A DNA stretch of 64,000 nucleotides. It comes from an uncultured Mycoplasmatota bacterium (lineage in GTDB: Bacteria; Bacillota_I; Bacilli_A; Izemoplasmatales; Izemoplasmataceae). The position numbers and the translations under genes are program-made. The DNA lies in the NCBI GenBank assembly GCA_913062645.1, contig CAJXVW010000001.1, forward strand, positions 310,001 to 374,000. Reading direction: 5' to 3'. Positions within the stretch are counted from its first letter, which is position 1. Each line of letters begins with the position of its first letter. Below, one piece after another: positions 1-64,000 of this stretch. A model generated the notes under the pieces. The model did no database searches. It was not told the DNA's origin and worked only from the letters and a program-made list of their open reading frames with translations.

Positions 1-264
1 GACATTCGTTATCGCCATCTGTTGAATAACTTCTTCACCATCGCCCTGATTGCCATCGTCTTGTTACCCATCAACTTGCTCACTGGTGGCAACTACATGT
101 ATCTGATGGGCAAACCGGGTGTCGGTACCGCCTTTGATCTGTTTGGCGAACACCCATGGTATCTGCTGAACATTCTGGTGTTTGGTATTCCGGTGTTCTT
201 TCATCTATTCTATCTGCCGTTTTTCATTCGCGATTATCGCCGCAAACAACGAGCCCTGGCATAG
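1..264 (+). CDS. YwaF-like (TIGR02206-type) integral membrane protein, C-terminal part
   Basis: The gene is cut by the left edge, so only the last 87 codons are present and the frame is open from base 1. What remains is two strongly hydrophobic stretches joined by a segment carrying NYMYL, a proline-containing loop and an HPWYLLN motif, ending in a basic tail. This NYMYL...P...PWY pattern is what I know from the C-terminus of the Bacillus YwaF/TIGR02206 membrane family, whose function is unknown. A terminator hairpin follows at once, so it is the last gene of its unit. The family assignment rests on a short fragment. Confidence 0.55.
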   Translation, partial: DIRYRHLLNNFFTIALIAIVLLPINLLTGGNYMYLMGKPGVGTAFDLFGEHPWYLLNILVFGIPVFFHLFYLPFFIRDYRRKQRALA

Positions 265-280
265 GGCTTGTTTTCTTTTT
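252..280 (+). terminator. Rho-independent terminator
   Basis: Six-bp stem AGCCCT/AGGGCT with a five-base loop, followed by a T-rich run. The stem overlaps the stop codon of the YwaF-like gene. Confidence 0.7.
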
Positions 281-310
281 GTAAAGAATCACGCACAATC
301 CGCAAATCTA

Positions 311-339
311 TTGAAAAGTGATAGTTTATATATTAAAAT
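311..339 (+). promoter_or_regulatory. Sigma-A-type promoter of the ABC exporter operon
   Basis: TTGAAA at 311-316, a 17-bp spacer and TAAAAT at 334-339. It sits about 30 bases ahead of the ATPase start codon and starts the exporter operon. Confidence 0.6.
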
Positions 340-371
340 GGTTTTTGACGAATCACAATGGAGGTAATCAT

Positions 372-1283
372 ATGGCTAAAGCGATTGAAGTTCGTGGCCT
401 GTTCAAGTCGTACGAGAATGTCGAAGCCGTCAAAGGCATCAATTTCGACGTCGAAGAAGATACGTTCTTTGCATTTCTCGGACCAAACGGAGCGGGCAAA
501 TCAACCACCATCAACATCATATCCACGCTGCTGGAGAAAAACAGTGGTGAAGTGAAGGTGCTGGGGCACACCCTCGGCGAAGAGGATCATCAGATCCGCA
601 GTAAGATCGGTGTTGTGTTTCAAAACTCGATGCTCGATGAGTTGCTCACCGTGCGCGAAAACCTGATGGTGCGGGCATCCTTTTATGACTTGTCGAAGGA
701 ACAGTTCGACAAACGTATTGAGGAAATCAACGAGTACATCAAGATCATGCCGTTTTTTGATCAGCGCTACGGGAATCTGTCCGGCGGACAGAAACGCAAA
801 GCCGACATCGCCCGTGCCCTTCTCAATTGGCCCAAGATCCTGATTCTGGATGAACCGACGACGGGGCTTGATCCGAAGAGCCGCAAGGACATCTGGAAGC
901 TGATCTCCAAACTACGGGATGAAAAGGAACTGACGATTTTTCTTACGACCCACTACATGGAAGAAGTGCTCGATGCCAACAAGGTGGTTGTCATTGACGA
1001 AGGGTTGATTGTTGCCGAAGGCAGCAGTGAACAACTCCGTCTGGAGTATTCTTCGGATCGTGTCAAAATCATTCCCTCAAACAATCTCGAAGCCATGCTC
1101 AAACGTGATAACATCGCATATTACAATGTTAACGATACGATCAACATCGATCTTGATTCGTGTTTTGATGGACTAGCAATCATTGAAAAATATCGAGATG
1201 AAATCAAAGAGTTCGAGATTCTCCGCGGTGACATGGACGATGTATTCGTCAACATCACCGGACGAAAGCTGGGTGACGAATGA
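372..1283 (+). CDS. ABC-2 exporter ATP-binding protein
   Basis: ATPase of a drug, lipid or polysaccharide exporter; 303 residues, cytoplasmic, paired with the permease that follows. Walker A GPNGAGKST lies near residues 37-45, the signature LSGGQKRK near 137, and Walker B ILILDEPTTGLDP shortly after, all intact. The tail after the ATPase core, about 80 residues, fits the C-terminal regulatory extension of DrrA/CcmA-like exporter ATPases. ATG at 372 is chosen because GGAGG lies at 360-364; an upstream ATG at 318 would lie inside the promoter region. The stop overlaps the permease start (ATGA), implying translational coupling. The substrate is not predictable. Confidence 0.9.
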   Translation: MAKAIEVRGLFKSYENVEAVKGINFDVEEDTFFAFLGPNGAGKSTTINIISTLLEKNSGEVKVLGHTLGEEDHQIRSKIGVVFQNSMLDELLTVRENLMVRASFYDLSKEQFDKRIEEINEYIKIMPFFDQRYGNLSGGQKRKADIARALLNWPKILILDEPTTGLDPKSRKDIWKLISKLRDEKELTIFLTTHYMEEVLDANKVVVIDEGLIVAEGSSEQLRLEYSSDRVKIIPSNNLEAMLKRDNIAYYNVNDTINIDLDSCFDGLAIIEKYRDEIKEFEILRGDMDDVFVNITGRKLGDE

Positions 1284-2158
1284 TGGCAATACTGAAACAG
1301 ATGGTTCTGCGTAATCTGCGCTTGTATCTTCGTGATCGCGCCGCCGTGTTCTTCAGTTTCTTGAGCGTCATCATCATTCTCGCACTGTACATTCTGTTTC
1401 TTGGCCGGATGCACAGTGACAGCATCATTCAAAACTTCGGCGATGTCGACGGAGCCGAATGGCTCGTCGCATCGTGGATCATGGCTGGCTTGGTCATGGT
1501 GAGCACCGTGACAGTGCCGCTTGGTGCTGTCGGCAAACTGATCGACGATCGTGCCGATGGCATGATCAACGACTTCTACACCAGCCCGATCAACCGCAAC
1601 ATCCTCGCCCTGAGTTATCTGATCAGCTCCTGGGTGATCGGGTTCATCATGGTCATGGCGAATCTCGCCATCGGCCAGATCTATGTGCTCAGTCAGGGTG
1701 GAGAACTGATGTCACTACTGGGGTATGCGAAGACGATTGGTCTCTTGATTCTGTCGATCATGACCTTCAGTTCGTTCTTTTTCTTTCTCTCGCTCTACAT
1801 CCGAACGCGCAATGCCTGGGGGACGCTGTCGACGTTGGTCGGAACCTTCATCGGTTTCCTTGGCGGCATCTACATCCCCATCGGCGTATTGGACAAAAGC
1901 GTGCAGAATGTGATGAACGTACTGCCTACCGCGCATGCGGTGACCATCATCCGTCGGGTGTACATGGAACGCGCGATCAACCATGTGTTTGAGGGTGTTC
2001 CCGACGAAGCCTATCAGGGATACGCGGATGCGTTCGGCATCAATATCAACATCGGCGACTTCACGATGACCAGTCCACAGATGCTCTTGTCCATGGTGAC
2101 CTTCATGCTGGTGTTTTACGTCCTCAGCGTCTGGAAACTATCTCGGACAAAACTGTGA
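1280..2158 (+). CDS. ABC-2 type exporter permease
   Basis: Membrane subunit of the exporter, 292 residues, with about six hydrophobic segments. A cytoplasmic N-terminal helix precedes the first segment, and a long loop carries the typical ABC-2 stretch (LIDDRADGMINDFYTSP). A glycine-rich segment with GTFIGFLGGIYIPIGVL matches the conserved ABC-2 C-terminal half. It overlaps the ATPase upstream and the phosphoesterase downstream by four bases each, so the three genes are tightly coupled. It would form a homodimer with two copies of the ATPase. Cargo is unknown. Confidence 0.88.
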   Translation: MMAILKQMVLRNLRLYLRDRAAVFFSFLSVIIILALYILFLGRMHSDSIIQNFGDVDGAEWLVASWIMAGLVMVSTVTVPLGAVGKLIDDRADGMINDFYTSPINRNILALSYLISSWVIGFIMVMANLAIGQIYVLSQGGELMSLLGYAKTIGLLILSIMTFSSFFFFLSLYIRTRNAWGTLSTLVGTFIGFLGGIYIPIGVLDKSVQNVMNVLPTAHAVTIIRRVYMERAINHVFEGVPDEAYQGYADAFGININIGDFTMTSPQMLLSMVTFMLVFYVLSVWKLSRTKL

Positions 2159-2964
2159 AACGGTCGATCCGCATGTATCTTCTTTACATTTCGCTGATCG
2201 CATTGTTCACGTTTGTCATCGTCGGCATGGCCGTGTCCTATCGGATCCGCCTTGTCGAACACGATGTTGCGGCCGACATTCCGTTATCAATCGGTCACCT
2301 TACCGACATCCACATCAAGAATTACACCAAGGCCGAGCGCTTTGCTTCGTCCATCGCTGAACTGAATGACCTTGAACCCGACATCGTCGTCTTCACCGGT
2401 GATCTGTTCGATACCGATCAGGTCGACGAATCCCATGTCGCTGTCGCAATCGAGATTCTCGGTGGCATCGAATGCGCACACAAGTTCGCTGTGCTCGGCA
2501 ATCACGACTACGATACCTTGGATAAGCTGGACTACGTCCGACAAGTATTGGACGAGACGGGCTTCGTTTTGCTTGTCAATGAAGACATTGCGATAACCAT
2601 CGCGGACCAATCGTATCATATCATCGGGCTGGACGATTACCGCAGCGGCGATGCCTCCTATGATGACATCCTGGCAACAACCGCAGAGCATGACACCAAC
2701 ATCGTCCTGTCCCATGAACCCGATACGTTTGAAACGGTTCGAGAGTATGCGGTAGCATTGATGTTGTCGGGACATTCGCACGGTGGCCAGGTACGCATCC
2801 CCGCGTTCGGCGGCATCTACAACGTTCCAGGTGCCAAAGTCCACCGCGCACGGCAGACGGTGGAGCAGGATCACGTCCTGCTGGTGTCGTTCGGACTGGG
2901 CGAATCGTTGATTCCGATTCGCATGTACAATCCGCGCCAGGTGGAATTCTACCGATGTTCATAA
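2155..2964 (+). CDS. Membrane-anchored metallophosphoesterase (YkuE-like)
   Basis: Calcineurin-like phosphoesterase of 269 residues. An N-terminal transmembrane helix (about residues 7-27) leaves the catalytic domain outside or at the membrane face. All metal motifs are visible: DIHIKN (DxH), GDLFDTD (GDxxD), GNHDYD (GNHD) and SGHSHGGQ (GHxHGG). This matches YkuE/LpxH-like enzymes acting on membrane-associated phosphodiesters; the true substrate is unknown. The GTG start overlaps the permease stop (GTGA), so it belongs to the exporter operon and may act on the exported lipid or polymer, which is inference. Confidence 0.85.
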   Translation: MKRSIRMYLLYISLIALFTFVIVGMAVSYRIRLVEHDVAADIPLSIGHLTDIHIKNYTKAERFASSIAELNDLEPDIVVFTGDLFDTDQVDESHVAVAIEILGGIECAHKFAVLGNHDYDTLDKLDYVRQVLDETGFVLLVNEDIAITIADQSYHIIGLDDYRSGDASYDDILATTAEHDTNIVLSHEPDTFETVREYAVALMLSGHSHGGQVRIPAFGGIYNVPGAKVHRARQTVEQDHVLLVSFGLGESLIPIRMYNPRQVEFYRCS

Positions 2965-3006
2965 GATTTCCATATCTTTGTACTATAATGGGTGCGAGGT
3001 GATACC

Positions 3007-3330
3007 ATGAAACTGTTCAAAAAGAAAGAACGCGAAGAAGTCATTATCGATACCCGCAGCGAACTTGAAAAACGGTTCGAGGAAAAGGGCCAGGAGATTG
3101 GGCGAAAGACCGGTACGATCGCTCAGAAGACCGTGGACAAGATCCATCAGGTGAAACAGAAACTCGAAGACGATGGTACCATGGACAAATTGCGAACCAT
3201 CTCCGACAAGATTGACGATACGATCGACAACGTTGTTGACAAAGCCGTCAAACAAGGCAAGCGACTGAAGAAAAAATCCAAGTCATCCAAGTCCGAAGAA
3301 GGCAAGGACGACGAACTCTACTACGAATAA
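3007..3330 (+). CDS. Small charged coiled-coil protein, function unknown
   Basis: A 107-residue, very hydrophilic protein with no membrane segment. It is rich in Lys, Asp and Glu, with heptad-like spacing over residues 20-85 and a Lys/Ser-rich tail ending DDELYYE. I recognise no family; it vaguely resembles YtxH-type or apolipoprotein-like amphipathic helices. ATG at 3007 is preferred over GTG at 2992 because the GAGGTG ribosome site lies just before it, and a TATAAT-like box sits at 2984-2989. It has its own terminator and looks monocistronic. Confidence 0.7.
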   Translation: MKLFKKKEREEVIIDTRSELEKRFEEKGQEIGRKTGTIAQKTVDKIHQVKQKLEDDGTMDKLRTISDKIDDTIDNVVDKAVKQGKRLKKKSKSSKSEEGKDDELYYE

Positions 3331-3354
3331 GACACTTTGAGTGTCTTTTCTTTT
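3331..3354 (+). terminator. Rho-independent terminator
   Basis: GACACT/AGTGTC stem directly after the stop codon, followed by a T-rich run. Confidence 0.7.
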
Positions 3355-3386
3355 CAAATGTATTATAATGGAACCGAGGTGATGAC

Positions 3387-4052
3387 ATGGACCGATACAA
3401 GATCACATTGCGCGGCCGCAAGCACCTGACGGCCGACTACTATGCGTTTCATTTCGACAAACCGGAAGGACTGACCTTCGAGGAGGGTCAATACGGTGTG
3501 TTTCTGATTGACGATCGCCCGGTTGAAGGGCGCAATCTCCGTGCCTTCAGTTTCGCATCGTCCCAACACGAATCCAATCTGATGATTGCGACCAAGATTG
3601 TGAACGAGCCCTCCGACTACAAGCGGCAGTTGCTCGAGATGGAGGACGGGGCAGAGATGACCGTCGCCGGACCGACCGGAAGGTTTACGCTTGAGCCCGA
3701 TCATGACGCCGTCTTCATTGCTGGCGGCATCGGCATCACGCCGATTCGCAGCATGCTGATGACCCGACACGTACACGATTATAACACCAAACACGTCTTG
3801 ATCTATAGCGAACTCAACGAAGCATATCCGTTTGCAGATGAACTGAACGAGTTGAAGGGTGTCGACATCCACTACACCAGCGGGGTCGAGCCGACCCGCA
3901 ATCAAATCGAAGCAGTGGCCGCTGCGCACATGAATGAGGCGTACTATTATCTCGCTGGGAGTCCTGGTTTTGTGAGTGGCATCCAGGATCAACTGGTGTT
4001 GCTCGGCATTCAACCCGACCGCATCAAATACGATCGCTTTACCGGATATTGA
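3387..4052 (+). CDS. FAD/NAD(P)H oxidoreductase, ferredoxin-NADP reductase-like
   Basis: A 221-residue soluble flavoprotein of the ferredoxin reductase superfamily. The FAD domain occupies about residues 1-100, with RAFSFAS (the RxYS-like flavin motif) near residue 52. The NAD(P) domain follows, with the diagnostic GGIGITPIRSM near residue 113. No ferredoxin domain or cysteine cluster is present, so it must use a separate redox partner. The start at 3387 follows a GAGGTG ribosome site. It lies 37 bases ahead of the cobalamin adenosyltransferase, which needs cob(I)alamin; a reductase supplying electrons there would make sense but is inference. Confidence 0.82.
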   Translation: MDRYKITLRGRKHLTADYYAFHFDKPEGLTFEEGQYGVFLIDDRPVEGRNLRAFSFASSQHESNLMIATKIVNEPSDYKRQLLEMEDGAEMTVAGPTGRFTLEPDHDAVFIAGGIGITPIRSMLMTRHVHDYNTKHVLIYSELNEAYPFADELNELKGVDIHYTSGVEPTRNQIEAVAAAHMNEAYYYLAGSPGFVSGIQDQLVLLGIQPDRIKYDRFTGY

Positions 4053-4089
4053 TACGTCCGCAAACACCACATCATTGAAGGAGACAACC

Positions 4090-4629
4090 ATGAGCCGAAA
4101 AATCGAAACCTATACGCACATCAGCACCAAAAAAGGGGATGGCGGAACATCCCGCAATTATTCCAACGACGAGTTACCGAAGACCGACATCCTGTTTGAA
4201 ACGCTCGGTGTCATCGACGAACTGTCGAGTGCACTCGGCCTTGCCAGCCATTACAGTCGTTATGACGACTACATCCGCACCATCCAACTCGACCTGCAAC
4301 ACATCAACTCGTTGATTGCCACCCGCGCCGACGATCCGCGACGGGGGCGCCTGACCGTCATTGATGATGAGACGATTGAACGTCTGGAGGCTTGGGAACA
4401 ATCGATTCTTACCGAATGCAGAATCGAACCCCGCTTCGTCCTGCCCGGTAGCGAATCCTCCAAGGAAGGCGCCTATCTGGATCTCGCCCGCGCCATTTCG
4501 AGACGCGTCGAGCGCACCGTCTTGCGGTGTGTTGCGAGTTACCAGCGCAAGGACTTGGATGATGTCATCCGCTACGTCAACCGCTTGAGCGATTTGCTAT
4601 TCATCATGGCCCGCAGCTGCGACCAATGA
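4090..4629 (+). CDS. ATP:cob(I)alamin adenosyltransferase, PduO type
   Basis: Transfers the adenosyl group of ATP to cob(I)alamin to make coenzyme B12. The 179 residues match the PduO/MMAB family length. Seen here: the N-terminal ATP loop TKKGDGGTS (residues 12-20), the DELSSALGLA helix near 43, LPGSESSKEGAYLDLARAISRRVERTV near 118 (the Arg pair binds ATP), and a closing NRLSDLLFIMAR helix. The start at 4090 has AAGGAG seven bases upstream. Cobalamin-dependent enzymes are not in the window. Confidence 0.93.
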   Translation: MSRKIETYTHISTKKGDGGTSRNYSNDELPKTDILFETLGVIDELSSALGLASHYSRYDDYIRTIQLDLQHINSLIATRADDPRRGRLTVIDDETIERLEAWEQSILTECRIEPRFVLPGSESSKEGAYLDLARAISRRVERTVLRCVASYQRKDLDDVIRYVNRLSDLLFIMARSCDQ

Positions 4630-4631
4630 AA

Positions 4632-4663
4632 AGCCCGCAATCTCAGGATTGCGAGCTTTTTTT
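4632..4663. terminator. Bidirectional terminator between convergent genes
   Basis: CGCAATC/GATTGCG stem flanked by A- and T-rich tracts, serving both the adenosyltransferase and the convergent membrane protein; it overlaps the latter's stop. Confidence 0.7.
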
Positions 4664-5650
4664 CTTGGTTTCTGCTTGTTGTTCCATTGCGGTCTCGAGA
4701 TTGTCCAGGTTGATGAACATCTTGATGTATTCGACAATTGCGCCGATGATGCTGGCAATGGCGATGAACAGCAGTGCATACTTGAAGGTGTTCGGTAGGA
4801 AGTTGAGGTCGTACCCTTCGATGATGACATCGTTGAAGATGTCGCTGGTGGCAAGCAGGATGGCGACCACGGCGCCGTAAATTTTGGTGATGAACTCCAC
4901 GGTCCGTGAGCCGATCGTTTTTTTCTGTCGGAACAGGAAATAGATGTTGAGGACGATGGCGACAAACCACCCGATGTTGAGAAACGGCAGAATTCGATCG
5001 AAGTTCTCATTGAGCAGCGGGAACTGCTCTCCTTCATAATAGATGCCGACAAGGCCTTGTTGAAAGTTGAATAGGTAAATCAGCAAGGTAGTGAAGAAAA
5101 TGGCGGCAACCGATTCGGCGATGCTGACTTTGAACAACTTGTTGGGGAGCTCCGGTAAGAGATCGGGATTGAACGGTTTTTGTTCGATTTCGAACTGCGG
5201 GGACGCGAATCGTTCAATCAGTACGAAGACGATGAACACCATGCCGATTGCGACGATCATCGAATAGAGCGCCGAGGGAATCATCAACGCGAGATTGACA
5301 AGAACGTCCGAGAATGTGAAATCCGGAGTGTCCGTCACGAATGCGATCGAATTGGCAAACAGAATCACAAGTGGCAAGGTGATGGCCACAATCTTCATAA
5401 CGAGCAGCATGATCGGTTCCATTTCGCGGGAGATCAGCGGGCCTTTTTCAACGTAACGCAATGCGACGTCCCGAGGGGCGCCCATGTCGATCAGAATATT
5501 GCGAAGCGCCTCGGTTTGATCCTGTCCGGACGCCGTTTGTTCATCGAGTTGATCGAGAATCAGCGATCGCAGTTCGCTCACCGTTTCTTCGCGATCCTTG
5601 AATGGCAGATAGCGTCGAATCTGACGCAGATATCGTTCCAGTAGTTCCAT
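4643..5650 (-). CDS. HAAS-domain multi-span membrane protein
   Basis: 335 residues. The first ~60 form the helical HAAS-type domain (ELLERYLRQIRRYLP...EELRSLI, then DMGAPRDVALRYV), a cytoplasmic module often encoded next to PadR regulators. Six or more hydrophobic segments follow, then a polar tail rich in Gln and Lys. The function of such proteins is poorly known; several are linked to membrane-stress or envelope responses. It starts two bases after the PadR stop, so the two form an operon. Confidence 0.75.
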   Translation of the reverse strand: MELLERYLRQIRRYLPFKDREETVSELRSLILDQLDEQTASGQDQTEALRNILIDMGAPRDVALRYVEKGPLISREMEPIMLLVMKIVAITLPLVILFANSIAFVTDTPDFTFSDVLVNLALMIPSALYSMIVAIGMVFIVFVLIERFASPQFEIEQKPFNPDLLPELPNKLFKVSIAESVAAIFFTTLLIYLFNFQQGLVGIYYEGEQFPLLNENFDRILPFLNIGWFVAIVLNIYFLFRQKKTIGSRTVEFITKIYGAVVAILLATSDIFNDVIIEGYDLNFLPNTFKYALLFIAIASIIGAIVEYIKMFINLDNLETAMEQQAETKKKSSQS

Positions 5651-5652
5651 GT

Positions 5653-5991
5653 TCAGTCCTCCTTCAGTAGTGTGTCCACGGTTTCGTGTTGTTCGTAGTA
5701 GGTTTGCGTAAGATCGCGCAGTATGTCACGACCCAGCTTGTTGAGTTGGTAATATTTGCGCGGTCTCGGCTCGACCATTTCCCAGGTGCTTTCGAGAATG
5801 CCGTGCTTGTCGAGTCGTCGCAAGAGTGGATACAGTGTGTTTTGATCGATGATCAATCCCTTGTCATTGAGACGTTCCACCAGGCTGTATCCGTAGTGTT
5901 TTTCTTTCAGTTGTGACAGCACGGCCAGGACCAGTGTGCCTTTGCGCAGTTCTTGTTCGAGATTCTTGATTAAGTCGATTTTGGATGCCAT
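5653..5991 (-). CDS. PadR-family transcriptional regulator
   Basis: 112-residue winged-helix repressor. The core has the PadR pattern: LVLAVLSQLKEKHYGYSLVERL (helices 1-2), then QNTLYPLLRRLDKHGILES (recognition helix) and the wing PRPRKYYQLNKLG. A short C-terminal dimerisation helix follows. GAGGTG lies just before the ATG. It should repress its own operon through the palindrome at 6016-6028 inside its promoter; the ligand is unknown. Confidence 0.92.
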   Translation of the reverse strand: MASKIDLIKNLEQELRKGTLVLAVLSQLKEKHYGYSLVERLNDKGLIIDQNTLYPLLRRLDKHGILESTWEMVEPRPRKYYQLNKLGRDILRDLTQTYYEQHETVDTLLKED

Positions 5992-6008
5992 CGAATCACC
6001 TCGCCACC

Positions 6009-6038
6009 ATTATACTGTATGACGTACACTATTGTCAA
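6009..6038 (-). promoter_or_regulatory. Promoter of the PadR/HAAS operon with internal PadR-like operator
   Basis: Read on the minus strand: TTGACA (6038-6033), an 18-bp spacer and TATAAT (6014-6009), both full consensus. The spacer carries the near-palindrome TGTATGACGTACA (6016-6028), of the TGTA-N-TACA form expected for a PadR operator, suggesting autorepression. Confidence 0.7.
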
Positions 6039-6060
6039 TACTAAAATATTATTTTCTTGG

Positions 6061-6077
6061 ATGTTACATAGTAACAT
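6061..6077. promoter_or_regulatory. Perfect inverted repeat, operator-like
   Basis: ATGTTACATAGTAACAT, perfect 7-bp arms around ATA, in the divergent region between the PadR operon and the GGDEF/EAL gene. A T-rich run follows it on the plus strand, but no plus-strand gene ends upstream, so an operator is more likely than a terminator. Confidence 0.55.
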
Positions 6078-6154
6078 GATTTTTTTTGGAGTTTGTGGGA
6101 TTTTCGTGAAATTTGCCTGGTTATTGTATATAATGATTATATGAGGTCGATACT

Positions 6155-8275
6155 ATGACATTCTTCCACCATCTCAGACAGCACCGCCTTGTGAGAGAAT
6201 CGTTTGTTCTCCTCTTTTTGATATGGATCCTGATTACCATTTTTATCGGCTATGGAGCTCGCAACTACAATCAACTATACTACAACAACCTCCAGGAAAA
6301 CATACGTTACAACCTGGTAGATTATATCGGTGAGTACGAGCATGTGATGTCCGCGCTGGCACTGTTCATCAGTGAATCGGAAGAAGTCACTCCCAGTGAA
6401 TTTGCCAATTTCTGCGGGGGATTCTGTGCCACGGGTGAGGGGATTGTGCTCGTCACCTATGCACCGGCAGGGATTGTGGAGTATGTTTATCCGTCCAGCG
6501 AAATAGATGCGTATGACGGGTTCGATGTGATTGGTAACTTCAATGTTGAGGAGTTTACGAAGTTCGAACAGTCGAGGGCCGCGGGCACGATGTTTCTCAC
6601 CTATGATGACGATGCCATCATCTATCATCATCCTGTGAAAGATGATGACGATGCGTTCGTAGGTCTGATCAGTTTGCGTGTTGATCTTGCATTGTTTCAA
6701 GCCGGGCTCCCGGATGTCATCGCCGATGAAGACGTTGTTCTTGTAACGGGAGATCAATGGTATCTGCTCGGTTCAGCGGATTCGCCGGTTGATCCGGACG
6801 AACTCGTCAGCACTACGCTTTCCGGAATTGACTATCGTTTTTATGTGTCTTACTATAATGATAACTACGATGTGGTATTCACTACTGTGGCCATCGCCGA
6901 AGTCACCTTGTTCCTCGCTCTGGCAATCATCTTCTTGCTCATCTACCGCAATCACATGCAGGTCATCGATCTGGTGGAGCGAGTTGAGTATTCGTATCAT
7001 TACAGTTACGAGACCGGCCTGAAAAATCGCCAGTCGCTGTATGAGGATTTCGATGACATTCGCAAGGCCAATGAACGATTCTACATCGCCTATGCATTGT
7101 TCAATAACGTCAAGTTCATCAACTACAAGTACGGGCACGAGATTGGCGCCGATGTCATTCGGGCCGCAATCAATCTCATTCAGGGCGTGACCCGCGACAA
7201 TACGACCATGTATCACATCGGTGGCGATGAGTACGCATTCGTGTTCTCGTCCTCGAAACGAACCGAAGTGCAGAACACCATCAAACGCATTCTGCGTGTC
7301 TTTGATCGGGACATTGTGATCAAACGGATCCGCACCAACATCTCGATCACCCTCGGTGTCGTCAACTATCCCGATGAGGGTGTCACCATCGATGAACTCA
7401 TCAAGAACGCCCATCTCGTGTTGTCGCAATCGAAGATTCAAAACACCAACGATTATGTGTTCTTCCGATCCGGTGTAATTTCCGACATGATCACCAACCA
7501 GGATTTTGATGATTACGTCAATCATCTCAACTTGCAGCAGTTTGGTGTCCATCTGATGCCGATCGTCGATTGCATGAGCGATCGCATTGTCGGGTTCGAG
7601 TGCCTGTCACGAGCGAAAAACGAGTTCAATGAGCAAATCTCCACTTCCAGCGTCATCTCCAGTCTGGAGCGTAGCGGCCGCATTCAGGAACTCGATGAGA
7701 TCGTGTTCAAGAAGATGCTCGGGTACATGCAGCGCATCAATGATCAGTTCCCGGACAATCATTTGTTTCTGTCAGCGAATGCCTCGGCACTCTCCTTTAA
7801 CGAGCAGTTCGTTGAGACCATCATTCGCTACTATCGCGAGGCGAAACTGAAACGCGGCACGATCGTGCTTGAGTTGACGGAGAGTTACAAGGTCGAAGAC
7901 CACGATTATCTGATCCGCTTGTTCAAGCGACTCAATCGGGTCGGCATCCGCACGGCGATTGACGATTTCGGCAGCGGATATTCCAGTTTGTCCTACATCT
8001 CAAAGTTTCCCGTTTATTCGATCAAGGTCGACAAGGAGTACGTCCGCGACTACTACAAGAACGAGTTTAACCGGACCTTGTTCCTGACGTTGCAGCCGAT
8101 TGCCAAAGTGCTCAAGTGCAAGTTGATTGCCGAAGGCGTGGATGATCCGGAAACCCTCGACTTCCTGCGCCAGAACGAGTGCGAATGGTACCAGGGGTAC
8201 CTTTTCAGCAAAGGCGTGCCATTTGAAACGGCAATGGCCATGATCGAACAAGAATCAACCATGACGAAAGAGTGA
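6155..8275 (+). CDS. CHASE-like sensor with degenerate GGDEF and intact EAL domain
   Basis: 706-residue membrane protein for cyclic-di-GMP turnover. A first membrane helix (about residues 15-37), an extracellular CHASE-like sensor (about 40-230, containing FCGGFC) and a second helix (about 245-268) lead into the cytoplasmic half. The GGDEF domain (about 280-440) keeps GGDEY, but the region of the metal-binding DxD reads LFNNVKFINYKYGH, so the first metal ligand is lost and cyclase activity is doubtful. The EAL domain (about 460-700) has ECL in place of EAL but keeps the N of SANAS, ELTES, the DDFG pair, VDKEY, AEGVDD and YQGYLF, so phosphodiesterase activity is plausible. TATAAT at 6129-6134 and GAGGTC precede the ATG. 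Confidence 0.9.
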   Translation: MTFFHHLRQHRLVRESFVLLFLIWILITIFIGYGARNYNQLYYNNLQENIRYNLVDYIGEYEHVMSALALFISESEEVTPSEFANFCGGFCATGEGIVLVTYAPAGIVEYVYPSSEIDAYDGFDVIGNFNVEEFTKFEQSRAAGTMFLTYDDDAIIYHHPVKDDDDAFVGLISLRVDLALFQAGLPDVIADEDVVLVTGDQWYLLGSADSPVDPDELVSTTLSGIDYRFYVSYYNDNYDVVFTTVAIAEVTLFLALAIIFLLIYRNHMQVIDLVERVEYSYHYSYETGLKNRQSLYEDFDDIRKANERFYIAYALFNNVKFINYKYGHEIGADVIRAAINLIQGVTRDNTTMYHIGGDEYAFVFSSSKRTEVQNTIKRILRVFDRDIVIKRIRTNISITLGVVNYPDEGVTIDELIKNAHLVLSQSKIQNTNDYVFFRSGVISDMITNQDFDDYVNHLNLQQFGVHLMPIVDCMSDRIVGFECLSRAKNEFNEQISTSSVISSLERSGRIQELDEIVFKKMLGYMQRINDQFPDNHLFLSANASALSFNEQFVETIIRYYREAKLKRGTIVLELTESYKVEDHDYLIRLFKRLNRVGIRTAIDDFGSGYSSLSYISKFPVYSIKVDKEYVRDYYKNEFNRTLFLTLQPIAKVLKCKLIAEGVDDPETLDFLRQNECEWYQGYLFSKGVPFETAMAMIEQESTMTKE

Positions 8276-8303
8276 CAATCACAACCACGAAGGAGGACGT
8301 TTC

Positions 8304-9170
8304 ATGCCAGACAAGATAGCTGTCGTCGCATGCTCCAACGCATGCCTCGATTACTTTGACTACGATTACGACATTCCCATTTTTCGCAGTACCCTGCACC
8401 TCGGCGACGAGGATTATCTCGATTACGTCGACATCTCCGCCGAGGATTTCTACCAGCGTCTTGAACGAGACAAATCGGTATTCCCGTCGTCCAGCTACAT
8501 GCCGCTTGGGCAAATGATTGAAATCTACGAAGACCTGGTCGCCAAAGGATACAACAAGGCGATCGTCATCTCCATTTCAGCGAACATGTCAGGCATTTAC
8601 AATGCCGCCCAAATGGCAGCGAGTTCGGTAACGGGACTCGAGGTCACCGTGTTCGATTCCAAGACCCTCGCCTACCCTCAGGCGAAGATGGCTCTGACCG
8701 CCGCCAAGATGGCGGAAGAGGGGGCTTCTGTCAATGAGATCCTGGAGGAACTCGCGTACATCCGCGACAACAACAAGATTTACATCGCCGTCAATACGCT
8801 GACGTATCTCGTCAAGAACGGTCGTTTGTCGAACGCCAGCGGGTTCATCGGCAACACGCTCAAAATCAAGCCGCTGCTCACCATTTCCGAGCAGGGTGAA
8901 GTTGTCACCGTCGAAAAAATCCGTACGTTCAAGCGTGCCATTGAAGCCGTGCTGGACCGGTATTTCGAAGAGACCAAAGACAAACGCGTGGAACCATTCG
9001 TGATTCACGCCAACAATCCCGAGATGCGCGATTACGTGATCACTCGTCTCAAAGAAGCGGATCCCAATCTCACCGATGTATTCTCGATGCCGCTCACCGC
9101 GGTCGTCGGTGCCCACGCCGGACCGAAGACCATCGGACTTGGATATTACATCAAAAAGGAAGCACTGTAG
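8304..9170 (+). CDS. DegV-family fatty-acid-binding protein (FakB-like)
   Basis: 288-residue soluble protein of the DegV fold, which in FakB-type members presents a fatty acid to the kinase FakA for phospholipid synthesis. N-terminal IAVVACSNACLDY, the lipid-loop serine segment FPSSSYMPLGQM near residue 58, SISANMSGIYNAAQMA near 94 and NTLTYLVKNGRLSNASGFIGNTLKIKPLL near 163 are characteristic. AAGGAGG lies eight bases before the ATG. It follows the EAL gene by 28 bases and could share its transcript. Confidence 0.9.
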   Translation: MPDKIAVVACSNACLDYFDYDYDIPIFRSTLHLGDEDYLDYVDISAEDFYQRLERDKSVFPSSSYMPLGQMIEIYEDLVAKGYNKAIVISISANMSGIYNAAQMAASSVTGLEVTVFDSKTLAYPQAKMALTAAKMAEEGASVNEILEELAYIRDNNKIYIAVNTLTYLVKNGRLSNASGFIGNTLKIKPLLTISEQGEVVTVEKIRTFKRAIEAVLDRYFEETKDKRVEPFVIHANNPEMRDYVITRLKEADPNLTDVFSMPLTAVVGAHAGPKTIGLGYYIKKEAL

Positions 9171-9188
9171 CCAGTGCTTTTTCTTTTT
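9160..9188 (+). terminator. Rho-independent terminator
   Basis: AGCACTG/CAGTGCT stem with a four-base loop and T-run; the stem includes the stop codon of the DegV gene. Confidence 0.75.
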
Positions 9189-9199
9189 TCAAATAATTA

Positions 9200-9247
9200 T
9201 TGTGTTTTGCACACTAATGTGATAGGATGTAAGTGTGCAATACACAA
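9200..9247 (+). promoter_or_regulatory. Promoter buried in a long inverted repeat (PadR operator)
   Basis: TTGTGT (9200-9205), a 17-bp spacer and TAGGAT (9223-9228) form the promoter. The same DNA is an inverted repeat with 16-base arms, 9200-9215 and 9232-9247, differing at one position, around a 16-base centre. The inner TTGCACACT/AGTGTGCAA is perfect. The likely binder is the PadR protein encoded 17 bases downstream. Confidence 0.7.
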
Positions 9248-9263
9248 TAAAGGAGGAATCCGC

Positions 9264-9581
9264 TTGAATACACAGTTCAAGAAAGGCATTATTGAGCTCT
9301 GTGTGATGAAACTTGTCAACGACAAGGACATGTATGGACTGGAAGTCATCGAAACGATTTCCAAGGAAATCGAAGTCAATGAAAATACCATCTATCCCAT
9401 TCTCAGACGGCTCACCAAACAAGGGTATTTCGATACCTACAAAGAAGCAGAGGGCGTGGGCGCACCACGCAAATACTACCGTTTAACCAGCGAGGGCATC
9501 GAGCGACTGGATGAATCCCTCAACGAATGGACGCAGTTCTTAACCCGCGTCACCCGCATTTTAGGAGGTACCACGGCATGA
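9264..9581 (+). CDS. PadR-family transcriptional regulator
   Basis: 105-residue winged-helix protein. KGIIELCVMKLVNDKDMYGLEVIETI, NENTIYPILRRLTKQGYF and GAPRKYYRLTSEG give helix, recognition helix and wing in the normal order. TTG at 9264 is chosen since AGGAGG lies at 9251-9256; an upstream in-frame ATG at 9174 would lie within the previous terminator. Its stop overlaps the HAAS membrane gene (ATGA), the classic PadR/target pair, and the long inverted repeat upstream is a probable autoregulatory operator. Confidence 0.9.
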   Translation: MNTQFKKGIIELCVMKLVNDKDMYGLEVIETISKEIEVNENTIYPILRRLTKQGYFDTYKEAEGVGAPRKYYRLTSEGIERLDESLNEWTQFLTRVTRILGGTTA

Positions 9582-10678
9582 AGCAAGATTATCTGAAACA
9601 ACTCAAGTTGCTCCTTGACAATTACCGCATGGAAGACAAGGAGAAACAGGACATTCTCACCGATTACGACGACATGTATGAAAACTACCGAGATTTCGGC
9701 ATGAGTGAAACGGACATCGAAGTCAAACTCGGTGATCCGAATCGGATCATCCATGACCTCACCGAAGGATACGCCAAAGTCGGCGATGCGGTGGAACTGT
9801 CACCTGGCAAAACCAAGGCGATTGCGCTTAGTCCGTTTGCCGCGTTGTTGCTGTTCTTCGTCGGCGGGTTCCTGTTTGACGGTTGGACGTATTCATGGAT
9901 GGCGTTTCTGCTCATCCCCGTCACGGCCATTACGCTCAACATGGCAGGATCCGACAAACATCTGTTTACGGCGCTAAGTCCGTTCGCCGCATTGATTGCG
10001 TTCTTCGTGCTTGGATTCGTGTTTGAACTGTGGCATCCCGGTTGGTTGGTCTTCACCGTCATTCCCTTCATTGCCATCACCACTGAGATCAAGACGATGA
10101 AACCACTCGAGTATTTGACGGCCATTTCATTCTTCCTGATCCTGCCGGTTTATGTGCTGTATTTCGGCGAGCGGGATCTCTGGATTCCCGGATGGTTGAT
10201 TTTCCTAGCTATCCCGGCCATCGGTGCCCTCAATGAAAAGAGTCTCCTGAAAATTCTCATCTGGGAATTGTTGATTGTTGGCGGTGTCGCCGGATATCTG
10301 TGGATCGGGGAAGCCTACGACCGTTTCGATCTTGCATTGCTGGCCTTCCTACCATTGGTAAGTTACGCATTGTTGCGCGAAGAGGGGGGCATTCGTCAAA
10401 TGCCCAAAGAGTACCGTTATCTGTTACTGTTGTCGGTCGTCGTGTATGTCGCACTCGGCTTGTTGTTTGATCTTTGGGGATATGCTTGGCTCGTATTCCT
10501 GAGCATCCCCGTCTACGCCATCTACACCAATGCCGAAGGATCCGCACGCATCATCGGCATCATGCCGTTTGTCGCGACGTTCCTGTTCATGACGCTGGGT
10601 TGGTTCTTCGACCTCTGGGCGTTCGCCTGGATGGCGTATCTGCTGATTCCTGTTGTCGCGATCATCAAAGAAGCATGA
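9578..10678 (+). CDS. HAAS-domain membrane protein with six internal membrane-hairpin repeats
   Basis: 366 residues. The N-terminal ~65 form the HAAS-type helical domain (LKQLKLLLDNYRM...DILTDYDDM...VKLGDP). The remainder is built from about six similar units of 45-60 residues. Each has a hydrophobic helix, a short turn of the form F(D/E)LW-x-(Y/P)-x-W, and a second helix ending FL-IPV-AI. The clearest units are the first two and the last two; units three and four are diverged. ATG at 9578 has AGGAGG upstream and overlaps the PadR stop. Function is unknown; the pairing implies it is what the regulator controls. Confidence 0.8.
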   Translation: MKQDYLKQLKLLLDNYRMEDKEKQDILTDYDDMYENYRDFGMSETDIEVKLGDPNRIIHDLTEGYAKVGDAVELSPGKTKAIALSPFAALLLFFVGGFLFDGWTYSWMAFLLIPVTAITLNMAGSDKHLFTALSPFAALIAFFVLGFVFELWHPGWLVFTVIPFIAITTEIKTMKPLEYLTAISFFLILPVYVLYFGERDLWIPGWLIFLAIPAIGALNEKSLLKILIWELLIVGGVAGYLWIGEAYDRFDLALLAFLPLVSYALLREEGGIRQMPKEYRYLLLLSVVVYVALGLLFDLWGYAWLVFLSIPVYAIYTNAEGSARIIGIMPFVATFLFMTLGWFFDLWAFAWMAYLLIPVVAIIKEA

Positions 10679-10680
10679 AC

Positions 10681-10706
10681 AAAAAAGGCTCTTGGAGCCT
10701 TTTTTA
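10681..10706 (+). terminator. Rho-independent terminator
   Basis: AGGCTC/GAGCCT stem with three-base loop, flanked by A and T runs. Confidence 0.8.
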
Positions 10707-10709
10707 TTG

Positions 10710-10738
10710 TTTACATCGCGCAGTCACCGTACTACAAT
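10710..10738 (+). promoter_or_regulatory. Sigma-A-type promoter
   Basis: TTTACA (10710-10715), a 17-bp spacer and TACAAT (10733-10738), for the small membrane protein that follows. Confidence 0.65.
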
Positions 10739-10760
10739 AGTAGTATAAAGGAGTGATGTC

Positions 10761-11099
10761 ATGTATCAAGAACCTCGACGCTTTTTCGCCCGCGAGCTGC
10801 TGTTGCTCATCATCGGTTTCATCACCATCGCTGTTACGGCGGCACTGACGGGCGCCGGTGGCGCGATGATCGTGGTGGCGATCGTTCTCAACGTCGCCTT
10901 GGTCCTGATCTATCTGGTGATGTTTCTGATTGCCGTCGTACACTTTTTCAAGTTCCTTGGCGACAAAGAAAACCAGCATACGCCGATCATGTACATTGTC
11001 AATCCAATCTTTGCGTTTGTTGTGCTCGGCGGATTCCTCTTGTTCTATATCCTGTTGGCTGCCCTTGGAGCCGTTGTGCTGTTACCATTTCTAGGATGA
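10761..11099 (+). CDS. Small membrane protein (DUF4870-like), function unknown
   Basis: 112 residues with a short polar N-terminus (YQEPRRFFARE) and three long hydrophobic segments; between the second and third is a soluble loop, FKFLGDKENQHTP. The size and three-helix pattern resemble DUF4870-type proteins, but I could not confirm a signature. AAGGAG lies ten bases before the ATG. It has its own promoter and terminator. Confidence 0.65.
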   Translation: MYQEPRRFFARELLLLIIGFITIAVTAALTGAGGAMIVVAIVLNVALVLIYLVMFLIAVVHFFKFLGDKENQHTPIMYIVNPIFAFVVLGGFLLFYILLAALGAVVLLPFLG

Positions 11100-11100
11100 A

Positions 11101-11128
11101 AAAAAAGACGACCGAAGTCGTCTTTTTT
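11101..11128. terminator. Bidirectional terminator
   Basis: AAAAGACGAC/GTCGTCTTTT stem around CGAA with poly-A and poly-T sides, between the convergent small membrane protein and TetR genes. Confidence 0.8.
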
Positions 11129-11130
11129 GT

Positions 11131-11748
11131 TTACTTGTAGTAGGACATGCGGAACAGATCGAGGTAGACGTTGATCTCGTCTTTGAGTTCGCTGAAGTGT
11201 TCCGTCTTGTATTGGAAGTTGTGTTTCTTCAGCCAATCGCTGCTGATGCGATCGATCGTCCAGCGGACGACATCGAGCGCATGATTGATGTTGATGCGAT
11301 CGCTGAACAGGAAATAGTCGATGTTGCTGAACAGTTTGTCGTAGGACTCTTTCGCATACTGGATGGAAAACTGCTTGGTACGTTCCAAAATCTCTTCGTC
11401 CTCGACGAAGACATGGTTTTCAAACAGTTTCACGAACAATGGGTGACGTCCGTAGGAATCGATTTTCTGAACGGTAGAAGCAGACAGACGATTCAATACG
11501 TCGCGATCCGCGAAGTTGACACCTTCGTACAGTTCCTTGGTAATGGTTTCCAAGGCAATCTGATACAACAAGATGTACAATTCCTTCTTGTTCGTGTAAT
11601 AGTGGAACAACAAACCCTTCGAGACTTTTGCTTCGCGTACGATCGTGTTGGTGGACGCTTTGCGATACCCACGATCGGCAAACTCAACTAATGCCGCTTC
11701 CAAAATCCGGTTTTTTCGAGCATCATCATAGTTCACAAATTCACTCAT
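11131..11748 (-). CDS. TetR/AcrR-family transcriptional regulator
   Basis: 205 residues. The N-terminal TetR DNA-binding domain spans about residues 10-58: RKNRILEAALVEFADRGYRKASTNTIVREAKVSKGLLFHYYTNKKEL, with the usual recognition helix and HYYTNK. The C-terminal ligand/dimer domain is all-helical and family-specific. ATG at 11748 is chosen because AAAGGGTG precedes it; the longer reading frame would start inside the promoter. The matching palindrome in its own promoter suggests autorepression. The effector is unknown. Confidence 0.92.
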   Translation of the reverse strand: MSEFVNYDDARKNRILEAALVEFADRGYRKASTNTIVREAKVSKGLLFHYYTNKKELYILLYQIALETITKELYEGVNFADRDVLNRLSASTVQKIDSYGRHPLFVKLFENHVFVEDEEILERTKQFSIQYAKESYDKLFSNIDYFLFSDRININHALDVVRWTIDRISSDWLKKHNFQYKTEHFSELKDEINVYLDLFRMSYYK

Positions 11749-11791
11749 ATTGTCACCCTTTCGCAGTGGTGTGAAAAAATTGGTCAATACC

Positions 11792-11821
11792 ATTATAAAC
11801 ACATCTTGACCACTTTGTCAA
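11792..11821 (-). promoter_or_regulatory. tetR promoter with overlapping operator
   Basis: Minus strand: TTGACA (11821-11816), an 18-bp spacer and TATAAT (11797-11792). The inverted repeat TTGACCACTTTGTCAA (11806-11821) covers the -35 box, and a further TTGGTCAA half-site lies at 11780-11787, just downstream of the -10. Confidence 0.7.
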
Positions 11822-12090
11822 ACGAATTCGAATTTCACCATAGTTATCCACATTTTTTGGGTGGTTTTCCACATTATCCACACTCTTTTGTCGTAATTCT
11901 CAAGGATTTTTCTGTTTTGGATCATATGAGCTGTAATGGATTCCAGCGAAAGACAAATGTGTCACACTGGTGTATGCTTATATACGGTAATAATTTTAAT
12001 ATATAATAATAAGACAGCAGATGATGCTCATTTCTTATCGAACTGCGTCACACGGCTTTCGCCAAGTAATCTTGTCAATAGGCAAGATCC
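11822..12090. other. Non-coding AT-rich region with DnaA boxes
   Basis: About 270 bases between the tetR promoter and the terminator of the FtsX-like gene. Apart from the DnaA boxes and the AT-rich segment at 11977-12012 I see no gene, promoter of consensus quality or RNA structure. Confidence 0.6.
11844..11882 (+). other. Cluster of three DnaA boxes
   Basis: TTATCCACA at 11844-11852, TTTTCCACA at 11865-11873 and TTATCCACA at 11874-11882, all on the same strand. Two are perfect consensus 9-mers, the middle one fits TTWTNCACA, and the last two abut. About 95 bases further is a very AT-rich stretch (11977-12012). dnaA and dnaN are not in the window. Confidence 0.7.
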
Positions 12091-12120
12091 AAAAAGAACA
12101 GGAACGCAACGTCCCTGTTC
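12091..12120 (-). terminator. Rho-independent terminator of the FtsX-like gene
   Basis: Minus strand: GAACAGG/CCTGTTC stem with an 11-base loop and a T-run; the stem touches the stop codon. Confidence 0.65.
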
Positions 12121-14494
12121 ATTTGATGTTGTGCTTCAAAATGCTGGCAACCGGTAATCGCTCGTAGAATTTTGTCGCCTGTTGAACAATCAGCATGAAC
12201 ACCGCAAGTAGAATCACAAAGCCCAGAATCATGTTGATTGTGGAGATGCTGATGATCAGTTTGAATCCTATTGTTTCCATGATGATCGACAGCATGTACT
12301 GGAGGATCCAATACGTGATTGGGATGCTTGCCAGATAGAGTGTCACGATCAGTATGAATGGCACCAACAGATACTTTTGATGGATTTCAAACGATGTGTA
12401 TCCAAGCGATCTCAACACGGCGATTTCCACTTGGTGATCACGAAAATAGTTGATCAGGATCAACGCGAAAATGTACAGTGAGAGAACCACGGAGAGCACC
12501 ACGAGATAGTTCAGAATGAGACTCGAGATATTCAGGATTGCCGCCATTTCTTCCAGTGATGTATTGTAATCGATGCGACTCGTTATATAGGGTGAGGTGT
12601 ACTCATAATCGGTGGCAAAGAGTCCATTGTAATAGGATTCGTCCAATTGGAACAAGTTGTTCAGACGGTCTCTGGCGATGTAGAAGTTGTTCTCGATCAG
12701 CTCGTTGGACACCCCGACAACGACCTCTGTCACCGTCGTTCCACCCACATCGAAGGTGATCTCATCGCCTACATCCAGACCAAGCGAGGTGTGCAAGAAA
12801 TCGGAGACGATGATGCCATCTTCCAGGAGCAGATTGTTCGCAATGTCATCGTCAATCAGTCGTTTCAGTTCACTTTGCGGCGAGATTCCATAAATTGTCG
12901 TTGATTGTTCGGTTTTGACCTCTCGAGAATTGACCTCTTTGATTTTTCCGGGTACTCTGGTGTACCTCTCGTAGGTATCAAAATGGTCGGTAGTGGTCAT
13001 ATATTGGAGGTTGATCATTTCGGTGTAGTGATTGCCGGTTTTCGTCTCCTCGACGAACGCCGAAAACATCGAGTTGCCACTGAGCCCGAAGGTCAGCATG
13101 ATCGAGATGGTTAGGAACAACAATGCCGATGAAAGCACTGTTTTGGTTTCGATGAATTTGAACAATCGGAGCGAAACGCGTTGGGATTGTTTCTTTCTAT
13201 CGCGCAACGCGTGCCCGATGAACAGGAACGACAGAACATTGAGTGTCACCACCGGAATGATCACGGCATACAAGAACAGATCGGCGTCGATCACGAAGGG
13301 TGCCTTGGGAAACAGATACCGTGCGCTGTAGGTGTCAAACAACCGGTTTGATAACAGCAATCCAAGTCCATAACCGATGATCGATGTCAGTGACACCAAC
13401 AACGGATATATCATTAGACTGCGCGTTAACTCCGCATTGCTGTAACCGAGTGCGTGCAAGGTGTCGAGGTCGGCCTTGTTCTGTTGGATGTACCGTCGTA
13501 CAAACAACAACAGCAACATCGCGATCAAACCAGTGAAGAGCGGTAAGAACACATCAATGAAGGCGTTGGCATTGGTGATTTCCGTATCCAGTGCAATGAC
13601 GCGGAAGTTGATGTCGGATGGCATCAGTAGATAGATCATCTGCATGTGCCTGCCGAGAAAGCTGTAGTCGTTGGATTGTATTGTCGTATATCCGTAATCC
13701 GGAAGAATCTGATCGAGATCGCCGCGAACCAGATATTTGGTAAACATGAACTCGCCAAGATTCCGGATCGCATCATCGGTTGCCAGCACGAGCGTCTGAT
13801 GTGCCGGGTCGAAACTGATGGACGTCAGACTGAAGATCGGGAACAGATACTCCGGTTTGTACATGAAACCCACCACATCAAAGGTAGTGTCGCGAATCGT
13901 TATCGTATCACCAATGCGGATGTCATTGGCCGCTGCGAATTCCGGGAATATGGCGATCTCGTGATTGGTCTCCGGCATACGGCCCTCGGTGATATAAGGC
14001 AGATCAATGCGCTCGGTGAGGCTGACGAACTTATAGGTGAATTCATCCTCGACGATATCAACCACGTAGTTTTTTTCGACTTCATAGTCGTACTGATCGC
14101 GAAATTCTTCGACAAATCCGTCGACAATCGATTCATACAGTTCCGGTTCTTCCTTTATTTTTTGATTGATCTGAATGTTCAGATTGTTCATGTAGGAGGG
14201 GTCGTTTGGAAAACTGAAGGCATAGTAACATTCGAACAGGATGTCTAGTTCTTCGCAGAGTTCGATGGTGGCACTGCCCCCGAGGTAGTTCAAATCGATG
14301 TTGCCCATGGCGAAATAGAAGTCTTCTAGTTGTTGCGATTCCAAGTACGAATCGTACTTCGCATCGAGACGTCGTACGCTCGCTTTGACAGCGGTGAACG
14401 TCATCGCGATGATGACAACCAAAAGGCTCAAGCTGAGAAAATTGACGCGGTTGGCACGGATTTTGCGGAATTGGTCCTTGTGGATCTGTTTCAT
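12119..14494 (-). CDS. FtsX-like ABC transporter permease, large
   Basis: 791-residue membrane protein with the MacB/FtsX plan. A first membrane helix (about residues 19-39) is followed by an extracytoplasmic domain of roughly 270 residues, then three FtsX-type helices (around 310-430). A second unit repeats this: helix near 455, extracytoplasmic domain, and three C-terminal helices. It therefore looks like two FtsX units in one chain, as in lipoprotein-export or peptide-resistance permeases. No ATPase gene adjoins it, although this class needs one. AGAGGTGG precedes the ATG. Confidence 0.85.
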   Translation of the reverse strand: MKQIHKDQFRKIRANRVNFLSLSLLVVIIAMTFTAVKASVRRLDAKYDSYLESQQLEDFYFAMGNIDLNYLGGSATIELCEELDILFECYYAFSFPNDPSYMNNLNIQINQKIKEEPELYESIVDGFVEEFRDQYDYEVEKNYVVDIVEDEFTYKFVSLTERIDLPYITEGRMPETNHEIAIFPEFAAANDIRIGDTITIRDTTFDVVGFMYKPEYLFPIFSLTSISFDPAHQTLVLATDDAIRNLGEFMFTKYLVRGDLDQILPDYGYTTIQSNDYSFLGRHMQMIYLLMPSDINFRVIALDTEITNANAFIDVFLPLFTGLIAMLLLLFVRRYIQQNKADLDTLHALGYSNAELTRSLMIYPLLVSLTSIIGYGLGLLLSNRLFDTYSARYLFPKAPFVIDADLFLYAVIIPVVTLNVLSFLFIGHALRDRKKQSQRVSLRLFKFIETKTVLSSALLFLTISIMLTFGLSGNSMFSAFVEETKTGNHYTEMINLQYMTTTDHFDTYERYTRVPGKIKEVNSREVKTEQSTTIYGISPQSELKRLIDDDIANNLLLEDGIIVSDFLHTSLGLDVGDEITFDVGGTTVTEVVVGVSNELIENNFYIARDRLNNLFQLDESYYNGLFATDYEYTSPYITSRIDYNTSLEEMAAILNISSLILNYLVVLSVVLSLYIFALILINYFRDHQVEIAVLRSLGYTSFEIHQKYLLVPFILIVTLYLASIPITYWILQYMLSIIMETIGFKLIISISTINMILGFVILLAVFMLIVQQATKFYERLPVASILKHNIK

Positions 14495-14544
14495 ACGGCC
14501 ACCTCTTACTTATGATTATACCCGATTTTTCTGAAATTTGATAC

Positions 14545-14564
14545 ATATGAGAAAATCCTCATAT
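14545..14564. promoter_or_regulatory. Inverted repeat between divergent genes
   Basis: ATATGAG (14545-14551) and CTCATAT (14558-14564), perfect 7-bp arms with a six-base centre, midway between the FtsX-like permease and the repeat lipoprotein. It could be an operator shared by the two. Confidence 0.45.
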
Positions 14565-14611
14565 TTTGTGTTAATTTCATGAAAATTCATAAAAAATACA
14601 TATCACGGGTG

Positions 14612-14617
14612 TACAAT
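14612..14617 (+). promoter_or_regulatory. Probable -10 box of the repeat lipoprotein
   Basis: TACAAT about 45 bases ahead of the start. No good -35 at 17 bp; TTCATA at 14586-14591 has a 20-bp spacing. It overlaps an upstream in-frame ATG (14616), so that ATG cannot be the start on this transcript. Confidence 0.4.
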
Positions 14618-14660
14618 GAAGGTGTATAAGCAAAAATTATATAGAAAGAGGTGCACGAAT

Positions 14661-17600
14661 TTGAAACGAATGTTCACGCTCCTGCTCGGTGTGCTACTCG
14701 CACTTGGTCTGAGTGGATGCGATCTGTTTAATCCCGACGACGTATGTCCCGACGGCTACATTTTTGATGAAGACGCCGGGGAATGTGTTGAAGATGTGGA
14801 TCCGACAGACAACCAAGCTCCAACGATTACACTCAACGGTCCGGCATCCATTACGATCAGCGTTGGTACAGCGTACAATGACGCCGGCGCGACAGCGAAC
14901 GATCCAGAAGACGGCGATTTGACCGCCGACATCGTCGTCGTCAACCCTGTCAACACCGCTGTAGCAGGAAATTACACGATTACTTACAACGTATCGGACT
15001 CCGAAGGTTTGGCGGCACAACAAGTGACGCGAACCGTCATAGTCCAAGAAGAAGCGGTAAACAATTTGCCAACCATCACTTTGAATGGGGCTGCCACCAT
15101 CACGATCACCGTGGGGGACGCCTACAATGATCTGGGTGCTACCGCATCCGACGTGGAGGACGGCGACCTGACATCATCGATCGTCGTTGTCAACAATGTC
15201 AATCCGATGGTTGCGGGGAACTATACGGTAACCTACAACGTCACCGATGGCAATGGCGGTGCGGCCACGCAAGTGACCCGGACGGTCATCGTTCTGCCCT
15301 CCGATGCGCAATTGATTGCCGAACTCATCGTCGACAGCTTTGAAACATCTGGTGATATCCAGTTCCTGGCCCTCACCATGGCCAACATGGACTTCTCACA
15401 AGCGATGACGCTGACGACGGACTTTTACATGGAAATCAGCGAAGATGTTGATGAAACGCACTACATCAGTGCAATCGTGGAGGACAGTTATCTCTACGAT
15501 GAACTGGGCGACTCGATGCAACGGGTCGTCACCCTTGACGTGGATGGCGAACAGACCATCGAACTGACGGTCATTTTCGAAGAAGTAGCGACCGGCGTTC
15601 ATGTCTACATTCACTATGCACCGATCATCGACCTGATTACAATGCAGGACCCGGAAGTCGCCGACATGATTGGCTATGTTGGATTCGATGACGAATGGGC
15701 CCTGTTCCAGTTTGATGATTCGCTGCAAAACATCATCGAAATTCAAGTACTCAAGGACATGCTCGTATCCCTGTTCTTCAGTGAAGTAGGCGAGATGTTC
15801 TTCTATCAGCTGCAAGATGAGCTGGAAGCACAAATCGGTTTCGATCTGAACCAGTATGGCGTTGAATTCGGACAATTCATCGATTATCTGATCGAAGAAG
15901 ACTTCGACAGTGCCGAACTGCTTCTCCAAGGAATCGATGTCGACGGCATCGTCTTGCGACTCGATCACATGTACGTGGCGTATCAGCTCCGTCAGTTCTT
16001 CCTGATGTATGAAACCGAGTTAACCACCGCAGGATTCGACATCACCAGACTCGACCTGCTGGACACGGCGACATACGATGAGCTGAATGACGTCTGGAAC
16101 GTCAACCTGCCAATCGATCCGCTCGAAGGTTCGCAGGCATTCTTCGACAGCCTGTCCGAGACCGAACTCGACACCTTGATCGAAGTCGCCATCAAGCCGT
16201 TCATCGAAGGCATGGTATTTGAAGGGCTCACCAGTGACATCACTCCGGAATGGCTCGACAATGACCTTGGTGCGATTCTCCAGGGTGACCAGCAATTCTT
16301 CATCGACAACTGGCCGGAAGCCAGCGGCGCTTGGGATCAAGCGGCAGAACTGGCCGATCTGGCAAGCCTCGGTGCGGTCGAATACTGGAAACAACTGACT
16401 CAGGAAGAACGCGACGTCATCCGGTGGTCGCTAGACATGAACCACCATGGCTGGACCGTTTGGAGTCTGCGTGAGATTTATGAAAACGAATGGGATTACC
16501 AGTGGATGATTCGCCGCTACGAACATTTCTATGAAAATGAATGGATCACTGGTGATTTGAATGATTTGATCGTCAATCTGGAAACCTATCTGCTCAATAC
16601 CCACGGCGTCGTCGCCAACGACTGGCTTACCGAATTGAACGACATGGGTGGTATCGACTGGTATCTGAGTCTTGATCAGACCAGCCGCGACATCATGATC
16701 GATCTTGCGCAACAACCTGGTTACGAACAATGGGCTTGGGCCGTTTGGGACATGGAAATGGCCGCCAACGATCCGTGGCAATACCAGTGGCGTTTCACCG
16801 ATGGCCGGCACTGGCTCGATGAAGGCTGGATTCATGGTGATCTCGTCCAATTGATCAACAATCACTCCACATATCTGATGGACGAATATGGCATCGACGG
16901 TGGTGCACTGATTGCTGAAATTGATATGTATGGTGCTATCGATTGGTACTTCTTCCAAGCATCCGGCGATGTCAAGGATGCGCTTGATGAGATTTCCCGC
17001 TTCAACGACTACGAACTGCGTTGGGTCATCGACGAACTGCAGATGGTCGAAGAACGCCTCGATCAATACTTCTGGCGCTTCGGTCGTCCCGAAGAACTCT
17101 ATGACTTCTATTGGCTCAACAATGAACTTGATTGGCTGCTGTACTTCAATCAGGACTATCTGCAAACCACGTACGGCGTCGACGTCGATGCCTGGCGTGC
17201 CGACATCATGTATGGTGGAGCATTGCAGTGGTACGGCAACCTGAATGAAACCGAACGCGGTTATGTGGATGAGATTTCACAATTCGAACCAATGGATTAC
17301 CGTTGGCCGGTTGAGGTGCTCCAGCAACTCAACACTGGCGAAGGCGAGTTTGGAATCTGCCTCGGCAACTGGGATATGTGTCTGGAAGACCAGTGGGCTA
17401 CCGAAGACCTCGTTGGCTTGATCAACCAGCACTCCGATTGGTTGACGAACGACTATGGCTACGATGTCCCGGCGCTGATCAGTGACATTGAAATGTATGG
17501 CGCCATCGACTGGTATCTGTATTACGCCACCGAATGGGACCGTGAGGTTCTCGATGAACTGGCCCGTGCCAGCGAATGGCCGTACGAAGTCCTTTGGACC

Positions 17601-19172
17601 CTCGAAGATGCCCTTTGGCAGGAACAAGACCTGCTTGACTTCCTCACCGTGCACCAGAGTGAACTGGATGCAATCGGCTTCGACGCAACACAAAAAATCG
17701 CCGATCTGCAGATGTATGGTATTCAGGTGTTCATGAACGATTATCTGACACCGGACGACATTGCAATTCTCATGGACGAATACGTCTATCCGAAAATCGA
17801 TGGTCTGATCGATGCGATCAACACCAACGAAGTACCGGAATATCTGCTCAGCACGTTCTTCACTGATCCGCATGTCATCGCTGTGTTAGACAGTCTCGAT
17901 CCGACTCCGGAGTTCGATCCGTTCGATCTGATTCTGATCGATGATCTTGCTGCCAACATGATGGCGGTGGACTTCGATGCACTGGCTTTGGAAACGGTCG
18001 ACATGGAAGCACTCCTGACCGCAGTATACGAAGGTCAGACGGCGTATGACACATTCTTGACCAACATTGAGTTGACGGCTCCGAACAGTGTTCTGATTCT
18101 CGAACTCTTCAGTCCTGCCGTCGACACCATTCAGCCGTTCATGATCTATGTCGATGACATCAACTACGCATTTGAAGGTCTGTCGGTGTTTGAACACTAT
18201 CTCGACATGAGCTATTGGATGCAAGGCAACATGATGGACGTCGATGTCGAAGCCACCGACGACTGGTGGATTCTCACGACGATGCAGATGGATTCCATCA
18301 GTTATCAACTGCTTGTCGAAGACATCTTCGCCGACATTAACACGTACTTGTCCGGTTTCGAAACCTTGCCGTTCCCATTCGATGAGAACTGGGATTGCAT
18401 CGATCCTCTGGATACCGAGTGCAGCGACATCAGCGATGACATCAACAACATCAACGCAATTCTGACGCAACTCGGCACGATCGACATGCATGCCCTCTAC
18501 GATCCCTCTGATCCGACCTGGATGCAACTGGGACTCGATCTCACCGACTTCGCCGACGTCATCGTCAGTGGCGCTTATGATGATTTCCTCGATGACAACC
18601 CGGGCTATGTTCCGAACAATCAGGATGACATCTGGACCGGTGTCAACGAACTGTCCATTACCATCACCATGGACAGCGAAGGCATCATTACGATTCCGGC
18701 TGCTGCCGACGTGGACAATGCCAATGAGATCGCACAGGACCTCGGCAAGTTCGCCGTCAGCATGTTCGCCCGTGATTTCCTCCGTGAACTGGTCTGGTAC
18801 TACGAACAGAATCCATCCGAAATCGCCGATCTGACACAAACCAGCTATACACTCGCTGAGTTTGATCACATTATTCGTCTCTCGGCAGCGTTCGATCATG
18901 AGCTCTCGACCATCGGGGTTACCATCAATCCGCTGGATCCGACGAACCCACAGTTCAATCTCACGTTGTACTGGATCGATGGAACCGAAGCATTGAGTGG
19001 AACCGTCAGTCTGACCGACTTCCAAAGCAACTTCGACGAGTTCAACGAACTGACATCGGCTGCCGCCTTCCAGGCGATGGTCGGATACGTCAACGACGAC
19101 AATTTCCACATGTCGAAACTGTTCTTGATGCTGATGCTTCAGGAAGAGGAAGAATACTATCCGGAATACTGA
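14661..19172 (+). CDS. Giant surface lipoprotein with Ig-like domains and W-rich ~95-residue repeats
   Basis: 1,503 residues. A lipoprotein signal ends LGLSGC (Cys 20). Next comes a small Cys motif, CPDGYIFDEDAGEC, then two tandem DUF5011/HYR-like Ig domains (about residues 52-215, each with GATANDPEDGDLT or GATASDVEDGDLT and GNYTVTYNV). The rest matches no family I know. Its middle holds five repeats, each opening with W-x(3)-DL and containing YL-x(3)-YG, a G-A-I-DWY block and a W/Y-rich end. The opening Trp codons lie at 16251, 16542, 16827, 17112 and 17394, with a shortened unit at 17616. TTG at 14661 is chosen for the AGAGG at 14646-14650 and the signal peptide. Very acidic, rich in Asp, Trp and Tyr; a surface-binding role is inference. 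Confidence 0.85.
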   Translation: MKRMFTLLLGVLLALGLSGCDLFNPDDVCPDGYIFDEDAGECVEDVDPTDNQAPTITLNGPASITISVGTAYNDAGATANDPEDGDLTADIVVVNPVNTAVAGNYTITYNVSDSEGLAAQQVTRTVIVQEEAVNNLPTITLNGAATITITVGDAYNDLGATASDVEDGDLTSSIVVVNNVNPMVAGNYTVTYNVTDGNGGAATQVTRTVIVLPSDAQLIAELIVDSFETSGDIQFLALTMANMDFSQAMTLTTDFYMEISEDVDETHYISAIVEDSYLYDELGDSMQRVVTLDVDGEQTIELTVIFEEVATGVHVYIHYAPIIDLITMQDPEVADMIGYVGFDDEWALFQFDDSLQNIIEIQVLKDMLVSLFFSEVGEMFFYQLQDELEAQIGFDLNQYGVEFGQFIDYLIEEDFDSAELLLQGIDVDGIVLRLDHMYVAYQLRQFFLMYETELTTAGFDITRLDLLDTATYDELNDVWNVNLPIDPLEGSQAFFDSLSETELDTLIEVAIKPFIEGMVFEGLTSDITPEWLDNDLGAILQGDQQFFIDNWPEASGAWDQAAELADLASLGAVEYWKQLTQEERDVIRWSLDMNHHGWTVWSLREIYENEWDYQWMIRRYEHFYENEWITGDLNDLIVNLETYLLNTHGVVANDWLTELNDMGGIDWYLSLDQTSRDIMIDLAQQPGYEQWAWAVWDMEMAANDPWQYQWRFTDGRHWLDEGWIHGDLVQLINNHSTYLMDEYGIDGGALIAEIDMYGAIDWYFFQASGDVKDALDEISRFNDYELRWVIDELQMVEERLDQYFWRFGRPEELYDFYWLNNELDWLLYFNQDYLQTTYGVDVDAWRADIMYGGALQWYGNLNETERGYVDEISQFEPMDYRWPVEVLQQLNTGEGEFGICLGNWDMCLEDQWATEDLVGLINQHSDWLTNDYGYDVPALISDIEMYGAIDWYLYYATEWDREVLDELARASEWPYEVLWTLEDALWQEQDLLDFLTVHQSELDAIGFDATQKIADLQMYGIQVFMNDYLTPDDIAILMDEYVYPKIDGLIDAINTNEVPEYLLSTFFTDPHVIAVLDSLDPTPEFDPFDLILIDDLAANMMAVDFDALALETVDMEALLTAVYEGQTAYDTFLTNIELTAPNSVLILELFSPAVDTIQPFMIYVDDINYAFEGLSVFEHYLDMSYWMQGNMMDVDVEATDDWWILTTMQMDSISYQLLVEDIFADINTYLSGFETLPFPFDENWDCIDPLDTECSDISDDINNINAILTQLGTIDMHALYDPSDPTWMQLGLDLTDFADVIVSGAYDDFLDDNPGYVPNNQDDIWTGVNELSITITMDSEGIITIPAAADVDNANEIAQDLGKFAVSMFARDFLRELVWYYEQNPSEIADLTQTSYTLAEFDHIIRLSAAFDHELSTIGVTINPLDPTNPQFNLTLYWIDGTEALSGTVSLTDFQSNFDEFNELTSAAAFQAMVGYVNDDNFHMSKLFLMLMLQEEEEYYPEY
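16251..17838 (+). repeat. Tandem protein repeats, five full units plus one short
   Basis: Unit starts (Trp codons) at 16251, 16542, 16827, 17112, 17394 and 17616 give spacings of 291, 285, 285, 282 and 222 bases. All are multiples of three, so each change is a whole-codon insertion or deletion. The DNA has diverged well beyond the protein pattern, which points to old duplications kept by selection. Confidence 0.8.
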
Positions 19173-19196
19173 TTCAAAATCAGGGTGCATATTGAT

Positions 19197-19225
19197 TTGC
19201 ATATGTGCAGGAAGTGTGGTATATT
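19197..19225 (+). promoter_or_regulatory. Promoter of the candidate small RNA
   Basis: TTGCAT (19197-19202), a 17-bp spacer and TATATT (19220-19225). The predicted start, near 19231, coincides with the first base of the first hairpin, and no open reading frame follows. Confidence 0.6.
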
Positions 19226-19230
19226 AAAGG

Positions 19231-19366
19231 TGCGACATAGTCGCAACTTATCCCTTACATAGCATGGTGAATATTCATTATTCACACATCCCCTTCCTTG
19301 AACCGCCGAGAGGCGGTTCTTCCCTTATATTGGGCACAAAAAACGGCTGATTCCAGCCGTTTTTGT
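19231..19366 (+). ncRNA. Candidate structured small RNA with C-rich linkers
   Basis: About 136 nt without a reading frame. Hairpins in order: TGCGAC/GTCGCA (19231-19245), GTGAATA/TATTCAC (19267-19285), GAACCGCC/GGCGGTTC with a GAGA tetraloop (19300-19319) and a terminator stem (19336-19366). All four stems are perfect. The single-stranded linkers carry ATCCCTT (19250-19256), CCCCTTCCTT (19290-19299) and TTCCCTT (19320-19326), which can pair with purine-rich ribosome-binding sites, as in Listeria LhrC or Staphylococcus RsaE. No match to tmRNA, 6S or SRP RNA is evident. Alternatively it could be a leader of the downstream hsp20, but the terminator and a separate hsp20 promoter argue against that. 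Confidence 0.6.
19336..19366 (+). terminator. Terminator of the candidate small RNA
   Basis: ACGGCTG/CAGCCGT stem with a three-base loop, A-rich before and five T after. Confidence 0.75.
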
Positions 19367-19395
19367 ATTTATTTCATTTTCTCTGGTCGTCCCTC

Positions 19396-19424
19396 TTGAC
19401 AAAACGTGAATGTTGTCCTATAAT
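19396..19424 (+). promoter_or_regulatory. hsp20 promoter
   Basis: TTGACA (19396-19401), 17-bp spacer, TATAAT (19419-19424): full consensus at both boxes. Confidence 0.85.
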
Positions 19425-19431
19425 ATAGTTG

Positions 19432-19458
19432 CTAGCACTCAATAAGAGAGAGTGCCAA
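19432..19458 (+). promoter_or_regulatory. CIRCE operator (HrcA site) of hsp20
   Basis: CTAGCACTC, nine bases, GAGTGCCAA. This is one mismatch per arm from the CIRCE consensus TTAGCACTC-N9-GAGTGCTAA, placed just after the -10 where HrcA would block initiation. Confidence 0.9.
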
Positions 19459-19488
19459 CAATATGACAACCACAAGGAGGTAAGTTAC

Positions 19489-19905
19489 ATGTATCGCATC
19501 ACACCGTATCGTCGCAGAAACAATGCGCGGGATGTGTTTGATCTGTTCGATGACTTCTTCAATGCACCGACCGCCTACATGCGCGACATTCGCATTGACG
19601 TCAAGGACGAAAAGGACAAGTATGTCGTCGAAGCCGAAGTTCCGGGACTTGAGAAGAAGGACATGGCGATCAAGTTTGAAAACGATCACCTCACCATCAG
19701 CATCAACAAAGAACAAGAACAAGAAGACAAACAGGACGACAAATACATCCATCGCGAACGTTACAGCTTCAAATCCGAACGTAAGATTTATCTTGAAGAT
19801 GTGGATCCGAAGAAACTCAACGCGGCTTTGAAGGATGGCGTACTGCGCATCGACCTGCCGAAACTAGAACACAAGATCTCCTCTTACATGATTGACATCA
19901 AGTAG
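19489..19905 (+). CDS. Small heat-shock protein, Hsp20/alpha-crystallin family
   Basis: ATP-independent holdase chaperone, 138 residues. A short N-terminal arm (FDLFDDFFNAPT) precedes the alpha-crystallin domain (about residues 35-130) with DVKDEKDKYVVEAEVPGLEKKDMAIKFENDHLTI, the RERYSFKSERKIYLEDVDPKKLNAALKDGVLRIDLPK block and a C-terminal tail. The VLRIDLPK strand is the family's best-known motif, here in place of GVL-V-PK. AAGGAGG lies before the ATG. The CIRCE element puts it under HrcA, so it should rise on heat shock together with htpG. Confidence 0.95.
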   Translation: MYRITPYRRRNNARDVFDLFDDFFNAPTAYMRDIRIDVKDEKDKYVVEAEVPGLEKKDMAIKFENDHLTISINKEQEQEDKQDDKYIHRERYSFKSERKIYLEDVDPKKLNAALKDGVLRIDLPKLEHKISSYMIDIK

Positions 19906-19909
19906 CAAG

Positions 19910-19937
19910 AGAAACACCCAGTCGGGTGTTTTTCTTT
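19910..19937 (+). terminator. Rho-independent terminator
   Basis: AAACACCC/GGGTGTTT stem with a four-base loop and T-rich tail after hsp20. Confidence 0.8.
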
Positions 19938-19992
19938 TGCATGGTTTGTGGTATAATACGATTGTTTCAGATTACAAGAAGGAAGTGCTCGC

Positions 19993-20217
19993 ATGTTTAC
20001 ATCCGACCGACTCAGTGTTCTGGCGTGGATTGCACTCATCGTCATTTTATCGATTCCCGTTGTCAATGTCATTTTCGCCATTGTCATGTTCATCCGCCGG
20101 CGTACCAGCCAGACGGTGAAGAACTTCTTCATCGCGTATTTGGTATTGTATGTCTTGGCCACGTTTCTCGGTGTGTTCGATGGCGCATTCGCCAACGTCC
20201 AGCAGCTGTTTGGCTAG
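19993..20217 (+). CDS. Small two-helix membrane protein, unknown
   Basis: 74 residues with two hydrophobic helices (about 9-33 and 45-66) separated by the basic loop RRRTSQTVK. A TATAAT box lies in the gap upstream and GAAGGAAG precedes the ATG. It ends nine bases before the next membrane-anchored gene and probably shares its transcript. No family recognised. Confidence 0.65.
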   Translation: MFTSDRLSVLAWIALIVILSIPVVNVIFAIVMFIRRRTSQTVKNFFIAYLVLYVLATFLGVFDGAFANVQQLFG

Positions 20218-20226
20218 GACCACATC

Positions 20227-21036
20227 ATGAACCGCAACATATGGATGTGGATCAGCATCACGGCGGTCGCACTGTTCGGTGCGATCCTGTTGATTGTCAA
20301 TCTGTTGTCACCACAAGGCGACGGCGATGAGCCGGAAGAACGATCGTTTTGTGAAAATCATCCCAACGCGCTCTACTGCACGAATGAGGAAGCAACGGCG
20401 CAAGAAATCGCGATTGACATGTTCCACACGCTTCAGGACAATTTTGACGGAGAGTACGGAGCAACGTTTTGCGACGACTATTTCTATGGCAACATCCGCG
20501 ATTACTGCAAGCAATCGAAATTGTTGCTGCTACCGGAAAACTTCAACATCGTCAACCGCAACTTCGATGTGGTAGAAATCAGTGATGGAATCTATGATTT
20601 CTACACCACTTTTGTCACCGGCAACGATGCCTATGTCTTCCGAATCGCCGTTGTCGATGTGGAGCAGGGACCCTATCAGATCAGTGGACTATCTTATTAT
20701 CCAACTCCCCCGCTCGTCGATCTGGAACTTAGTTTCGAGGATGTCAACACATTCATGGTGGCAATGATTCAGGCGTCAGGTGACAATGCGGATGATTTCT
20801 GTGAAACATACTTCACAGAGGATGCATTGCTTGCATGTGAAACCGACCCCTCGTCGGTTGCGCTTGACAGCGGCGTCTGGCACTCCTTTGAAGCCATTAA
20901 AATCACGACTAACAATTACATATACACGGTCCGTTCAGAAGACGACCTCACCACCCACCAGTACCGCGTCGTTTTCGTGCGTGAGTTCGGACAACTGTAT
21001 GCCAGCAGCATTGAAATCACCGATTTAAGTGATTAA
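20227..21036 (+). CDS. Membrane-anchored extracytoplasmic protein with duplicated domain, unknown
   Basis: 269 residues: a signal anchor (about 7-28), then an acidic extracellular part. Two halves look like a duplicated small alpha/beta domain (about 55-155 and 160-265). Each begins with an amphipathic helix, has a Cys pair (FCDDYFYGNIRDYC; FCETYFTEDALLAC) and ends in beta-strand-rich sequence, reminiscent of NTF2-like folds. Six Cys in all, in CENHPNALYC and the two pairs, may form disulfides outside the cell. Function unknown. Confidence 0.6.
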   Translation: MNRNIWMWISITAVALFGAILLIVNLLSPQGDGDEPEERSFCENHPNALYCTNEEATAQEIAIDMFHTLQDNFDGEYGATFCDDYFYGNIRDYCKQSKLLLLPENFNIVNRNFDVVEISDGIYDFYTTFVTGNDAYVFRIAVVDVEQGPYQISGLSYYPTPPLVDLELSFEDVNTFMVAMIQASGDNADDFCETYFTEDALLACETDPSSVALDSGVWHSFEAIKITTNNYIYTVRSEDDLTTHQYRVVFVREFGQLYASSIEITDLSD

Positions 21037-21058
21037 GCGCCATTTATGGCGCTTTCTT
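21035..21058 (+). terminator. Rho-independent terminator
   Basis: AAGCGCCA/TGGCGCTT stem with a TTTA loop and a short T-rich tail. Confidence 0.75.
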
Positions 21059-21189
21059 GTTTATTGTGAATGATTTTGAGAGACCTTTTAGGCGGAACAA
21101 CGACAGGTTTGTTTCTGTTCATTGGAGAAAAAAAGTGGCTTGAACGGTATATATATTATAGAAAGGTGCACATATGACCTTGTTTTTGT

Positions 21190-21219
21190 TTGACATCTGT
21201 TCTACACTTGTGGTACAGT
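21190..21219 (+). promoter_or_regulatory. Possible upstream promoter
   Basis: TTGACA (21190-21195), 18-bp spacer and TACAGT (21214-21219). It would transcribe the hairpin at 21266-21303 and run on towards the RDD-like gene. Confidence 0.45.
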
Positions 21220-21344
21220 AGTCACCGGACTGTATCGATTAAGTTCTATGAATCGCTCGACAAACACTACGTGAAGAACGGTTTTGAGCGTTCTAGATGT
21301 AGTTGATAGATAAAAACGTGCAAATTGGGACATAGTTCACAGTT

Positions 21345-21367
21345 TTTTCACATGTGTGTGCTATAAT
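21345..21367 (+). promoter_or_regulatory. Promoter box shared with the polysaccharide operon (copy 1)
   Basis: TTTTCACA, nine bases, then TATAAT, with an extended -10 (TGCTATAAT). Twenty of 23 positions equal the box at 22072-22094, suggesting one regulator or sigma preference. Confidence 0.55.
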
Positions 21368-21428
21368 TTAAGCAGTAGGATGGCACAGAAGTTATTTACT
21401 TAACTTGCATCACTAGGGAGCTGACAAC

Positions 21429-21965
21429 ATGACAACCGAATACGAATATTACAAGCAGCGAACAGATGAGGCCCTCGCCGATCTCTATGAGACCGTCACC
21501 AAGGTCGACCGTATCATCGCCGCCAAAGTGATTGATTGGCTCATTTTCATCACTGGAATGTTCTTTGTCACATACTATTCAATTCACAGCGAAATTATCA
21601 ACCACATCTGGGTCTTCGCAATGATGGTGGCGTTCCTCGTCGCATATCATGTGATCAAAGTGATTTTCAAAGGTGTCAGCATCGGATATCTGATCATGGG
21701 CATTCGTTTCGTCAGTGTCAAGACGAAAAAACCCGTGACCAAACAAGAGTTTTATCAGTACATCAAAAACCAGTTGAAGTTCGAAGTGCAGTACAATCAC
21801 ATCTTCCGCTACTACTTCAGTTTCGACGACAAGACCAAACAGAACACGCCGATGCGGAGGTTTGGAATGATTCTCGTCAATCGCAAGGATTACAAGCGAT
21901 TCTATCGCGAATACCGCCACAACAAGACCCGTTATTATGAACTGCAGGAGCAGCTCGACAAGTAA
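21429..21965 (+). CDS. RDD-like membrane protein
   Basis: 178 residues with two or three hydrophobic helices in the first 100. The segment KVIDWLIFITG...HVIKVIFKGVSIGYLIMGIRFVSVKTKKPVT resembles the RDD family, where an Asp lies in helix 1 and G-x-S/T-x-G-x-x-x-x-G-I-R-V follows helix 2. The C-terminal 75 residues are highly basic and Tyr-rich (RDYKRFYREYRHNKTRYYEL) and probably cytoplasmic. The gene sits alone between the shared promoter box and a terminator. Confidence 0.6.
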   Translation: MTTEYEYYKQRTDEALADLYETVTKVDRIIAAKVIDWLIFITGMFFVTYYSIHSEIINHIWVFAMMVAFLVAYHVIKVIFKGVSIGYLIMGIRFVSVKTKKPVTKQEFYQYIKNQLKFEVQYNHIFRYYFSFDDKTKQNTPMRRFGMILVNRKDYKRFYREYRHNKTRYYELQEQLDK

Positions 21966-21970
21966 AAGCC

Positions 21971-21998
21971 AACCCATCCGTCATGGATGGGTTTTTGA
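21971..21998 (+). terminator. Rho-independent terminator
   Basis: CCCATCC/GGATGGG stem with a short loop and five T. Confidence 0.8.
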
Positions 21999-22071
21999 TT
22001 GCCTTTTCGCATAGTTTATAATTGGTTTCAATGTGTGTGAAAACGGTTGATAGTTGGAAATAAACACATCA

Positions 22072-22094
22072 TTTTCACAATTGTATGCTATAAT
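22072..22094 (+). promoter_or_regulatory. Polysaccharide operon promoter box (copy 2)
   Basis: TTTTCACA (22072-22079) and extended -10 TGCTATAAT (22086-22094), the near copy of 21345-21367. An inverted partner (TGTGAAAA) lies upstream at 22036-22043. The leader to the first gene is about 85 bases and includes a CGGCG/CGCCG pairing around 22125-22155. Confidence 0.6.
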
Positions 22095-22183
22095 GAAATG
22101 TGATATTATTAATGTATGATATATCGGCGTTTTTATTATGCCCTGCGCCGGACAGCTTTGAATACCATATGGAGGACATATAG

Positions 22184-22882
22184 ATGGAACCGGAAATGAA
22201 TCAGGAATTGGAAATTGACATCGTCTCGTTGATCAAGGTGTTGCTGCGCAAGTGGTGGCTGATTGCCGCGACCACCGTGGTCGTTGCCGTCGTCGCCGGC
22301 GTGTATGCGTATGTGATGCTCGATGATGTCTACACCGCGGAATCCAGCATGATCGTACAGGTCACCAGTGACAGCGAATCGGATTACACCAACTTGCTCA
22401 CGGGACAACGCCTGGTCGACACCTACACCGAAATCGCCAAGAGCAACCGCGTGCTGGATGAACTGATCGACAATCTCGATCTGGAGTACTCGAAAGCCCA
22501 GCTGCGCAACATGATCGCCGTCAGCAGCGTCAACAACACACTGATCATTCAACTCGACGTGGAGAACACCGATCCGGTCCTCGCGCGCGACATTGCCAAC
22601 GAGGTCGTCGACATCGTCAAGGATTTGTCCGCCGATTATGAAAACCTCGACAACGTAGGCGTGCTCGACGTGGCGGCAACACCGACGAGTCCGAGCGGGC
22701 CGAACCGCATGCTCTATCTCGCCGTCGGCATTCTCCTCGGCGGCATGATCGGCGTCGGTATCGTCCTTGCCATCGAGTATCTCGACAAGGACATCAAGAA
22801 AGGCAAGGACATCGAGAAGTACTTGGGACTCCGCTTGCTTGGCACCATTCCTGATTATGACATGGATGAGGAGGTATTGTAA
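22184..22882 (+). CDS. Wzz/CpsC-type polysaccharide co-polymerase, kinase adaptor
   Basis: 232 residues. It has the Wzz plan of Gram-positive CpsC/CapA/YveK: a short cytoplasmic N-terminus (ELEIDIVSLIKVLLRKWW), a first helix (about 24-46), an extracellular domain, and a second helix (about 178-200). The P-rich ATPTSPSGPNRMLYLAVGILLGGMIGVGI motif comes just before and through it. The cytoplasmic tail LDKDIKKGKDIEKYLGLRLLGTIPDYD activates the partner BY-kinase. It controls chain length and export of surface polysaccharide. The kinase gene begins two bases after its stop. Confidence 0.92.
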   Translation: MEPEMNQELEIDIVSLIKVLLRKWWLIAATTVVVAVVAGVYAYVMLDDVYTAESSMIVQVTSDSESDYTNLLTGQRLVDTYTEIAKSNRVLDELIDNLDLEYSKAQLRNMIAVSSVNNTLIIQLDVENTDPVLARDIANEVVDIVKDLSADYENLDNVGVLDVAATPTSPSGPNRMLYLAVGILLGGMIGVGIVLAIEYLDKDIKKGKDIEKYLGLRLLGTIPDYDMDEEVL

Positions 22883-22884
22883 TC

Positions 22885-23562
22885 ATGGCGAAATACAGAG
22901 TCATCACCACCGAAGATCCTCATTCGACCGTCAGTGAACAATATCGCAAACTGCGCACCAACATCGATTTTTCGAACTTCAACGAAGAAATCAAAGTCAT
23001 CAACCTGACCAGTACCTATCCCGGTGAAGGGAAGACCGTCACCTGTTTGAACCTAGCGACCGTTTACGCCCAGTCGAAACAGAAGACACTGATCATCGAC
23101 CTCGACCTGCGCAAACCCAAGATTCATCGCGCCTTCAAGCTGCCCAACAAGGGCGGCATCAGCGGATACGTCACCAATCAGCACACGATTCAAGACGCGA
23201 TCATCAACGTCGATGACAATCTTGACGTCCTGGTCGCCGGTGAGAAAGTGCCGTTTCCGGCCGAAGTGCTCGTCAGCAAGAAGATCAAGGACATGTTCAA
23301 ACAACTCCATGATCTGTACGACCGTGTGATCATCGACTGTCCACCGCTCACCGCTGTGGCCGATGCGACGATCATTTCCAATTACTGTGACGGCACGGTC
23401 TTCGTCATCGCCTCGCGCAACACCAATCGCGACATCGCGCAAGATGCGCTCAAAGACCTCAAGGAAAACGGCGCCAAACTCCTTGGTGGCGTCCTTACCC
23501 GCGTCCAGAAACGCGACCAGTACTACGGTATGGAGTACTACTATTATTACGGAGACAACTAA
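22885..23562 (+). CDS. Bacterial tyrosine kinase, CpsD/CapB/YveL type
   Basis: BY-kinase of 225 residues. It autophosphorylates on a C-terminal tyrosine cluster and controls polysaccharide assembly with the upstream adaptor. Visible: EQYRKLRTNIDF near residue 17, Walker A STYPGEGKT (about 46-54), Walker A' LIIDLDLRKPKIH and Walker B VIIDCPP. The tail has seven Tyr within its last 15 residues. Complete and normal for the family. Confidence 0.95.
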   Translation: MAKYRVITTEDPHSTVSEQYRKLRTNIDFSNFNEEIKVINLTSTYPGEGKTVTCLNLATVYAQSKQKTLIIDLDLRKPKIHRAFKLPNKGGISGYVTNQHTIQDAIINVDDNLDVLVAGEKVPFPAEVLVSKKIKDMFKQLHDLYDRVIIDCPPLTAVADATIISNYCDGTVFVIASRNTNRDIAQDALKDLKENGAKLLGGVLTRVQKRDQYYGMEYYYYYGDN

Positions 23563-23563
23563 C

Positions 23564-23592
23564 CGATAAGCCGTTGATAACGGCTTATTTGT
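23564..23592 (+). terminator. Hairpin terminator or attenuator inside the operon
   Basis: ATAAGCCGTT/AACGGCTTAT stem with a three-base loop, but only TT-TGT follows, so read-through into the phosphatase gene is likely. Confidence 0.55.
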
Positions 23593-23616
23593 ATATATTC
23601 AGTGGGGTGGATATAT

Positions 23617-24312
23617 ATGATTGACATGCACAACCACATCCTGTTTGGTGTTGACGATGGTTGTCAGAACATCGACGAATCGATCCGCATGATTCAAAAA
23701 GCGCATGACGTTGGCGTCACAGCAATGATTCTGACGCCGCACTACGCGCCATTGCGCGGATATGTCGCTTCGTTCGACACGATACAGGACCATTTCCAAC
23801 AATTACAGCAAGCCATCGACGAACGGGCAATCCCGGTCCGTCTGTACCTCGGTCGCGAAATCGACGAGGTCAAGGACATTGAAGTACTCTTGAACGAAGG
23901 GACCGTCCAGACGATGAATGCGACCAACTATGTGTTGGTCGATTTCGGCATGAGCAAGACCGACATCGACGAGTATTGTTACGAGTTGATCATCAATGGC
24001 TACAAACCAATCATCGCCCATCCCGAACGCTACAACTACATCGACGACGAACAGCTGTATCATCGTTGGAAAAAGACGGGAGCGTTGCTTCAAGTCAACG
24101 CATCCAGTCTGTTTCATCCCAAAAACAAGCAAACCAAGAAGGTCATCAAATACCTGATCAAGCACAAACTCATCGATCTGATCGGCAGCGACAGTCATCG
24201 CGCCGAAAAGAATTACGATGATTTTGCCAAAGGGTATCAACTGCTGGAGAAAAAGGGCATGAAGATTCGCGCCAACAGTGCAATCTTCGTGAAGGAGGAG
24301 GACACCGCATGA
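23617..24312 (+). CDS. PHP-type protein-tyrosine phosphatase, CpsB/YwqE type
   Basis: Mn-dependent phosphatase that dephosphorylates the BY-kinase; 231 residues. Metal ligands are in DMHNHILFGVDDG (residues 3-15), TPHY near 45, HPERYN near 135 and GSDSHR near 190. It lies in the usual position after the kinase. ATG at 23617 is chosen over GTG at 23602 because GGGGTGG precedes it. The end overlaps the next start by four bases (ATGA). Confidence 0.94.
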   Translation: MIDMHNHILFGVDDGCQNIDESIRMIQKAHDVGVTAMILTPHYAPLRGYVASFDTIQDHFQQLQQAIDERAIPVRLYLGREIDEVKDIEVLLNEGTVQTMNATNYVLVDFGMSKTDIDEYCYELIINGYKPIIAHPERYNYIDDEQLYHRWKKTGALLQVNASSLFHPKNKQTKKVIKYLIKHKLIDLIGSDSHRAEKNYDDFAKGYQLLEKKGMKIRANSAIFVKEEDTA

Positions 24313-26162
24313 AAACGTACAAGCACCTGATTGTACTGCTCGTCGACATTCTTGTTGTCGTGCTGTCCTTCTGTTTCGCCATCCTTGTTGTCGACAAGTT
24401 CGAGTTCATCGGCGAACACTACATTCGGATTTTCCTTGAATTACCGTTCACGATGATCATTTACATCGTCATATTCGAACTGTCCGGCATGTATCGCAGT
24501 TTGTGGAAGTACGCCAGTGTCGAAGAACTGTTGCGCGGCATACTGGCCAACTTCATCGCTGTCAATCTGTCTTACATCATCCTGATGGTGTTCCGCATTT
24601 ACAACTTCAATTACTCCTATTACCTCATTGCGTTCTTCATCGCGACCACGGGCACGCTCGGCATCCGCATGTCCTATCGCATTTTGAAATTCTATCGTTT
24701 ATACATCGAAGACAACTCCGCGAAAACACGGACACTGATTGTCGGCGCCGGTCATGCGGGCGTCATGCTGCTCGAAGAAATCAAACAGAACAAGGACTTT
24801 GAGAAAGTTGTCATCGGGTTCGTCGATGACGACCTGACCTTGGTCGGTCGCAGCATTCACAGCATCCCTGTGCTGGGAACGACTGCAGAAATCTGTCAAA
24901 TCGCCTATGAACACGAAATCGACACGATCATCATCGCCATTCCGAGTCTGTCGTTCAACGAAATGAAACAAATGTTGAACAAGGTTGAGGAAACCGGTTG
25001 TCAGATCAAGATGATGCCACCGTTTTACGAAATGATCGGCCAGAAGCAGGACATGTTCAAGATTCGCGACATCCGCATCGAGGACTTGCTTGGCCGCGAA
25101 CCGATCGTGCTGGAGGAATCGGGCCTGTTTGATTTCATCCAGGGCAAGACCATTGTCGTCACCGGTGGTGGCGGATCGATTGGCAGTGAACTCTGTCGTC
25201 AATTGCGCCACTTCGATCCGAAACGGATCATCGTCGTTGATATTTATGAAAACAGCGCCTACGATCTCCAGATGGAGTTCGACCGCATGTACCGCAACGA
25301 CCTTGTGATTCACAAACCGGAAATCATCGTACTGATCGCGAGTGTTCGGGACGAGCATCGGATGAATGAAATATTCCGTCAGTACAAGCCGGATATCGTG
25401 TTCCACGCTGCAGCGCACAAACACGTACCGCTGATGGAAGTCAGTCCCAAGGAAGCGATCAAGAACAACGTGCTTGGAACCTATTACACCGCCAAGGCAG
25501 CCATCGACAACGGCATTCGGAAATTCGTGCTCATTTCTACCGACAAGGCCGTCAACCCGACCAATATCATGGGTGCGACAAAGCGCATGGCGGAACGCAT
25601 CGTGATGGCGCTTGATCGCGAGAACAAGACCGATTTTGCCGCCGTTCGTTTCGGCAATGTCCTCGGCAGCAATGGTTCGGTCATTCCCTTGTTCCGCAAA
25701 CAGATCGAATCGGGTGGTCCGGTGACCGTCACCCATCCCGACATCATTCGTTATTTCATGACGATTCAGGAAGCCTGTCAGTTGGTCATCCAAGCGGGTG
25801 CGTATGCCAAAGGTGGCGAACTGTTCGTTCTTGACATGGGGGAACAGGTGAAGATTCTTGAACTCGCTGAAAAACTGATTCGTCTGTCCGGATACGAGCC
25901 CTACAAGGACATTGAAATTCAGTTCACGGGACTTCGCCCCGGGGAGAAGATGTTCGAAGAAATTCTCGTTGATTACGACAAGGCCAAGATGACTGAAAAC
26001 AAGAAGATTTTCATTGAACCGAACGGTTTGGAAACCAGAGAAGAGATTCTGTATCAGATCCATGACATAGAGCAAGCGATTCAGCGTAGTGACAACGGTT
26101 TTGCCGTTGAACTCGTCAAAGAGTATGTAACAACGTATCAAGAGAATGAAACGGAATCGTAA
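24309..26162 (+). CDS. Membrane NDP-sugar 4,6-dehydratase/epimerase, CapD/WbpM family
   Basis: 617 residues: four N-terminal membrane helices (about 1-125), a CoA-binding-like Rossmann domain (about 140-260), then the catalytic SDR domain with VVTGGGGSIGSELCRQ near 283. The active-site region is STDKAVNPTNIMGATKR: Met stands where short SDRs have the catalytic Tyr (M-x3-K), as in the long WbpM-type enzymes. It probably makes a 4-keto-6-deoxy-hexosamine precursor such as UDP-QuiNAc or FucNAc precursors. It ends the operon. Confidence 0.93.
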   Translation: MKTYKHLIVLLVDILVVVLSFCFAILVVDKFEFIGEHYIRIFLELPFTMIIYIVIFELSGMYRSLWKYASVEELLRGILANFIAVNLSYIILMVFRIYNFNYSYYLIAFFIATTGTLGIRMSYRILKFYRLYIEDNSAKTRTLIVGAGHAGVMLLEEIKQNKDFEKVVIGFVDDDLTLVGRSIHSIPVLGTTAEICQIAYEHEIDTIIIAIPSLSFNEMKQMLNKVEETGCQIKMMPPFYEMIGQKQDMFKIRDIRIEDLLGREPIVLEESGLFDFIQGKTIVVTGGGGSIGSELCRQLRHFDPKRIIVVDIYENSAYDLQMEFDRMYRNDLVIHKPEIIVLIASVRDEHRMNEIFRQYKPDIVFHAAAHKHVPLMEVSPKEAIKNNVLGTYYTAKAAIDNGIRKFVLISTDKAVNPTNIMGATKRMAERIVMALDRENKTDFAAVRFGNVLGSNGSVIPLFRKQIESGGPVTVTHPDIIRYFMTIQEACQLVIQAGAYAKGGELFVLDMGEQVKILELAEKLIRLSGYEPYKDIEIQFTGLRPGEKMFEEILVDYDKAKMTENKKIFIEPNGLETREEILYQIHDIEQAIQRSDNGFAVELVKEYVTTYQENETES

Positions 26163-26168
26163 CCTGAT

Positions 26169-26199
26169 GAAAACAGTGCCAGCGGCACTGTTTTTTTTG
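26169..26199 (+). terminator. Rho-independent terminator
   Basis: AACAGTGCC/GGCACTGTT stem with a three-base loop and eight T; it closes the polysaccharide operon. Confidence 0.85.
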
Positions 26200-26256
26200 T
26201 GGTAACTGTCGCATCACGGTTATTCAAAACCCTATTTATAAAGATTATGACATCTT

Positions 26257-26285
26257 TTGCTTATTACGGAAAACTTCGATAGAAT
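26257..26285 (+). promoter_or_regulatory. Promoter of the iron-uptake operon
   Basis: TTGCTT (26257-26262), 17-bp spacer and TAGAAT (26280-26285). No clear Fur box was recognised near it. Confidence 0.55.
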
Positions 26286-26332
26286 GGTAGCGTGTTGAAT
26301 AAACGCAAAAATTATAAATAAGGAGTTGAAGC

Positions 26333-27367
26333 ATGAACAAGTTTATTTTGATTCTAAGTGTGTTCCTAACGGGTTTGCTTCTTACCGGATGTACGCTCGG
26401 CGTTGAGAACGACGAGCGGGCCCTAACCGTATATACCGATCGCCATTATGATACCGATCAGGAATTGTTTGATCAATTTACCGAAGAGACCGGCATTGCC
26501 GTCAATGTCGTCAAGGCCGGCAGTGATGAGTTGATCAATCGACTTCGGACCGAAGGTGCCGACACAGCGGCCGATGTGTTTATCGTGGCTGATGCGGGCC
26601 GTCTTCATCAGGCAAAGGAGAATGATCTTCTTCAGGCTGTCGAGTCCGACGTCATCACCGCCAACGTTCCCGCCAATTACCGCGATGTCGACAACCAGTG
26701 GTTCGGACTCACCGTTCGGGCACGGGTCATTGTCTTTCATCCTGATCGGGTGAGTGAAGACGATCTTTCTACCTATGAGGATCTCACCGATCCGAAATGG
26801 AATGGTCGTGTTGTCGTGCGCAGTTCGGCGAACATCTACAATCAATCGCTGATCGCATCGTTTCTAAGCATCAACGGCGAGAGCGCAACCCGGAGTTTCA
26901 TCGCCGGTCTGGTTGCGAACTTCGCCCGGACACCGGAAGGCAACGATCGCGATCAGGCCAAGGCAGTCATGGCCGGCCTGGCGGATGTGGCAATCATGAA
27001 CACCTACTACATGGGCAAGATGGCCAATAGCTCCGATCCATATGAAGTGGAAGTGGCGAATGCGCTCCGCGTGTTCTTCCCCAATCAAGACACCACCGGC
27101 ACCCATGTCAACATCAGTGGGGCGGCGGTGACGAAACATTCCGACAATGTTGCCGAAGCGGTTGCGTTCATCGAGTTCCTGACTTCGCCGACTGCACAGG
27201 CCCTGTTTGCCGAAGCCAACTACGAGTACCCCGTCAACCCTGATGTCGATGCCGCGGAACTGTTGGAGTCCTGGGGCGATTTCATCGCGCAGGACATTCC
27301 CCTCACCGACCTAGGTACCTTTGCGCAAGAAGCGACCATTCTGATGGATGAAGAGGGTTGGAACTAA
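26333..27367 (+). CDS. Fe(III) ABC transporter solute-binding lipoprotein, FutA/FbpA family
   Basis: 344 residues with signal peptide and lipobox LLTGC (Cys 20). The mature protein starts LTVYTDRHYDTDQELFDQF, the FutA-type pattern where the Y/H pair contacts iron. NTYYMGKM around residue 223 supplies the conserved Tyr pair that completes the site. Length and layout are normal for the family. AAGGAG precedes the ATG. The following permease and ATPase complete the importer. Confidence 0.93.
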   Translation: MNKFILILSVFLTGLLLTGCTLGVENDERALTVYTDRHYDTDQELFDQFTEETGIAVNVVKAGSDELINRLRTEGADTAADVFIVADAGRLHQAKENDLLQAVESDVITANVPANYRDVDNQWFGLTVRARVIVFHPDRVSEDDLSTYEDLTDPKWNGRVVVRSSANIYNQSLIASFLSINGESATRSFIAGLVANFARTPEGNDRDQAKAVMAGLADVAIMNTYYMGKMANSSDPYEVEVANALRVFFPNQDTTGTHVNISGAAVTKHSDNVAEAVAFIEFLTSPTAQALFAEANYEYPVNPDVDAAELLESWGDFIAQDIPLTDLGTFAQEATILMDEEGWN

Positions 27368-27392
27368 TCAAGACTAAGAAGAAGTGATGCGC

Positions 27393-29021
27393 ATGAAACG
27401 GTTGTTGTCAAAAACACCCAGCGGGTTCACGATCATCACCATTGTCGTCGCGATCCTGATTCTCTTTCCGCTGTCCGCCATGTTCGGCGACATTTTGGAT
27501 GCACCGAGCGATACCTGGGTGCACATCCGCACCCATCTGTTGCCGGACTATCTCGGGAACACCATCATTCTGATCGTAGGCACTGCAGTCCTGGCAGCCT
27601 TGCTGGGGTTTTTCAGTGCCTATTTTGTCACGTTCCATGATTTTCCGATGCGACGGTTCTTCTCCTGGGCATTGATTCTGCCGCTGGCTCTGCCGTCGTA
27701 CATCGCGGCGTACGTGTACGCCGACATGTTCAGTTACACCGGGACGTTCGCTCGCGCATTGCGGTTGATGGGAATCACCCAACTTGTCGATGTGATGAGC
27801 ATGGCCGGAGCCATACTCATTTTCGGGTTGACTCTGTATCCTTATGTGTACTTGATGGTGAAAAGCAGCCTGCAAAAACAATCGCGCATCTACTTGGACA
27901 ACGCTCGACTGCTTCACGCTGGACCGCTCAAACGCTTGATGCGGGTGATCATTCCATTGACGAGACCGGCACTCATCGGCGGTACCTTGCTGGTCATACT
28001 GGAAACACTCAATGATTATGGAGTGGTTCGATACTTCGGTGTCCGTGTATTCAGTTATGCGATTTTCGATGCCTGGTTCCGTCTTGCGGATGTGGCATCC
28101 GCGATTCGACTGAGCGGGTTGATGCTGCTCCTTGTGTTCGGCATCGTGGCGGCGGAAAAACTGCTGCGTGGCCGTCGACGGTTTCAAGCGGCCTTGAAGT
28201 CCAGTTCGATCCGGCGAATGAAACTCTCCGTGCGCAGTCGAACTCTTGTCATTGGATTTCTCAGTTTGGTGTTGTTGTTTGGTTTTGGCATACCGGTTCT
28301 CGAGATGATCGGCAACCTGTTTGCTACATGGCACGTCCTGCTTGATGTGGAATGGCTGTACATCATCATCAATACGTTGACAATCACCATATTCGCCTCG
28401 GCTTTGATTGTGTTTATCGCTCTAATGACTGTCAATGCGATGCGTCTATCGAAATCCAGATGGGCGGCCGTACTGCTAAAGATTACCAATTTGGGATATG
28501 CGATTCCGGGGGCGGTCATTGCGATTGCCGTCCTAATCTTCTTCGTTGATCTGGATCGACGTCTGGGGCCTTTGTATGAGTTGTTCCAAAACGACGGACC
28601 CGCATTGTTGTTGACGACATCGCTGACGATGCTGGTGTTCGCCTACTGTCTTCGCTTCATCGCCATTGCCTACAACAGTGTCGATTCGACATACGAAAAA
28701 ATCGGCATGTCCTACACCGAGGCGGCGTATACGCTTGGGCATGGCAAGTGGAACACCTTGTGGCGCATTGATCTTCCGTTGATTCGTACTGGATTGATCA
28801 GTGCGTTCATCATCGTTTTCATTGACGTTTTGAAGGAACTTCCATTGACGCTCGTCTTGCGGCCGACCAACTATGACACTGTCGCAACCCGCGTATTCAC
28901 CTACGCCGGTGACGAAATGATTCACGAAGCCAGCGGTCCATCGCTGGTCATCATCTTGCTCAGCGCGATGATGATCTACTACCTGACTCACATGAAACGA
29001 GGTGGCAAACATGTATCTTGA
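27393..29021 (+). CDS. Fe(III) ABC transporter permease, FbpB/FutB type
   Basis: 542 residues, about twelve membrane helices: two fused permease units, as in FbpB. Each has its own EAA loop: DNARLLHAGPLKRLMRVIIPLTRPAL near residue 169, and YTEAAYTLGHGKWNTLWRIDLPL near 445. Start choice: GTG 27384, ATG 27387 and ATG 27393 are all in frame; 27393 is best placed to the AGAAG site and begins with the basic MKRLLSK. It overlaps the ATPase gene by 11 bases. Confidence 0.92.
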   Translation: MKRLLSKTPSGFTIITIVVAILILFPLSAMFGDILDAPSDTWVHIRTHLLPDYLGNTIILIVGTAVLAALLGFFSAYFVTFHDFPMRRFFSWALILPLALPSYIAAYVYADMFSYTGTFARALRLMGITQLVDVMSMAGAILIFGLTLYPYVYLMVKSSLQKQSRIYLDNARLLHAGPLKRLMRVIIPLTRPALIGGTLLVILETLNDYGVVRYFGVRVFSYAIFDAWFRLADVASAIRLSGLMLLLVFGIVAAEKLLRGRRRFQAALKSSSIRRMKLSVRSRTLVIGFLSLVLLFGFGIPVLEMIGNLFATWHVLLDVEWLYIIINTLTITIFASALIVFIALMTVNAMRLSKSRWAAVLLKITNLGYAIPGAVIAIAVLIFFVDLDRRLGPLYELFQNDGPALLLTTSLTMLVFAYCLRFIAIAYNSVDSTYEKIGMSYTEAAYTLGHGKWNTLWRIDLPLIRTGLISAFIIVFIDVLKELPLTLVLRPTNYDTVATRVFTYAGDEMIHEASGPSLVIILLSAMMIYYLTHMKRGGKHVS

Positions 29022-29664
29022 CATCAAGCAGCTCGCTTTTGCGTATCCGGGCGGAGCACCTGTTCTGAACAATCTGCATTTCACTATGGAAAAAGGTGAA
29101 ATCGTTTCGCTGCTGGGGCCGAGTGGAAGTGGCAAAAGCACATTATTGCGATTGATTGCCGGCCTGGATCATCCCGCTGATGGCTCGATCGAACTCAATG
29201 GCGTGACACTGTCCGATCCGACAACATTTGTCATCCCGGAACGACGCAACGTTGGAATGGTGTTTCAGGATTATGCGTTGTTCCCTCACATGAGTGTGTT
29301 TCAGAATGTCGCGTTCGGTCTGCCCAAACAATCGCGCCAGGAACAACGTAAGGTGGTTCTCGAACTGCTCCGTCTCGTGAATCTGGAGGCGAAAGTCGAT
29401 CGCTATCCACATGAGTTGTCAGGAGGGGAGCAACAGCGCATTGCGCTTGCGCGTAGTCTGGCGACCAAACCGGACGTGTTGCTTCTGGACGAACCCTTCA
29501 GCAACCTGGATGCATCACTCAAGGTAACGCTGCGCCGGGATCTTCGCCGCATTCTGAATACAGCTGAGACGACTTGTCTGATTGTCACGCATGACGAGCA
29601 GGATGCGCTGGCGATTGCCGATCGTGTCGTACGAATGACAGAAGGTACCATACCGCTAAAATAA
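29011..29664 (+). CDS. Fe(III) ABC transporter ATPase, FbpC-type but short
   Basis: 217 residues: Walker A GPSGSGKST near 35-43, Q-loop VFQDYALFPHM, signature LSGGEQQR, Walker B VLLLDEPFSNLD and the H-switch VTHDEQ. FbpC proteins usually have about 350 residues; here the C-terminal TOBE-like regulatory domain is absent, and the protein ends soon after RVVRMTEGTI. The frame ends cleanly and a terminator follows, so it looks naturally minimal, not broken. ATG 29011 follows GAGGTGG. Confidence 0.9.
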   Translation: MYLDIKQLAFAYPGGAPVLNNLHFTMEKGEIVSLLGPSGSGKSTLLRLIAGLDHPADGSIELNGVTLSDPTTFVIPERRNVGMVFQDYALFPHMSVFQNVAFGLPKQSRQEQRKVVLELLRLVNLEAKVDRYPHELSGGEQQRIALARSLATKPDVLLLDEPFSNLDASLKVTLRRDLRRILNTAETTCLIVTHDEQDALAIADRVVRMTEGTIPLK

Positions 29665-29690
29665 AAACGCCGCTGATGCGGCGTTTTCGG
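29663..29690 (+). terminator. Rho-independent terminator
   Basis: AACGCCGC/GCGGCGTT stem with a short loop and T-run, closing the iron operon. Confidence 0.85.
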
Positions 29691-29749
29691 TTTGAAAAAG
29701 AACATTCATATACACAATCTTAATCTAATCATAATAATGTGCTTGTTGG

Positions 29750-29779
29750 TTGCCTTATCGTTTGTTGAGCGAGTATAAT
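29750..29779 (+). promoter_or_regulatory. Promoter of the chromate transporter
   Basis: TTGCCT (29750-29755), 18-bp spacer, TATAAT (29774-29779). Confidence 0.6.
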
Positions 29780-29804
29780 GAAGCGATGAAAGCAGGTGAG
29801 ACAA

Positions 29805-30920
29805 TTGAGCAGGATGCAGGATTACAAGGACATCATATCCGTGTTTTTAAAAATGGGCTTTACTGCGTTTGGTGGTCCGGCGGCGCATGTCGCAATGATG
29901 GAAGACGAGATCGTAAGCAAACGCAACTGGGTGACGAAACAGGAATTTTTGGACATGTATGCGGCAACCAATGTGATCCCCGGTCCGAACTCCACCGAAC
30001 TGGTGATTCACCTCAGTTTGCGCAAGGGTGGCCTGATCGGTATGATTCTGGGCGGTCTCAGCTTCATTTTGCCACCGATGCTGATGATTCTCGGCATTGC
30101 CTACGTGTACGTCGAGTTTGGTTCCTTGCCGGAAGTGGACGCCCTGCTATATGGTATCAAACCGGTGATTGTCGCCATCATTTTGGTGGCACTTTTACGG
30201 CTTTGGAAAAAGGCGATTAAGATTCCCTTTTCGTATGTCCTTGTGGTATTCGTTTTCGCTATGGCGTTCACGCCCGTGCACGAGATTCTGATCATGGGCA
30301 TCGCCGGGCTGTTGATGATGGGGTTCCTTCATCTGCGTTCCTTGCGCCAGCATATGGCACTGGCCTTTCCTCTGTTACTGACGGCATCGCAGGATACACG
30401 CCTTTGGACCGTGTTTCTGAACTTCTTGAAAATCGGGGCCATCTTGTATGGTGGCGGCTACGTGCTGTTGGTCTTCATTGAGAGCGACTTCGTGATACGG
30501 CTTGGTCTGTTGACGAATGCTCAGTTGCTGGACGCCATCGCCGTTGGGCAACTCACCCCTGGTCCATTATTTACGACAGCCACCTTCATCGGGTACTTGC
30601 TTGCCGGGATACCCGGCGCGCTATTGGCAACGCTGGGCATCTTCCTGCCATCGTTTCTGCTGGTTGGACTGTTGCACAAACTACTTCCCGTACTACGATC
30701 GAACAAATGGTTGTCGGCCTTCCTCGACGGGGTCATCGTCGCATCACTGGGTTTGATGGCGTATGTGCTGACGACATTAACGCAAACCGGTCTGATCGAT
30801 TCTTATACCATTGTGATTGCGGTAATCGCCTTTGTCGCACTCTATCGTTTCAAGATCAACTCGGCGATTCTGGTTGTCGCTGGTGCAGCCATTGGGTTTC
30901 TACTCGAGTTTCTATTGTAG
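29805..30920 (+). CDS. Chromate ion transporter (CHR family), two-domain
   Basis: 371-residue membrane transporter of the CHR superfamily, which exports chromate or related oxyanions. Both CHR halves are visible. The first (about residues 10-165) has FTAFGGPAAHVAMME and NVIPGPNSTEL; the second (about 200-370) has FLKIGAILYGGGYVLL and GQLTPGPLFTTATFIG. These FGGP/YGGGY and PGP motifs are the family's core. It is somewhat shorter than typical long CHR proteins. TTG at 29805 is favoured for the AGGTG at 29794-29798; GTG 29796 and ATG 29814 are alternatives. Confidence 0.9.
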   Translation: MSRMQDYKDIISVFLKMGFTAFGGPAAHVAMMEDEIVSKRNWVTKQEFLDMYAATNVIPGPNSTELVIHLSLRKGGLIGMILGGLSFILPPMLMILGIAYVYVEFGSLPEVDALLYGIKPVIVAIILVALLRLWKKAIKIPFSYVLVVFVFAMAFTPVHEILIMGIAGLLMMGFLHLRSLRQHMALAFPLLLTASQDTRLWTVFLNFLKIGAILYGGGYVLLVFIESDFVIRLGLLTNAQLLDAIAVGQLTPGPLFTTATFIGYLLAGIPGALLATLGIFLPSFLLVGLLHKLLPVLRSNKWLSAFLDGVIVASLGLMAYVLTTLTQTGLIDSYTIVIAVIAFVALYRFKINSAILVVAGAAIGFLLEFLL

Positions 30921-30927
30921 ATAAGAC

Positions 30928-30954
30928 AAAAGGAGCAGCGGACTGCTCCTTTTT
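30928..30954 (+). terminator. Rho-independent terminator
   Basis: AAGGAGCAG/CTGCTCCTT stem around CGGA with T-run. Confidence 0.85.
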
Positions 30955-31146
30955 ACAGGGGTGTACAATCAAAAGGATCATACATGACTATCTTATATGC
31001 AGGACATGGATTCGTCAATAACTTTTCCCGCTAGACATTATCTATTGTCACAGCGAAATCTCATTATGTCTCTTTTAATCGCTTGATTAAGAGATTCATG
31101 CCGTATTGATTACTCGACATGATACATCCTGCGTTACGTTTGGTAC

Positions 31147-31211
31147 TGACAAAAATGTCATTGGCACTTATTACTCTGAGCTTCATGCAATTACTGACAT
31201 TTTTGTCAGTA
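31147..31211. repeat. Pair of TGACA-N4-TGTCA palindromes
   Basis: First copy 31147-31160. The second, longer one, 31192-31211, has perfect 8-bp arms TACTGACA/TGTCAGTA. The centres are about 48 bases apart. Both also share the leading TAC, so they look like two operator copies of one dimeric regulator. The regulator is not identified. Confidence 0.55.
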
Positions 31212-31345
31212 GTTTGTTATTCGAACCAGATTCCGTCTCTACCATTTGTATTGCATAGTGCTTAATGGGGTGCAGAAATGCGATATTCGAAAAATCTATT
31301 CAAAGAATATTGAAAAAGTGGTTGTAATTTCCACACCGCAAACTA

Positions 31346-31374
31346 TTGCGAACTGTGTGAGGTTTCGTTATAAT
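31346..31374 (+). promoter_or_regulatory. Promoter of the 58-codon gene
   Basis: TTGCGA (31346-31351), 17-bp spacer and TATAAT (31369-31374). Confidence 0.6.
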
Positions 31375-31415
31375 ACATATGCAAGAATAATAATGTTAGG
31401 TGGGGTAATGTTATT

Positions 31416-31592
31416 ATGAAACACATGAAAGACCTATTGCAAAGCGACAACGTTGAAGATCTCGAGTTCCATCTCGACTATCTTGATATGATTCATGAAA
31501 TGGCGACCAAACGTGGTTTGGACGCGAAGGATCTGATTGCGGAGAAGGAACTGGTTCAGAAACGATTGGAAGAATTGCAGCAACAATCCTGA
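31416..31592 (+). CDS. Small helical acidic protein, 58 residues, unknown
   Basis: Begins MKHMKDLLQSDNVEDL and ends RLEELQQQS; entirely charged and helical with Leu heptads, no membrane segment. It has its own promoter about 42 bases upstream and a terminator just after the stop, which supports a real gene despite its size. The ribosome site AGGTGGGG is about 11-13 bases from the ATG, longer than usual; ATG at 31425 (fourth codon) is an alternative start. A three-codon frame (31408-31419) overlaps the start and could couple translation. Confidence 0.6.
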   Translation: MKHMKDLLQSDNVEDLEFHLDYLDMIHEMATKRGLDAKDLIAEKELVQKRLEELQQQS

Positions 31593-31619
31593 AAACTCGA
31601 CATCCGGTCGAGTTTTTTT
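31592..31619 (+). terminator. Rho-independent terminator
   Basis: ACTCGAC/GTCGAGT stem with T-run, immediately after the 58-codon gene. Confidence 0.8.
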
Positions 31620-31688
31620 GTGGGAATATCACCACAACAGAGGGGAATGTGGTATAATATGATATCTGCAATAGACAGGGGGTGCGCA

Positions 31689-32861
31689 ATGAAACAAGAC
31701 CACCGATCGGAGCGGCTGGAGACACTTCTGAATACCTACAACAAGCTGGCTGATCACGCCAAGGACCATCGTAATCCGAGTTTGTATGATGTGCTGATGA
31801 TGGTCGTACAAAACCATTTTGACGATGTCGAGGGGATCCCCGACAACATTCTGATCGCCGCCATCTTCATGATGCACGCGATTGTCCATGACTTGGAAGA
31901 GGACAACTACATCGATCGCGGTCTTCGCAAACTCCGTGTCCGCAACCGCTTTGACGAAGTACTTGACGTGGTGAACACTTTGTATGGTTTGATTTTTGAT
32001 GTTACCGGCCCTCGAGATCGTACGGTTCATCAGGAAATCCTTGCCGATGCCCGGCAATTACTGGAGGAACTCGGTATCGATGAGCTACAACCGATGCCCA
32101 CCGAACGTCCCTACCGCATGTTTTTGGAGCGGCTGGATGAACTGGATTGCGACATCACCCTGCTTGATGAAGTGGAGGGGTTGTGTTTCGAGTTGTTCGA
32201 TTTCGATGTTCCCGGCCACATGGAGCTGATTTACAACCTCATTCTCGCTTACCCGTTCGCCCATGGTGCGATGACGATGTTTTTGGACAACACCACGAGC
32301 GACGATCAGATGGAGTTGTCACTCGCCATCATCAAAGCGTTTCAAATCACCCATCCCGAAACCGTATTGAACCCACCGGATGATTTCTATGATTTGCCGT
32401 ATCACAATGAGTACCTGCTGGCCTTAGAGAATCTCGGCTTCATTTACCGTGACATGGGGGAGTTCGAGAAGGCGGTGGAGACCTATCAGGAAGCATTGCG
32501 CTGCGACCGTCAGGATCATCTCCACATCAAAGAGGCATTGTTGCTGCCCTACATCTACGTTGGCGATTACGATGCCGCATATGCCATTCGCGATCAACTC
32601 GAAGAACATTCCTTGTACGCCACGTATTTTGATCTGTATGACGATCTCATCTGGAACCGCCCGATCTACGAGAGTTACAACTATGCCAAAGGCGCCAGTC
32701 CGCTGATCATGGAGATGCTCGCCGAAGACATCGACTTGTTCGATCAGGCTTCCGAACAGGAGCGCCAGTTCATCAATGATTTTTACGATCTGTTCGTGGT
32801 GGAGCCCGAACTGATCGAACAGATTCGTCTTGTTCACAACGAAGACATCAAACCATCATAA
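31689..32861 (+). CDS. TPR-containing protein, function unknown
   Basis: 390 residues, soluble, strongly acidic and helical. One clear tetratricopeptide motif (LENLGFIYRDMGEFEKAVETYQEALRCD, about residues 246-273) is followed by weaker TPR-like helices. The N-terminal 200 residues are helical without a recognised domain. ATG at 31689 is preceded by AGGGGGTG and a TATAAT box 30-40 bases upstream; the longer frame would start before the promoter. TPRs mediate protein contacts; no partner is suggested by the neighbours. Confidence 0.75.
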   Translation: MKQDHRSERLETLLNTYNKLADHAKDHRNPSLYDVLMMVVQNHFDDVEGIPDNILIAAIFMMHAIVHDLEEDNYIDRGLRKLRVRNRFDEVLDVVNTLYGLIFDVTGPRDRTVHQEILADARQLLEELGIDELQPMPTERPYRMFLERLDELDCDITLLDEVEGLCFELFDFDVPGHMELIYNLILAYPFAHGAMTMFLDNTTSDDQMELSLAIIKAFQITHPETVLNPPDDFYDLPYHNEYLLALENLGFIYRDMGEFEKAVETYQEALRCDRQDHLHIKEALLLPYIYVGDYDAAYAIRDQLEEHSLYATYFDLYDDLIWNRPIYESYNYAKGASPLIMEMLAEDIDLFDQASEQERQFINDFYDLFVVEPELIEQIRLVHNEDIKPS

Positions 32862-32889
32862 AAAAAAGTCAGCCGAGCTGACTTTTTTT
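32862..32889. terminator. Bidirectional terminator
   Basis: AAGTCAGC/GCTGACTT stem around CGA between the convergent TPR and manA genes. Confidence 0.85.
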
Positions 32890-33760
32890 AAAATGTCGTG
32901 ACTTGATAGCGGAATCGTCCATCGGTTTCGTACGTCGCATCCGCGGCCACCATGATGAAATCCCCCGCTTTGACGTCGACATCATCGAATCGACCAGAGC
33001 CGTCCAGCACGAATATGTAATCGCCATGACGGTTCGCTTGATGGGTTTGTTTGCTGTTGTTGTCATAGAAGTTGTAATTGAAATAGCGGTTCTTGTGCGT
33101 GGTGCGAAGAGGGTTGTCCGGAACGTTGATGACATCGAGGGCACGTTCGACATGCAACTCGCGCAAAGTACCGTTGTGGAGTCGATTGTAATCGTAGACA
33201 CGGTAGGTAATGTCTGAGGATTGCTGTACTTCCAAAAGCGTCGTGCCGCCACAAATGGCATGGATCGTACCGGCTTCGATATAGAAGAAATCGCCAGTTT
33301 GAATCGGATAGCGTCGCATCAGATCCGTGATCGTATTGTTATGAATGGCTTGGCGGAGCTCGTCTTTGGACGTGACGTCATGACCAATCAGAATGTCGGT
33401 GTTGTCGGCGGCATCGAGGATGAACCAGCACTCTTCCTTGCCGAGGCTGTCGAACTGTTTGGCGTAATCGTCATTGGGATGAACCTGGATTGACAGGTCG
33501 GTCTTGGCGCTGATCAGTTTGACGAGGATGGGAAAGCGATCACCGTGATAATTGCCGAACAAATGGGATTCTTGCTCGAATAGTGTGCGCAGTGTTTGTC
33601 CCTTGTAAGGTCCATTCAAGACCGTTGAACTGCCATGGGGATGAGCGCTGATGCCCCATGCCTCCCCACAATTGTCGCCGGTTGGATAATCGTACAACCG
33701 TCGGAACGCATCGCCGCCCCATATCTTTTCAAAGTATACCGGTTCTAGTTTTAATATCAT
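32888..33760 (-). CDS. manA: Class I mannose-6-phosphate isomerase
   Basis: Zinc enzyme interconverting fructose-6-P and mannose-6-P; 290 residues, close to the short Bacillus-type ManA. Starts MILKLEPVYFEKIWGG. Zinc-site parts are seen in LSIQVHPNDDYAKQF (His), YIEAGTIHAICGGTTLLEVQQSSDITYRVYDY (Glu, His and the cupin core). ATG at 33760 has GAGGTGATCCAG upstream; the longer frame has an unrelated hydrophobic N-terminus. It may feed GDP-mannose or mannose catabolism for surface sugars. Confidence 0.93.
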   Translation of the reverse strand: MILKLEPVYFEKIWGGDAFRRLYDYPTGDNCGEAWGISAHPHGSSTVLNGPYKGQTLRTLFEQESHLFGNYHGDRFPILVKLISAKTDLSIQVHPNDDYAKQFDSLGKEECWFILDAADNTDILIGHDVTSKDELRQAIHNNTITDLMRRYPIQTGDFFYIEAGTIHAICGGTTLLEVQQSSDITYRVYDYNRLHNGTLRELHVERALDVINVPDNPLRTTHKNRYFNYNFYDNNSKQTHQANRHGDYIFVLDGSGRFDDVDVKAGDFIMVAADATYETDGRFRYQVTTF

Positions 33761-33825
33761 CTGGATCACCTCGGTTTCGTTCGTTTCCATTGTATCATTT
33801 CCCCATCCTCCAGACAACAACAAGC

Positions 33826-33854
33826 ACAAAAAAAGCAGCACCAATCGGTGCTGC
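33826..33854 (-). terminator. Rho-independent terminator
   Basis: Minus strand: GCAGCACC/GGTGCTGC stem around GATT followed by seven T; ends the gene at 33867. Confidence 0.85.
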
Positions 33855-33866
33855 CGGTTTCACAAG

Positions 33867-34427
33867 TCAAATCACGAAGAACCCGATGATGTTGTCGCCG
33901 TCCACCAGTTGGAAACCGGTGCCGTTGTCGGTGAAACTTCGTTTGATGTAGTAGCGGTTGTCCAGATCCTGGAAGACCGGTCCGCGCTTGAGATGCTTCT
34001 CGAGAATCGCTTCGGTGCGGATGTTGTTGGGCAGTTTCCAGTCCATCTGTTTGATGGTCTCGATCGGCAATGTTTCGCTGTTGACGAGAACCCGTTGATT
34101 GATTGACGGTACGTATGAGAAGTGGTTCTTGATGTGTTCCAGCCATTTGTCATTCTGCGGAATGATCCAACTGTCGCGATCGAGAACGTCGAGCATCGAC
34201 GTAACATCACACTGGTCGGGATCCCCAATCAGCATATAGACCGGCGGTGTGTGCAAGATGGCATATTTGGGGTTCTCATAGTCATCAATCCAGATGTCAG
34301 GACGTACATCGGGGATGATGTAACTGATGAAACACTGGAAGTACTTGAACTCTTCGAACAACCGATAGTAGCGGCCTTTGCGGCTTTCCATCAGTTTCAT
34401 GAGCTTGACCGTGTTCTGGTGTACCAT
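33867..34427 (-). CDS. GNAT-acetyltransferase-like protein, apparently N-terminal half only
   Basis: 186 residues, soluble. The segment PDVRPDIWIDDYENPKYAIL...YMLIGDPDQ resembles the N-terminal part of the PF12746-type GNAT acetyltransferases (pattern W-V-DD-NP-AL followed by a Y-L-G-D strand). No acetyl-CoA-binding loop of the type Q/R-x-x-G-x-G/A is visible, so the catalytic half seems missing or unrecognisable. ATG at 34427 has GGGGTGG upstream. Function should be treated as unknown. Confidence 0.5.
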   Translation of the reverse strand: MVHQNTVKLMKLMESRKGRYYRLFEEFKYFQCFISYIIPDVRPDIWIDDYENPKYAILHTPPVYMLIGDPDQCDVTSMLDVLDRDSWIIPQNDKWLEHIKNHFSYVPSINQRVLVNSETLPIETIKQMDWKLPNNIRTEAILEKHLKRGPVFQDLDNRYYIKRSFTDNGTGFQLVDGDNIIGFFVI

Positions 34428-34611
34428 GGATCCACCCCATTTCACATAAAGATGTATTGATATGATAGCGGAAATCGCGCGAGAAATCAAGTATTTCAAC
34501 TTTGACAGCGCTCTCATACCTCTCCATACCGTCACTATATTATATAATAATTTTTATGCAACATCAAGGTTTTACAGCCGTTTTGAGACGATTTTTTAAA
34601 ATCGGTTTCAA

Positions 34612-34678
34612 ATAAAGCGACAAACAGTCACATATAAAGCGACAAACAGTCACATAGAGAAGTGACAAAGAGTCATAT
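34612..34678 (+). repeat. Three tandem 22-bp repeats upstream of the dehydrogenase gene
   Basis: Copies 34612-34633 and 34634-34655 are identical; a diverged third is at 34656-34678. Each carries a GAC-N5-GTC core (TGAC-N5-GTCA in the third). Head-to-tail spacing of two helical turns would put bound proteins on one DNA face; most likely operator sites. Confidence 0.8.
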
Positions 34679-34716
34679 GGATTGTAAACAAAGTATCACA
34701 ACCCGGTCTTGGACTA

Positions 34717-34725
34717 TGATATAAT
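34717..34725 (+). promoter_or_regulatory. Extended -10 promoter of the dehydrogenase gene
   Basis: TGATATAAT, full extended -10; no good -35, consistent with an activator-dependent promoter given the repeats about 40 bases upstream. Confidence 0.55.
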
Positions 34726-34750
34726 GGAGACATGGAAGAAGGTGTTGCAA

Positions 34751-35854
34751 ATGGAAAATAGAACATGGGTTTCATGGGATTTCATCGAAGCATTCATGGT
34801 TAGCGCATTTGTTGCAATCGGTGTCCCAAAAGAGGATGCGGAAATTTGTGCGGATGTGTTGATGGAAAGTGATCGACGCGGCATCGAAAGTCATGGTGTG
34901 AACCGCTTCAAACCGATCTATATTGATCGCATCAATGCCGGGATTCAGCAACCTGTAACAACCATAGACATCATCAAAGAAACGCCCGCAACGGCGGTTC
35001 TTGATGCCAATCACGGCATGGGCATGGTAGCCAGCAAACGAGCCATGGAACTGGCGATTGAAAAGGCGAAGACCTATGGCATCGGCATGGTCGCCGTCAC
35101 CAACAGCACCCATTACGGCATCGCCGGATACTACGTCACGATGGCAACCGATGAGGGCTTGATCGGCATCACCGGAACCAACGCCCGACCTTCCGTTGCG
35201 CCGACGTTCGGCGTGGAAAACATGCTTGGTACGAATCCGCTCACATTCGGATTGCCCACCGATGAAGAGTTCCCGTTCGTACTGGATTGCGCCACATCAA
35301 TCACGCAACGAGGAAAGATTGAATATTACGCCAAGGAAGGCAAAGCGACCGAAGCCGGTAAAGTTGTCGGTCGGGACGGTACCGCCAAAACCGATAGCGT
35401 ACAGATTCTGAAGGATCTGATCAGTGGCGAGGCGGCACTGGCACCTCTCGGCGGGATCGGCGAAGAACTTGCCGGATACAAGGGATATGGTTACAGCGCA
35501 GTCGTTGAGATTCTCAGTGCCGCGCTCCAGGCCGGCAACTTCATGAAAATGTTGTCGGGGTTCGACCAAGATGGCAACCGCATTCCCTACGGACTTGGGC
35601 ATTTCTTCATCGCCATCGATCCCGATGCCTTCATGGGACAAGCGTCCTTCCGCAAGACCGCTGGCGACATCCTGCGCGCGTTGCGGTCCAGCGACAAGGC
35701 ACCGGGACAAGACCGCATTTACACCGCCGGCGAGAAGGAGCATCTCGTCTGGCTTGAACGCAAAGACAAGGGGGTTCCCCTCAATGCGGCCGTACAAGAC
35801 GATTTCCGCGCCGTCAAAGAAATGCTACATTTGGATATCGAACTGCCATTCTAA
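34751..35854 (+). CDS. Malate/L-lactate dehydrogenase family (Ldh2-type) oxidoreductase
   Basis: NAD(P)-dependent 2-hydroxyacid dehydrogenase of the AllD/YlbC/MdhII family; 367 residues. Family marks: DRRGIESHGVNRF (catalytic His, about residues 50-62), LDANHGMGMVASKRAM, VTNSTHYGIAGYY, GTNPLTFGLPTDE and FVLDCATSITQRGKIEYYAKEGK. The substrate may be malate, lactate, ureidoglycolate or sulfolactate and cannot be told from sequence alone. AAGGTG precedes ATG 34751. The tandem repeats upstream suggest specific regulation. Confidence 0.9.
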   Translation: MENRTWVSWDFIEAFMVSAFVAIGVPKEDAEICADVLMESDRRGIESHGVNRFKPIYIDRINAGIQQPVTTIDIIKETPATAVLDANHGMGMVASKRAMELAIEKAKTYGIGMVAVTNSTHYGIAGYYVTMATDEGLIGITGTNARPSVAPTFGVENMLGTNPLTFGLPTDEEFPFVLDCATSITQRGKIEYYAKEGKATEAGKVVGRDGTAKTDSVQILKDLISGEAALAPLGGIGEELAGYKGYGYSAVVEILSAALQAGNFMKMLSGFDQDGNRIPYGLGHFFIAIDPDAFMGQASFRKTAGDILRALRSSDKAPGQDRIYTAGEKEHLVWLERKDKGVPLNAAVQDDFRAVKEMLHLDIELPF

Positions 35855-35856
35855 TA

Positions 35857-35884
35857 CAAAAGAGCTCAAGCGAGCTCTTTTTGT
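35857..35884. terminator. Bidirectional terminator
   Basis: AAAAGAGCTC/GAGCTCTTTT stem around AAGC between convergent genes. Confidence 0.85.
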
Positions 35885-37527
35885 TTGCGTTTGTAAATGG
35901 TTTTGCCTGCCTTAATGGTTTCCAGGACTTGAATATGTCGCAAATCATCCTCGGGGATCGTCAGTGGATCGCGGTCGAGAATGGCTAGATCCGCTTCTTT
36001 CCCTACTTCTAGACTTCCTTTTCGATCTTCTTCAAAATAGGCGTATGCTGCCCAGATTGTCTGCGCTTTGAGCGCCTCCGTGACCGTGAGTCGATGGTCT
36101 GCACCTATCGTACGTCCGCTTCGCGTTTTGCGGTTGACGGCGGTCCACAGCATGTAGGCGGTGTGGGGTGGCAGTACTGGTGTGTCGCAGTGCACGTTGA
36201 ACTTTATGTCGAGGTCGGCGGCCCAGCGGGTCGGGCTGATGTTGTGACCGCGTGTTGGTCCCAGCACGCTATCGAGATGCCAGTCGCCCCAGAAATAGGT
36301 GTGCATCTGGAAAAACGAGGGAATCATGCCGATCGGAACCATTCGCTCCAGTTGATCTTTGCGGACAGTTTGGGCGTGGATCATCACCGGTCGCAAGTTC
36401 TCGTTTGGATGGTGTTTGTTCACGGCTTTTTCATAGGCGTTGATCAGCTGGTCGCTCGCCGCGTCACCGTTGGTGTGCGTCAACACTTGGAGTTTGTGTT
36501 TTACGACTTCATCGTAGATGCCTTCGACCTGAGCATTGTTGGGAATCATCGGATAGCCTCGATAGTCGTCCGACTTGTCGTCCGGAACGACATGATAGGG
36601 CTCCGTCAGCCAAGCCGTTTTCGCTTGGGGACTGCCGTCGAGCAACACCTTGATGCCGAATAGATTCATCTTACCGATGGTGGTTTTGCCGGACGCTTTG
36701 AGGTCCAGGTATTCGCGCACTTCTTCGCGCTTGTCGGCGAACCAGTATCCGAAGACGTCGATGTCGAGCCAGCGGAACCATTTCGCGACTTTGTACGGCA
36801 ACAGCATCAGCTTTTTGAGCCCACCATCCTGAGCGGTAGTGATGCCGTTTTCAGCGTAGAATCGCTGGCCGTTCTTGAATACTTTTCGAAGGTCCCAAAA
36901 CGACGGTTTCGGAAAATAGTCTATCTGTACCGACATCATTGCCGTTTCTTCCGCAATGCCGTTGGGTTTGGTGGTTCCTTTGTAGCGTCCATAGGATCCG
37001 CCATCGGGATCGGGCGTGTCGTCATCGATGCCGAGTTCGTTCAGGATGTAACTGTTGAACACGGCGACGTGACCGCTTTGGTGAGTGATTGCAACCGGAT
37101 GTTCGGTCGATACCTGATCAAGATCGTCGCGGGTCGGAATTCGGCCGTCCTTCAGCAAGGATTGATCGTATCCCATGCCCATCACGATCTTTCCGGGTTT
37201 GATGTTGCGTTCAACGATGAAATCCTTGAGGCGCTGGATGATGTCGTCGATTGATTCGATGTCGCCTAGCGGCGGGTGACTGAGATTGCAGACGAGGGTC
37301 TCGATGATCGAGGAATAGAAGAAGTGGCTGTGACCATCGATGAACCCGGGAACCATCGTCTTGCCGCCCAGATCGACGACTTTCGTGAACAGACTCTTGT
37401 AAGACAAGGCGGTTTCGTTGTCGCCGACATAGGCGATTGCACCGCCTTTTTGAACCAACGCTTCGACCGTCGGTTGGCTGTCGTCCATGGTGATGATGTT
37501 GCCGTTGATGTAGATCGTTTGCGCCAT
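35866..37527 (-). CDS. Metal-dependent amidohydrolase, YtcJ-like
   Basis: 553 residues, amidohydrolase superfamily 3. IYINGNIITMDD start, then the metal motif GFIDGHSHFF near 78 (HxH), HQSGHVAVFNS near 165, HTNGDAASDQLINAYE near 325 and CDTPVLPPH near 430 with the final Asp. Such enzymes cleave amide, carbamate or formamide substrates; specificity unknown. ATG 37527 follows AGGAGTG. It is divergent from a GltS-like carrier and convergent with the Ldh2 gene, which hints at a small catabolic set. Confidence 0.88.
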   Translation of the reverse strand: MAQTIYINGNIITMDDSQPTVEALVQKGGAIAYVGDNETALSYKSLFTKVVDLGGKTMVPGFIDGHSHFFYSSIIETLVCNLSHPPLGDIESIDDIIQRLKDFIVERNIKPGKIVMGMGYDQSLLKDGRIPTRDDLDQVSTEHPVAITHQSGHVAVFNSYILNELGIDDDTPDPDGGSYGRYKGTTKPNGIAEETAMMSVQIDYFPKPSFWDLRKVFKNGQRFYAENGITTAQDGGLKKLMLLPYKVAKWFRWLDIDVFGYWFADKREEVREYLDLKASGKTTIGKMNLFGIKVLLDGSPQAKTAWLTEPYHVVPDDKSDDYRGYPMIPNNAQVEGIYDEVVKHKLQVLTHTNGDAASDQLINAYEKAVNKHHPNENLRPVMIHAQTVRKDQLERMVPIGMIPSFFQMHTYFWGDWHLDSVLGPTRGHNISPTRWAADLDIKFNVHCDTPVLPPHTAYMLWTAVNRKTRSGRTIGADHRLTVTEALKAQTIWAAYAYFEEDRKGSLEVGKEADLAILDRDPLTIPEDDLRHIQVLETIKAGKTIYKRKQKELA

Positions 37528-37673
37528 GATATCACTCCTGTAGGCGAATTGGGACCTGATCCGGATTTGAAAAAACATCAGTACTTGTGGTATGATGTTT
37601 ACAGTATTAGTATAGCATATATTTTCGGATAATGCTTTTTTTATGCCGAAAATCAAAGGAGAGTGCAACCTCG

Positions 37674-39038
37674 ATGTTACAAGAATTCGCTGTTCCAACC
37701 GCCTTGATGTTTTTTATGTTTGTGGGCGTCTTACTGAAGAAGTACACCTTCATCAAACGCACCCATCTACCGGCGCCGATCATCGGTGGACTGATCGGCT
37801 TCATCCTCATGAACACAGGAGTACTCGGTCTTCCCTACCAGACGTTTGAACGCATTACCTTTCACCTCTTTTCGCTCAGTTTCATTTCAATCACATACAT
37901 GAACATGAACGAAAAGAAGGGGGCCAACAAAGGGGTGTTCCGCGGCGGACTGTGGCTGGCCTTGATGTTCGGACTGATGATTGCCGTACAGTTGATTGTC
38001 GGTTCTTCGATATTCTTAGGCTGGAACGTTCTGAGCAGCAATGATTTGTTGCCTGCACTCGGTGGACTGGTCGCCCATGGCTTCGGTCAGGGACCTGGCC
38101 AGGCGGTTGCGATGGGAACCATCTGGCAGAATCTCGAGAACATCACCGGAGTGGAAAACGCCGCCCAGTACGGCCTCTTTTACGCCGCCACAGGATACTT
38201 GTTCGCGATATCGGTTGGCATTCCCTATGGCAAGCGTTTGATCAAACAAAACAAAGTGGATTATGACACGGTGGATCCGGAAGAAGAAACAAACTTCACC
38301 AACGGGATCATTGAAAACGACAATCATGAACCAATCGGGCGTCAGACGTCTCATCATGCCAATGTCGATACGGTCACCCTGCATTTCGCTTTGACCGGAG
38401 GCACCTACTTCATCACCTATCTCATCATTTATGGAATTGACGTTCTATCTGGCGGTTTCACGCAATCCACCGCCGCTTTGATGTACGGTAACATTTTCGC
38501 GTGGGGCATCTTGGTCGCCATGTTGTTCAAAGCAATCATCAAGAAAGTCAAACTCAACTATATCATTGACGATCGATTCCAGAAATCGATCACCGGATTC
38601 CTTGTCGACTATTTGATGTTGTCCGCTCTGATGGCGATCAGTCTCGCCGTCATTTCCGACGGCATTGTCCCCGTGCTTGTGACCGTGCTCATCACGGGTG
38701 TCCTGACGTTTTTTATCGTTCGATATTTCGCCCTTCGCACGGAGCGAAACCAATACGAGCGATTCATGTGTGAGTTCGGTATCGTCACCGGAACCGCGGC
38801 CACCGGCATGCTGCTATTACGGAGTGTCGATCCGCAGTTCAAAACGCCGGTCATTCAGGAACTTGCATGGTGGAACGTACTTCAGATGTTCGTTGCGCTT
38901 CACATCATCTTGTCGCAAGTTGGAATGCCGGTAACGGCGTTCACGGTGTGGTACTTCATAATCGTCGCAGTCATCGTGGTCTTCCTCGTGATCCTGAAGG
39001 TCACCAAACTCTGGAGTTTCGCGCGACAAGTCGAATGA
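37674..39038 (+). CDS. GltS-like (ESS family) sodium/carboxylate symporter
   Basis: 454 residues with ten or more membrane helices in two halves and a polar central loop (about 195-235, acidic and His-rich). VAHGFGQGPGQAVAMGTIW near 150 and the matching FGIVTGTAATGMLLLR near 370 look like the two re-entrant GxG loops of the ESS glutamate symporters. Glutamate is the family's usual substrate; another carboxylate is possible here. AAGGAGAG lies upstream of ATG 37674; the longer frame lacks a ribosome site. Confidence 0.6.
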   Translation: MLQEFAVPTALMFFMFVGVLLKKYTFIKRTHLPAPIIGGLIGFILMNTGVLGLPYQTFERITFHLFSLSFISITYMNMNEKKGANKGVFRGGLWLALMFGLMIAVQLIVGSSIFLGWNVLSSNDLLPALGGLVAHGFGQGPGQAVAMGTIWQNLENITGVENAAQYGLFYAATGYLFAISVGIPYGKRLIKQNKVDYDTVDPEEETNFTNGIIENDNHEPIGRQTSHHANVDTVTLHFALTGGTYFITYLIIYGIDVLSGGFTQSTAALMYGNIFAWGILVAMLFKAIIKKVKLNYIIDDRFQKSITGFLVDYLMLSALMAISLAVISDGIVPVLVTVLITGVLTFFIVRYFALRTERNQYERFMCEFGIVTGTAATGMLLLRSVDPQFKTPVIQELAWWNVLQMFVALHIILSQVGMPVTAFTVWYFIIVAVIVVFLVILKVTKLWSFARQVE

Positions 39039-39044
39039 TAAAAC

Positions 39045-39072
39045 AAAAGCTCTCGTCACGAGAGCTTTTTTA
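39045..39072. terminator. Bidirectional terminator
   Basis: AAAAGCTCTCG/CGAGAGCTTTT stem around TCA between convergent genes. Confidence 0.85.
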
Positions 39073-39684
39073 ATGCAATACTTTGAACACATTGCGTCGG
39101 ATCAACAGGTAACTCAGGAGAAATCCACTGACGATGCCGCCAATGTGGCCGGGAATTGAAATTCCTGGACTGAAAAAGGTGAACAGAATGTTGACGGCGA
39201 TCAAGGCGCGGACGCTGGTCGCATCCCGTTCGCTCATCATGTCCTTGCGGTAGATCGTCATCCACAGCAAGCTGCCGAGAATGCCGAAAATCGCACCGGA
39301 TGCTCCCAGTGTATCGATCTCCGACAGCAACGCCACGATGAAACTACTGATAAGCAAGCTGCCGAAGTACAGGATGGCGAACTTGGCACTGCCGATCAGT
39401 CGTTCCGCGGCGCTCGAGAGCGCCAACAGTCCGATGACGATGTTGCTCAAAAAATGCATCATGCTGCCATGCAGGAATGCGGCGGTGACTAAGCGGTAAT
39501 ACTCGCCGTTGTCGAAGATGCGGGAGTTGCTGACGACACCCCATTCGACGATATCGCTACGCAGGAATCCACCGGTTACCAGAACCGCGACCAGCATCAC
39601 GGCATTGATGATGATCAGAAACAGCGTGACGGGTGATTCGGTGCGCAGGCTGTGCCAGTCACCGGATTTTTGAAAGATGCTCAT
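39070..39684 (-). CDS. Rhomboid-family intramembrane serine protease
   Basis: 204 residues, six membrane helices. Catalytic Ser in GASGAIFG (about residue 130) and catalytic His in GHIGGIVSGF (about 183); FLHGSMMHFLSNIVIG supplies the oxyanion-side HxxxN motif. This is a minimal bacterial rhomboid with no accessory TPR domain. GGAGGG precedes the ATG. It lies 11 bases after the PAP2 phosphatase gene and is probably co-transcribed. Substrates unknown. Confidence 0.93.
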   Translation of the reverse strand: MSIFQKSGDWHSLRTESPVTLFLIIINAVMLVAVLVTGGFLRSDIVEWGVVSNSRIFDNGEYYRLVTAAFLHGSMMHFLSNIVIGLLALSSAAERLIGSAKFAILYFGSLLISSFIVALLSEIDTLGASGAIFGILGSLLWMTIYRKDMMSERDATSVRALIAVNILFTFFSPGISIPGHIGGIVSGFLLSYLLIRRNVFKVLH

Positions 39685-39695
39685 CGAAGTCCCTC

Positions 39696-40559
39696 CTAGA
39701 AGTGGAATCGCCGGAACAAGAACGGATAGACGCCCAGTCCGATGAATGAAATGAGCCCATACCGGACGAAATCGAGGATGTTCATCCAGTCGGTTCCTTC
39801 CGTCGCAAGGGTATCAAATGCGGCACCGAGACCAACCATGATGGCAATCATAAGAATCAGGCCACCGGCAACTCGGATGACTTTTTTCCACCACACGACA
39901 TCAAGCGTAAACTGAATTCGCCGTTGTTCGATCTGCATGCCGCCGACAAACCCGACGAGCAGACCATACGTTTTGTAGAAGTCTTCGTATCTTGTGAAGA
40001 GGAACACAGCGCCAACGGCGACCGTAATCCAATAGAGTTTGAACTTTGCCTTGTCCGTGAGTTGGCCGAACAAATGGTGCATCCCATATGCGATGGCGAC
40101 ACCGAGAATCAGTGACACGGCCACGTCTTCCAGGAAATGCACTCCCAGATACATCCGGCTGATCGCCATCAATACGCTGAGAACGATCGCAGCCCAGAGC
40201 AACAGGCGGCTCTGTTTGCGGAACGCTGCCGTAAACGTGAACGTCGTGAACAGTTGCGTGTGACCCGATGGGAAACTGTAACCTCCCGCGGTGTCGGGGC
40301 GCAGATTGACGATCCGATCCGGGTATTTCTCGAACGGACGCATGGCGCCGATAAGTGATTTCAACACGGCGTTTATGATGCCGGTTACAAACAGGCTGAA
40401 ACCGAGAATTTCACCCAGCCGCTTGTCCAATGCGTAGTATACGATGCTGAGCACGAAGATGTAGACATACTCTTCGCCCAGAAACGAGATCAGATTAAAA
40501 AAGGAATCACCGAAACCGGTGCGCAACGATTGAATGAATTCAACGACTTCAATGGTCAT
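39696..40559 (-). CDS. PAP2-superfamily membrane phosphatase
   Basis: 287 residues, multiple helices. The phosphatase signature is present: KSLIGAMRPFEKYP (K-x6-RP), SFPSGHTQ (PSGH) and SRMYLGVHFLEDV (SR-x5-H-x3-D). Such enzymes dephosphorylate undecaprenyl-PP or lipid phosphates at the outer membrane face. GAGGATG precedes the ATG, and an extended -10 lies further upstream. Confidence 0.93.
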   Translation of the reverse strand: MTIEVVEFIQSLRTGFGDSFFNLISFLGEEYVYIFVLSIVYYALDKRLGEILGFSLFVTGIINAVLKSLIGAMRPFEKYPDRIVNLRPDTAGGYSFPSGHTQLFTTFTFTAAFRKQSRLLLWAAIVLSVLMAISRMYLGVHFLEDVAVSLILGVAIAYGMHHLFGQLTDKAKFKLYWITVAVGAVFLFTRYEDFYKTYGLLVGFVGGMQIEQRRIQFTLDVVWWKKVIRVAGGLILMIAIMVGLGAAFDTLATEGTDWMNILDFVRYGLISFIGLGVYPFLFRRFHF

Positions 40560-40580
40560 GTTATCACATCCTCGGCTATC

Positions 40581-40589
40581 ATTATATCA
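40581..40589 (-). promoter_or_regulatory. Extended -10 promoter of the PAP2/rhomboid operon
   Basis: TGATATAAT on the minus strand about 25 bases ahead of the PAP2 start. Confidence 0.5.
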
Positions 40590-40610
40590 CAATCCCGCAC
40601 GTTCAGGCAT

Positions 40611-40632
40611 GAAAAAAGGCTCATCGAGCCTC
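40611..40632 (-). terminator. Rho-independent terminator
   Basis: Minus strand: AGGCTC/GAGCCT-type stem then six T, ending the small Cys-rich gene. Confidence 0.7.
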
Positions 40633-40633
40633 A

Positions 40634-40843
40634 TTAATCGATTTTCAACTCTTCCAACTCACAGTTGTCGGGCTGGATTTTTGCATCACTGCCAACGAAC
40701 GAACAGGAACCGCTGCCACAGGTGGAACACTTGCTGAGGCTCTCGACGCCGTCGGGGGCATCGGTTTGATCGTTGAAGTAATAGGTGAGTATGTACAAGC
40801 CGATAACGCCCATTAGAATCAGCGCTACAACGAATATGTTCAT
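40634..40843 (-). CDS. Small membrane protein with Cys cluster (FeoB-associated-like)
   Basis: 69 residues: one N-terminal helix (about 3-22) and a cytoplasmic tail with CSTCGSGSC and a further Cys near the end. The helix plus CxxC-x3-C resembles FeoB-associated Cys-rich membrane proteins, which may bind iron. No feoB is nearby; the nearest iron gene is the importer about 11 kb away. ATG 40843 follows AGGAGATG. Confidence 0.6.
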   Translation of the reverse strand: MNIFVVALILMGVIGLYILTYYFNDQTDAPDGVESLSKCSTCGSGSCSFVGSDAKIQPDNCELEELKID

Positions 40844-40980
40844 GATATCATCTCCTACACCCACATTATATCACCATCGAGCGGATCCGACCACCGATAT
40901 GTACTCTTTTTCTTATTTGAAAATCGCCATCCTTAATTAATTAGAAGTGCATACCTTTTTTATAAAAATTATGTATATTG

Positions 40981-40986
40981 TATAAT
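40981..40986 (+). promoter_or_regulatory. -10 box of the pdh operon
   Basis: TATAAT in a strongly AT-rich 190-base spacer. A weak -35 (TTTTAT, 40958-40963) lies 17 bp upstream; AT tracts further up may act as an UP element. Confidence 0.5.
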
Positions 40987-41055
40987 GGCAATGTAATTAA
41001 AATTATTTTTTTGTCCAATTTCTAATTATAATAATTATATTTTAGGAGGAGTAAC

Positions 41056-42138
41056 ATGCTTACCAAGCAATACGATCCGCTCAAGGGCAAGATTCTCGAA
41101 GTACTCGATTACAAAGGGAAAATTGTCAATGAGAAACTGGAGCCGAAAATCGACGATGAGACGCTCTTGAAAATGTACAAGACGATGGTCCTCGGACGCA
41201 TCGCCGACGTCAAAGCCCTGCAGTACCAGCGCCAGGGAAGAATGCTGACCTATGCCCCGATCAAAGGTCAGGAAGCTGCCCAGGTCGGCGTCATCGCCGC
41301 CCTTGAAAAACAGGACTGGATGGTCCCGGCGTTCCGTGAAATGGCCGGCATGCTGTACAAAGGCGCTTCACTCAAACAACTGTATCTCTACTGGTACGGC
41401 AACGAAGAAGGCAATCATTTTGATGAAGACCTGCGCATCCTGCCGATCAGCGTTCCGATCGCCAGCCAGATCAACCATGGTGCCGGCGTTGCCTATGCAG
41501 CCAAAGTTCAGAAAAAAGAAGAAGTCGCCGTTGCCTATGTCGGCGACGGTGGAACCAGCCATGGTGAATTCCACGAAGGCGTCAACTTCGCCGCCGTGTT
41601 CGATCTGCCGCTGATTGTCATCATCCAGAACAACCAGTGGGCGATTTCGACCCCGCGTGAAGTTCAGACCAAAGCCGAAACCCTCGCCCAAAAAGCCGTT
41701 GCCTACGGCATTCAAGGCATTCAGGTCGACGGCAACGACCCGCTCGCCATGTACATCGCCGTACAGGAAGCTCGCAAGCGTGCCATCAAAGGCGAAGGCC
41801 CGACCATCATCGAAGCCCTCACCTATCGTCTTGGCCCCCATACCACCAGTGACGATCCGACGATCTACCGCAAGGATGAAGACGTCGCCTATTGGGAAGA
41901 ACGCGATCCGATCATCCGGTTCAAGCAGTATCTGATCGACAAGAAACTGTGGACGGAAAAAGACGACGAAAAGTACAACAAGGAAACCACCGACTTCGTC
42001 AACAAGACGTTCAAGGAAGTCGAAAAAACCGGACTCATCGAACTCGACGAAGTCTTCAAGTACACCTTCGAAACGATGACCAAAGACGTAGCCGAGCAGC
42101 TTGCCGACTACAAAGAATATCTCAAGGAGGCGAAATAA
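41056..42138 (+). CDS. pdhA: Pyruvate dehydrogenase E1 alpha subunit
   Basis: Thiamine-diphosphate subunit that decarboxylates pyruvate and reductively acetylates the lipoyl group of E2; 360 residues. TPP motif VGDGGTSHGEFHEGVNFAAVFDLPLIVIIQNN near 165-195, and YRLGPHTTSDDPTIYR near 262, which is the phosphorylation-loop region of E1 alpha. AGGAGGAG precedes the ATG. First gene of pdhABCD; a two-base gap separates it from pdhB. Branched-chain oxoacid E1 is the only close alternative. Confidence 0.95.
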   Translation: MLTKQYDPLKGKILEVLDYKGKIVNEKLEPKIDDETLLKMYKTMVLGRIADVKALQYQRQGRMLTYAPIKGQEAAQVGVIAALEKQDWMVPAFREMAGMLYKGASLKQLYLYWYGNEEGNHFDEDLRILPISVPIASQINHGAGVAYAAKVQKKEEVAVAYVGDGGTSHGEFHEGVNFAAVFDLPLIVIIQNNQWAISTPREVQTKAETLAQKAVAYGIQGIQVDGNDPLAMYIAVQEARKRAIKGEGPTIIEALTYRLGPHTTSDDPTIYRKDEDVAYWEERDPIIRFKQYLIDKKLWTEKDDEKYNKETTDFVNKTFKEVEKTGLIELDEVFKYTFETMTKDVAEQLADYKEYLKEAK

Positions 42139-42139
42139 G

Positions 42140-43114
42140 ATGCCCGTAGAAACCATTCTCAGCGCCATCACCAACACGCTTGACGAACAGATGGCCAAAG
42201 ACGACACAATCGTCGTATTCGGCGAAGACGTCGGTTTTGAAGGCGGCGTTTTCCGCGCCACCAAAGGTCTCCAACAGAAGTACGGCAAAGAGCGCAGCTT
42301 CGACAGCCCGCTCGCTGAGAGTGCCATCATCGGCAGTGCCGTCGGCATGGCCGTCAATGGTCTCAAACCCGTACCTGAAATTCAGTTCCAGGGCTTCGTC
42401 CTGCCGGCGTTCAACCAGATCGTCGCTCATGTCGCCCGCTATCGCACCCGCACCAAAGGCACCTACAGTTTGCCGATGGTCATCCGCATGCCTTACGGCG
42501 GCGGCATCCGCGCGTTGGAACACCACAGCGAATCGCTGGAAAGCCTGTTTGCTCACATCCCCGGCCTCAAGGTCGTCATTCCTTCGACACCCTACGATGC
42601 CAAGGGACTGCTGACTAGCGCGCTCCAAGATCCCGATCCGGTTCTCTTCTTCGAACCGAAACGGATCTATCGGGCGTTCAAACAGGAAATTCCCGACAAG
42701 GAATTCAAAGTCCCGCTGGGCAAAGCCAAAGTCGTCAAGAAAGGCACCGACATCACCGTCGTCGCCTGGGGCGCTCTCGTCCGCGAAGTCGAAAAAGCCA
42801 TCAAACTACTTGGTGACGACATCAACGTCGAACTGATCGACCTTCGCACGATTCAACCCTACGACAAGGATACACTGGTCGAAAGCGTCAAGAAAACCGG
42901 CCGTTTCCTCGTTGTACATGAAGCATACAAATCATTCGGCCCCGGTGCCGAACTGATCAGCACCATCAACGAAAAAGCCTTCCTCTACCTCGAAGCTCCC
43001 CCGACGCGCCTGAGCGGATTCGACATCACCGTACCGCTTCCCAAAGGCGAACACCACTTCATCATCACCCCCGAACGCATCGCCCACGAAATCAAAAAGG
43101 TCGTGAATTTCTAG
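42140..43114 (+). CDS. pdhB: Pyruvate dehydrogenase E1 beta subunit
   Basis: 324 residues. [17 protein letters not shown] near residue 29 and [28 protein letters not shown] near 60 bind TPP with E1 alpha; [17 protein letters not shown] carries the active-site His pair, and the C-terminal transketolase domain ends [19 protein letters not shown] lies within the end of pdhA. Forms the alpha2-beta2 E1 with PdhA. Confidence 0.95.
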
Positions 43115-43116
43115 TC

Positions 43117-44448
43117 ATGTACGATTTTAAATTCGCAGACATTGGAGAAGGCATCCACGAGGGGAACATCCTCAAGTGGGAAGTCGAAGTGGGAGGTACC
43201 ATCGAAGAAGGCGAAACCCTCGTCGTCATCGAAACCGACAAAGTCAATGCGGAAATCCCCAGCCCCGTGAGTGGGACCATCAAGAAGCTCGGTCCGGCGG
43301 TTGGTGAAACCGTACACGTTGGTGAAACCCTCGCCCTCATCGACGATGGCGAAGGCGACGATGATGGCGACACCAGTGCGGACGACGCTGCCGATGCCAA
43401 AGCCGAACCGATTGCCGAAGGCGAAGAAGAAAACGCCGCCGGTGTTGTCGGATCGATCGAAGTATCGAGTGAAGTGATCGCCGCCAGCGAAGAAGAAGAG
43501 GAAGACGAAGCACCCGAACGCAAGCGCGTGCTAGCAACTCCGGTTGCTCGCAAACTGGCCAAAGATCTCGGTGTCGACATCAACACCGTCAAAGGCACTG
43601 GTGAGAACGGCCGCGTCCTGAAAGACGACATCCGCAAGGCTGCCGAAACATCGAAACCGAGCGCATCGGCGCAACCGGCGCAAGGCGCACCGGCTCCGCA
43701 AGTCAACGTCACCCCGTTCCAGGAAAGCGCCGTCGCAAGTGGCGCACCGGCCCGGACCAGACGTGAAAAGATCAGCAAACTGCGCAAAACCATCGCCGAG
43801 AACATGACGATTTCCAAAACCGTCATTCCCCATACCACGGTCATGGATGAAATCGTCGTCAGCGATCTGGTCGACCTGCGTTCTGCGCAAAAGGAACTCG
43901 CCGAACAGCAAGGCGTCAAATTGACGTACATGCCGTTCATTGTCAAAGCACTGACGTTGACGCTCAAAGAATTCCCGGTGTTCAACAGCAGTTTCGATCA
44001 CAACACCGACGAACTGATCTACAAGAACTACTACAACATCGGCATCGCCGTTGACACGCCCGACGGTCTGATTGTCCCCAACATCAAGGACGCCGACCAA
44101 AAAGGCATCTTCAAACTGGCCGAAGAACTTCAGAACATGAAGGAAAAGGCCCTCAACAAGAAAATCACGCTGGAAGACCTGCGTGACGGAACCATGTCGA
44201 TCACCAACTACGGTGTGTTCGACTCGACCTTCGGTGCTCCCGTCATCAAATATCCGGAAGTCGCCATCATCGGCATCGGCCGCATCAACAAGAAACCGGT
44301 CGTCGAGAACGATGAAATCGTCGTTCGTCACGTCCTGCCGCTCAGCCTGTCCATCGATCACCGTGTGATCGACGGTGGCGATGCGGGACGCTTCCTGCGC
44401 ACCTTCAAGTCGTATCTCAAAGACCCGATGCTCTTACTCTTAAGTTAG
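43117..44448 (+). CDS. pdhC: Dihydrolipoamide acetyltransferase E2
   Basis: 443 residues. One lipoyl domain (about 1-78) with the lipoyl-lysine in [12 protein letters not shown]; an Ala/Glu/Asp-rich acidic linker; the peripheral-subunit-binding domain [35 protein letters not shown] (about 138-173); a second linker; then the catalytic core ending in [14 protein letters not shown] with the active-site His and Asp. It forms the complex's scaffold. Lipoylation is presumably done by the ligase at 45955-46857. Confidence 0.96.
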
Positions 44449-44459
44449 GAGAATGACAC

Positions 44460-45836
44460 ATGGACACATATGATATCATTGTTATCGGTGGTGGTCCAGG
44501 AGGATATGTTGCCGCCATCAAGGCGGGACATCTCGGCAAGAAAGTTGCCCTGATCGAAAAAGAAGCCGTCGGCGGTGTCTGCCTCAACTGGGGCTGCATT
44601 CCGACCAAGGCGATGCTCAAGACGGCCAAAGTCTACAAACAGTTCCTCCATGCGGAGGATTACGGCCTGGACATCGTCGACAAAGGCGCCATTCAAGTCG
44701 ATCTGTCCAAGATCAAAGCCCGCAAGGACAAAGTTGTCAAGCGACTCACCGGCGGCGTGCGAGGACTGCTTCGCAAAGCTGGCGTCAAGGTCATTGACGG
44801 GTTCGGAACGGTCATCGATCCGACGACCGTGGAAGTGAATGGTGAAACGCTCAAGGCCAAGAATCTGATTCTCGCCACCGGCTCGCATCCGTTCATTCCA
44901 CCGATCCCCGGAATCCAGGACGCCCTGGATAGCGGTCGTGGGTTGACAGCCAAAGAAATTCTCGCACTCGACACATTGCCCAAATCGCTCGTCATCATCG
45001 GCGGGGGCGTCATCGGCGTTGAGTTCGCGACGCTCTACAGCACCCTCGGTGTCGAAGTCACCATGCTCGAAATGGCACCCGAAATTCTCGGGCGCATCGA
45101 CGACGAAGTGCGGCAAGCCTACATCAAACTCCTGAAGAATGACAACCTGACGATCCTTACCGAAGCCAAGGTGACCGAAGTCACCCCGACCGAAGTCGTC
45201 TATGAAAAAGATGGCGAAACCAATCGGGTGGAAAGCGAATACGTGTTGGTATCGATCGGTACACGCCCGAATCTCAAAGGGCTCGAGAACCTCAACCTCG
45301 AAACCGATCGCACCGGCGTCGTCACCAATCTCAAGATGGAGACGAACGTTCCCGGCGTCTATGCGATTGGCGACATGAACGGCAAGTTCATGCTTGCCCA
45401 CGTCGCATCCGCAGAAGGCATCATCGCAGTCGAAAACATCGACGGCAAGAACGAAGAAATCAACTACGATCGCGTTCCCTCAGGCATATACGGATTCCCC
45501 GAAATCGCCTACGTCGGCAAGACCGAACAGGAAGCCAAGGCCGAAGGTCTCGACTACAAGATCTCGATCTTCCCGCTGGCTGCCAACGGCAAAGCACTCG
45601 CCGAAGGCGAAGCCGATGGATTCATCAAAATCATCGCCGATACCGCCTATGGCGAACTGATCGGGATGCACATTCTAGCGCCCAATGCGACCGACATGAT
45701 CGCCGAGGCCGTCACCACGATGGAACTGGAAGGCACTGTCTTCGAACTCTCGAAAGCAATCCATCCCCATCCGACGCTCAGTGAAATCGTCATGGAAGCC
45801 GCCCACGGCGTCATCGACAAACCGATTCACATTTAA
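44460..45836 (+). CDS. pdhD: Dihydrolipoamide dehydrogenase E3
   Basis: 458-residue flavoprotein that reoxidises dihydrolipoamide with NAD+. FAD motif IGGGPGGYVAAIKAG at the start, redox disulfide GGVCLNWGCIPTK, NAD motif VIIGGGVIGVEFATLYSTLG near 175, ATG/GD motif YAIGDMNGKFMLAH, and the dimer-interface active base HPHPTLSE. AGGAGAATG precedes the start. No N-terminal lipoyl domain, unlike some mycoplasma E3s. Confidence 0.96.
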   Translation: MDTYDIIVIGGGPGGYVAAIKAGHLGKKVALIEKEAVGGVCLNWGCIPTKAMLKTAKVYKQFLHAEDYGLDIVDKGAIQVDLSKIKARKDKVVKRLTGGVRGLLRKAGVKVIDGFGTVIDPTTVEVNGETLKAKNLILATGSHPFIPPIPGIQDALDSGRGLTAKEILALDTLPKSLVIIGGGVIGVEFATLYSTLGVEVTMLEMAPEILGRIDDEVRQAYIKLLKNDNLTILTEAKVTEVTPTEVVYEKDGETNRVESEYVLVSIGTRPNLKGLENLNLETDRTGVVTNLKMETNVPGVYAIGDMNGKFMLAHVASAEGIIAVENIDGKNEEINYDRVPSGIYGFPEIAYVGKTEQEAKAEGLDYKISIFPLAANGKALAEGEADGFIKIIADTAYGELIGMHILAPNATDMIAEAVTTMELEGTVFELSKAIHPHPTLSEIVMEAAHGVIDKPIHI

Positions 45837-45838
45837 CC

Positions 45839-45869
45839 AAAAAAGAGGCAATCATTTTGCCTCTTTTGT
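45839..45869 (+). terminator. Terminator of the pdh operon
   Basis: AAAAGAGGCA/TGCCTCTTTT stem, T-rich tail. Confidence 0.8.
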
Positions 45870-45930
45870 TTTGCCTTCCAACAACCCGTTTGAACACAAT
45901 TTACGTTGTGTCTTCGAATGCGACTGTCTC

Positions 45931-45956
45931 AAAAAAAACACGCCTTTCGGCGTGTC
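45931..45956 (-). terminator. Terminator of the lipoate ligase gene
   Basis: Minus strand: ACACGCC/GGCGTGT around GAAA followed by eight T. Confidence 0.85.
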
Positions 45957-46857
45957 ATTGGAAGATGGCGTGAAGGAGGGCGTCGTTTTCAAGTAGGTCG
46001 CGCAAGAGCGGTTCATCGAAGCGTTCCCCGATCATTTTGTCAGGAAACAGCGTGGCATGTTTGATGAAGCCGTTGGTGACGAGTATTGAATGATGCTGGT
46101 TGTCCCATATGAAACGGACGGTGAACTCGGGGGATTCCCCGAATGTCCATTCCCACGTATCGTACTTGGTTTCCGCGAGGTTGTAGATGCGAGCCAAATC
46201 TTCATCGGATAGCTCGTACACATGGGCTTGATAATCTTCCAGAAACATCGTGTGTAACAAAAACTCCATGAACTCGTCGATGTCGGTGGCAATCGGCAGT
46301 GCGCGTTTGATGTTGGTGGTCTTGGCGCGGGTCGAATCGACCGCCTTGGTCGAATAATTGCCTTTGCTCGTGAGAATGCGATTCAAATGCGTCATGTCGA
46401 CATCGTACAACAATGTCCCATGATGCGTCATCTTGTTTTTGTGATACGACTGGGCGTTGCCGGATATCTTGGTGTCCCCCAGATACAGGTGCGTGGGGGC
46501 GACAAACGTGACCGGCAGTTCGAGTTTCTTCAAGATGCCGATGATCGGCGTCAGGAAATGTTCGTAGTTGTTGAGACGTTCGGACAGTTTGGTCGTGATG
46601 AAGGTGAAATTGATGTTGCCCAAATCATGGTAGACCGCCCCTCCGCCACTGATCCGCCGCAGCACCGGGATGTCATGTTCGCGGGCATAACGAAGATCGA
46701 TCTCGTTGAACGGATTCTGGTTGCGACCGATCACCACACAGGGATCGTTGCGCCACAGGTAGAAGATGTCATCTCCGAGATCAAGGTGCTTGAGCAGATA
46801 CTCCTCGAGCGCCAGATTGAAGAATGGATCGGTGTTGTTGTTGAGGATGGTTTTCAT
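45955..46857 (-). CDS. lplA: Lipoate-protein ligase A
   Basis: Activates free lipoate with ATP and attaches it to E2; 300 residues. Motifs: FYLWRNDPCVVIGRNQNPFNEID (RRxxGGG-side strand), RRISGGGAVYHDLGNINFTF near 70 (lipoate/ATP loop), GDTKISGNAQSYHKNKMTHHGTLLYD near 128 (with catalytic Lys). A C-terminal accessory domain follows. AGGAGGTG precedes ATG 46857. It converges on pdhABCD, so enzyme and target are adjacent; with no LipA/LipB in view, scavenging is the likely route. Confidence 0.94.
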   Translation of the reverse strand: MKTILNNNTDPFFNLALEEYLLKHLDLGDDIFYLWRNDPCVVIGRNQNPFNEIDLRYAREHDIPVLRRISGGGAVYHDLGNINFTFITTKLSERLNNYEHFLTPIIGILKKLELPVTFVAPTHLYLGDTKISGNAQSYHKNKMTHHGTLLYDVDMTHLNRILTSKGNYSTKAVDSTRAKTTNIKRALPIATDIDEFMEFLLHTMFLEDYQAHVYELSDEDLARIYNLAETKYDTWEWTFGESPEFTVRFIWDNQHHSILVTNGFIKHATLFPDKMIGERFDEPLLRDLLENDALLHAIFQ

Positions 46858-46916
46858 CGTCTCACCTCCTAATAACATTGTACTTGAGACAAGAGTGAAA
46901 CACAAATCATTTTCTT

Positions 46917-46943
46917 TTAGCACTCATCACTTGACAGTGCTAA
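46917..46943 (+). promoter_or_regulatory. CIRCE operator (HrcA site) of htpG
   Basis: TTAGCACTC, nine bases, CAGTGCTAA: one mismatch from consensus. It overlaps the -35 of the promoter beside it. Confidence 0.93.
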
Positions 46944-46959
46944 TACAATTCGATATAAT
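46931..46959 (+). promoter_or_regulatory. htpG promoter
   Basis: TTGACA (46931-46936), 17-bp spacer, TATAAT (46954-46959): both boxes consensus, with the CIRCE over the -35. Confidence 0.88.
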
Positions 46960-46999
46960 GATTTCGGACCATATCAACAAAGCATGCAAGGAGGACGAC

Positions 47000-48898
47000 A
47001 TGGCAAAGACCAAACAATTCAAGACCGAATCCAAAAAACTCCTGGATTTGATGATCAACTCCATCTACACGCACAAGGAGATTTTCCTGCGCGAACTCAT
47101 TTCGAACGCGTCCGATGCGATCGACAAGCGTCACTACATCGCGCTCACCGATGCCGATAAGGCCGACGAATATGAGATCCTCTTGTCGTTTGACAAGGAA
47201 CAGCGCACAATCACCATCACCGACAATGGCGTCGGCCTTACCGAAGAAGAACTGATCAACAACCTCGGTACGATCGCCAGAAGTGGCAGCAAGGAGTTCC
47301 AAGACGGACTCGAGAGCGCCGACATCGAAATCATCGGTCAGTTCGGTGTGGGCTTTTACAGTGCCTTCATGGTGTCCAAGAAAGTCACCGTGATCACCAA
47401 AAGCATTCATTCCGACAAAGCCTTCCAATGGACCAGCACGGGATCGAGTTCCTACACGATCAGCGAAGTCGACAAGGATGACTACGGCACGACGATCATC
47501 CTTGAACTACGGGACAATAACGATGAGAACGAAGAAAACTACGACGAATTTTTGAGCGAGTACAAATTGAAACAGCTCGTCAAGAAGTATTCCGACTACA
47601 TTCGTTATCCGATCAAGATGGACGTCACCAAGACCGACTATCCCGATGACGACAAGAAGGATCCGATCACCTATCAGGAAACCGAAACGCTCAACTCGAT
47701 GATTCCACTGTGGCGTCGCAACAAGAACGACATCACCGACGAGGAATACACCGAATTCTACAAACATCAGTTCAACGACTACGACGAACCGATGAAAGTC
47801 ATCCACACCAAAGTCGAAGGCATCACCGAATACACGAGTCTGTTGTTCATTCCCAAACGCGCCCCGTTCGATCTCTACAGCGAGAAGTACGAAAAAGGAC
47901 TTCAGCTCTACAGCAAAGGCGTCTTCATCATGGACAAGAACAAGCAGCTGCTGCCCGACTATTTCCGTTTTGTCAAAGGACTCGTCGATTCCAGTGATCT
48001 GAGTCTCAACATCTCCCGCGAAATGCTGCAACACGACCGCCTGCTCAAGAAAATCGCTCAGAACGTGGAGACCAAGATCAAGGGTGAACTGGAAAAGATG
48101 CTCAAGAACGACCGTGATGAATACAACGAGTTCTACAAGATTTACGGCATCAATCTGAAGTACGGCATTTATGACGGTTTCGGCATCAACAAGGACAAAC
48201 TTCAGGATCTGATCATGTTCAAGACGACCAAGTCAGAAGAGTTCAAAACGCTCCGTGAGTACGTCAACGACATGAAGGACGAACAGACCCACATCTATTA
48301 TGCCTCCGGCAAGTCCAAAGAATCGATTCTCGCCTTGCCGCAGATGGACCTCATCAAGGACAAGGACTACGAAGTCCTGCTGTTCACCGACGACATTGAC
48401 GAGTTCATGGTGAACATTCTGATGAAGTACGACGAGTACGAATTCAAATCGATCAACCAGGGCGATCTGGATCTCATCGACAAGAAAGACGAGAAGAAGA
48501 TCAAGAAACTCGCCAAGGAGAAAAAAGAACTCCTCGACGCCATCAAGGATGCCCTCAGCGATCGCGTCAAGGACGTCACGTTGTCCAAACGTCTCAAGGA
48601 CAGTCCCGTTTGTCTCGTCAGCGGCGAAGGTCTCTCGATGGAAATGGAGAAAGTGCTCAAACAGATGCCCAATGCCAACGACGCCAAGGCCGATCGCATT
48701 CTCGAACTCAATCCCAATCATGAACTGTTCCAGACGCTGGAACGCATTCATGGCGACAAACCCGACGCCATCAAACGATATGCGACGATTCTCTACAACC
48801 AGGCGCTCTTGATCGAAGGCATGCCGCTTGAAGATCCCGTCGAGTTCTCGAATCTCATGGTCGAACTGATGGTCGAACAACACAAAAAAGCCGAGTAA
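47000..48898 (+). CDS. htpG: Hsp90-family chaperone HtpG
   Basis: ATP-driven dimeric chaperone, 632 residues, full length for bacterial Hsp90. The N-terminal GHKL ATPase has ELISNASDAIDK, ITDNGVGLTEEE and GQFGVGFYSAFMV; the middle domain has the client-binding and catalytic Arg region SLNISREMLQHDRLL; the C-terminal dimer domain ends MVEQHKKAE. ATG 47000 with AAGGAGG is right; the longer frame runs back through the CIRCE. HrcA control of htpG differs from B. subtilis, where htpG is in another class. Confidence 0.97.
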   Translation: MAKTKQFKTESKKLLDLMINSIYTHKEIFLRELISNASDAIDKRHYIALTDADKADEYEILLSFDKEQRTITITDNGVGLTEEELINNLGTIARSGSKEFQDGLESADIEIIGQFGVGFYSAFMVSKKVTVITKSIHSDKAFQWTSTGSSSYTISEVDKDDYGTTIILELRDNNDENEENYDEFLSEYKLKQLVKKYSDYIRYPIKMDVTKTDYPDDDKKDPITYQETETLNSMIPLWRRNKNDITDEEYTEFYKHQFNDYDEPMKVIHTKVEGITEYTSLLFIPKRAPFDLYSEKYEKGLQLYSKGVFIMDKNKQLLPDYFRFVKGLVDSSDLSLNISREMLQHDRLLKKIAQNVETKIKGELEKMLKNDRDEYNEFYKIYGINLKYGIYDGFGINKDKLQDLIMFKTTKSEEFKTLREYVNDMKDEQTHIYYASGKSKESILALPQMDLIKDKDYEVLLFTDDIDEFMVNILMKYDEYEFKSINQGDLDLIDKKDEKKIKKLAKEKKELLDAIKDALSDRVKDVTLSKRLKDSPVCLVSGEGLSMEMEKVLKQMPNANDAKADRILELNPNHELFQTLERIHGDKPDAIKRYATILYNQALLIEGMPLEDPVEFSNLMVELMVEQHKKAE

Positions 48899-48914
48899 TC
48901 GGCTTTTCTTTTTG
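48886..48914 (+). terminator. Rho-independent terminator
   Basis: AAAGCCGA/TCGGCTTT stem around GTAA, T-rich tail, overlapping the htpG stop. Confidence 0.8.
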
Positions 48915-48965
48915 TTCCCCGGAACGACGAATCGTGGTATATTGAAAGAGACGAGGAGGGATTTC

Positions 48966-49865
48966 ATGTTTCGACCCGGATTACCGAATGGTGGCACCAT
49001 CGCCATCGTCGCTCCCAGCACCGCCCAGGATCAAGAGAAACTCCGTCAAGGCATTGCCTGGCTACATGACAAAGGGTATCATACCGTCGTTGCGCCATCT
49101 TGCACCAGCCATGATTTTCTTAAGTTGTCCGGTCCCGATGAACAACGTGCCAAGGACATCAACGAAATGTTTGCTCGTGACGACATTGATGCGATCATCT
49201 GCATGGCCGGCGGATATGGCACGCCGCGCATCGTCGACGCACTCGATTATGACACCATCCGCAACCATCCCAAAGTCTTCAGCGGGTTTTCCGATGTCAC
49301 CTTGCTGTTGAACGCGATTGCCGACCGCTGTGGGTTTCAGACCTTCCACGGTCCGATGATCGTCGGTGATTTTTCGCGTGGTGACAACCCGCATCTCGCA
49401 TCGTTCTTTGAGTTGGTTCGAGGTGAGGAGTTGCGTCTGCCGATGGATGGCGTAACCGTTTTGCGTCCGGGAACTGCACGCGGCGATTTGTTCGGCGGTA
49501 ATCTGAGTTTGCTCCAAGTCTATGTGTCGATGAAGACGACGTTTGATCCAACCAATCGCATCTTGCTGATCGAGGATGTGCATGAAGCCAACTACCGCAT
49601 TGATCGGATGCTGCAGTCACTTCGTCTGCACGGATTGTTTGACGGCATCGCCGGAGTCATCATCGGTGGCGTCACCAGCAAGACGACACCGCAGCCTGGC
49701 GCATTGGAAGTGTTTCGTCGGTTCTTTGCGGACGCTCCATATCCGGTGTTGTTCAACGTGCCGATCGGTCACGTGGTGCCCCGCTACGCCGTACCCATTG
49801 GCGGAACGGTTTCGATGGCGACGAATCCACCTGCTCTGATTGCATTAAAAGAGCCTACTCGGTAG
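48966..49865 (+). CDS. S66-family LD-carboxypeptidase
   Basis: 299-residue serine peptidase that trims murein tetrapeptides, or, in MccF-type members, detoxifies microcin-like compounds. The Ser-Glu-His triad is visible: FSGFSDVTLL (Ser near 118), LLIEDVHEANYRIDRML (Glu near 203) and VPIGHVVPRYAVPIG (His near 270). CMAGGYGTPRIVDALDY is the preceding family motif. No signal peptide, so cytoplasmic. GAGGAGGG precedes ATG 48966. If used for recycling, the organism makes peptidoglycan; MccF-type use would not require this. Confidence 0.92.
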   Translation: MFRPGLPNGGTIAIVAPSTAQDQEKLRQGIAWLHDKGYHTVVAPSCTSHDFLKLSGPDEQRAKDINEMFARDDIDAIICMAGGYGTPRIVDALDYDTIRNHPKVFSGFSDVTLLLNAIADRCGFQTFHGPMIVGDFSRGDNPHLASFFELVRGEELRLPMDGVTVLRPGTARGDLFGGNLSLLQVYVSMKTTFDPTNRILLIEDVHEANYRIDRMLQSLRLHGLFDGIAGVIIGGVTSKTTPQPGALEVFRRFFADAPYPVLFNVPIGHVVPRYAVPIGGTVSMATNPPALIALKEPTR

Positions 49866-49876
49866 GCTCTTTTTTT
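49847..49876. terminator. Bidirectional terminator
   Basis: AAAAGAGCCTAC/GTAGGCTCTTTT stem around TCG between convergent genes, overlapping both stops. Confidence 0.88.
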
Positions 49877-52547
49877 ACGGGTTCAGAGATTCTTGCAGAT
49901 ACGTGTAGAACTCCTCCATGTTGACGATGACGTACTCGTCCGGATGGTTCTCGTCGAGCAACAACATGATGCGGTAAAAGTCGGTTGGGCTGAGCGAGAC
50001 GACCTCGCCGGGACCGGGTTCGGTCTTGTATTGTGACAAGGTGAAATCGTGGTCGAACACGACCCCGTAATACCCGACCACAAACTGATTGGGATCGTTG
50101 AGAATCTTGTGGTAGATCTCTTCGGCCTGGCCCATGTGCTGACCGATGAGATTGGTGAAGGTCGTTGTCACCGATGCCTCGGTGATGAGTTCGAACCCGC
50201 CTTCTGCGAAACTGGCGTCTTCGAGGTGAAACAGCCTCGTTTTGTCGAAATAAACGGAGATCACGGTTTCATCCAGCATCGAAGAGGATCGATCGACGCT
50301 GACGATCAGTTCGTGCGTTCCAATCGATGCGGCGACGCGTTCGTCGAGAACCAGTTCGGTTCCGCCGACGGTTTTGATCAACCGGATCGTCCCGCCGGAG
50401 ATTTCCACGGCATACCCATCCCCATTGGCCTGGGTGAAGAAGCGGATGACGGCTTCGTCGGTGGTGGTGCGAACCAGATCGGTCTGGATGTACCAGTAAT
50501 CACTGGATGTGGGTTGCTCGTAGCGATGGGAATCATGGACCGTCAGATTGTTGATGTTGACAAGTGAACTGTATCCGCGTCGCGGATAGAAGACGTTGCG
50601 CCGATTGTAAAACAGCATGTCGGACATGTAAATTGGGCCGGTCGGTTCCCAGGGGTTGATGCCGAACGCACCGGTGTAGCCGGATGCGATCAGATAGTCC
50701 CCGGTGAAGGTCGGACTGAACGTGTCACCGAACATGAACAGATCGTTGTAGGTGTCGACGTACGCTTGGTCGCTCGCTTGGAGGATCAGCTGGTTGTAGG
50801 CGACGATCGCGGCGACGGCATCGGATGGCATCTGGGTGTCGATGTCAACGTAACCGACACTGGAGGATCCGCCGCTGAAGAAATAGTCGTTGGTGGTCAT
50901 CGTGTCATAGGTGTATTTGGTGATGATCGGGAACTCGAGCGCGGTGACGCCGATATGCCCCCAGTTGATGGGGACCGATCCGCGGTAGGGATCGAGCCAG
51001 GAACCTTGTTGAAAGGTCATCGGGGCTTTGAAGGTGTCCCCCTCGCTGGCAAGGAATGTGACATACGTCTTGGTGGGGTCGTAGCCATCAAGGACGAATT
51101 CGCTTTTTTGGGTGAAGGTCTCGTCGACGGGGATGACATGATAGAGACTGAGGTTCTGATTGCCAACGGGATTCAACAGACCACCGTAGCGACCGACGAA
51201 ATCCAAACCGCTTCCTTCCTGATCGACCCAGCCATAGACACGGAAATAGACCGATTGCTCATCGAAGTACTCGCAGATGCGGGTGTAGAGTTCGTCATCG
51301 TAGGTTTCGTAGGTCGGCTTGAGATCGAAAAACATCATCTGTTGTTGGACCGCATAATCCATCGCTTCGCTGGTCAGTCCCATGAACTTGTCGGTGGCGA
51401 AGAGCTCCTTGAAGTTGTCGAACAGGAAACCATAGCCCTGTTGGGCGTTTGACACGTTGTAGAAATCGAAATTGTCGGAAATGTATCCGCTGAGTAGTAC
51501 GCCATTGAGTGTGAACGATTCGATCAGTTCGATGTCGAGCTGTTGTTCGGCTTGGTACAATACGCCTTCCGGCACCGGCATGTAGTAGGTGACGGCGGCA
51601 ATCATCGCCCCGAAATCAGCATCGCTGGCGACCCAGTTGTTGTAGCTCTTGTAGTCGTCGTTGATGGCGATGATGTCGGAAAAGTAGTGTTCGAACGTTG
51701 TCAGTATTTCAAGAAATGACGTAAGTTCGACGAACGTGTATCCTTCGTCTTCGATGTAGTCTTTCCAGATGGAGTCGGTATACGTATAATAGGCGTTGTT
51801 CAGATCGATGATCATCAAATTCGGTTGGTTGCGGTTGACGACCCCCTGGATCGCCTTGGCGGCGATGTGGTAGTCGTAATAGGCGGGGATGCTGGATTCC
51901 AGGATGTAGTAAATCACGCCGTCATCCACGTCGTCTACCGGATCGACGGGAACGAATGGTGTCTCGGTTAACTCGATCGCGAAGGTTTCACTGCTTTGAT
52001 TGCCGGAGGAATCGGTTGCCGTCACGACCACCTCATAGATTCCTGGTTCGTTGAAAATAACATTGTCAAAGTTGATGTTTTTTTCAATGTTCTCCAAGTT
52101 GTCGTAATTGTCTGTTATGGTGATTGCAGCAGTAATGTCGCTCACTGTGGCGGTATCGGGAAACTCGAGTGACGACATGGAAATGGATGGTGGATCGAAG
52201 TCGGCAACGACAATGTTGATGGTCCGTTGCGTGGTGTTGCCAGCGGCGTCCGTCAGTTCGAGAACGACAGGGTATGCATCCACTTCGTTTTGGTCAAAGC
52301 CGTCGTCATCGATCGATAGATCGGCGATTGTCAATGAGGTGTCGGTATCGTCATCTACCGTGAAGAGGTCACGGATTGCGAATGATGCATCGAATACATC
52401 GACCGTGATCACAAGATCATTCGTGACAACCTCACCTTGATACAAGATACGAGGAGGAGTGGTATCAAGAATGGGTTCCGTAGTGGGTTTGCAGGCGGTT
52501 AGAACCAGCAGCAGCAAGAGGGATACAATGACACTTCGATATCGCAT
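49875..52547 (-). CDS. GxGYxYP-like lipoprotein, putative glycoside hydrolase, with Ig-like domains
   Basis: 890 residues. Lipobox LTAC (Cys 19). Two HYR/DUF5011-like Ig domains (about 40-185) are followed by a large domain (about 195-640). That domain opens YDYHIAAKAIQGVVNRNQPNLMII, the pattern I associate with the N-terminus of GxGYxYP putative glycoside hydrolases, and contains VYGWVDQEGSGLDFVGRYGG and GSSSVGYVDID where the name-giving motif should be. The motif is degenerate: only the central Gly-Tyr remains. The C-terminus (about 690-850) is a LamG- or CBM-like sandwich. GAGGTG precedes ATG 52547. Surface polysaccharide binding or cleavage is likely. Confidence 0.6.
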   Translation of the reverse strand: MRYRSVIVSLLLLLVLTACKPTTEPILDTTPPRILYQGEVVTNDLVITVDVFDASFAIRDLFTVDDDTDTSLTIADLSIDDDGFDQNEVDAYPVVLELTDAAGNTTQRTINIVVADFDPPSISMSSLEFPDTATVSDITAAITITDNYDNLENIEKNINFDNVIFNEPGIYEVVVTATDSSGNQSSETFAIELTETPFVPVDPVDDVDDGVIYYILESSIPAYYDYHIAAKAIQGVVNRNQPNLMIIDLNNAYYTYTDSIWKDYIEDEGYTFVELTSFLEILTTFEHYFSDIIAINDDYKSYNNWVASDADFGAMIAAVTYYMPVPEGVLYQAEQQLDIELIESFTLNGVLLSGYISDNFDFYNVSNAQQGYGFLFDNFKELFATDKFMGLTSEAMDYAVQQQMMFFDLKPTYETYDDELYTRICEYFDEQSVYFRVYGWVDQEGSGLDFVGRYGGLLNPVGNQNLSLYHVIPVDETFTQKSEFVLDGYDPTKTYVTFLASEGDTFKAPMTFQQGSWLDPYRGSVPINWGHIGVTALEFPIITKYTYDTMTTNDYFFSGGSSSVGYVDIDTQMPSDAVAAIVAYNQLILQASDQAYVDTYNDLFMFGDTFSPTFTGDYLIASGYTGAFGINPWEPTGPIYMSDMLFYNRRNVFYPRRGYSSLVNINNLTVHDSHRYEQPTSSDYWYIQTDLVRTTTDEAVIRFFTQANGDGYAVEISGGTIRLIKTVGGTELVLDERVAASIGTHELIVSVDRSSSMLDETVISVYFDKTRLFHLEDASFAEGGFELITEASVTTTFTNLIGQHMGQAEEIYHKILNDPNQFVVGYYGVVFDHDFTLSQYKTEPGPGEVVSLSPTDFYRIMLLLDENHPDEYVIVNMEEFYTYLQESLNP

Positions 52548-52566
52548 AAAAACACCTCGGTTAAGA

Positions 52567-52583
52567 ATGGAAAAATTTTCCAT
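52567..52583. promoter_or_regulatory. Perfect palindrome in the leader of the GxGYxYP-like gene
   Basis: ATGGAAAAATTTTCCAT, perfect 8-bp arms around one base, 20 bases upstream of the start codon and downstream of the promoter. Either an operator or a small RNA hairpin. Confidence 0.55.
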
Positions 52584-52607
52584 TTTTGAATTGATTAAGT
52601 CAATGCC

Positions 52608-52636
52608 ATTATATATGAAATATAGAAAAGAGTAAA
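52608..52636 (-). promoter_or_regulatory. Promoter of the GxGYxYP-like gene
   Basis: Minus strand: TTTACT (52636-52631), 17-bp spacer, TATAAT (52613-52608). Confidence 0.6.
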
Positions 52637-52824
52637 GACAAACCGAAAATAAGAAACAGAAATTGTGGAGTTCGCAAGACATGGTCAAATGATCAAAAAA
52701 GTAGTTCATATACGAATTACATGAAGCTCTATTTAGAATAAATATGGCTTTGTTGTGTGTTTTAAGTGTTGTGGAATATATTTTCATATTTTTTTTATTT
52801 ACAAAATAATATTTCCAAAACATA

Positions 52825-52853
52825 TTGACTAAAAGCGCTTTCTATACTAAAAT
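52825..52853 (+). promoter_or_regulatory. Promoter of the aBig lipoprotein gene
   Basis: TTGACT (52825-52830), 17-bp spacer and TAAAAT (52848-52853). Confidence 0.65.
52830..52843 (+). promoter_or_regulatory. cre/LacI-type operator between -35 and -10
   Basis: TAAAAGCGCTTTCT fits the cre consensus TGWAARCGYTWWCW at 13 of 14 positions. Lying inside the spacer, it would repress when bound by CcpA or a LacI-family protein. Confidence 0.75.
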
Positions 52854-52890
52854 AAAAATGGTAACAACCCCATACATGGAAACGTGAGAA

Positions 52891-52906
52891 TGGAAAAAAA
52901 TTTCAA
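52891..52906. promoter_or_regulatory. GGAAA/TTTC palindrome in the leader
   Basis: TGGAAAAAAATTTCAA, an imperfect relative of the palindrome at 52567-52583, again about 20 bases before a start codon. Confidence 0.3.
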
Positions 52907-52925
52907 AAAGGAGAGAAAATTAAGG

Positions 52926-54800
52926 ATGAAAAAAGTTTTAGCATTGCTTCTGACGTTCACGTTCGTCCTGGTTCTCAGCGCCTGTACGGATCTGGAACCA
53001 ATCACCACGGACCTGACCGATCTGGAAGATCAAATTGCTGCCTTGGAAACCACCATTGAAGAACTTCAAACCGCTTTGGATGCCGCTGAAGCCGACATCG
53101 ATCAAGCGGAAACCGACATCGATGCAGTTGAAACCGATGTGGATGCAATCGTGGTTCCTGAGTTCACCTTCGACGCAGGCACCTTGACGGTATCCGGCAC
53201 CGATCTCACCGAAGATCTTACTTTGCCCGATCCGGCTGGTGTTGAAATCGTCTGGTCGTCTTCCGACAGTTCCGTACTGACTGCAGACGGACACGTGATG
53301 CGTCCTACCGCCACGCGTGGTGATGTTGCTGTCACGCTGACCGCGATCATCATCGATGGAAATCTCGTCTCAACCAAGTCGTTCGACTTCACGGTGCTCG
53401 CGCTCGACATGACCGACAAGGAAAAAGTGGAAGCTGCTCTTGAAGCGATTCCGGCGATTCCTGACGAAGTTACTGAAGATCTCGAACTGCCGACCGAAGT
53501 CGGTGGCGCGCAGATCATTTGGGAATCCAGCAATCCTGGCGTTCTGACGGCCGATGGTAAAGTCATGCGTCCGCATTACGACTTCGCCAACGAACAATCG
53601 GTTCTCACCGGCTACATCGTTGCCGGCAAAGAGCTCAAACTCTACAAGAAAACCGTCACCGTCCTGAAAATGGACTACGCCGTACACGGCAGCCTCGGCA
53701 ACCCGTTCACGGTTCACCTCCAAACTCAGGCTGGCCATCGCATCTTCGTTCCGATCGAGAACGTCGACAAACCGGCCTACACCTACAACGAAGAGTTCCC
53801 CTACATTTGGACTTCGGAATTCGGAACCAACATTCCGGCTTCGATCAATGGTTGGGGATTCGCCATCAGCGTCAATGCTGACGGCACCGTCAATGCGTAT
53901 TACGATGGTCTCAACGGCAAGATGAAAATCGCGGACGGCACCGAAACCGTCATCAACGCCCAACATTATGCTAAAGACCAAAGCGATAGCGATCCGGCAT
54001 GTGTCGCAGATGTCTCGGCTTGTCCTGGTCTGCCGATTCCGGCCGACGGATACGTCATCGTCTTCCAGAACACCGGCGCTTCGAACAAAAACAACCGCCA
54101 GTTCGGTTACACCTACATGAGAGATCTTGAAGACATCATCATTGAAGGTCTCACGACGACTCCGTCGACGATGCAGTATGAAGTCTACGGCGGCGTATGG
54201 TGGAGAGGCACCGCGACCGTTTGGGTACCGAAAGCTTACATCAACCCCGACGTCAGCACTTTCGATTATGACAGCGTTCTCGTCCTTGGCGACGATGCCA
54301 ACAGCGATGGTGTGCCTGATGCTACCGCAAGCACTCCGGTCATCTTCACGAATTCTTACAACACCCCGGCTGGAACGGCTTATGATGACAGCATCGACAT
54401 CAACAACAACTGGGGTATCGCAGCGGAAATCACTCCGGAAACCGAAACCATTCAGTTGATCGGTGAAGAAGGAAGTGAAACCGAATACGTCCTCACCAAT
54501 CCGTGGCAGATCTCGCGCGTTTATGACGCCATCGGTGGATCGATCAAAACCCGCATTGGTCCGTTCCTGAGTGAAAGCACTCCGGTATCGGGCGGCGACT
54601 ACGGATCGAACATCCTGCTCCCGACCAATGGTTGGGTCATGGTCTTCCCGGGAACGTCTTATGGCTATGCATCCGACGCTGACGTTTGGAATCGTCGCAT
54701 CGGCGCCGATTACTTCTATCACCTCGAAAACTGGATCTTCGATCCAATGCTGGTTGAAGCAACTGGCATCCAGACTCCGGTCAAAGGTGCTTGGGAATAA
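52926..54800 (+). CDS. Surface lipoprotein with coiled coil and atrophied Ig (aBig) domains
   Basis: 624 residues. Lipobox LSAC (Cys 20), then a coiled-coil stalk (about 25-75, with the repeat ETDIDAVETDVDA), then two aBig-type Ig domains (about 80-165 and 170-255; each with DL-LP, IxWSSSxxxVLTADGxVMRP). The last 360 residues, rich in Tyr, Trp and Asn, form an unrecognised domain with a single Cys pair (CVADVSAC). No catalytic motif is evident, so a polysaccharide-binding role is inference. AAGGAG lies 12-13 bases before ATG 52926. Confidence 0.75.
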   Translation: MKKVLALLLTFTFVLVLSACTDLEPITTDLTDLEDQIAALETTIEELQTALDAAEADIDQAETDIDAVETDVDAIVVPEFTFDAGTLTVSGTDLTEDLTLPDPAGVEIVWSSSDSSVLTADGHVMRPTATRGDVAVTLTAIIIDGNLVSTKSFDFTVLALDMTDKEKVEAALEAIPAIPDEVTEDLELPTEVGGAQIIWESSNPGVLTADGKVMRPHYDFANEQSVLTGYIVAGKELKLYKKTVTVLKMDYAVHGSLGNPFTVHLQTQAGHRIFVPIENVDKPAYTYNEEFPYIWTSEFGTNIPASINGWGFAISVNADGTVNAYYDGLNGKMKIADGTETVINAQHYAKDQSDSDPACVADVSACPGLPIPADGYVIVFQNTGASNKNNRQFGYTYMRDLEDIIIEGLTTTPSTMQYEVYGGVWWRGTATVWVPKAYINPDVSTFDYDSVLVLGDDANSDGVPDATASTPVIFTNSYNTPAGTAYDDSIDINNNWGIAAEITPETETIQLIGEEGSETEYVLTNPWQISRVYDAIGGSIKTRIGPFLSESTPVSGGDYGSNILLPTNGWVMVFPGTSYGYASDADVWNRRIGADYFYHLENWIFDPMLVEATGIQTPVKGAWE

Positions 54801-54818
54801 TCGTCCATCATCCAAAAT

Positions 54819-54847
54819 TAAGCTGCTGAATCCAGCAGCTTTTTTTT
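54819..54847 (+). terminator. Rho-independent terminator
   Basis: AAGCTGCTG/CAGCAGCTT stem followed by eight T. Confidence 0.88.
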
Positions 54848-54918
54848 GACCACTTTTTACATTCTCCAATCCCAACGAAATATTAAAATATTTATATTTT
54901 AAAAAGAGCCATACTTTA

Positions 54919-54947
54919 TTGACTTTTTTCACTAAATCCCGTACAAT
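54919..54947 (+). promoter_or_regulatory. Promoter of the sugar ABC operon
   Basis: TTGACT (54919-54924), 17-bp spacer and TACAAT (54942-54947), with an AT-only UP-like stretch at 54883-54905. Confidence 0.7.
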
Positions 54948-55039
54948 GAAATTGTAAATATTTTTGATAAATTGAAACAAAATTGGTAAAAAATTCCAAA
55001 AAAATCACAAGTGGTCACACTCATAGGAGGAAAACAGGA

Positions 55040-56890
55040 ATGAAGAAATTATTACTGCTTGGCAGCGCCTTGGCACTGGCTCTGACGCTCGCCGCCTGCA
55101 ACGGCAACGACACACCGGAAGTCAACTGTGAACTGACACCGGATGCCCCGGAATGTCAAGAACCCGTTGAATGCGAAACGGGATATCATGAAGAAGACGG
55201 CGAATGCGTGCCGGATGCCGTGGAATGCGAAACCGGCTACCACGAAGAAAACGGCGAATGCGTCCCTGACGCACTCGAATGCGAAACCGGATATCACGAA
55301 GAGGATGGGGAATGCGTACCCGACGATGTGGAAGATACCACCCCACCGGTCATCACCGTCGACTCCTTGTTGCCCGTCATTTTTGACGAAGGCACGGCCG
55401 AGCCGGATTGGACAACGTACTTCTCGACCGACGATGCAACGGCAACCCTGACGGTCGATGCCGCCAGCGCCGACATGGATACCGTTGGTTCGTTCATCGT
55501 CTCGGCGACGGCGACCGATCCCGCCGGCAACACGGCCGTCCGCGATCTCGTCATCACGATTCAGGCCATCGTCATTCCGTTTGGCGACTGCGATCCGAAC
55601 TTCCCGGCCGAAGAAGTCGTTCTCGATTTCGAAGGGGAACCGATTCGCTTTGCAACGTGGATGCGCAACTTCCTCGATCCGTTCTATCTGTTTGCCAAAC
55701 AAACGGAGTTGAACGCGCAGAAGAAGACGTGTTTCACCCGTGCCGAAAACGAGCACGACACGGCCATCGAATGGGTCTCCTACTTCAATGACCTGAATCA
55801 TTACAACGAAATCATCCAAGCCCAGATCGACGGCGCACACAACGCCGATCTGTATAACATCAACTCCCATTATCTTGGCATTCTGGCACGAGCCGGAGCA
55901 ATCAAACCGATCACCCAGTATGTCGAACAGTACTTCCCTGAGTATTACTGGGAATCCAATCTTCAGGTCGGTACTTGGGATGGCGAAATCTACGGGTTCT
56001 GGAACGAACGTCAGAACGTCAACATGACGATTTATGTCAACCTTGATCTGATCGAAGAATACTCGCAAGTCAATCCGGCCGAACTATGGCAGGACGGCGA
56101 GTGGGACTGGGACGCCTTCACGACGATGGCGGCCGAAGTCAAAGCCAACGCTCCGGAAGACTTCAAGATTTTCGGCATCAACCCGCTTCAGGCCGGCATG
56201 TACTTCATCGGTTCCAACGGCGGCAAGACGATCGATCCCTACACCAATGAGTTCATGTTCGACGATCCCAAGACCGTCCGCGCGCTCGAGTTCATCCAGA
56301 CGCTGACCGAACAAGAGTACATCTGGTTCTCCGAAGACGGCACCGACACCGCGACTCGCGCGGAGTTCACCTCCGGCAACATGCTGTTCTACTTCGGCAG
56401 TGACTGGATCAGTGGCGACAGCTCAATCTTGAAACCAGGTTCGGCCGTCCAGTTCACACTCGGCATGACCCCCTTCCCGGTTGGTCCCGATGTCACTTCG
56501 ATCGCAACCGAATATCGCCTGCCGATCACCGTCGGCAACCTGTGGGTCGTTCGTGGTGACGCGACTGATGCGGAGGCGGAAGCCTATGTGCAATTCTTCA
56601 GCAACATCATCCCCTGGGGCGACGATGTCGAACAGGACTTCCGTTATTACAAGACGATGGAAGACCACACCGACGATCTCACCAGTTTGGAAGCATACAT
56701 CAGCATCTCACGCTTCGGTTACTTCGAAAAGACCTATCTCTTCGAGCTGGCCTGGGGTGACGATCTCACACCTGGCATCGGCAACCTGTACGGCGACATC
56801 GCCGGTGGCGCATCCATCAGCGCCACGTTGGACGCCGCGCTCGCCGCACTCGAAGCGAAACGCGACGAGGCACTCGGCATTACCGAATAA
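55040..56890 (+). CDS. Sugar ABC transporter solute-binding lipoprotein with Cys-rich repeats and Ig-like domain
   Basis: 616 residues. Lipobox LAAC (Cys 20). Then three 18-residue repeats (about 43-96, pattern ECETGYHEExGECVPDx), an Ig-like HYR domain (about 98-180) and a full family 1 solute-binding domain (about 190-616). The last has WNERQNVNMTIYVN, GEWDWDAFTTMAAEVKAN and FTSGNMLFYFGSDW, typical of CUT1 receptors. Extra surface modules before the receptor are unusual and may form a disulfide-bonded stalk. AGGAGG precedes ATG 55040. Terminator-like hairpin follows. Confidence 0.85.
   Translation: MKKLLLLGSALALALTLAACNGNDTPEVNCELTPDAPECQEPVECETGYHEEDGECVPDAVECETGYHEENGECVPDALECETGYHEEDGECVPDDVEDTTPPVITVDSLLPVIFDEGTAEPDWTTYFSTDDATATLTVDAASADMDTVGSFIVSATATDPAGNTAVRDLVITIQAIVIPFGDCDPNFPAEEVVLDFEGEPIRFATWMRNFLDPFYLFAKQTELNAQKKTCFTRAENEHDTAIEWVSYFNDLNHYNEIIQAQIDGAHNADLYNINSHYLGILARAGAIKPITQYVEQYFPEYYWESNLQVGTWDGEIYGFWNERQNVNMTIYVNLDLIEEYSQVNPAELWQDGEWDWDAFTTMAAEVKANAPEDFKIFGINPLQAGMYFIGSNGGKTIDPYTNEFMFDDPKTVRALEFIQTLTEQEYIWFSEDGTDTATRAEFTSGNMLFYFGSDWISGDSSILKPGSAVQFTLGMTPFPVGPDVTSIATEYRLPITVGNLWVVRGDATDAEAEAYVQFFSNIIPWGDDVEQDFRYYKTMEDHTDDLTSLEAYISISRFGYFEKTYLFELAWGDDLTPGIGNLYGDIAGGASISATLDAALAALEAKRDEALGITE
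55166..55327 (+). repeat. Three 54-bp tandem repeats encoding 18-residue Cys motifs
   Basis: Units at 55166, 55220 and 55274. Protein identity is nearly complete while many third codon positions differ, so the protein sequence is under selection. Confidence 0.85.
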
Positions 56891-56908
56891 CAACCGACAC
56901 GCAATGGC

Positions 56909-56941
56909 ATCAAATCGGGGGTGTTCCACTCCCGATTTGAT
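56909..56941 (+). promoter_or_regulatory. Strong intercistronic hairpin
   Basis: ATCAAATCGGG/CCCGATTTGAT, perfect 11-bp stem, with only a weak T-rich tail. Likely protects the receptor mRNA or reduces read-through to the downstream genes. Confidence 0.65.
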
Positions 56942-56964
56942 CCACTTTCTTTTGAGGTGATGAT

Positions 56965-59853
56965 ATGAAAAAGGCACTGATCATCGGACTGCTCCTGTTG
57001 GGCATGGTGCTCGTCGGAGCAACCTTCGAACCGCTGGATGCATCGCCCAACCGGGTGGAGTACGTTCAGCCATCGACCATCGACGCAGCATCGTCCTATG
57101 ATGCGTATTTGCTGGGAGAACCGCATCGTCCCGACCGCACGTATGTGCTGGACGCCAGTCATTTTCGTCCGGGCCAAAGCAGCGGGTTCACCATCGTTCC
57201 GTCGTTGGACGGCGAGAGCAATGTGATCACGGGTGACGATCAAGGCACGCTCACATACCAATTCTTCAACGAGGAAGCCGGGTTCTACAACATACTCGTC
57301 CGGTACTACCCCGTGGAAGGCAAGAGCGGCAGCATCGAACGCAACATCCTGATCAATGGTGAAAGTCCCTACGACGTGGCCGAGCAGGTCGAGTTCAAAC
57401 GAATCTGGACCAATCTCACGAATGACTTCCTGACCGATCAGAGCGGTAACGAGATCGTCCCCAAACAGGTCGAATCGCCGCGCTGGATCGAATCGACGGT
57501 TCATGATCGCAACGGGTATTATGAGGAGAGCTTGCTCTTCTATTTTGAATATGGTTTCAACACCATCGGTCTCGAAGCCGTCCGCGAACCGATCGCCATT
57601 GCCCACCTCAAAGTGTTTCAGGAGCCCGAGGTTCCGAGTTACGACGACTATCGCGCCGTAGAGCGTAACAATGCTGCCCCGGCGGATTTTATCGCCATCA
57701 CGCAGGGGGAGCACATGTACGAAAAAACCGCACCGACCCTGTATCCGATCGTTGATCGGACGAGTCCGATCACCGAGCCACAACATCATGCGAAACTGTT
57801 GCTCAATGCCGGTGGAGGCATCAATTACCGGTTGGTCGGTGACTGGATCAGTTATCAGTTCACCGTTCCCGAAGATGGCTATTACAACATCAGCATGCGC
57901 TACAAACAGACCTATCTGCGTGGGGCGTACGTCACACGTCATGTGACCATTGACGGTGAAACGCCGTTTGCGGAACTGGAGCGCACGACCTTCGGATACA
58001 CCAACTGGGACATGCGCACCTTCGGTGACGACGAACCCTATGACATCTATCTCGAAGCTGGAACGCACACGATCGCATTCGAAATCGTGCTCGGTGACTT
58101 CACCGACAGCATTCGTCAAATCGAAGGCGTCATAGACAATCTCAACGACATCTATCGTCAGATCATTCAGATCACTTCGACAACACCGGACATCTACCGC
58201 GACTATCAGCTGACGGAGAAAATCCCCGACATGCTGGAGGTCTTCGAACATGAAATGAACACCATCAACGCGGTGGTCGACGAACTCTACGCGACCACCG
58301 GCGAAAACAGCGACAAGCTGGTTGCACTGACGCAGATCGCGATTCAGCTGCAAGGGTTTGTCGAAAAACCACAGACCATCCATCAGCGCCTCGGCGAGTT
58401 CCGCAACAATGTATCGGCGCTCGGAACTTGGATTCTCACCATCAAGGAACAACCGCTCGCCATTGATTACATCGCCGTTCACGGCGCCAGTGCGGATCTG
58501 CCGCGCACCAATGCCAACTTCTTCGAGAAGATGTGGTTTGAACTGAAGAGCTTCATCGCCAGTTTCTACGTCGATTACAACAGTCTGTCGACGACCGCCG
58601 ATGGAGAAACCCAGGACAGCATCACCGTGTGGGTTGGCACCGGTCGCGATCAGGCCAACGTCATCCGTCGGCTGATCGATGAATCGTTCACGCCCGAAAC
58701 GGGCATCGGTGTCAATCTCGAACTTGTCAATCCCGGTGTGCTGTTGCCGGCAACCTTCACCAACCAAGGCCCCGACGTCATGCTCGGCGCTGGCAATACG
58801 ACACCTGTCAATTATGCGATGCGCAATGCCGTGCACGACCTCTCGACATTCGATGATTTCGATGAGGTGATGAGCCAGTTCAAGGATTCGGCGATCCTCC
58901 CCTACGAATTTGAGGGTGGCGTGTACGCGATGCCGGAGACACAAATCTTCCCGGTCTTGTTCTATCGCACCGACATCATGACCGAAATCGGCATCATCCC
59001 CGCCGATGCCGACGAGGAGTTCTGGTACAACTTCACCTGGGACGATGTCATCGACATGATTCCCGAACTGCAGCGTCTCAACTTGGAGTTCTATCTCCCG
59101 ATCGACATCGTCGAACAGCAGCTCGGCGGGATCATCCCGCCGAATCTCGTGTATGTCAGTCTGCTCTATCAAAACGGTGGCGAACTGTACAGCGACGATG
59201 CCAGAACCTCGCTTCTGCAGGAACGCGTCGCCGTGGAAACGTTCCAGACCTGGTCGAGTTTCTACACCAACTACCGGTTCAGCATCCAGGCCAACTTCGT
59301 CAACCGGTTCCGTACCGGTGAGATGCCGATTGGAATCTCGTATTACAGCATGTACAATACACTCAGCGTGTTCGCACCGGAGATTTCCGGCGACTGGACG
59401 TTCGTACCCATTCCCGGAACCCCGCAGCAAGACGGTTCGGTCGATCATTCGACCACGGCCACCGGCACGGGCACGATGATCATGAACAATTCAGACCAGA
59501 AAGACCTTGCCTGGAGGTTCTTGAAATGGTGGGGCAGCGAGGACACGCAAGTCAGTTTCGGTCGTGAAATGGAAGGCATCATGGGTGCCGCCGCGCGCTA
59601 TCCGACGGCCAACGTCGCCGCGCTCGAAAAACTGCCGTGGCCGTCGCGCGACATCGATATCCTGCTCACCCAGTGGGACGATGTCAAAGGCATCCCCGAA
59701 ATCCCCGGCAGTTACATCACCGGCCGCTATCTCGACAACTCGCTCCGGCGTGTCATCAACACCGGTGCGAATCCCCGTGAAACCCTGTACGAGTACGCCG
59801 AACTGATCAACGATGAAATCACCAACAAACGCGAAGAATTCAATCTGGACTAG
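56965..59853 (+). CDS. Fusion: two carbohydrate-binding-like domains plus solute-binding domain
   Basis: 962 residues. Signal or anchor helix (about 4-20) without a lipobox Cys. Two CBM6/35-like beta-sandwich modules (about 45-215 and 245-380; the repeated pattern is GxYNIxxRYxxxxGxxxxRxxxIDGExPF). A helical linker follows (about 385-510), then a family 1 solute-binding domain (about 535-950; GGVYAMPETQIFPVLFYRTDIM, TWDDVIDMIPELQ, FRTGEMPIGISYY). It precedes the permease genes and so is the second receptor of one transporter. GAGGTGATGAT precedes the ATG. Confidence 0.8.
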   Translation: MKKALIIGLLLLGMVLVGATFEPLDASPNRVEYVQPSTIDAASSYDAYLLGEPHRPDRTYVLDASHFRPGQSSGFTIVPSLDGESNVITGDDQGTLTYQFFNEEAGFYNILVRYYPVEGKSGSIERNILINGESPYDVAEQVEFKRIWTNLTNDFLTDQSGNEIVPKQVESPRWIESTVHDRNGYYEESLLFYFEYGFNTIGLEAVREPIAIAHLKVFQEPEVPSYDDYRAVERNNAAPADFIAITQGEHMYEKTAPTLYPIVDRTSPITEPQHHAKLLLNAGGGINYRLVGDWISYQFTVPEDGYYNISMRYKQTYLRGAYVTRHVTIDGETPFAELERTTFGYTNWDMRTFGDDEPYDIYLEAGTHTIAFEIVLGDFTDSIRQIEGVIDNLNDIYRQIIQITSTTPDIYRDYQLTEKIPDMLEVFEHEMNTINAVVDELYATTGENSDKLVALTQIAIQLQGFVEKPQTIHQRLGEFRNNVSALGTWILTIKEQPLAIDYIAVHGASADLPRTNANFFEKMWFELKSFIASFYVDYNSLSTTADGETQDSITVWVGTGRDQANVIRRLIDESFTPETGIGVNLELVNPGVLLPATFTNQGPDVMLGAGNTTPVNYAMRNAVHDLSTFDDFDEVMSQFKDSAILPYEFEGGVYAMPETQIFPVLFYRTDIMTEIGIIPADADEEFWYNFTWDDVIDMIPELQRLNLEFYLPIDIVEQQLGGIIPPNLVYVSLLYQNGGELYSDDARTSLLQERVAVETFQTWSSFYTNYRFSIQANFVNRFRTGEMPIGISYYSMYNTLSVFAPEISGDWTFVPIPGTPQQDGSVDHSTTATGTGTMIMNNSDQKDLAWRFLKWWGSEDTQVSFGREMEGIMGAAARYPTANVAALEKLPWPSRDIDILLTQWDDVKGIPEIPGSYITGRYLDNSLRRVINTGANPRETLYEYAELINDEITNKREEFNLD

Positions 59854-59862
59854 GTGATGGGC

Positions 59863-60789
59863 ATGAAAACCGTAACGTTCACCAAAGAAGAGAAGAAACG
59901 CCGACGACAAGTGGAATTTCAGAAGAACAAGCCACTCTATCTTCTGATGAGTCCGTATTTCGTCTTGTTCTTCGTCTTCACGGTGTTGCCGGTCGTCACG
60001 TCGATTCTGCTCAGCTTCTCCTACTTCAACATGCTCGAACTGCCGACGTTCGCCGGATGGGACAACTACCGCAAGCTGTTCTTCGAGGACGACGTGTTCA
60101 TGGTCGCCGTCAAGAACACCTTCATGTTCGCCATCATCACCGGTCCGATCGGGTACTTCGCAGCGTTTTTGTTCGCCTGGCTCGTCAATGAACTCAAACC
60201 GAAAATCCGCGCCTTCATGACGCTTGTCTTCTACGCCCCTTCGATCAGCGGTGGCGCCTACATCATCTGGAAACTGATGTTTTCCGGTGACGTGTACGGC
60301 TATCTCAACGCCACGCTCATCAACTGGGGAATCATCACCGAACCGATTCAGTGGCTTCAGAATCCGTCCTACATCCCCGTCATCATCATCATTGTGCAAC
60401 TGTGGATGAGCCTCGGGGTCAGCTTCCTCGCCTTTGTCGCCGGCTTGCAGTCGGTCGACCGCAGTCTCTATGAAGCGGGCGCCGTCGACGGCATCCGCAA
60501 TCGCTGGCAGGAACTATGGTACATCACCCTGCCCAGCATGAAACCGCAACTGATGTTCTCGGCCGTAATCCAGATCACCGCCTCGCTGGCGATCGCCGAA
60601 GTGGCGATGCAGGTCGCGGGCTTCCCGTCCGTCGAGAACGCCGGTCATACGATTGTCACCCATCTCATCTATCACGGTACCACCAAATTTGAACTCGGTT
60701 ACGCCAGCGCCATCGCGACGGTGTTGTTCATCGTCATGCTCGGTAGCAATCTGCTGGTGCAGAAGTTCCTCCGAAGGGTGGGAACCTGA
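59863..60789 (+). CDS. CUT1 sugar ABC permease, UgpA/MalF-like
   Basis: 308 residues, six membrane helices. N-terminal basic cytoplasmic stretch, PYFVLFFVFTVLPVVTSILLSF first helix, and the EAA loop YEAGAVDGIRNRWQELWYITLPSM near 205. Start: GTG 59854, ATG 59857 and ATG 59863 are in frame; 59863 is best spaced from AGGTGATG. Partner of the next gene. No ATPase is encoded nearby. Confidence 0.92.
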   Translation: MKTVTFTKEEKKRRRQVEFQKNKPLYLLMSPYFVLFFVFTVLPVVTSILLSFSYFNMLELPTFAGWDNYRKLFFEDDVFMVAVKNTFMFAIITGPIGYFAAFLFAWLVNELKPKIRAFMTLVFYAPSISGGAYIIWKLMFSGDVYGYLNATLINWGIITEPIQWLQNPSYIPVIIIIVQLWMSLGVSFLAFVAGLQSVDRSLYEAGAVDGIRNRWQELWYITLPSMKPQLMFSAVIQITASLAIAEVAMQVAGFPSVENAGHTIVTHLIYHGTTKFELGYASAIATVLFIVMLGSNLLVQKFLRRVGT

Positions 60790-60790
60790 C

Positions 60791-61693
60791 ATGAACAATG
60801 CCAATGTGTTTACCCGCTCCGTCAAATGGTTCGTCCGTCTGATCCAGCCGAAGAATTCGCTCAATCGCAGTGTTTGGGGCGATCTCGTGCTGATTTTCGC
60901 ATTGCTTCTGTTCGGCACCTTCTCGGCATATCCGATGATCTTCATCATCAACAACGCCTTCAAGCCGTTCAATGAGATCTTCATTTTCCCGCCGAAGCTG
61001 TTCGTTCGGAACCCGACCCTCGACAACTTCATCGATTTGATCAACCTGATGGCGGACAGTTGGATTCCGATCACGCGCTACGTGTTCAACACGTTGTTCA
61101 TCACCATCGTCGGAACCGTCGGTCACGTCATTCTCGCATCGATGGCGGCGTATCCGCTGGCCAAACACACGTTCCGGGGCAGTGAAGCACTCAACAAGAT
61201 CATCGTCTACAGCCTGATGTTCAACGCCACCGTCACGGCCATCCCCGGTTACGTGATCATGAGCGAGCTCGGTCTCGTCGACACGTACTGGGCGATCATT
61301 TTGCCGGCATTCGCGTTCAGTCTCGGATTGTATCTGATGAAGAACTTCATGGTTCAGATTCCGACGCTGTACATCGAGAGCGCGTTCATCGACGGTGCGT
61401 CGCACTACCAGATCTTCTGGAAAATCGTCATGCCGCTTGTCAAACCGGCATGGCTGACCCTCACCATCCTTTCGTTCCAGACACTATGGGGAGCAACGGG
61501 AGGACAATACATCTACGATGAATCACTCAAACCGCTCAGTTTCGCCCTCGGACAGATCGTCGGCGGAGGCATCGGGCGGACCGGTGTCGTCGCAGCCGTC
61601 AGTCTGTTCATGATGGTCGTACCGGTAATCGTGTTCATCATCAGCCAGTCGTCCATTATTCAGACGATGGCGCATTCGGGAATCAAGGAGTGA
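60791..61693 (+). CDS. CUT1 sugar ABC permease, UgpE/MalG-like
   Basis: 300 residues, six membrane helices. The MalG-type EAA loop IESAFIDGASHYQIFWKIVMPLVKPAW is near 196-222. The N-terminus has the FSAYPMIFIINNAFKPFNEIF pattern of the family. ATG 60791 lies one base after the previous stop with GGGTGGGA upstream. Transport substrate is presumably an oligosaccharide, judging from the CBM-bearing receptor. Confidence 0.92.
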   Translation: MNNANVFTRSVKWFVRLIQPKNSLNRSVWGDLVLIFALLLFGTFSAYPMIFIINNAFKPFNEIFIFPPKLFVRNPTLDNFIDLINLMADSWIPITRYVFNTLFITIVGTVGHVILASMAAYPLAKHTFRGSEALNKIIVYSLMFNATVTAIPGYVIMSELGLVDTYWAIILPAFAFSLGLYLMKNFMVQIPTLYIESAFIDGASHYQIFWKIVMPLVKPAWLTLTILSFQTLWGATGGQYIYDESLKPLSFALGQIVGGGIGRTGVVAAVSLFMMVVPVIVFIISQSSIIQTMAHSGIKE

Positions 61694-61698
61694 TCGCG

Positions 61699-63153
61699 AT
61701 GAAAAAAATCACGCTTGCGATCCTCGTCGTGCTGACGCTCGTGCTCCCCAATCTCGTCACGGTCAGCGCATCGTACAACTACAACGACTGGCAGCAGCCG
61801 GTCCCGTCGCAAGACGGCTACAAGGTCAAGGAGAACGGCATCGTCAGCGGCAGCGACATCGACATCACGCTCGCGACGGACGAGGCACCGGTGCACTTGT
61901 CCGGCATGCAGGATTTGTTCGTCACAGCGACCAACTACTACATCGTCGACAATGCCGCGGCGCGCATCGCCGTCCTCGACAAGGACATGAACGTCGTCCA
62001 CGTGCTCGGTGAGTTCACCGTCGATCAAGATGGCACGGACGTGGTGGAAACGTTCGTCGATCCCCGCGGTATCTACGTCACGGAAGATGGCGAACTGTAT
62101 GTCACCGATTTCGAGCGGCAGCAGATTCTCGTTTTCGATGACGATTATCGGCTGGTCGAGATCATCGGCAAACCGGATCACCCGACGTATGGCGATCGCG
62201 AATTCAAGGTCAAGAAAATCGTTCTTGATCGCACCAAACGAATCTACGTCACCGTCGGCAACGTCTATGACGGCATCGTCGAGATGACCAGCGGCGGCGA
62301 GTTCAGCCGCTTCTACGGCGTGCAGCAGGTGCAAACCAATCCGATCGACTTGTTGTGGCGGCGTCTGATGACGCAGGAACAGCTGGCCCGTACGGTGTTG
62401 TTCCTGCCGGTCGAATACACCAACATGGCGATCGATCCCGAAGGGTTCATCTACGCGACCGCAACGAGCGATTCGCAGACCCCGATCCAACGACTCAATC
62501 CCAAAGGCACCGATGTCCTCCGCAAAAATGGTTATGTGGCACCGATCGGCGACATTGTTCGGCTGCCCGATCAGGACCGCAGCAACTTCGTCGCAATCAC
62601 CGTCAACGAGTACGGCATGTACACGGCGGTCGATCGTGCCAACAAGAAACTCTTCACCTACAACGACGAAGGCTATCTGATCTATGTCACCGGTCAGGAA
62701 GGCGAACTCAAGGGGAACTTCAAGTATCCTACCGATGCCGCCTATGACGGGGAGGATCTGATTGTCCTCGACAGCGAACTCAATACCATCACGTTGATGG
62801 AACCGACCGCCTTCGGTACGATGGTGAACGAAGCGATCCAACTGTCCTATCAAGGTGAATACCTCAACATCACCAATCTCTGGGAAGACATCATCGCCGA
62901 GAACTCGAACTTCTCGTATGCCTATGTCGGCATCGGCAACGCATTGTTCCGCGACAAGGATTACGAGGCGGCGATGACCGCCTATGAACTCGGTTTCGAT
63001 CGCGACGGCTATTCCAAGGCGTACGAACAGTACCGCAAGGAACTGCTGCGCGACAACTTCCCGATCATCGGCTTTTCCGCGATGGCGGTCATCGGGATTC
63101 TGATCATCCGCCCGATCGTCGTCGATCTCAGGCAGAAAGGAGGAGCGGCGTGA
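61699..63153 (+). CDS. NHL-type beta-propeller/TPR protein, membrane-anchored at C-terminus
   Basis: 484 residues: signal peptide (about 1-22), six-bladed NHL-like propeller (about 50-385; blade motifs DPRGIYVTEDGELYVTDFERQQILVF, YPTDAAYDGEDLIVLDSELNTI), a TPR-like helical pair (about 400-450; AYVGIGNALFRDKDYEAAMTAYELGF) and a C-terminal membrane helix with basic tail. ATG 61699 follows AAGGAGTG. It lies in the transporter operon and overlaps the next gene by four bases. Extracellular sugar binding or a scaffold role are possible; no catalytic site recognised. Confidence 0.75.
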   Translation: MKKITLAILVVLTLVLPNLVTVSASYNYNDWQQPVPSQDGYKVKENGIVSGSDIDITLATDEAPVHLSGMQDLFVTATNYYIVDNAAARIAVLDKDMNVVHVLGEFTVDQDGTDVVETFVDPRGIYVTEDGELYVTDFERQQILVFDDDYRLVEIIGKPDHPTYGDREFKVKKIVLDRTKRIYVTVGNVYDGIVEMTSGGEFSRFYGVQQVQTNPIDLLWRRLMTQEQLARTVLFLPVEYTNMAIDPEGFIYATATSDSQTPIQRLNPKGTDVLRKNGYVAPIGDIVRLPDQDRSNFVAITVNEYGMYTAVDRANKKLFTYNDEGYLIYVTGQEGELKGNFKYPTDAAYDGEDLIVLDSELNTITLMEPTAFGTMVNEAIQLSYQGEYLNITNLWEDIIAENSNFSYAYVGIGNALFRDKDYEAAMTAYELGFDRDGYSKAYEQYRKELLRDNFPIIGFSAMAVIGILIIRPIVVDLRQKGGAA

Positions 63154-63824
63154 ACCACACGATGAAACGCACCGCGGACATCCTCCGCAAGTATGCCCAT
63201 GTGTTCTACAAAGAGTTCATCCAGTTTCCCTTCTATGTCCTGACCCATCCGATCGACGGGTTCTACGAGATGAAACGATACCACCGCGGACTCCTCAAGG
63301 TGGCGACGTTCTATCTCGTCATCGAGGCCACCCTCGGCATCCTTCAGTATCGGTACACCGGCTTTTTGTTCAACAATTTCAATCCCGCGACCTTCGACTA
63401 CATCCGGCAGATTCTCGTCACCGTCAGTCCATATGCGGCCTTCATCGTCGCCAACTGGGCGATCACGACGTTGATGGACGGCAAAGGGTCGATCAAGGAC
63501 ATCTACAATGTCGTCGGCTACGCGCTGTTTCTCAAGGTGTGGCTGTCGATCGCCAACATCTTTTTGTCCAACGTGTTTACGATGGACGAAGCATTCTTCT
63601 ATTACGGCATCGAGACGTTTGGCTACGTCGTGATGTTGTTTCTGGTGTTCATGGGGGTACTCACCATCCATGAATACTCGCTCTCCAAGGCGGTGCTGAC
63701 CATCATCCTCACCGTCGTGGTGATCGGCGTGATCGTATTCCTCGGTCTGTTGACGTTCTCGCTGATCCAGCAAATCTATGTCTTTCTCGTCACGATCTAT
63801 CGTGAGATCATCCTGAGGCTCTGA
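63150..63824 (+). CDS. Yip1-like multi-span membrane protein
   Basis: 224 residues: basic amphipathic N-terminus, then five or six membrane helices. HPIDGFYEMKRYHRG near 29-43 is the P-x-x-G-F-x-x-M-x-x-x-x-x-G pattern at the start of Yip1 domains; INDIYNVVGYAL-like text appears near 118 as the second conserved part. GTG start overlaps the previous stop (GTGA) with GGAGGAG upstream. Such genes recur next to propeller and CUT1 genes in Gram-positives, to my recollection; role unknown. Confidence 0.7.
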   Translation: MNHTMKRTADILRKYAHVFYKEFIQFPFYVLTHPIDGFYEMKRYHRGLLKVATFYLVIEATLGILQYRYTGFLFNNFNPATFDYIRQILVTVSPYAAFIVANWAITTLMDGKGSIKDIYNVVGYALFLKVWLSIANIFLSNVFTMDEAFFYYGIETFGYVVMLFLVFMGVLTIHEYSLSKAVLTIILTVVVIGVIVFLGLLTFSLIQQIYVFLVTIYREIILRL

Positions 63825-63826
63825 TC

Positions 63827-64000
63827 ATGAACAACCTCATTCGCAAGGGCGTTCTCGCCCTCCTCGTGGTGCTCGTCGCCCTGATCGTATACTTGTTCAA
63901 CAGACCTCGCCCCGTCGCCGTCGACAATCTCTACAGCCAAAGCGATGTCGGTGTCCTGATGACCGGCCAGACCGGCGATCAGGACAGTGGCGCAATCGGC
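63827..64000 (+). CDS. Membrane or secreted protein, N-terminal fragment
   Basis: 58 codons, cut by the right edge. MNNLIRKG followed by one hydrophobic helix (about 8-24) and a polar extracellular start (NRPRPVAVDNLYSQSDVGVLM). It starts two bases after the Yip1-like gene, so it is in the same operon. By gene order I suspect a large DUF5696-type surface protein, but the sequence here cannot show it. Confidence 0.55.
   Translation, partial: MNNLIRKGVLALLVVLVALIVYLFNRPRPVAVDNLYSQSDVGVLMTGQTGDQDSGAIG

Follow-up and report, generated by a model that had tools for sequence, protein, structure and literature searches.

What does the gap between a surface lipoprotein gene and an hsp20 gene encode in a bacterium assigned to Candidatus Izemoplasmatales? 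The window analysed here, a stretch of 64,000 nucleotides, is part of a genome of 1.99 Mb in 2 contigs (hereafter G000). The original prediction placed in this gap a small RNA (sRNA) with three C-rich linkers, comparable to those with which Listeria LhrC and staphylococcal RsaE block ribosome-binding sites. To our knowledge, control by sRNAs is poorly known in mollicutes and their free-living relatives. Judged by sequence comparison, the RNA is real, and it is nearly unchanged across the wall-less relatives of Izemoplasma and Acholeplasma and in some of their phages. By analogy with known sRNAs, it probably silences genes through two C-rich stretches that would bind ribosome-binding sites.

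The Locus and Its Predicted Transcript

All features described here lie on the forward strand. The promoter (19197–19225) consists, just as had been proposed, of a −35 element TTGCAT (19197–19202), a spacer of 17 nt and a −10 element TATATT (19220–19225); in addition, the −10 is extended by TG. Sequences upstream of hairpin 1 that match TTGACA/TATAAT at 9 or more of 12 positions are present in 87 of 97 homologues, versus 13% of shuffles. The predicted transcript of about 136 nt (19231–19366) begins with a perfect hairpin 1 (UGCGAC AUA GUCGCA, 19231–19245) at the expected transcription start, whose sequence varies among copies with the pairing kept. It is followed by linker 1, ACUUAUCCCUUACAUAGC (19246–19263), which is predicted to be exposed; its core AUCCCUU (19250–19256) has an unpaired probability of 0.88–0.98 in the predicted fold. 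Hairpin 2 (AUG-GUGAAUA ... UAUUCAC-A-CAU, 19264–19289) has a variable loop, and its closing strand CAU doubles as the beginning of linker 2, CAUCCCCUUCCUU (19287–19299). Linker 2 is predicted to be exposed from 19290, and the unpaired probability of this part, CCCCTTCCTT (19290–19299), is 0.76–1.0. Next comes a perfect hairpin 3 (GAACCGCC GAGA GGCGGUUC, 19300–19319), which is followed by TTTTTCTTT in f3-type and mobile copies and serves as the terminator stem where the U-tract of a copy is unbroken. The intrinsic terminator of the window copy, AAAAACGGCUGAUUCCAGCCGUUUUU (19339–19364), occurs otherwise mainly in the closest relative. The hairpin at the transcription start, the two further hairpins and the terminator of the original prediction were all located in this way. 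None of 500 dinucleotide shuffles, which average −26.0 ± 3.4 kcal/mol, folds as stably as the 136-nt transcript itself (−50.3 kcal/mol; z −7.2).

The third C-tract, UUCCCUU (19320–19334), behaves differently from the other two. The unpaired probability of its CCC (19322–19324) is only 0.14–0.23 because this triplet pairs with GGG at 19332–19334 in a weak terminal hairpin, and a downstream GG(G) partner is present in 46 of the 50 copies having the tract. Of the three linkers once thought to be unpaired, ATCCCTT and CCCCTTCCTT stay exposed, whereas the third tract was rejected as an exposed targeting site. It had also been stated that the transcript contains no reading frame. In fact, ATG at 19264 opens a frame of 28 codons within it, but this frame is not kept among relatives, and a small protein was rejected. 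A discrete small RNA is a candidate backed by promoter, stems, terminator and conservation.

The gene 5′ of the RNA (14616–19172) encodes a surface lipoprotein of 1518 aa with two bacterial surface Ig-like domains (Pfam PF16403). On the 3′ side lies hsp20 (19489–19905; Pfam PF00011), which by sequence match has a separate consensus promoter, TTGACA-17-TATAAT (19396–19424), so that the RNA is not the hsp20 leader. A perfect CIRCE core (GCACTC-N9-GAGTGC) is situated at 19435–19455, between this promoter and hsp20, and control of hsp20 by HrcA is therefore probable.

Conservation of Stems and Linkers

A second copy of the RNA was found by blastn in G000 itself, between topA and ftsY, and 55 of 61 relatives gave blastn matches at E ≤ 1, most of them strong. 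A covariance model (R1) was built from an alignment of 54 copies (A1). The window copy scores 128 bits against it (E 2.6e-29; E-values from our custom covariance models are rough). Within the family, R1 matches 47 of 49 genomes, the two lacking a match being 67% and 69% complete; within the order, it matches 58 of 90, and it also picks up divergent members in further families of the class. Across the class, a broader model, R2, matches 90 of 395 genomes, including one of 1,496,992 bp that is probably Acholeplasma laidlawii PG-8A, in which hairpin 1 lies near 352880 (+). The RNA is also carried by Xianfuyuplasma coldseepsis zrk13 (1,958,905 bp; CP048914, PMC8397711), which belongs to the same genus as G000; its three copies are at 83809–83922 (+), 413301–413417 (−) and 1345905–1346021 (+), numbered as in G002. 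In a DNA-pattern search, nearly all copies came from Izimaplasma/Izemoplasma or from other mollicute records. Thus, the search with a custom covariance model that had been suggested as a check recovered homologues with covarying stems.

Most members share a common layout: promoter, variable hairpin 1, (A)CUUAUCCC(C/U)UA, hairpin 2, AUCCCCUU and hairpin 3 or terminator. In family f3, which makes up part of the order, the variant UUUCCCU ... UUACCCUUCCU occupies the same site before ftsY. One f18 genome (L182) has two copies about 500 nt apart, at 2794–2920 and 3340–3439, the second of which is partly masked. Four weak model matches (L187, L191, L192 and L198) were left out of the member count. 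In L187 (3045–3128), the apparent 3′ half of a mobile copy, namely hairpin 3 and its flank, is fused to unrelated upstream DNA; it is perhaps an element junction or remnant.

In A1, 99.5% of the cells pair, and two-sided compensatory changes occur in 15 of 22 pairs; no shuffle equals either value, and pairing falls to 25–42% when partners are offset by one, two or three columns. Two-sided changes are found in 4 of 5 pairs of hairpin 1 (99.2% of cells paired), in 3 pairs of hairpin 2 (99.1%) and in all 8 pairs of hairpin 3. The divergent set A3 gave 99.0% paired cells and two-sided changes in 20 of 22 pairs, again unequalled by any shuffle, but A3 was fitted to the model and is biased towards structure, whereas A1 was not so fitted. 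The linkers ACUUAUCCCUUACAUAGC and CAUCCCCUUCCU, on the other hand, hardly vary among copies. The 18 nt of linker 1 are identical in 46 of 54 aligned copies (mean column identity 0.98) and the 13 nt of linker 2 in 47 of 54. Identity per column is 98% in the linkers, about 79% in hairpin 1 and about 60% in the flank. Mean predicted exposure across copies is 0.72 and 0.74 for the two linkers versus 0.46 for the whole RNA; for linker 1 it differs from copy to copy, with low values in a minority. Loss of the stems or C-tracts in relatives had been named as an observation that would count against the RNA; instead, the stems are maintained by compensatory changes and the C-tracts of linkers 1 and 2 are kept. 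A base-pairing RNA typically shows this combination of covarying stems and frozen single strands, and a protein ligand could yield it as well.

Genomic Settings of the Copies

Copies are found in three settings, with gene neighbours taken from a simple ORF picker. The first is topA-RNA-ftsY-ylxM-ffh: 49 loci have topA on the upstream side and 46 have ftsY/ffh on the downstream side, and the families of these genes were confirmed. The topA anchor was found in at least four families, and ftsY has a promoter-like sequence of its own. In Acholeplasma-type genomes, another gene is often 3′ of the RNA, in five cases one for a redoxin-family, thiol peroxidase-like protein (L218, L220, L211, L222 and L225). 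Two Izemoplasma-family genomes (L045 and L056) have glutathione peroxidase genes 5′ of the RNA. It is possible that these redoxin and glutathione peroxidase neighbours hint at redox regulation. The second setting comprises second copies behind a surface lipoprotein gene in the Izemoplasma family, at nine loci including that of the window. From the distribution of the copies, the window copy is a secondary, lineage-specific one, and topA-RNA-ftsY is the ancestral site of a core sRNA. The RNA matters more than its position in the window implies.

In the third setting, a tandem pair of large serine recombinases is present, and a mobile copy is located directly 3′ of the second one. Such copies are known from IMG/VR contigs, from plasmid CP017949 and from chromosomes, where they lie beside tRNA or tmRNA genes. 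On phage and integrative elements they lie 30–60 nt past the second recombinase (L254, 11328–11371; L255, 7097–7138; L256, 12911–12954; L257, 2763–2811; L103; L065, L072 and L080). The element copies are followed by sequences like tRNA or tmRNA 3′ ends, and in hosts tRNA-Leu, tRNA-Cys or tmRNA genes come next, which suggests integration there. Mobile copies retain the whole RNA core. A tentative scenario, to which we give somewhat less than even credence, is that a core sRNA of the whole class, working without Hfq, arose before Izemoplasmatales and Acholeplasmatales diverged, and that it was taken up by temperate phages and integrative elements, which keep it beside their integrases with the linkers unchanged and could in this way tune the sRNA regulon of the host.

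Candidate Targets and Function

We consider it fairly probable that the locus encodes a trans-acting sRNA outside Rfam whose linkers 1 and 2 block the Shine-Dalgarno (SD) regions of several mRNAs without Hfq. The linkers AUCCCUU and CAUCCCCUUCC would pair with the G-rich SD regions AAGGGAU and GGAAGGGGAUG, linker 2 being the proposed main anti-SD site. Pairing would stop ribosome loading and lower translation independently of Hfq. Hairpin 1 may shield the 5′ end, hairpin 2 may keep the two linkers apart, and hairpin 3 with the following sequence would end transcription. An Hfq gene was not found in G000, and among 31 relatives searched just one has it (G013:C109:1347-1535, L311). The genome G013 is listed as 4% contaminated, so this Hfq gene may be foreign. 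We infer SD blocking without Hfq because the C-rich sRNAs of Firmicutes bind SD regions, because these sRNAs are the best sub-threshold Rfam matches and because Hfq was not found.

Target statistics cover 396 genes, drawn from about 464 kb of G000 (about 400 kb plus the window). Against their start regions, linker 2 did only slightly better than shuffled linkers (mean −9.78 versus −8.94 ± 0.66), with 12% of shuffles equally good, and linker 1 was no better than shuffled linkers. The best-pairing genes in this prediction include two for putative OppB-like permeases. In G001, one start region has a perfect 13-nt match to linker 2, GGAAGGGGATGTG, and G235 has an isolated target-like site, GAAGGGGATAAGTCATG. 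Genome-wide pattern searches for GGGATAAGT, GAAGGGGAT and AAGGGATA before ATG gave mostly in-gene matches and no coherent regulon.

Surface lipoproteins had been suggested as targets, and a dedicated regulator of their genes, with a role like that of LhrC, would account for some of the neighbourhoods. Lipoprotein genes adjoin the RNA in three lineages: upstream of the nine second copies, downstream in several f18 genomes, and downstream in G176, where an InlB-repeat surface-lipoprotein gene has a 9-nt match to linker 1, GGGATAAGT, at its start. However, the target predictions did not bear this out. The 27 lipoprotein-like genes among the 396 of G000 show no improved pairing to either linker (p 0.93 and 0.64), the start region of the adjoining lipoprotein gene pairs weakly with the linkers (−6.3 and −8.5 kcal/mol), and the neighbours of a trans-acting RNA need not be its targets. 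We regard so dedicated a role as improbable. A somewhat stronger competitor, unlikely as it still is, is a structured RNA comparable to 6S RNA or to RNAs that titrate proteins, in which the invariant linkers would serve as binding sites for a protein or for the ribosome. The 18 nt conserved in linker 1 exceed what SD pairing needs, so that a protein ligand or a single dominant target is possible; the weak target statistics and the retention of the whole core on mobile elements fit a bound protein as well. Against it, the conserved parts are single-stranded C-tracts like those of known SD-binding sRNAs, and the double-stranded body of a 6S-like RNA is absent. The 6S and SRP RNA models stayed below threshold in every copy tested, and bacterial small SRP RNA (RF00169) was rejected, its sole match in the genome lying elsewhere (G000:C2:419958-420050).

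The positions of the copies themselves bear on two further explanations. The RNA is always on the same strand as, and close 3′ of, topA, the lipoprotein gene or the recombinase gene in the three settings, and read-through could cover it, as would be expected if it were a cis-acting element of the neighbouring genes, whether leader, attenuator or part of a long 3′ UTR. Yet it has its own promoter and terminator, its neighbours vary by copy and lineage, and the downstream genes have promoters of their own; a leader of hsp20 or ftsY was rejected since both have such promoters downstream of the RNA. A cis-acting element is thus very improbable. That the sequence is a mobile or repeat element instead of a cellular gene might be supposed from the copies on phages, a plasmid and integrative elements, but these are a minority, and the topA-RNA-ftsY copy is inherited vertically, with covariation, in several families. 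This conserved synteny disfavours the idea to the point that we give it almost no credence.

If the RNA is a trans-acting sRNA that pairs with SD regions, C-rich RNAs of a putative anti-SD type would be present in a lineage where Hfq is mostly not found. The family offers deep conservation, a fixed address between topA and ftsY and a covariance model, and this core sRNA also has phage-borne copies. Since members occur in the culturable X. coldseepsis zrk13 and probably in A. laidlawii, expression and targets are testable at once.

Comparison with Known Small RNAs

Consistent with the claim that the RNA matches no known family, the Rfam search gave no family at its gathering score for the window or for 20 distant members. 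A literature search found no earlier description of the RNA; one study covers Tenericutes/Acholeplasma, with a method that its own authors called ill suited to sRNAs (PMC8632094). The best sub-threshold matches of three members were LhrC, RsaE/RoxS and FsrA, all C-rich sRNAs of Firmicutes whose UCCC tracts bind SD regions (PMC4132741, PMC4409812, PMC6435200), and the suspected likeness to LhrC and RsaE is thereby borne out. Membership was rejected in each case. The best LhrC (RF00616) match, in the probable A. laidlawii genome (L219), has 28.7 bits (E 0.0091) versus a gathering score of 110. RsaE/RoxS (RF01820) gave 19.5 bits (E 0.43) for the window and 18.6 bits for L219 (gathering score 79), and FsrA (RF02273) at best 24.2 bits (E 0.0037) for an f18 member (L174; gathering score 80). 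Like C-rich SD-binding trans-acting sRNAs, the RNA has its own promoter and terminator and conserved, exposed C-rich single strands, and it is noncoding. It is a new family, probably of this known functional kind.

The likeness to FsrA of Bacillus is that a C-rich linker separates a 5′ hairpin from the terminator, but the alignment with the f18 member omits much of the FsrA linker. RsaE/RoxS of Staphylococcus and Bacillus is induced via ResDE/SrrAB and nitric oxide. Its C-rich regions bind ribosome sites, and, as in the new RNA, a hairpin is followed by an exposed CAUCCCCUU before the terminator (PMC4409812, PMC6435200); the new RNA differs by an additional 5′ hairpin and the first C-linker. 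LhrC of Listeria is similar in its length of about 110 nt, its several copies per genome, its SD-binding UCCC motifs and its independence of Hfq (PMC4132741), but LhrC carries these motifs in one loop, one linker and the loop of its terminator, whereas those of the new RNA lie in two linkers. Finally, sRNAs of E. coli are likewise reported to be carried on mobile elements and to act with core-genome pathways (PMC13192938); the mobile copy of the new RNA differs in belonging to the same family as the core chromosomal sRNA, with its linkers unchanged.

Follow-up and report, generated by a model that had tools for sequence, protein, structure and literature searches.

A predicted cysteine-hairpin module of variable copy number beside the membrane anchors of surface proteins in an uncultured Izemoplasmataceae bacterium

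Among the closest described systems is SGBP-lev, a surface glycan-binding lipoprotein of Bacteroidetes, for which N-terminal Ig-like domains are reported in the sections of the source that deal with this protein (PMC7618045). MYXO-CTERM tails, in the part of the source that defines them, have an invariant Cys ahead of a transmembrane helix and end in basic residues (PMC11980579). Here we analyze a receptor lipoprotein encoded in a 64,000-nucleotide stretch of DNA (the window) from an uncultured member of the Izemoplasmataceae, whose genome comprises 1.99 Mb in two contigs. To our knowledge, the height at which receptors and hydrolases stand above the bare membrane of bacteria without peptidoglycan has been little studied.

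The receptor gene has an AGGAGG site at 55025-55030 upstream of its ATG start, and its lipobox (LAAC) was called by motif. The gene and those that follow it are laid out as follows:

55040-56890 (+): whole lipoprotein, 616 aa, with lipobox, C-x8-C pair, three C-x10-C units, Ig-like domain and SBP_bac_8 receptor
55040-55099 (+): signal peptide and lipobox LAAC, lipid-anchor Cys at residue 20 (C20), from the translation
55127-55156 (+): C-x8-C pair in NCELTPDAPEC, its first Cys 10 residues past the lipid Cys
55166-55219 (+): Cys unit 1, VECETGYHEEDGECVPDA, predicted β-hairpin
55220-55273 (+): Cys unit 2, VECETGYHEENGECVPDA, predicted β-hairpin
55274-55327 (+): Cys unit 3, LECETGYHEEDGECVPDD, predicted β-hairpin
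55334-55573 (+): Ig-like domain, residues about 99-178, from a weak HYR match, AlphaFold2, Foldseek/VIA-align and conservation in the homologue L027
55607-56887 (+): substrate-binding receptor domain, SBP_bac_8/SBP_bac_1, from Pfam matches and homologue comparison
56965-59853 (+): second SBP, 962 aa, with a CBM35-like N-terminal region (below cut-off) and SBP_bac_1; no Cys
59854-60789 (+): ABC permease, UgpA/MalF-like
60653-61693 (+): ABC permease, UgpE/MalG-like, true start probably further in
61690-63153 (+): NHL/TPR-repeat protein of the operon, with homologues in L149 and L148
63150-63824 (+): Yip1-domain membrane protein of the operon, with homologues in L149 and L148

The first-pass annotation had placed three 18-residue units at 55166-55327 and an Ig-like domain in front of the receptor, and these coordinates are exact; the C-x8-C pair directly before the units was absent from it. 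Similar pairs follow the lipobox in L032, L037, L039, L042, L090 and L094. Within each unit of 18 residues the two Cys are spaced exactly 11 positions apart (C-E-T-G-Y-H-E-E-[DN]-G-E-C-V-P-D). The receptor domain scores 63.5 bits against SBP_bac_8 (cut-off 27) and 53.9 bits against SBP_bac_1 (cut-off 26), and with a lipobox Cys and two BPD_transp_1 permeases in the operon the protein has the features of a CUT1-like ABC solute-binding lipoprotein. The permeases are of the sugar (Ugp/Mal) type, with equivalog cut-offs not reached. As judged from sequence, the window protein is a nutrient or sugar receptor with a putative role in sugar delivery.

As a whole, 55040-63824 is a tandem-SBP sugar transporter operon that recurs in the same genome (L149) and in G002 (L148), and that was found in part at a contig end of G003 (L147); at all three loci a homologue of the 962-aa SBP adjoins a related receptor. 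Upstream, on the opposite strand, 49875-52823 (-) encodes 982 aa in one frame, whose matches are a putative glycoside hydrolase domain (GxGYxYP) and, weakly, Ig-like domains; this suggests a carbohydrate locus.

We measured the spacer between anchor and receptor. About 170 residues separate C20 from the receptor core (about residue 190), and 215 separate the lipid Cys from the first Pfam-aligned receptor residue. In four genomes of the genus there are 28 SBP_bac_8 matches, 21 with a recognizable lipobox in the DNA analyzed; for these 21 the anchor-to-domain distance has a median of 40 and exceeds 100 in four, all of which are receptors of the window's kind. The earlier statement that CUT1 receptors are usually short-linked and that a spacer of about 170 residues is unusual thus holds in this genus.

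The DNA of the units was analyzed for age and selection. Pairwise identity among the three is 77.8-81.5%, with one to three amino-acid-changing codons per pair. In a test that covers 54 bases in three copies, and so gives moderate evidence, 15 sites vary and 12 of these are third codon positions (P=2.9e-4 in a binomial test with one third expected), in agreement with the first-pass proposal that selection conserves the repeats as protein while their codons differ. The pairwise differences observed (10, 12 and 12) are what one obtains by drawing codons at random for these residues (means 9.3, 10.6 and 11.5), so synonymous sites look saturated; it follows that the units did not duplicate recently and that their amino-acid sequence has been preserved. 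These figures bear on the possibility that the units are a tandem array that does little or nothing, expands and contracts freely, and is tolerated in the flexible linker behind the lipobox. Young slippage would not be expected to leave unit DNA at 78-82% identity, with synonymous changes saturated and the protein nearly invariant, and a neutral repeat would also sit poorly with the nearly constant C-x10-C spacing, the Cys parity across unrelated proteins and the presence of the same module at the opposite end of C-anchored proteins. We consider neutrality decidedly unlikely, although the copy numbers described next speak for it.

Among the contigs of named genomes the receptor has a sole match, L027, from the Acholeplasmataceae MAG DLM2.Bin120, 62% identical in the receptor part. 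At 1e-40 the 61 relatives (own genome included) gave no match except the window's own, and at 1e-25 the 90 genomes of the order gave one further receptor match, in a different genus (G035). The whole receptor had no match in phages and the stalk none in plasmids; an own-genome match at C2:429742 (a 77-aa frame with a stop) was excluded. Six receptors were compared: those of the window, L027, the own paralogue (L028/L149), the congener G003, G002 and G035. The Ig domain is found in 6/6 and Cys units in 4/6, the number of units before the Ig domain being 3, 0, 2, 1, 0 and 1, respectively; the paralogue, G003 and G035 each have one Cys hairpin behind the Ig domain too. The nearest homologue, L027, retains the Ig domain and both receptor Cys (C231, and C184 just upstream of the domain, codon 55589-55591) with zero Cys units, so the units are dispensable there; since G002 likewise has the Ig domain without units, only the Ig domain is constant. 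Of the architecture to be sought in relatives, Cys units with an Ig domain are thus present in the paralogue, G003 and G035, and the Ig domain alone in L027 and G002. A range of zero to three copies, with zero in the closest homologue, is what freely varying repeats could produce, and this freedom of copy number also fits neutral drift. A recent accident in one strain is ruled out by the units and Ig domain of the paralogue, G003 and G035: the feature is older than the strain and is part of a lineage-wide module.

That module extends far beyond receptors. A position-blind profile of two units gave 14 matches in 10 proteins of the own genome and matches in 21 of 395 class genomes (E≤0.001); the window stalk alone, used as query, matched in 6 of 61 relatives (E≤0.01). 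No anchor-proximity filter was used to select the 10 proteins, and in all 10 the units adjoin a membrane anchor. Nine have them directly behind the lipobox, and the tenth, a GHL10 hydrolase, has six units directly before a C-terminal GCF, transmembrane helix and basic end; the closest Cys of a unit or C-x8-C pair lies 7-12 residues from the anchor Cys. Three weaker own carriers, counted outside the 10, likewise adjoin a lipobox (L031, found by single-protein query; L033 and window 14583-19172, found by weak match or by eye). Across the genus, the anchor-to-unit distance is 6-14 residues in the 24 of 25 carriers that were scored, the 25th (window 14583-19172) having a C-x12-C unit, which fell outside the script's count; the profile matches G003:C130 and G003:C91 were left out of the carriers read. 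The frame at 14583-19172 encodes a 1529-aa lipoprotein in which one degenerate C-x12-C unit directly follows the lipobox. It also has two domains that match Bact_surface_Ig-like (132 bits); a large remainder has no Pfam match, and the C-terminus resembles, by eye, those of L037 and L039.

The carriers have unrelated folds, including SBPs and the GHL10 hydrolase and, by eye, 5'-nucleotidase-like, fasciclin-like and esterase-like proteins. C-anchored carriers have units at the C-terminal side: six in the own GHL10 protein, four in a G002 pullulanase, three in a G001 pullulanase and two in a GHL10-like protein of G159 (named by eye). Outside the genus, units lie near an anchor in G159 (C-terminal), G057, G176 and G375. 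Other units lie away from anchors: in G012 (L085) some 90 residues separate them from the lipobox, in L033 one stands between the propeller and the Trx-like domain, and in L028 one is found behind the Ig domain; f13 genomes have long tandem arrays with no anchor visible nearby in the pieces read. A filter that displays single units only near a lipobox or CF tail returned no carrier in L061, L063 and L086. Many surface proteins of the genus that are otherwise unrelated have the same hairpins next to their membrane anchors, so the hairpins look like reusable spacers. The first-pass view of the units as a peculiarity of an ABC receptor does not survive this comparison: most SBPs of the genus have no units and many non-SBPs do, so a CUT1-receptor feature is ruled out in favor of a module common to many anchored proteins. 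In the proteins scanned, no Pfam or NCBIfam model matched the unit above its cut-off, and among the papers listed by literature searches none describes this module in title or abstract.

Could the units be small binding modules, for glycans, divalent cations or adhesion to a matrix, so that the stalk serves to capture substrate or to attach the cell? Cations or positively charged surfaces would then be the ligands of the acidic hairpins, and the stalk is indeed strongly acidic, with 27 acidic (D/E) and no basic (K/R) residues in 76. Many carriers are carbohydrate-active or nutrient-acquiring, and animal EGF-like and TIL-like hairpins often mediate binding. However, unit position follows the anchor and not the class of enzyme or receptor, several carriers have just one unit, no more than about 12 residues from the lipid, which is a poor place for binding, and across 13 unit pairs invariance or near-invariance is confined to the C, G and V columns. 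A binding role is therefore unlikely in our judgment.

A spacer role is favored by what replaces the units in other proteins. In L038 (1216 aa) and L035 (1491 aa), a domain of the window's Ig type (42-45% identical over the domain) stands directly before the same C-terminal tail, with no Cys units there; Cys hairpins and Ig domain thus occupy one anchor-proximal position, and in the window receptor both are present, in series. This apparent interchange, read from the sequences, is the strongest argument that the units serve as spacers. The C-x10-C spacing, nearly constant beside variable linkers, and a unit count that differs among receptors while the Ig domain stays, point the same way. The tail itself (GC[FG], then a transmembrane helix, then basic residues) forms the C-terminus of large surface proteins across several families of the class (C-terminus of L028:11395-15789, L035, L038, L041, L127, L130-L136, L138-L140). 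The 20 loci read from a tail search comprised 14 GC tails, one GFFSS tail (L137) and five apparent chance matches; as the query contained the end of a Cys unit, nearby units are over-represented among them. When 10 tails were scanned, three passed the generic LPXTG-anchor model only and none passed MYXO-CTERM, and sortase was found in 0 of 15 genomes among those with tails. In the C-anchored L028 GHL10 protein, L035 and L038, the tail Cys is left over once the remaining Cys are counted in pairs.

Structure modeling had been suggested as a check on the proposed disulfides. The AlphaFold2 stalk model, from an alignment of only two sequences, supports a hairpin per unit (strands at model residues 30-33/36-39, 48-51/54-57 and 66-69/72-75; pLDDT about 72-81, and about 85-93 for the Ig domain), while disulfide formation is something we infer. 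In the full-length model, also from two sequences, confidence over the receptor is low (mean pLDDT 40), and no substrate was deduced from it. Foldseek and VIA-align matched the stalk model to Big_3, InlK, Rib and PKD-type folds and to the Bacteroidetes lipoprotein BT2262; for InlK the VIA-align Z was 9.4 (75 residues, 1.7 Å) and for a Big_3 domain 8.8 (90 residues, 5.6 Å). These matches fall for the most part on the Ig domain (model residues 78-158) and are not extended to the hairpins, and a shared fold shows no function. As modeled, the window domain has an Ig-type β-sandwich, with sequence scores below the Pfam cut-offs (HYR 16.6, cut-off 21.7; InlK_D3 11.9, cut-off 25); the own paralogue L028 passes Bact_surface_Ig-like at 74.3 bits (cut-off 27). 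When the sequences in the PDB were searched with a profile built from two receptor sequences, nothing matched at 1e-5.

The Cys pattern, with constant spacing and even totals, fits structural pairing. The window protein has 10 non-anchor Cys, and the number is even in 19 of 25 genus carriers, or in 20 of 25 when an L041 Cys upstream of the first Met is dropped; because units are pairs by construction, the informative part of this parity is the Cys outside them. If the Cys instead formed a redox- or metal-responsive surface switch, they would not be structural staples, and the redox equipment of the cell gives this some encouragement. A search for VKOR gave 0 of 395 class genomes, own included (3 of 14 control genomes match), and the sole Thioredoxin_4 protein of the own genome, which we take to be cytosolic and FrnE-type, has no signal peptide; the VKOR and Thioredoxin_4 searches thus returned no standard extracytoplasmic thiol oxidase and no exported DsbA-type match. 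The carrier L033 in addition joins a unit to a Trx-like domain with CDFC (Pfam Thioredoxin E=0.035, below cut-off). Against a switch, two Cys 11 positions apart without a His/Cys cluster make a poor metal site, the carriers have no evident common regulation, and mostly even Cys counts suit structural pairing, so that we regard it as highly improbable.

L033:2586-5048 (G000:C1 about 186585-189047) is a PF09826 beta-propeller lipoprotein with one Cys unit behind the lipobox and a second before the C-terminal Trx-like domain, a candidate surface thiol oxidoreductase. Thioredoxin_4 had seemed to follow the module within the order, as an exported DsbA partner might; this was dropped on a wider sample, where it occurs in 44 of 395 class genomes, many without the module, and none of six proteins read has a signal peptide. 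Oxidation by the environment or by an unrecognized enzyme is possible. A cultured relative, if Izemoplasma is the right lineage, is described as strictly anaerobic in the part of the source concerned with it (PMC8397711), and by analogy this does not favor disulfides.

Based on these observations, we propose, with a probability of about 0.6, that the Cys units are a lineage-specific, anchor-proximal stalk module of variable copy number, presumably stapled by disulfides. Units and Ig domain would together form a membrane-proximal stalk, in which each 18-residue unit is a small β-hairpin whose C-x10-C Cys are probably joined outside the cell. Stapled hairpins of this kind are predicted to make a protease-resistant, acidic and fairly stiff rod, which the Ig domain would prolong and which would carry the sugar receptor. 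The likely benefit is that the stalk would keep the receptor off the bilayer with the permeases still in reach. The cell that bears it is probably without a peptidoglycan wall, as suggested by related orders, with which the homologue L027 links this genome and which lack a cell wall according to the relevant parts of the sources (PMC10868615, PMC8397711), and by the sortase result. Hydrolases and receptors alike have the hairpins beside their anchors, whether these are N-terminal lipids or C-terminal transmembrane helices, and the number of hairpins would change easily. What speaks against a stalk, besides the oxidase searches, the anaerobic relative and the free copy number, is that the units are dispensable in L027 and that some lie away from anchors (L033, L028, G012, f13).

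More tentatively, and with the odds against it, the hairpins and the Ig domain may be an uncatalogued kit of interchangeable, length-tunable stalks in probably wall-less Bacilli, served by two anchor types, the lipobox and a sortase-independent GC[FG] tail whose lone Cys is perhaps lipidated, and taking over the spacing role that the cell wall has in Gram-positive relatives. A unit count that varies among homologues, beside either anchor, offers a direct handle on receptor reach, uptake and shedding. If the stalk is real, it also raises the question of how cells without a recognized extracytoplasmic thiol oxidase form disulfides outside.

How does the module compare with known systems? The window Ig domain is like the Bact_surface_Ig-like, Big_3, HYR and Rib spacers of Gram-positive surface proteins in its predicted Ig-type β-sandwich, and unlike them it falls below every Pfam cut-off. 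The C-x-x-G-[YF]-...-C hairpin of the unit resembles the last loop of TIL, cEGF and EGF_MSP1_1 domains, and the carrier L029 has below-cut-off matches of this kind (TIL 23.0 bits against 24.5); a weak PDB match to MSP-1 was also obtained (E=0.08). The window units themselves gave no TIL or EGF-like Pfam match at E≤1. TIL and EGF-like domains have several Cys pairs, with three or more disulfides per domain, whereas the window unit has one Cys pair per 18 residues. The CPSGYxLxGxxC proteins of f13 (L057, L060, L066) share the C-x10-C spacing, the G-Y behind the first Cys and the profile, and differ in their long arrays, longer lysine/threonine-rich linkers and lack of a visible adjoining anchor in the pieces read. 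GC[FG] tails resemble MYXO-CTERM, as outlined in its source (PMC11980579), in the invariant Cys before a transmembrane helix and the basic end, but the one match listed is 12.2 bits (cut-off 15.85) and the phylum is different. SGBP-lev, in the sections that describe it, offers the same order of lipid anchor, Ig-like domain(s) and a glycan-binding domain that reaches out from the membrane transporter; it belongs to an outer-membrane SusCD system, and Cys hairpins are not mentioned in those sections (PMC7618045), whereas the domain carried by the window Ig domain is an ABC substrate-binding protein, and the cell is probably wall-less. Spacer domains beneath surface lipoproteins are known, and the 18-residue unit, found at both types of anchor, looks like a new variant of them.
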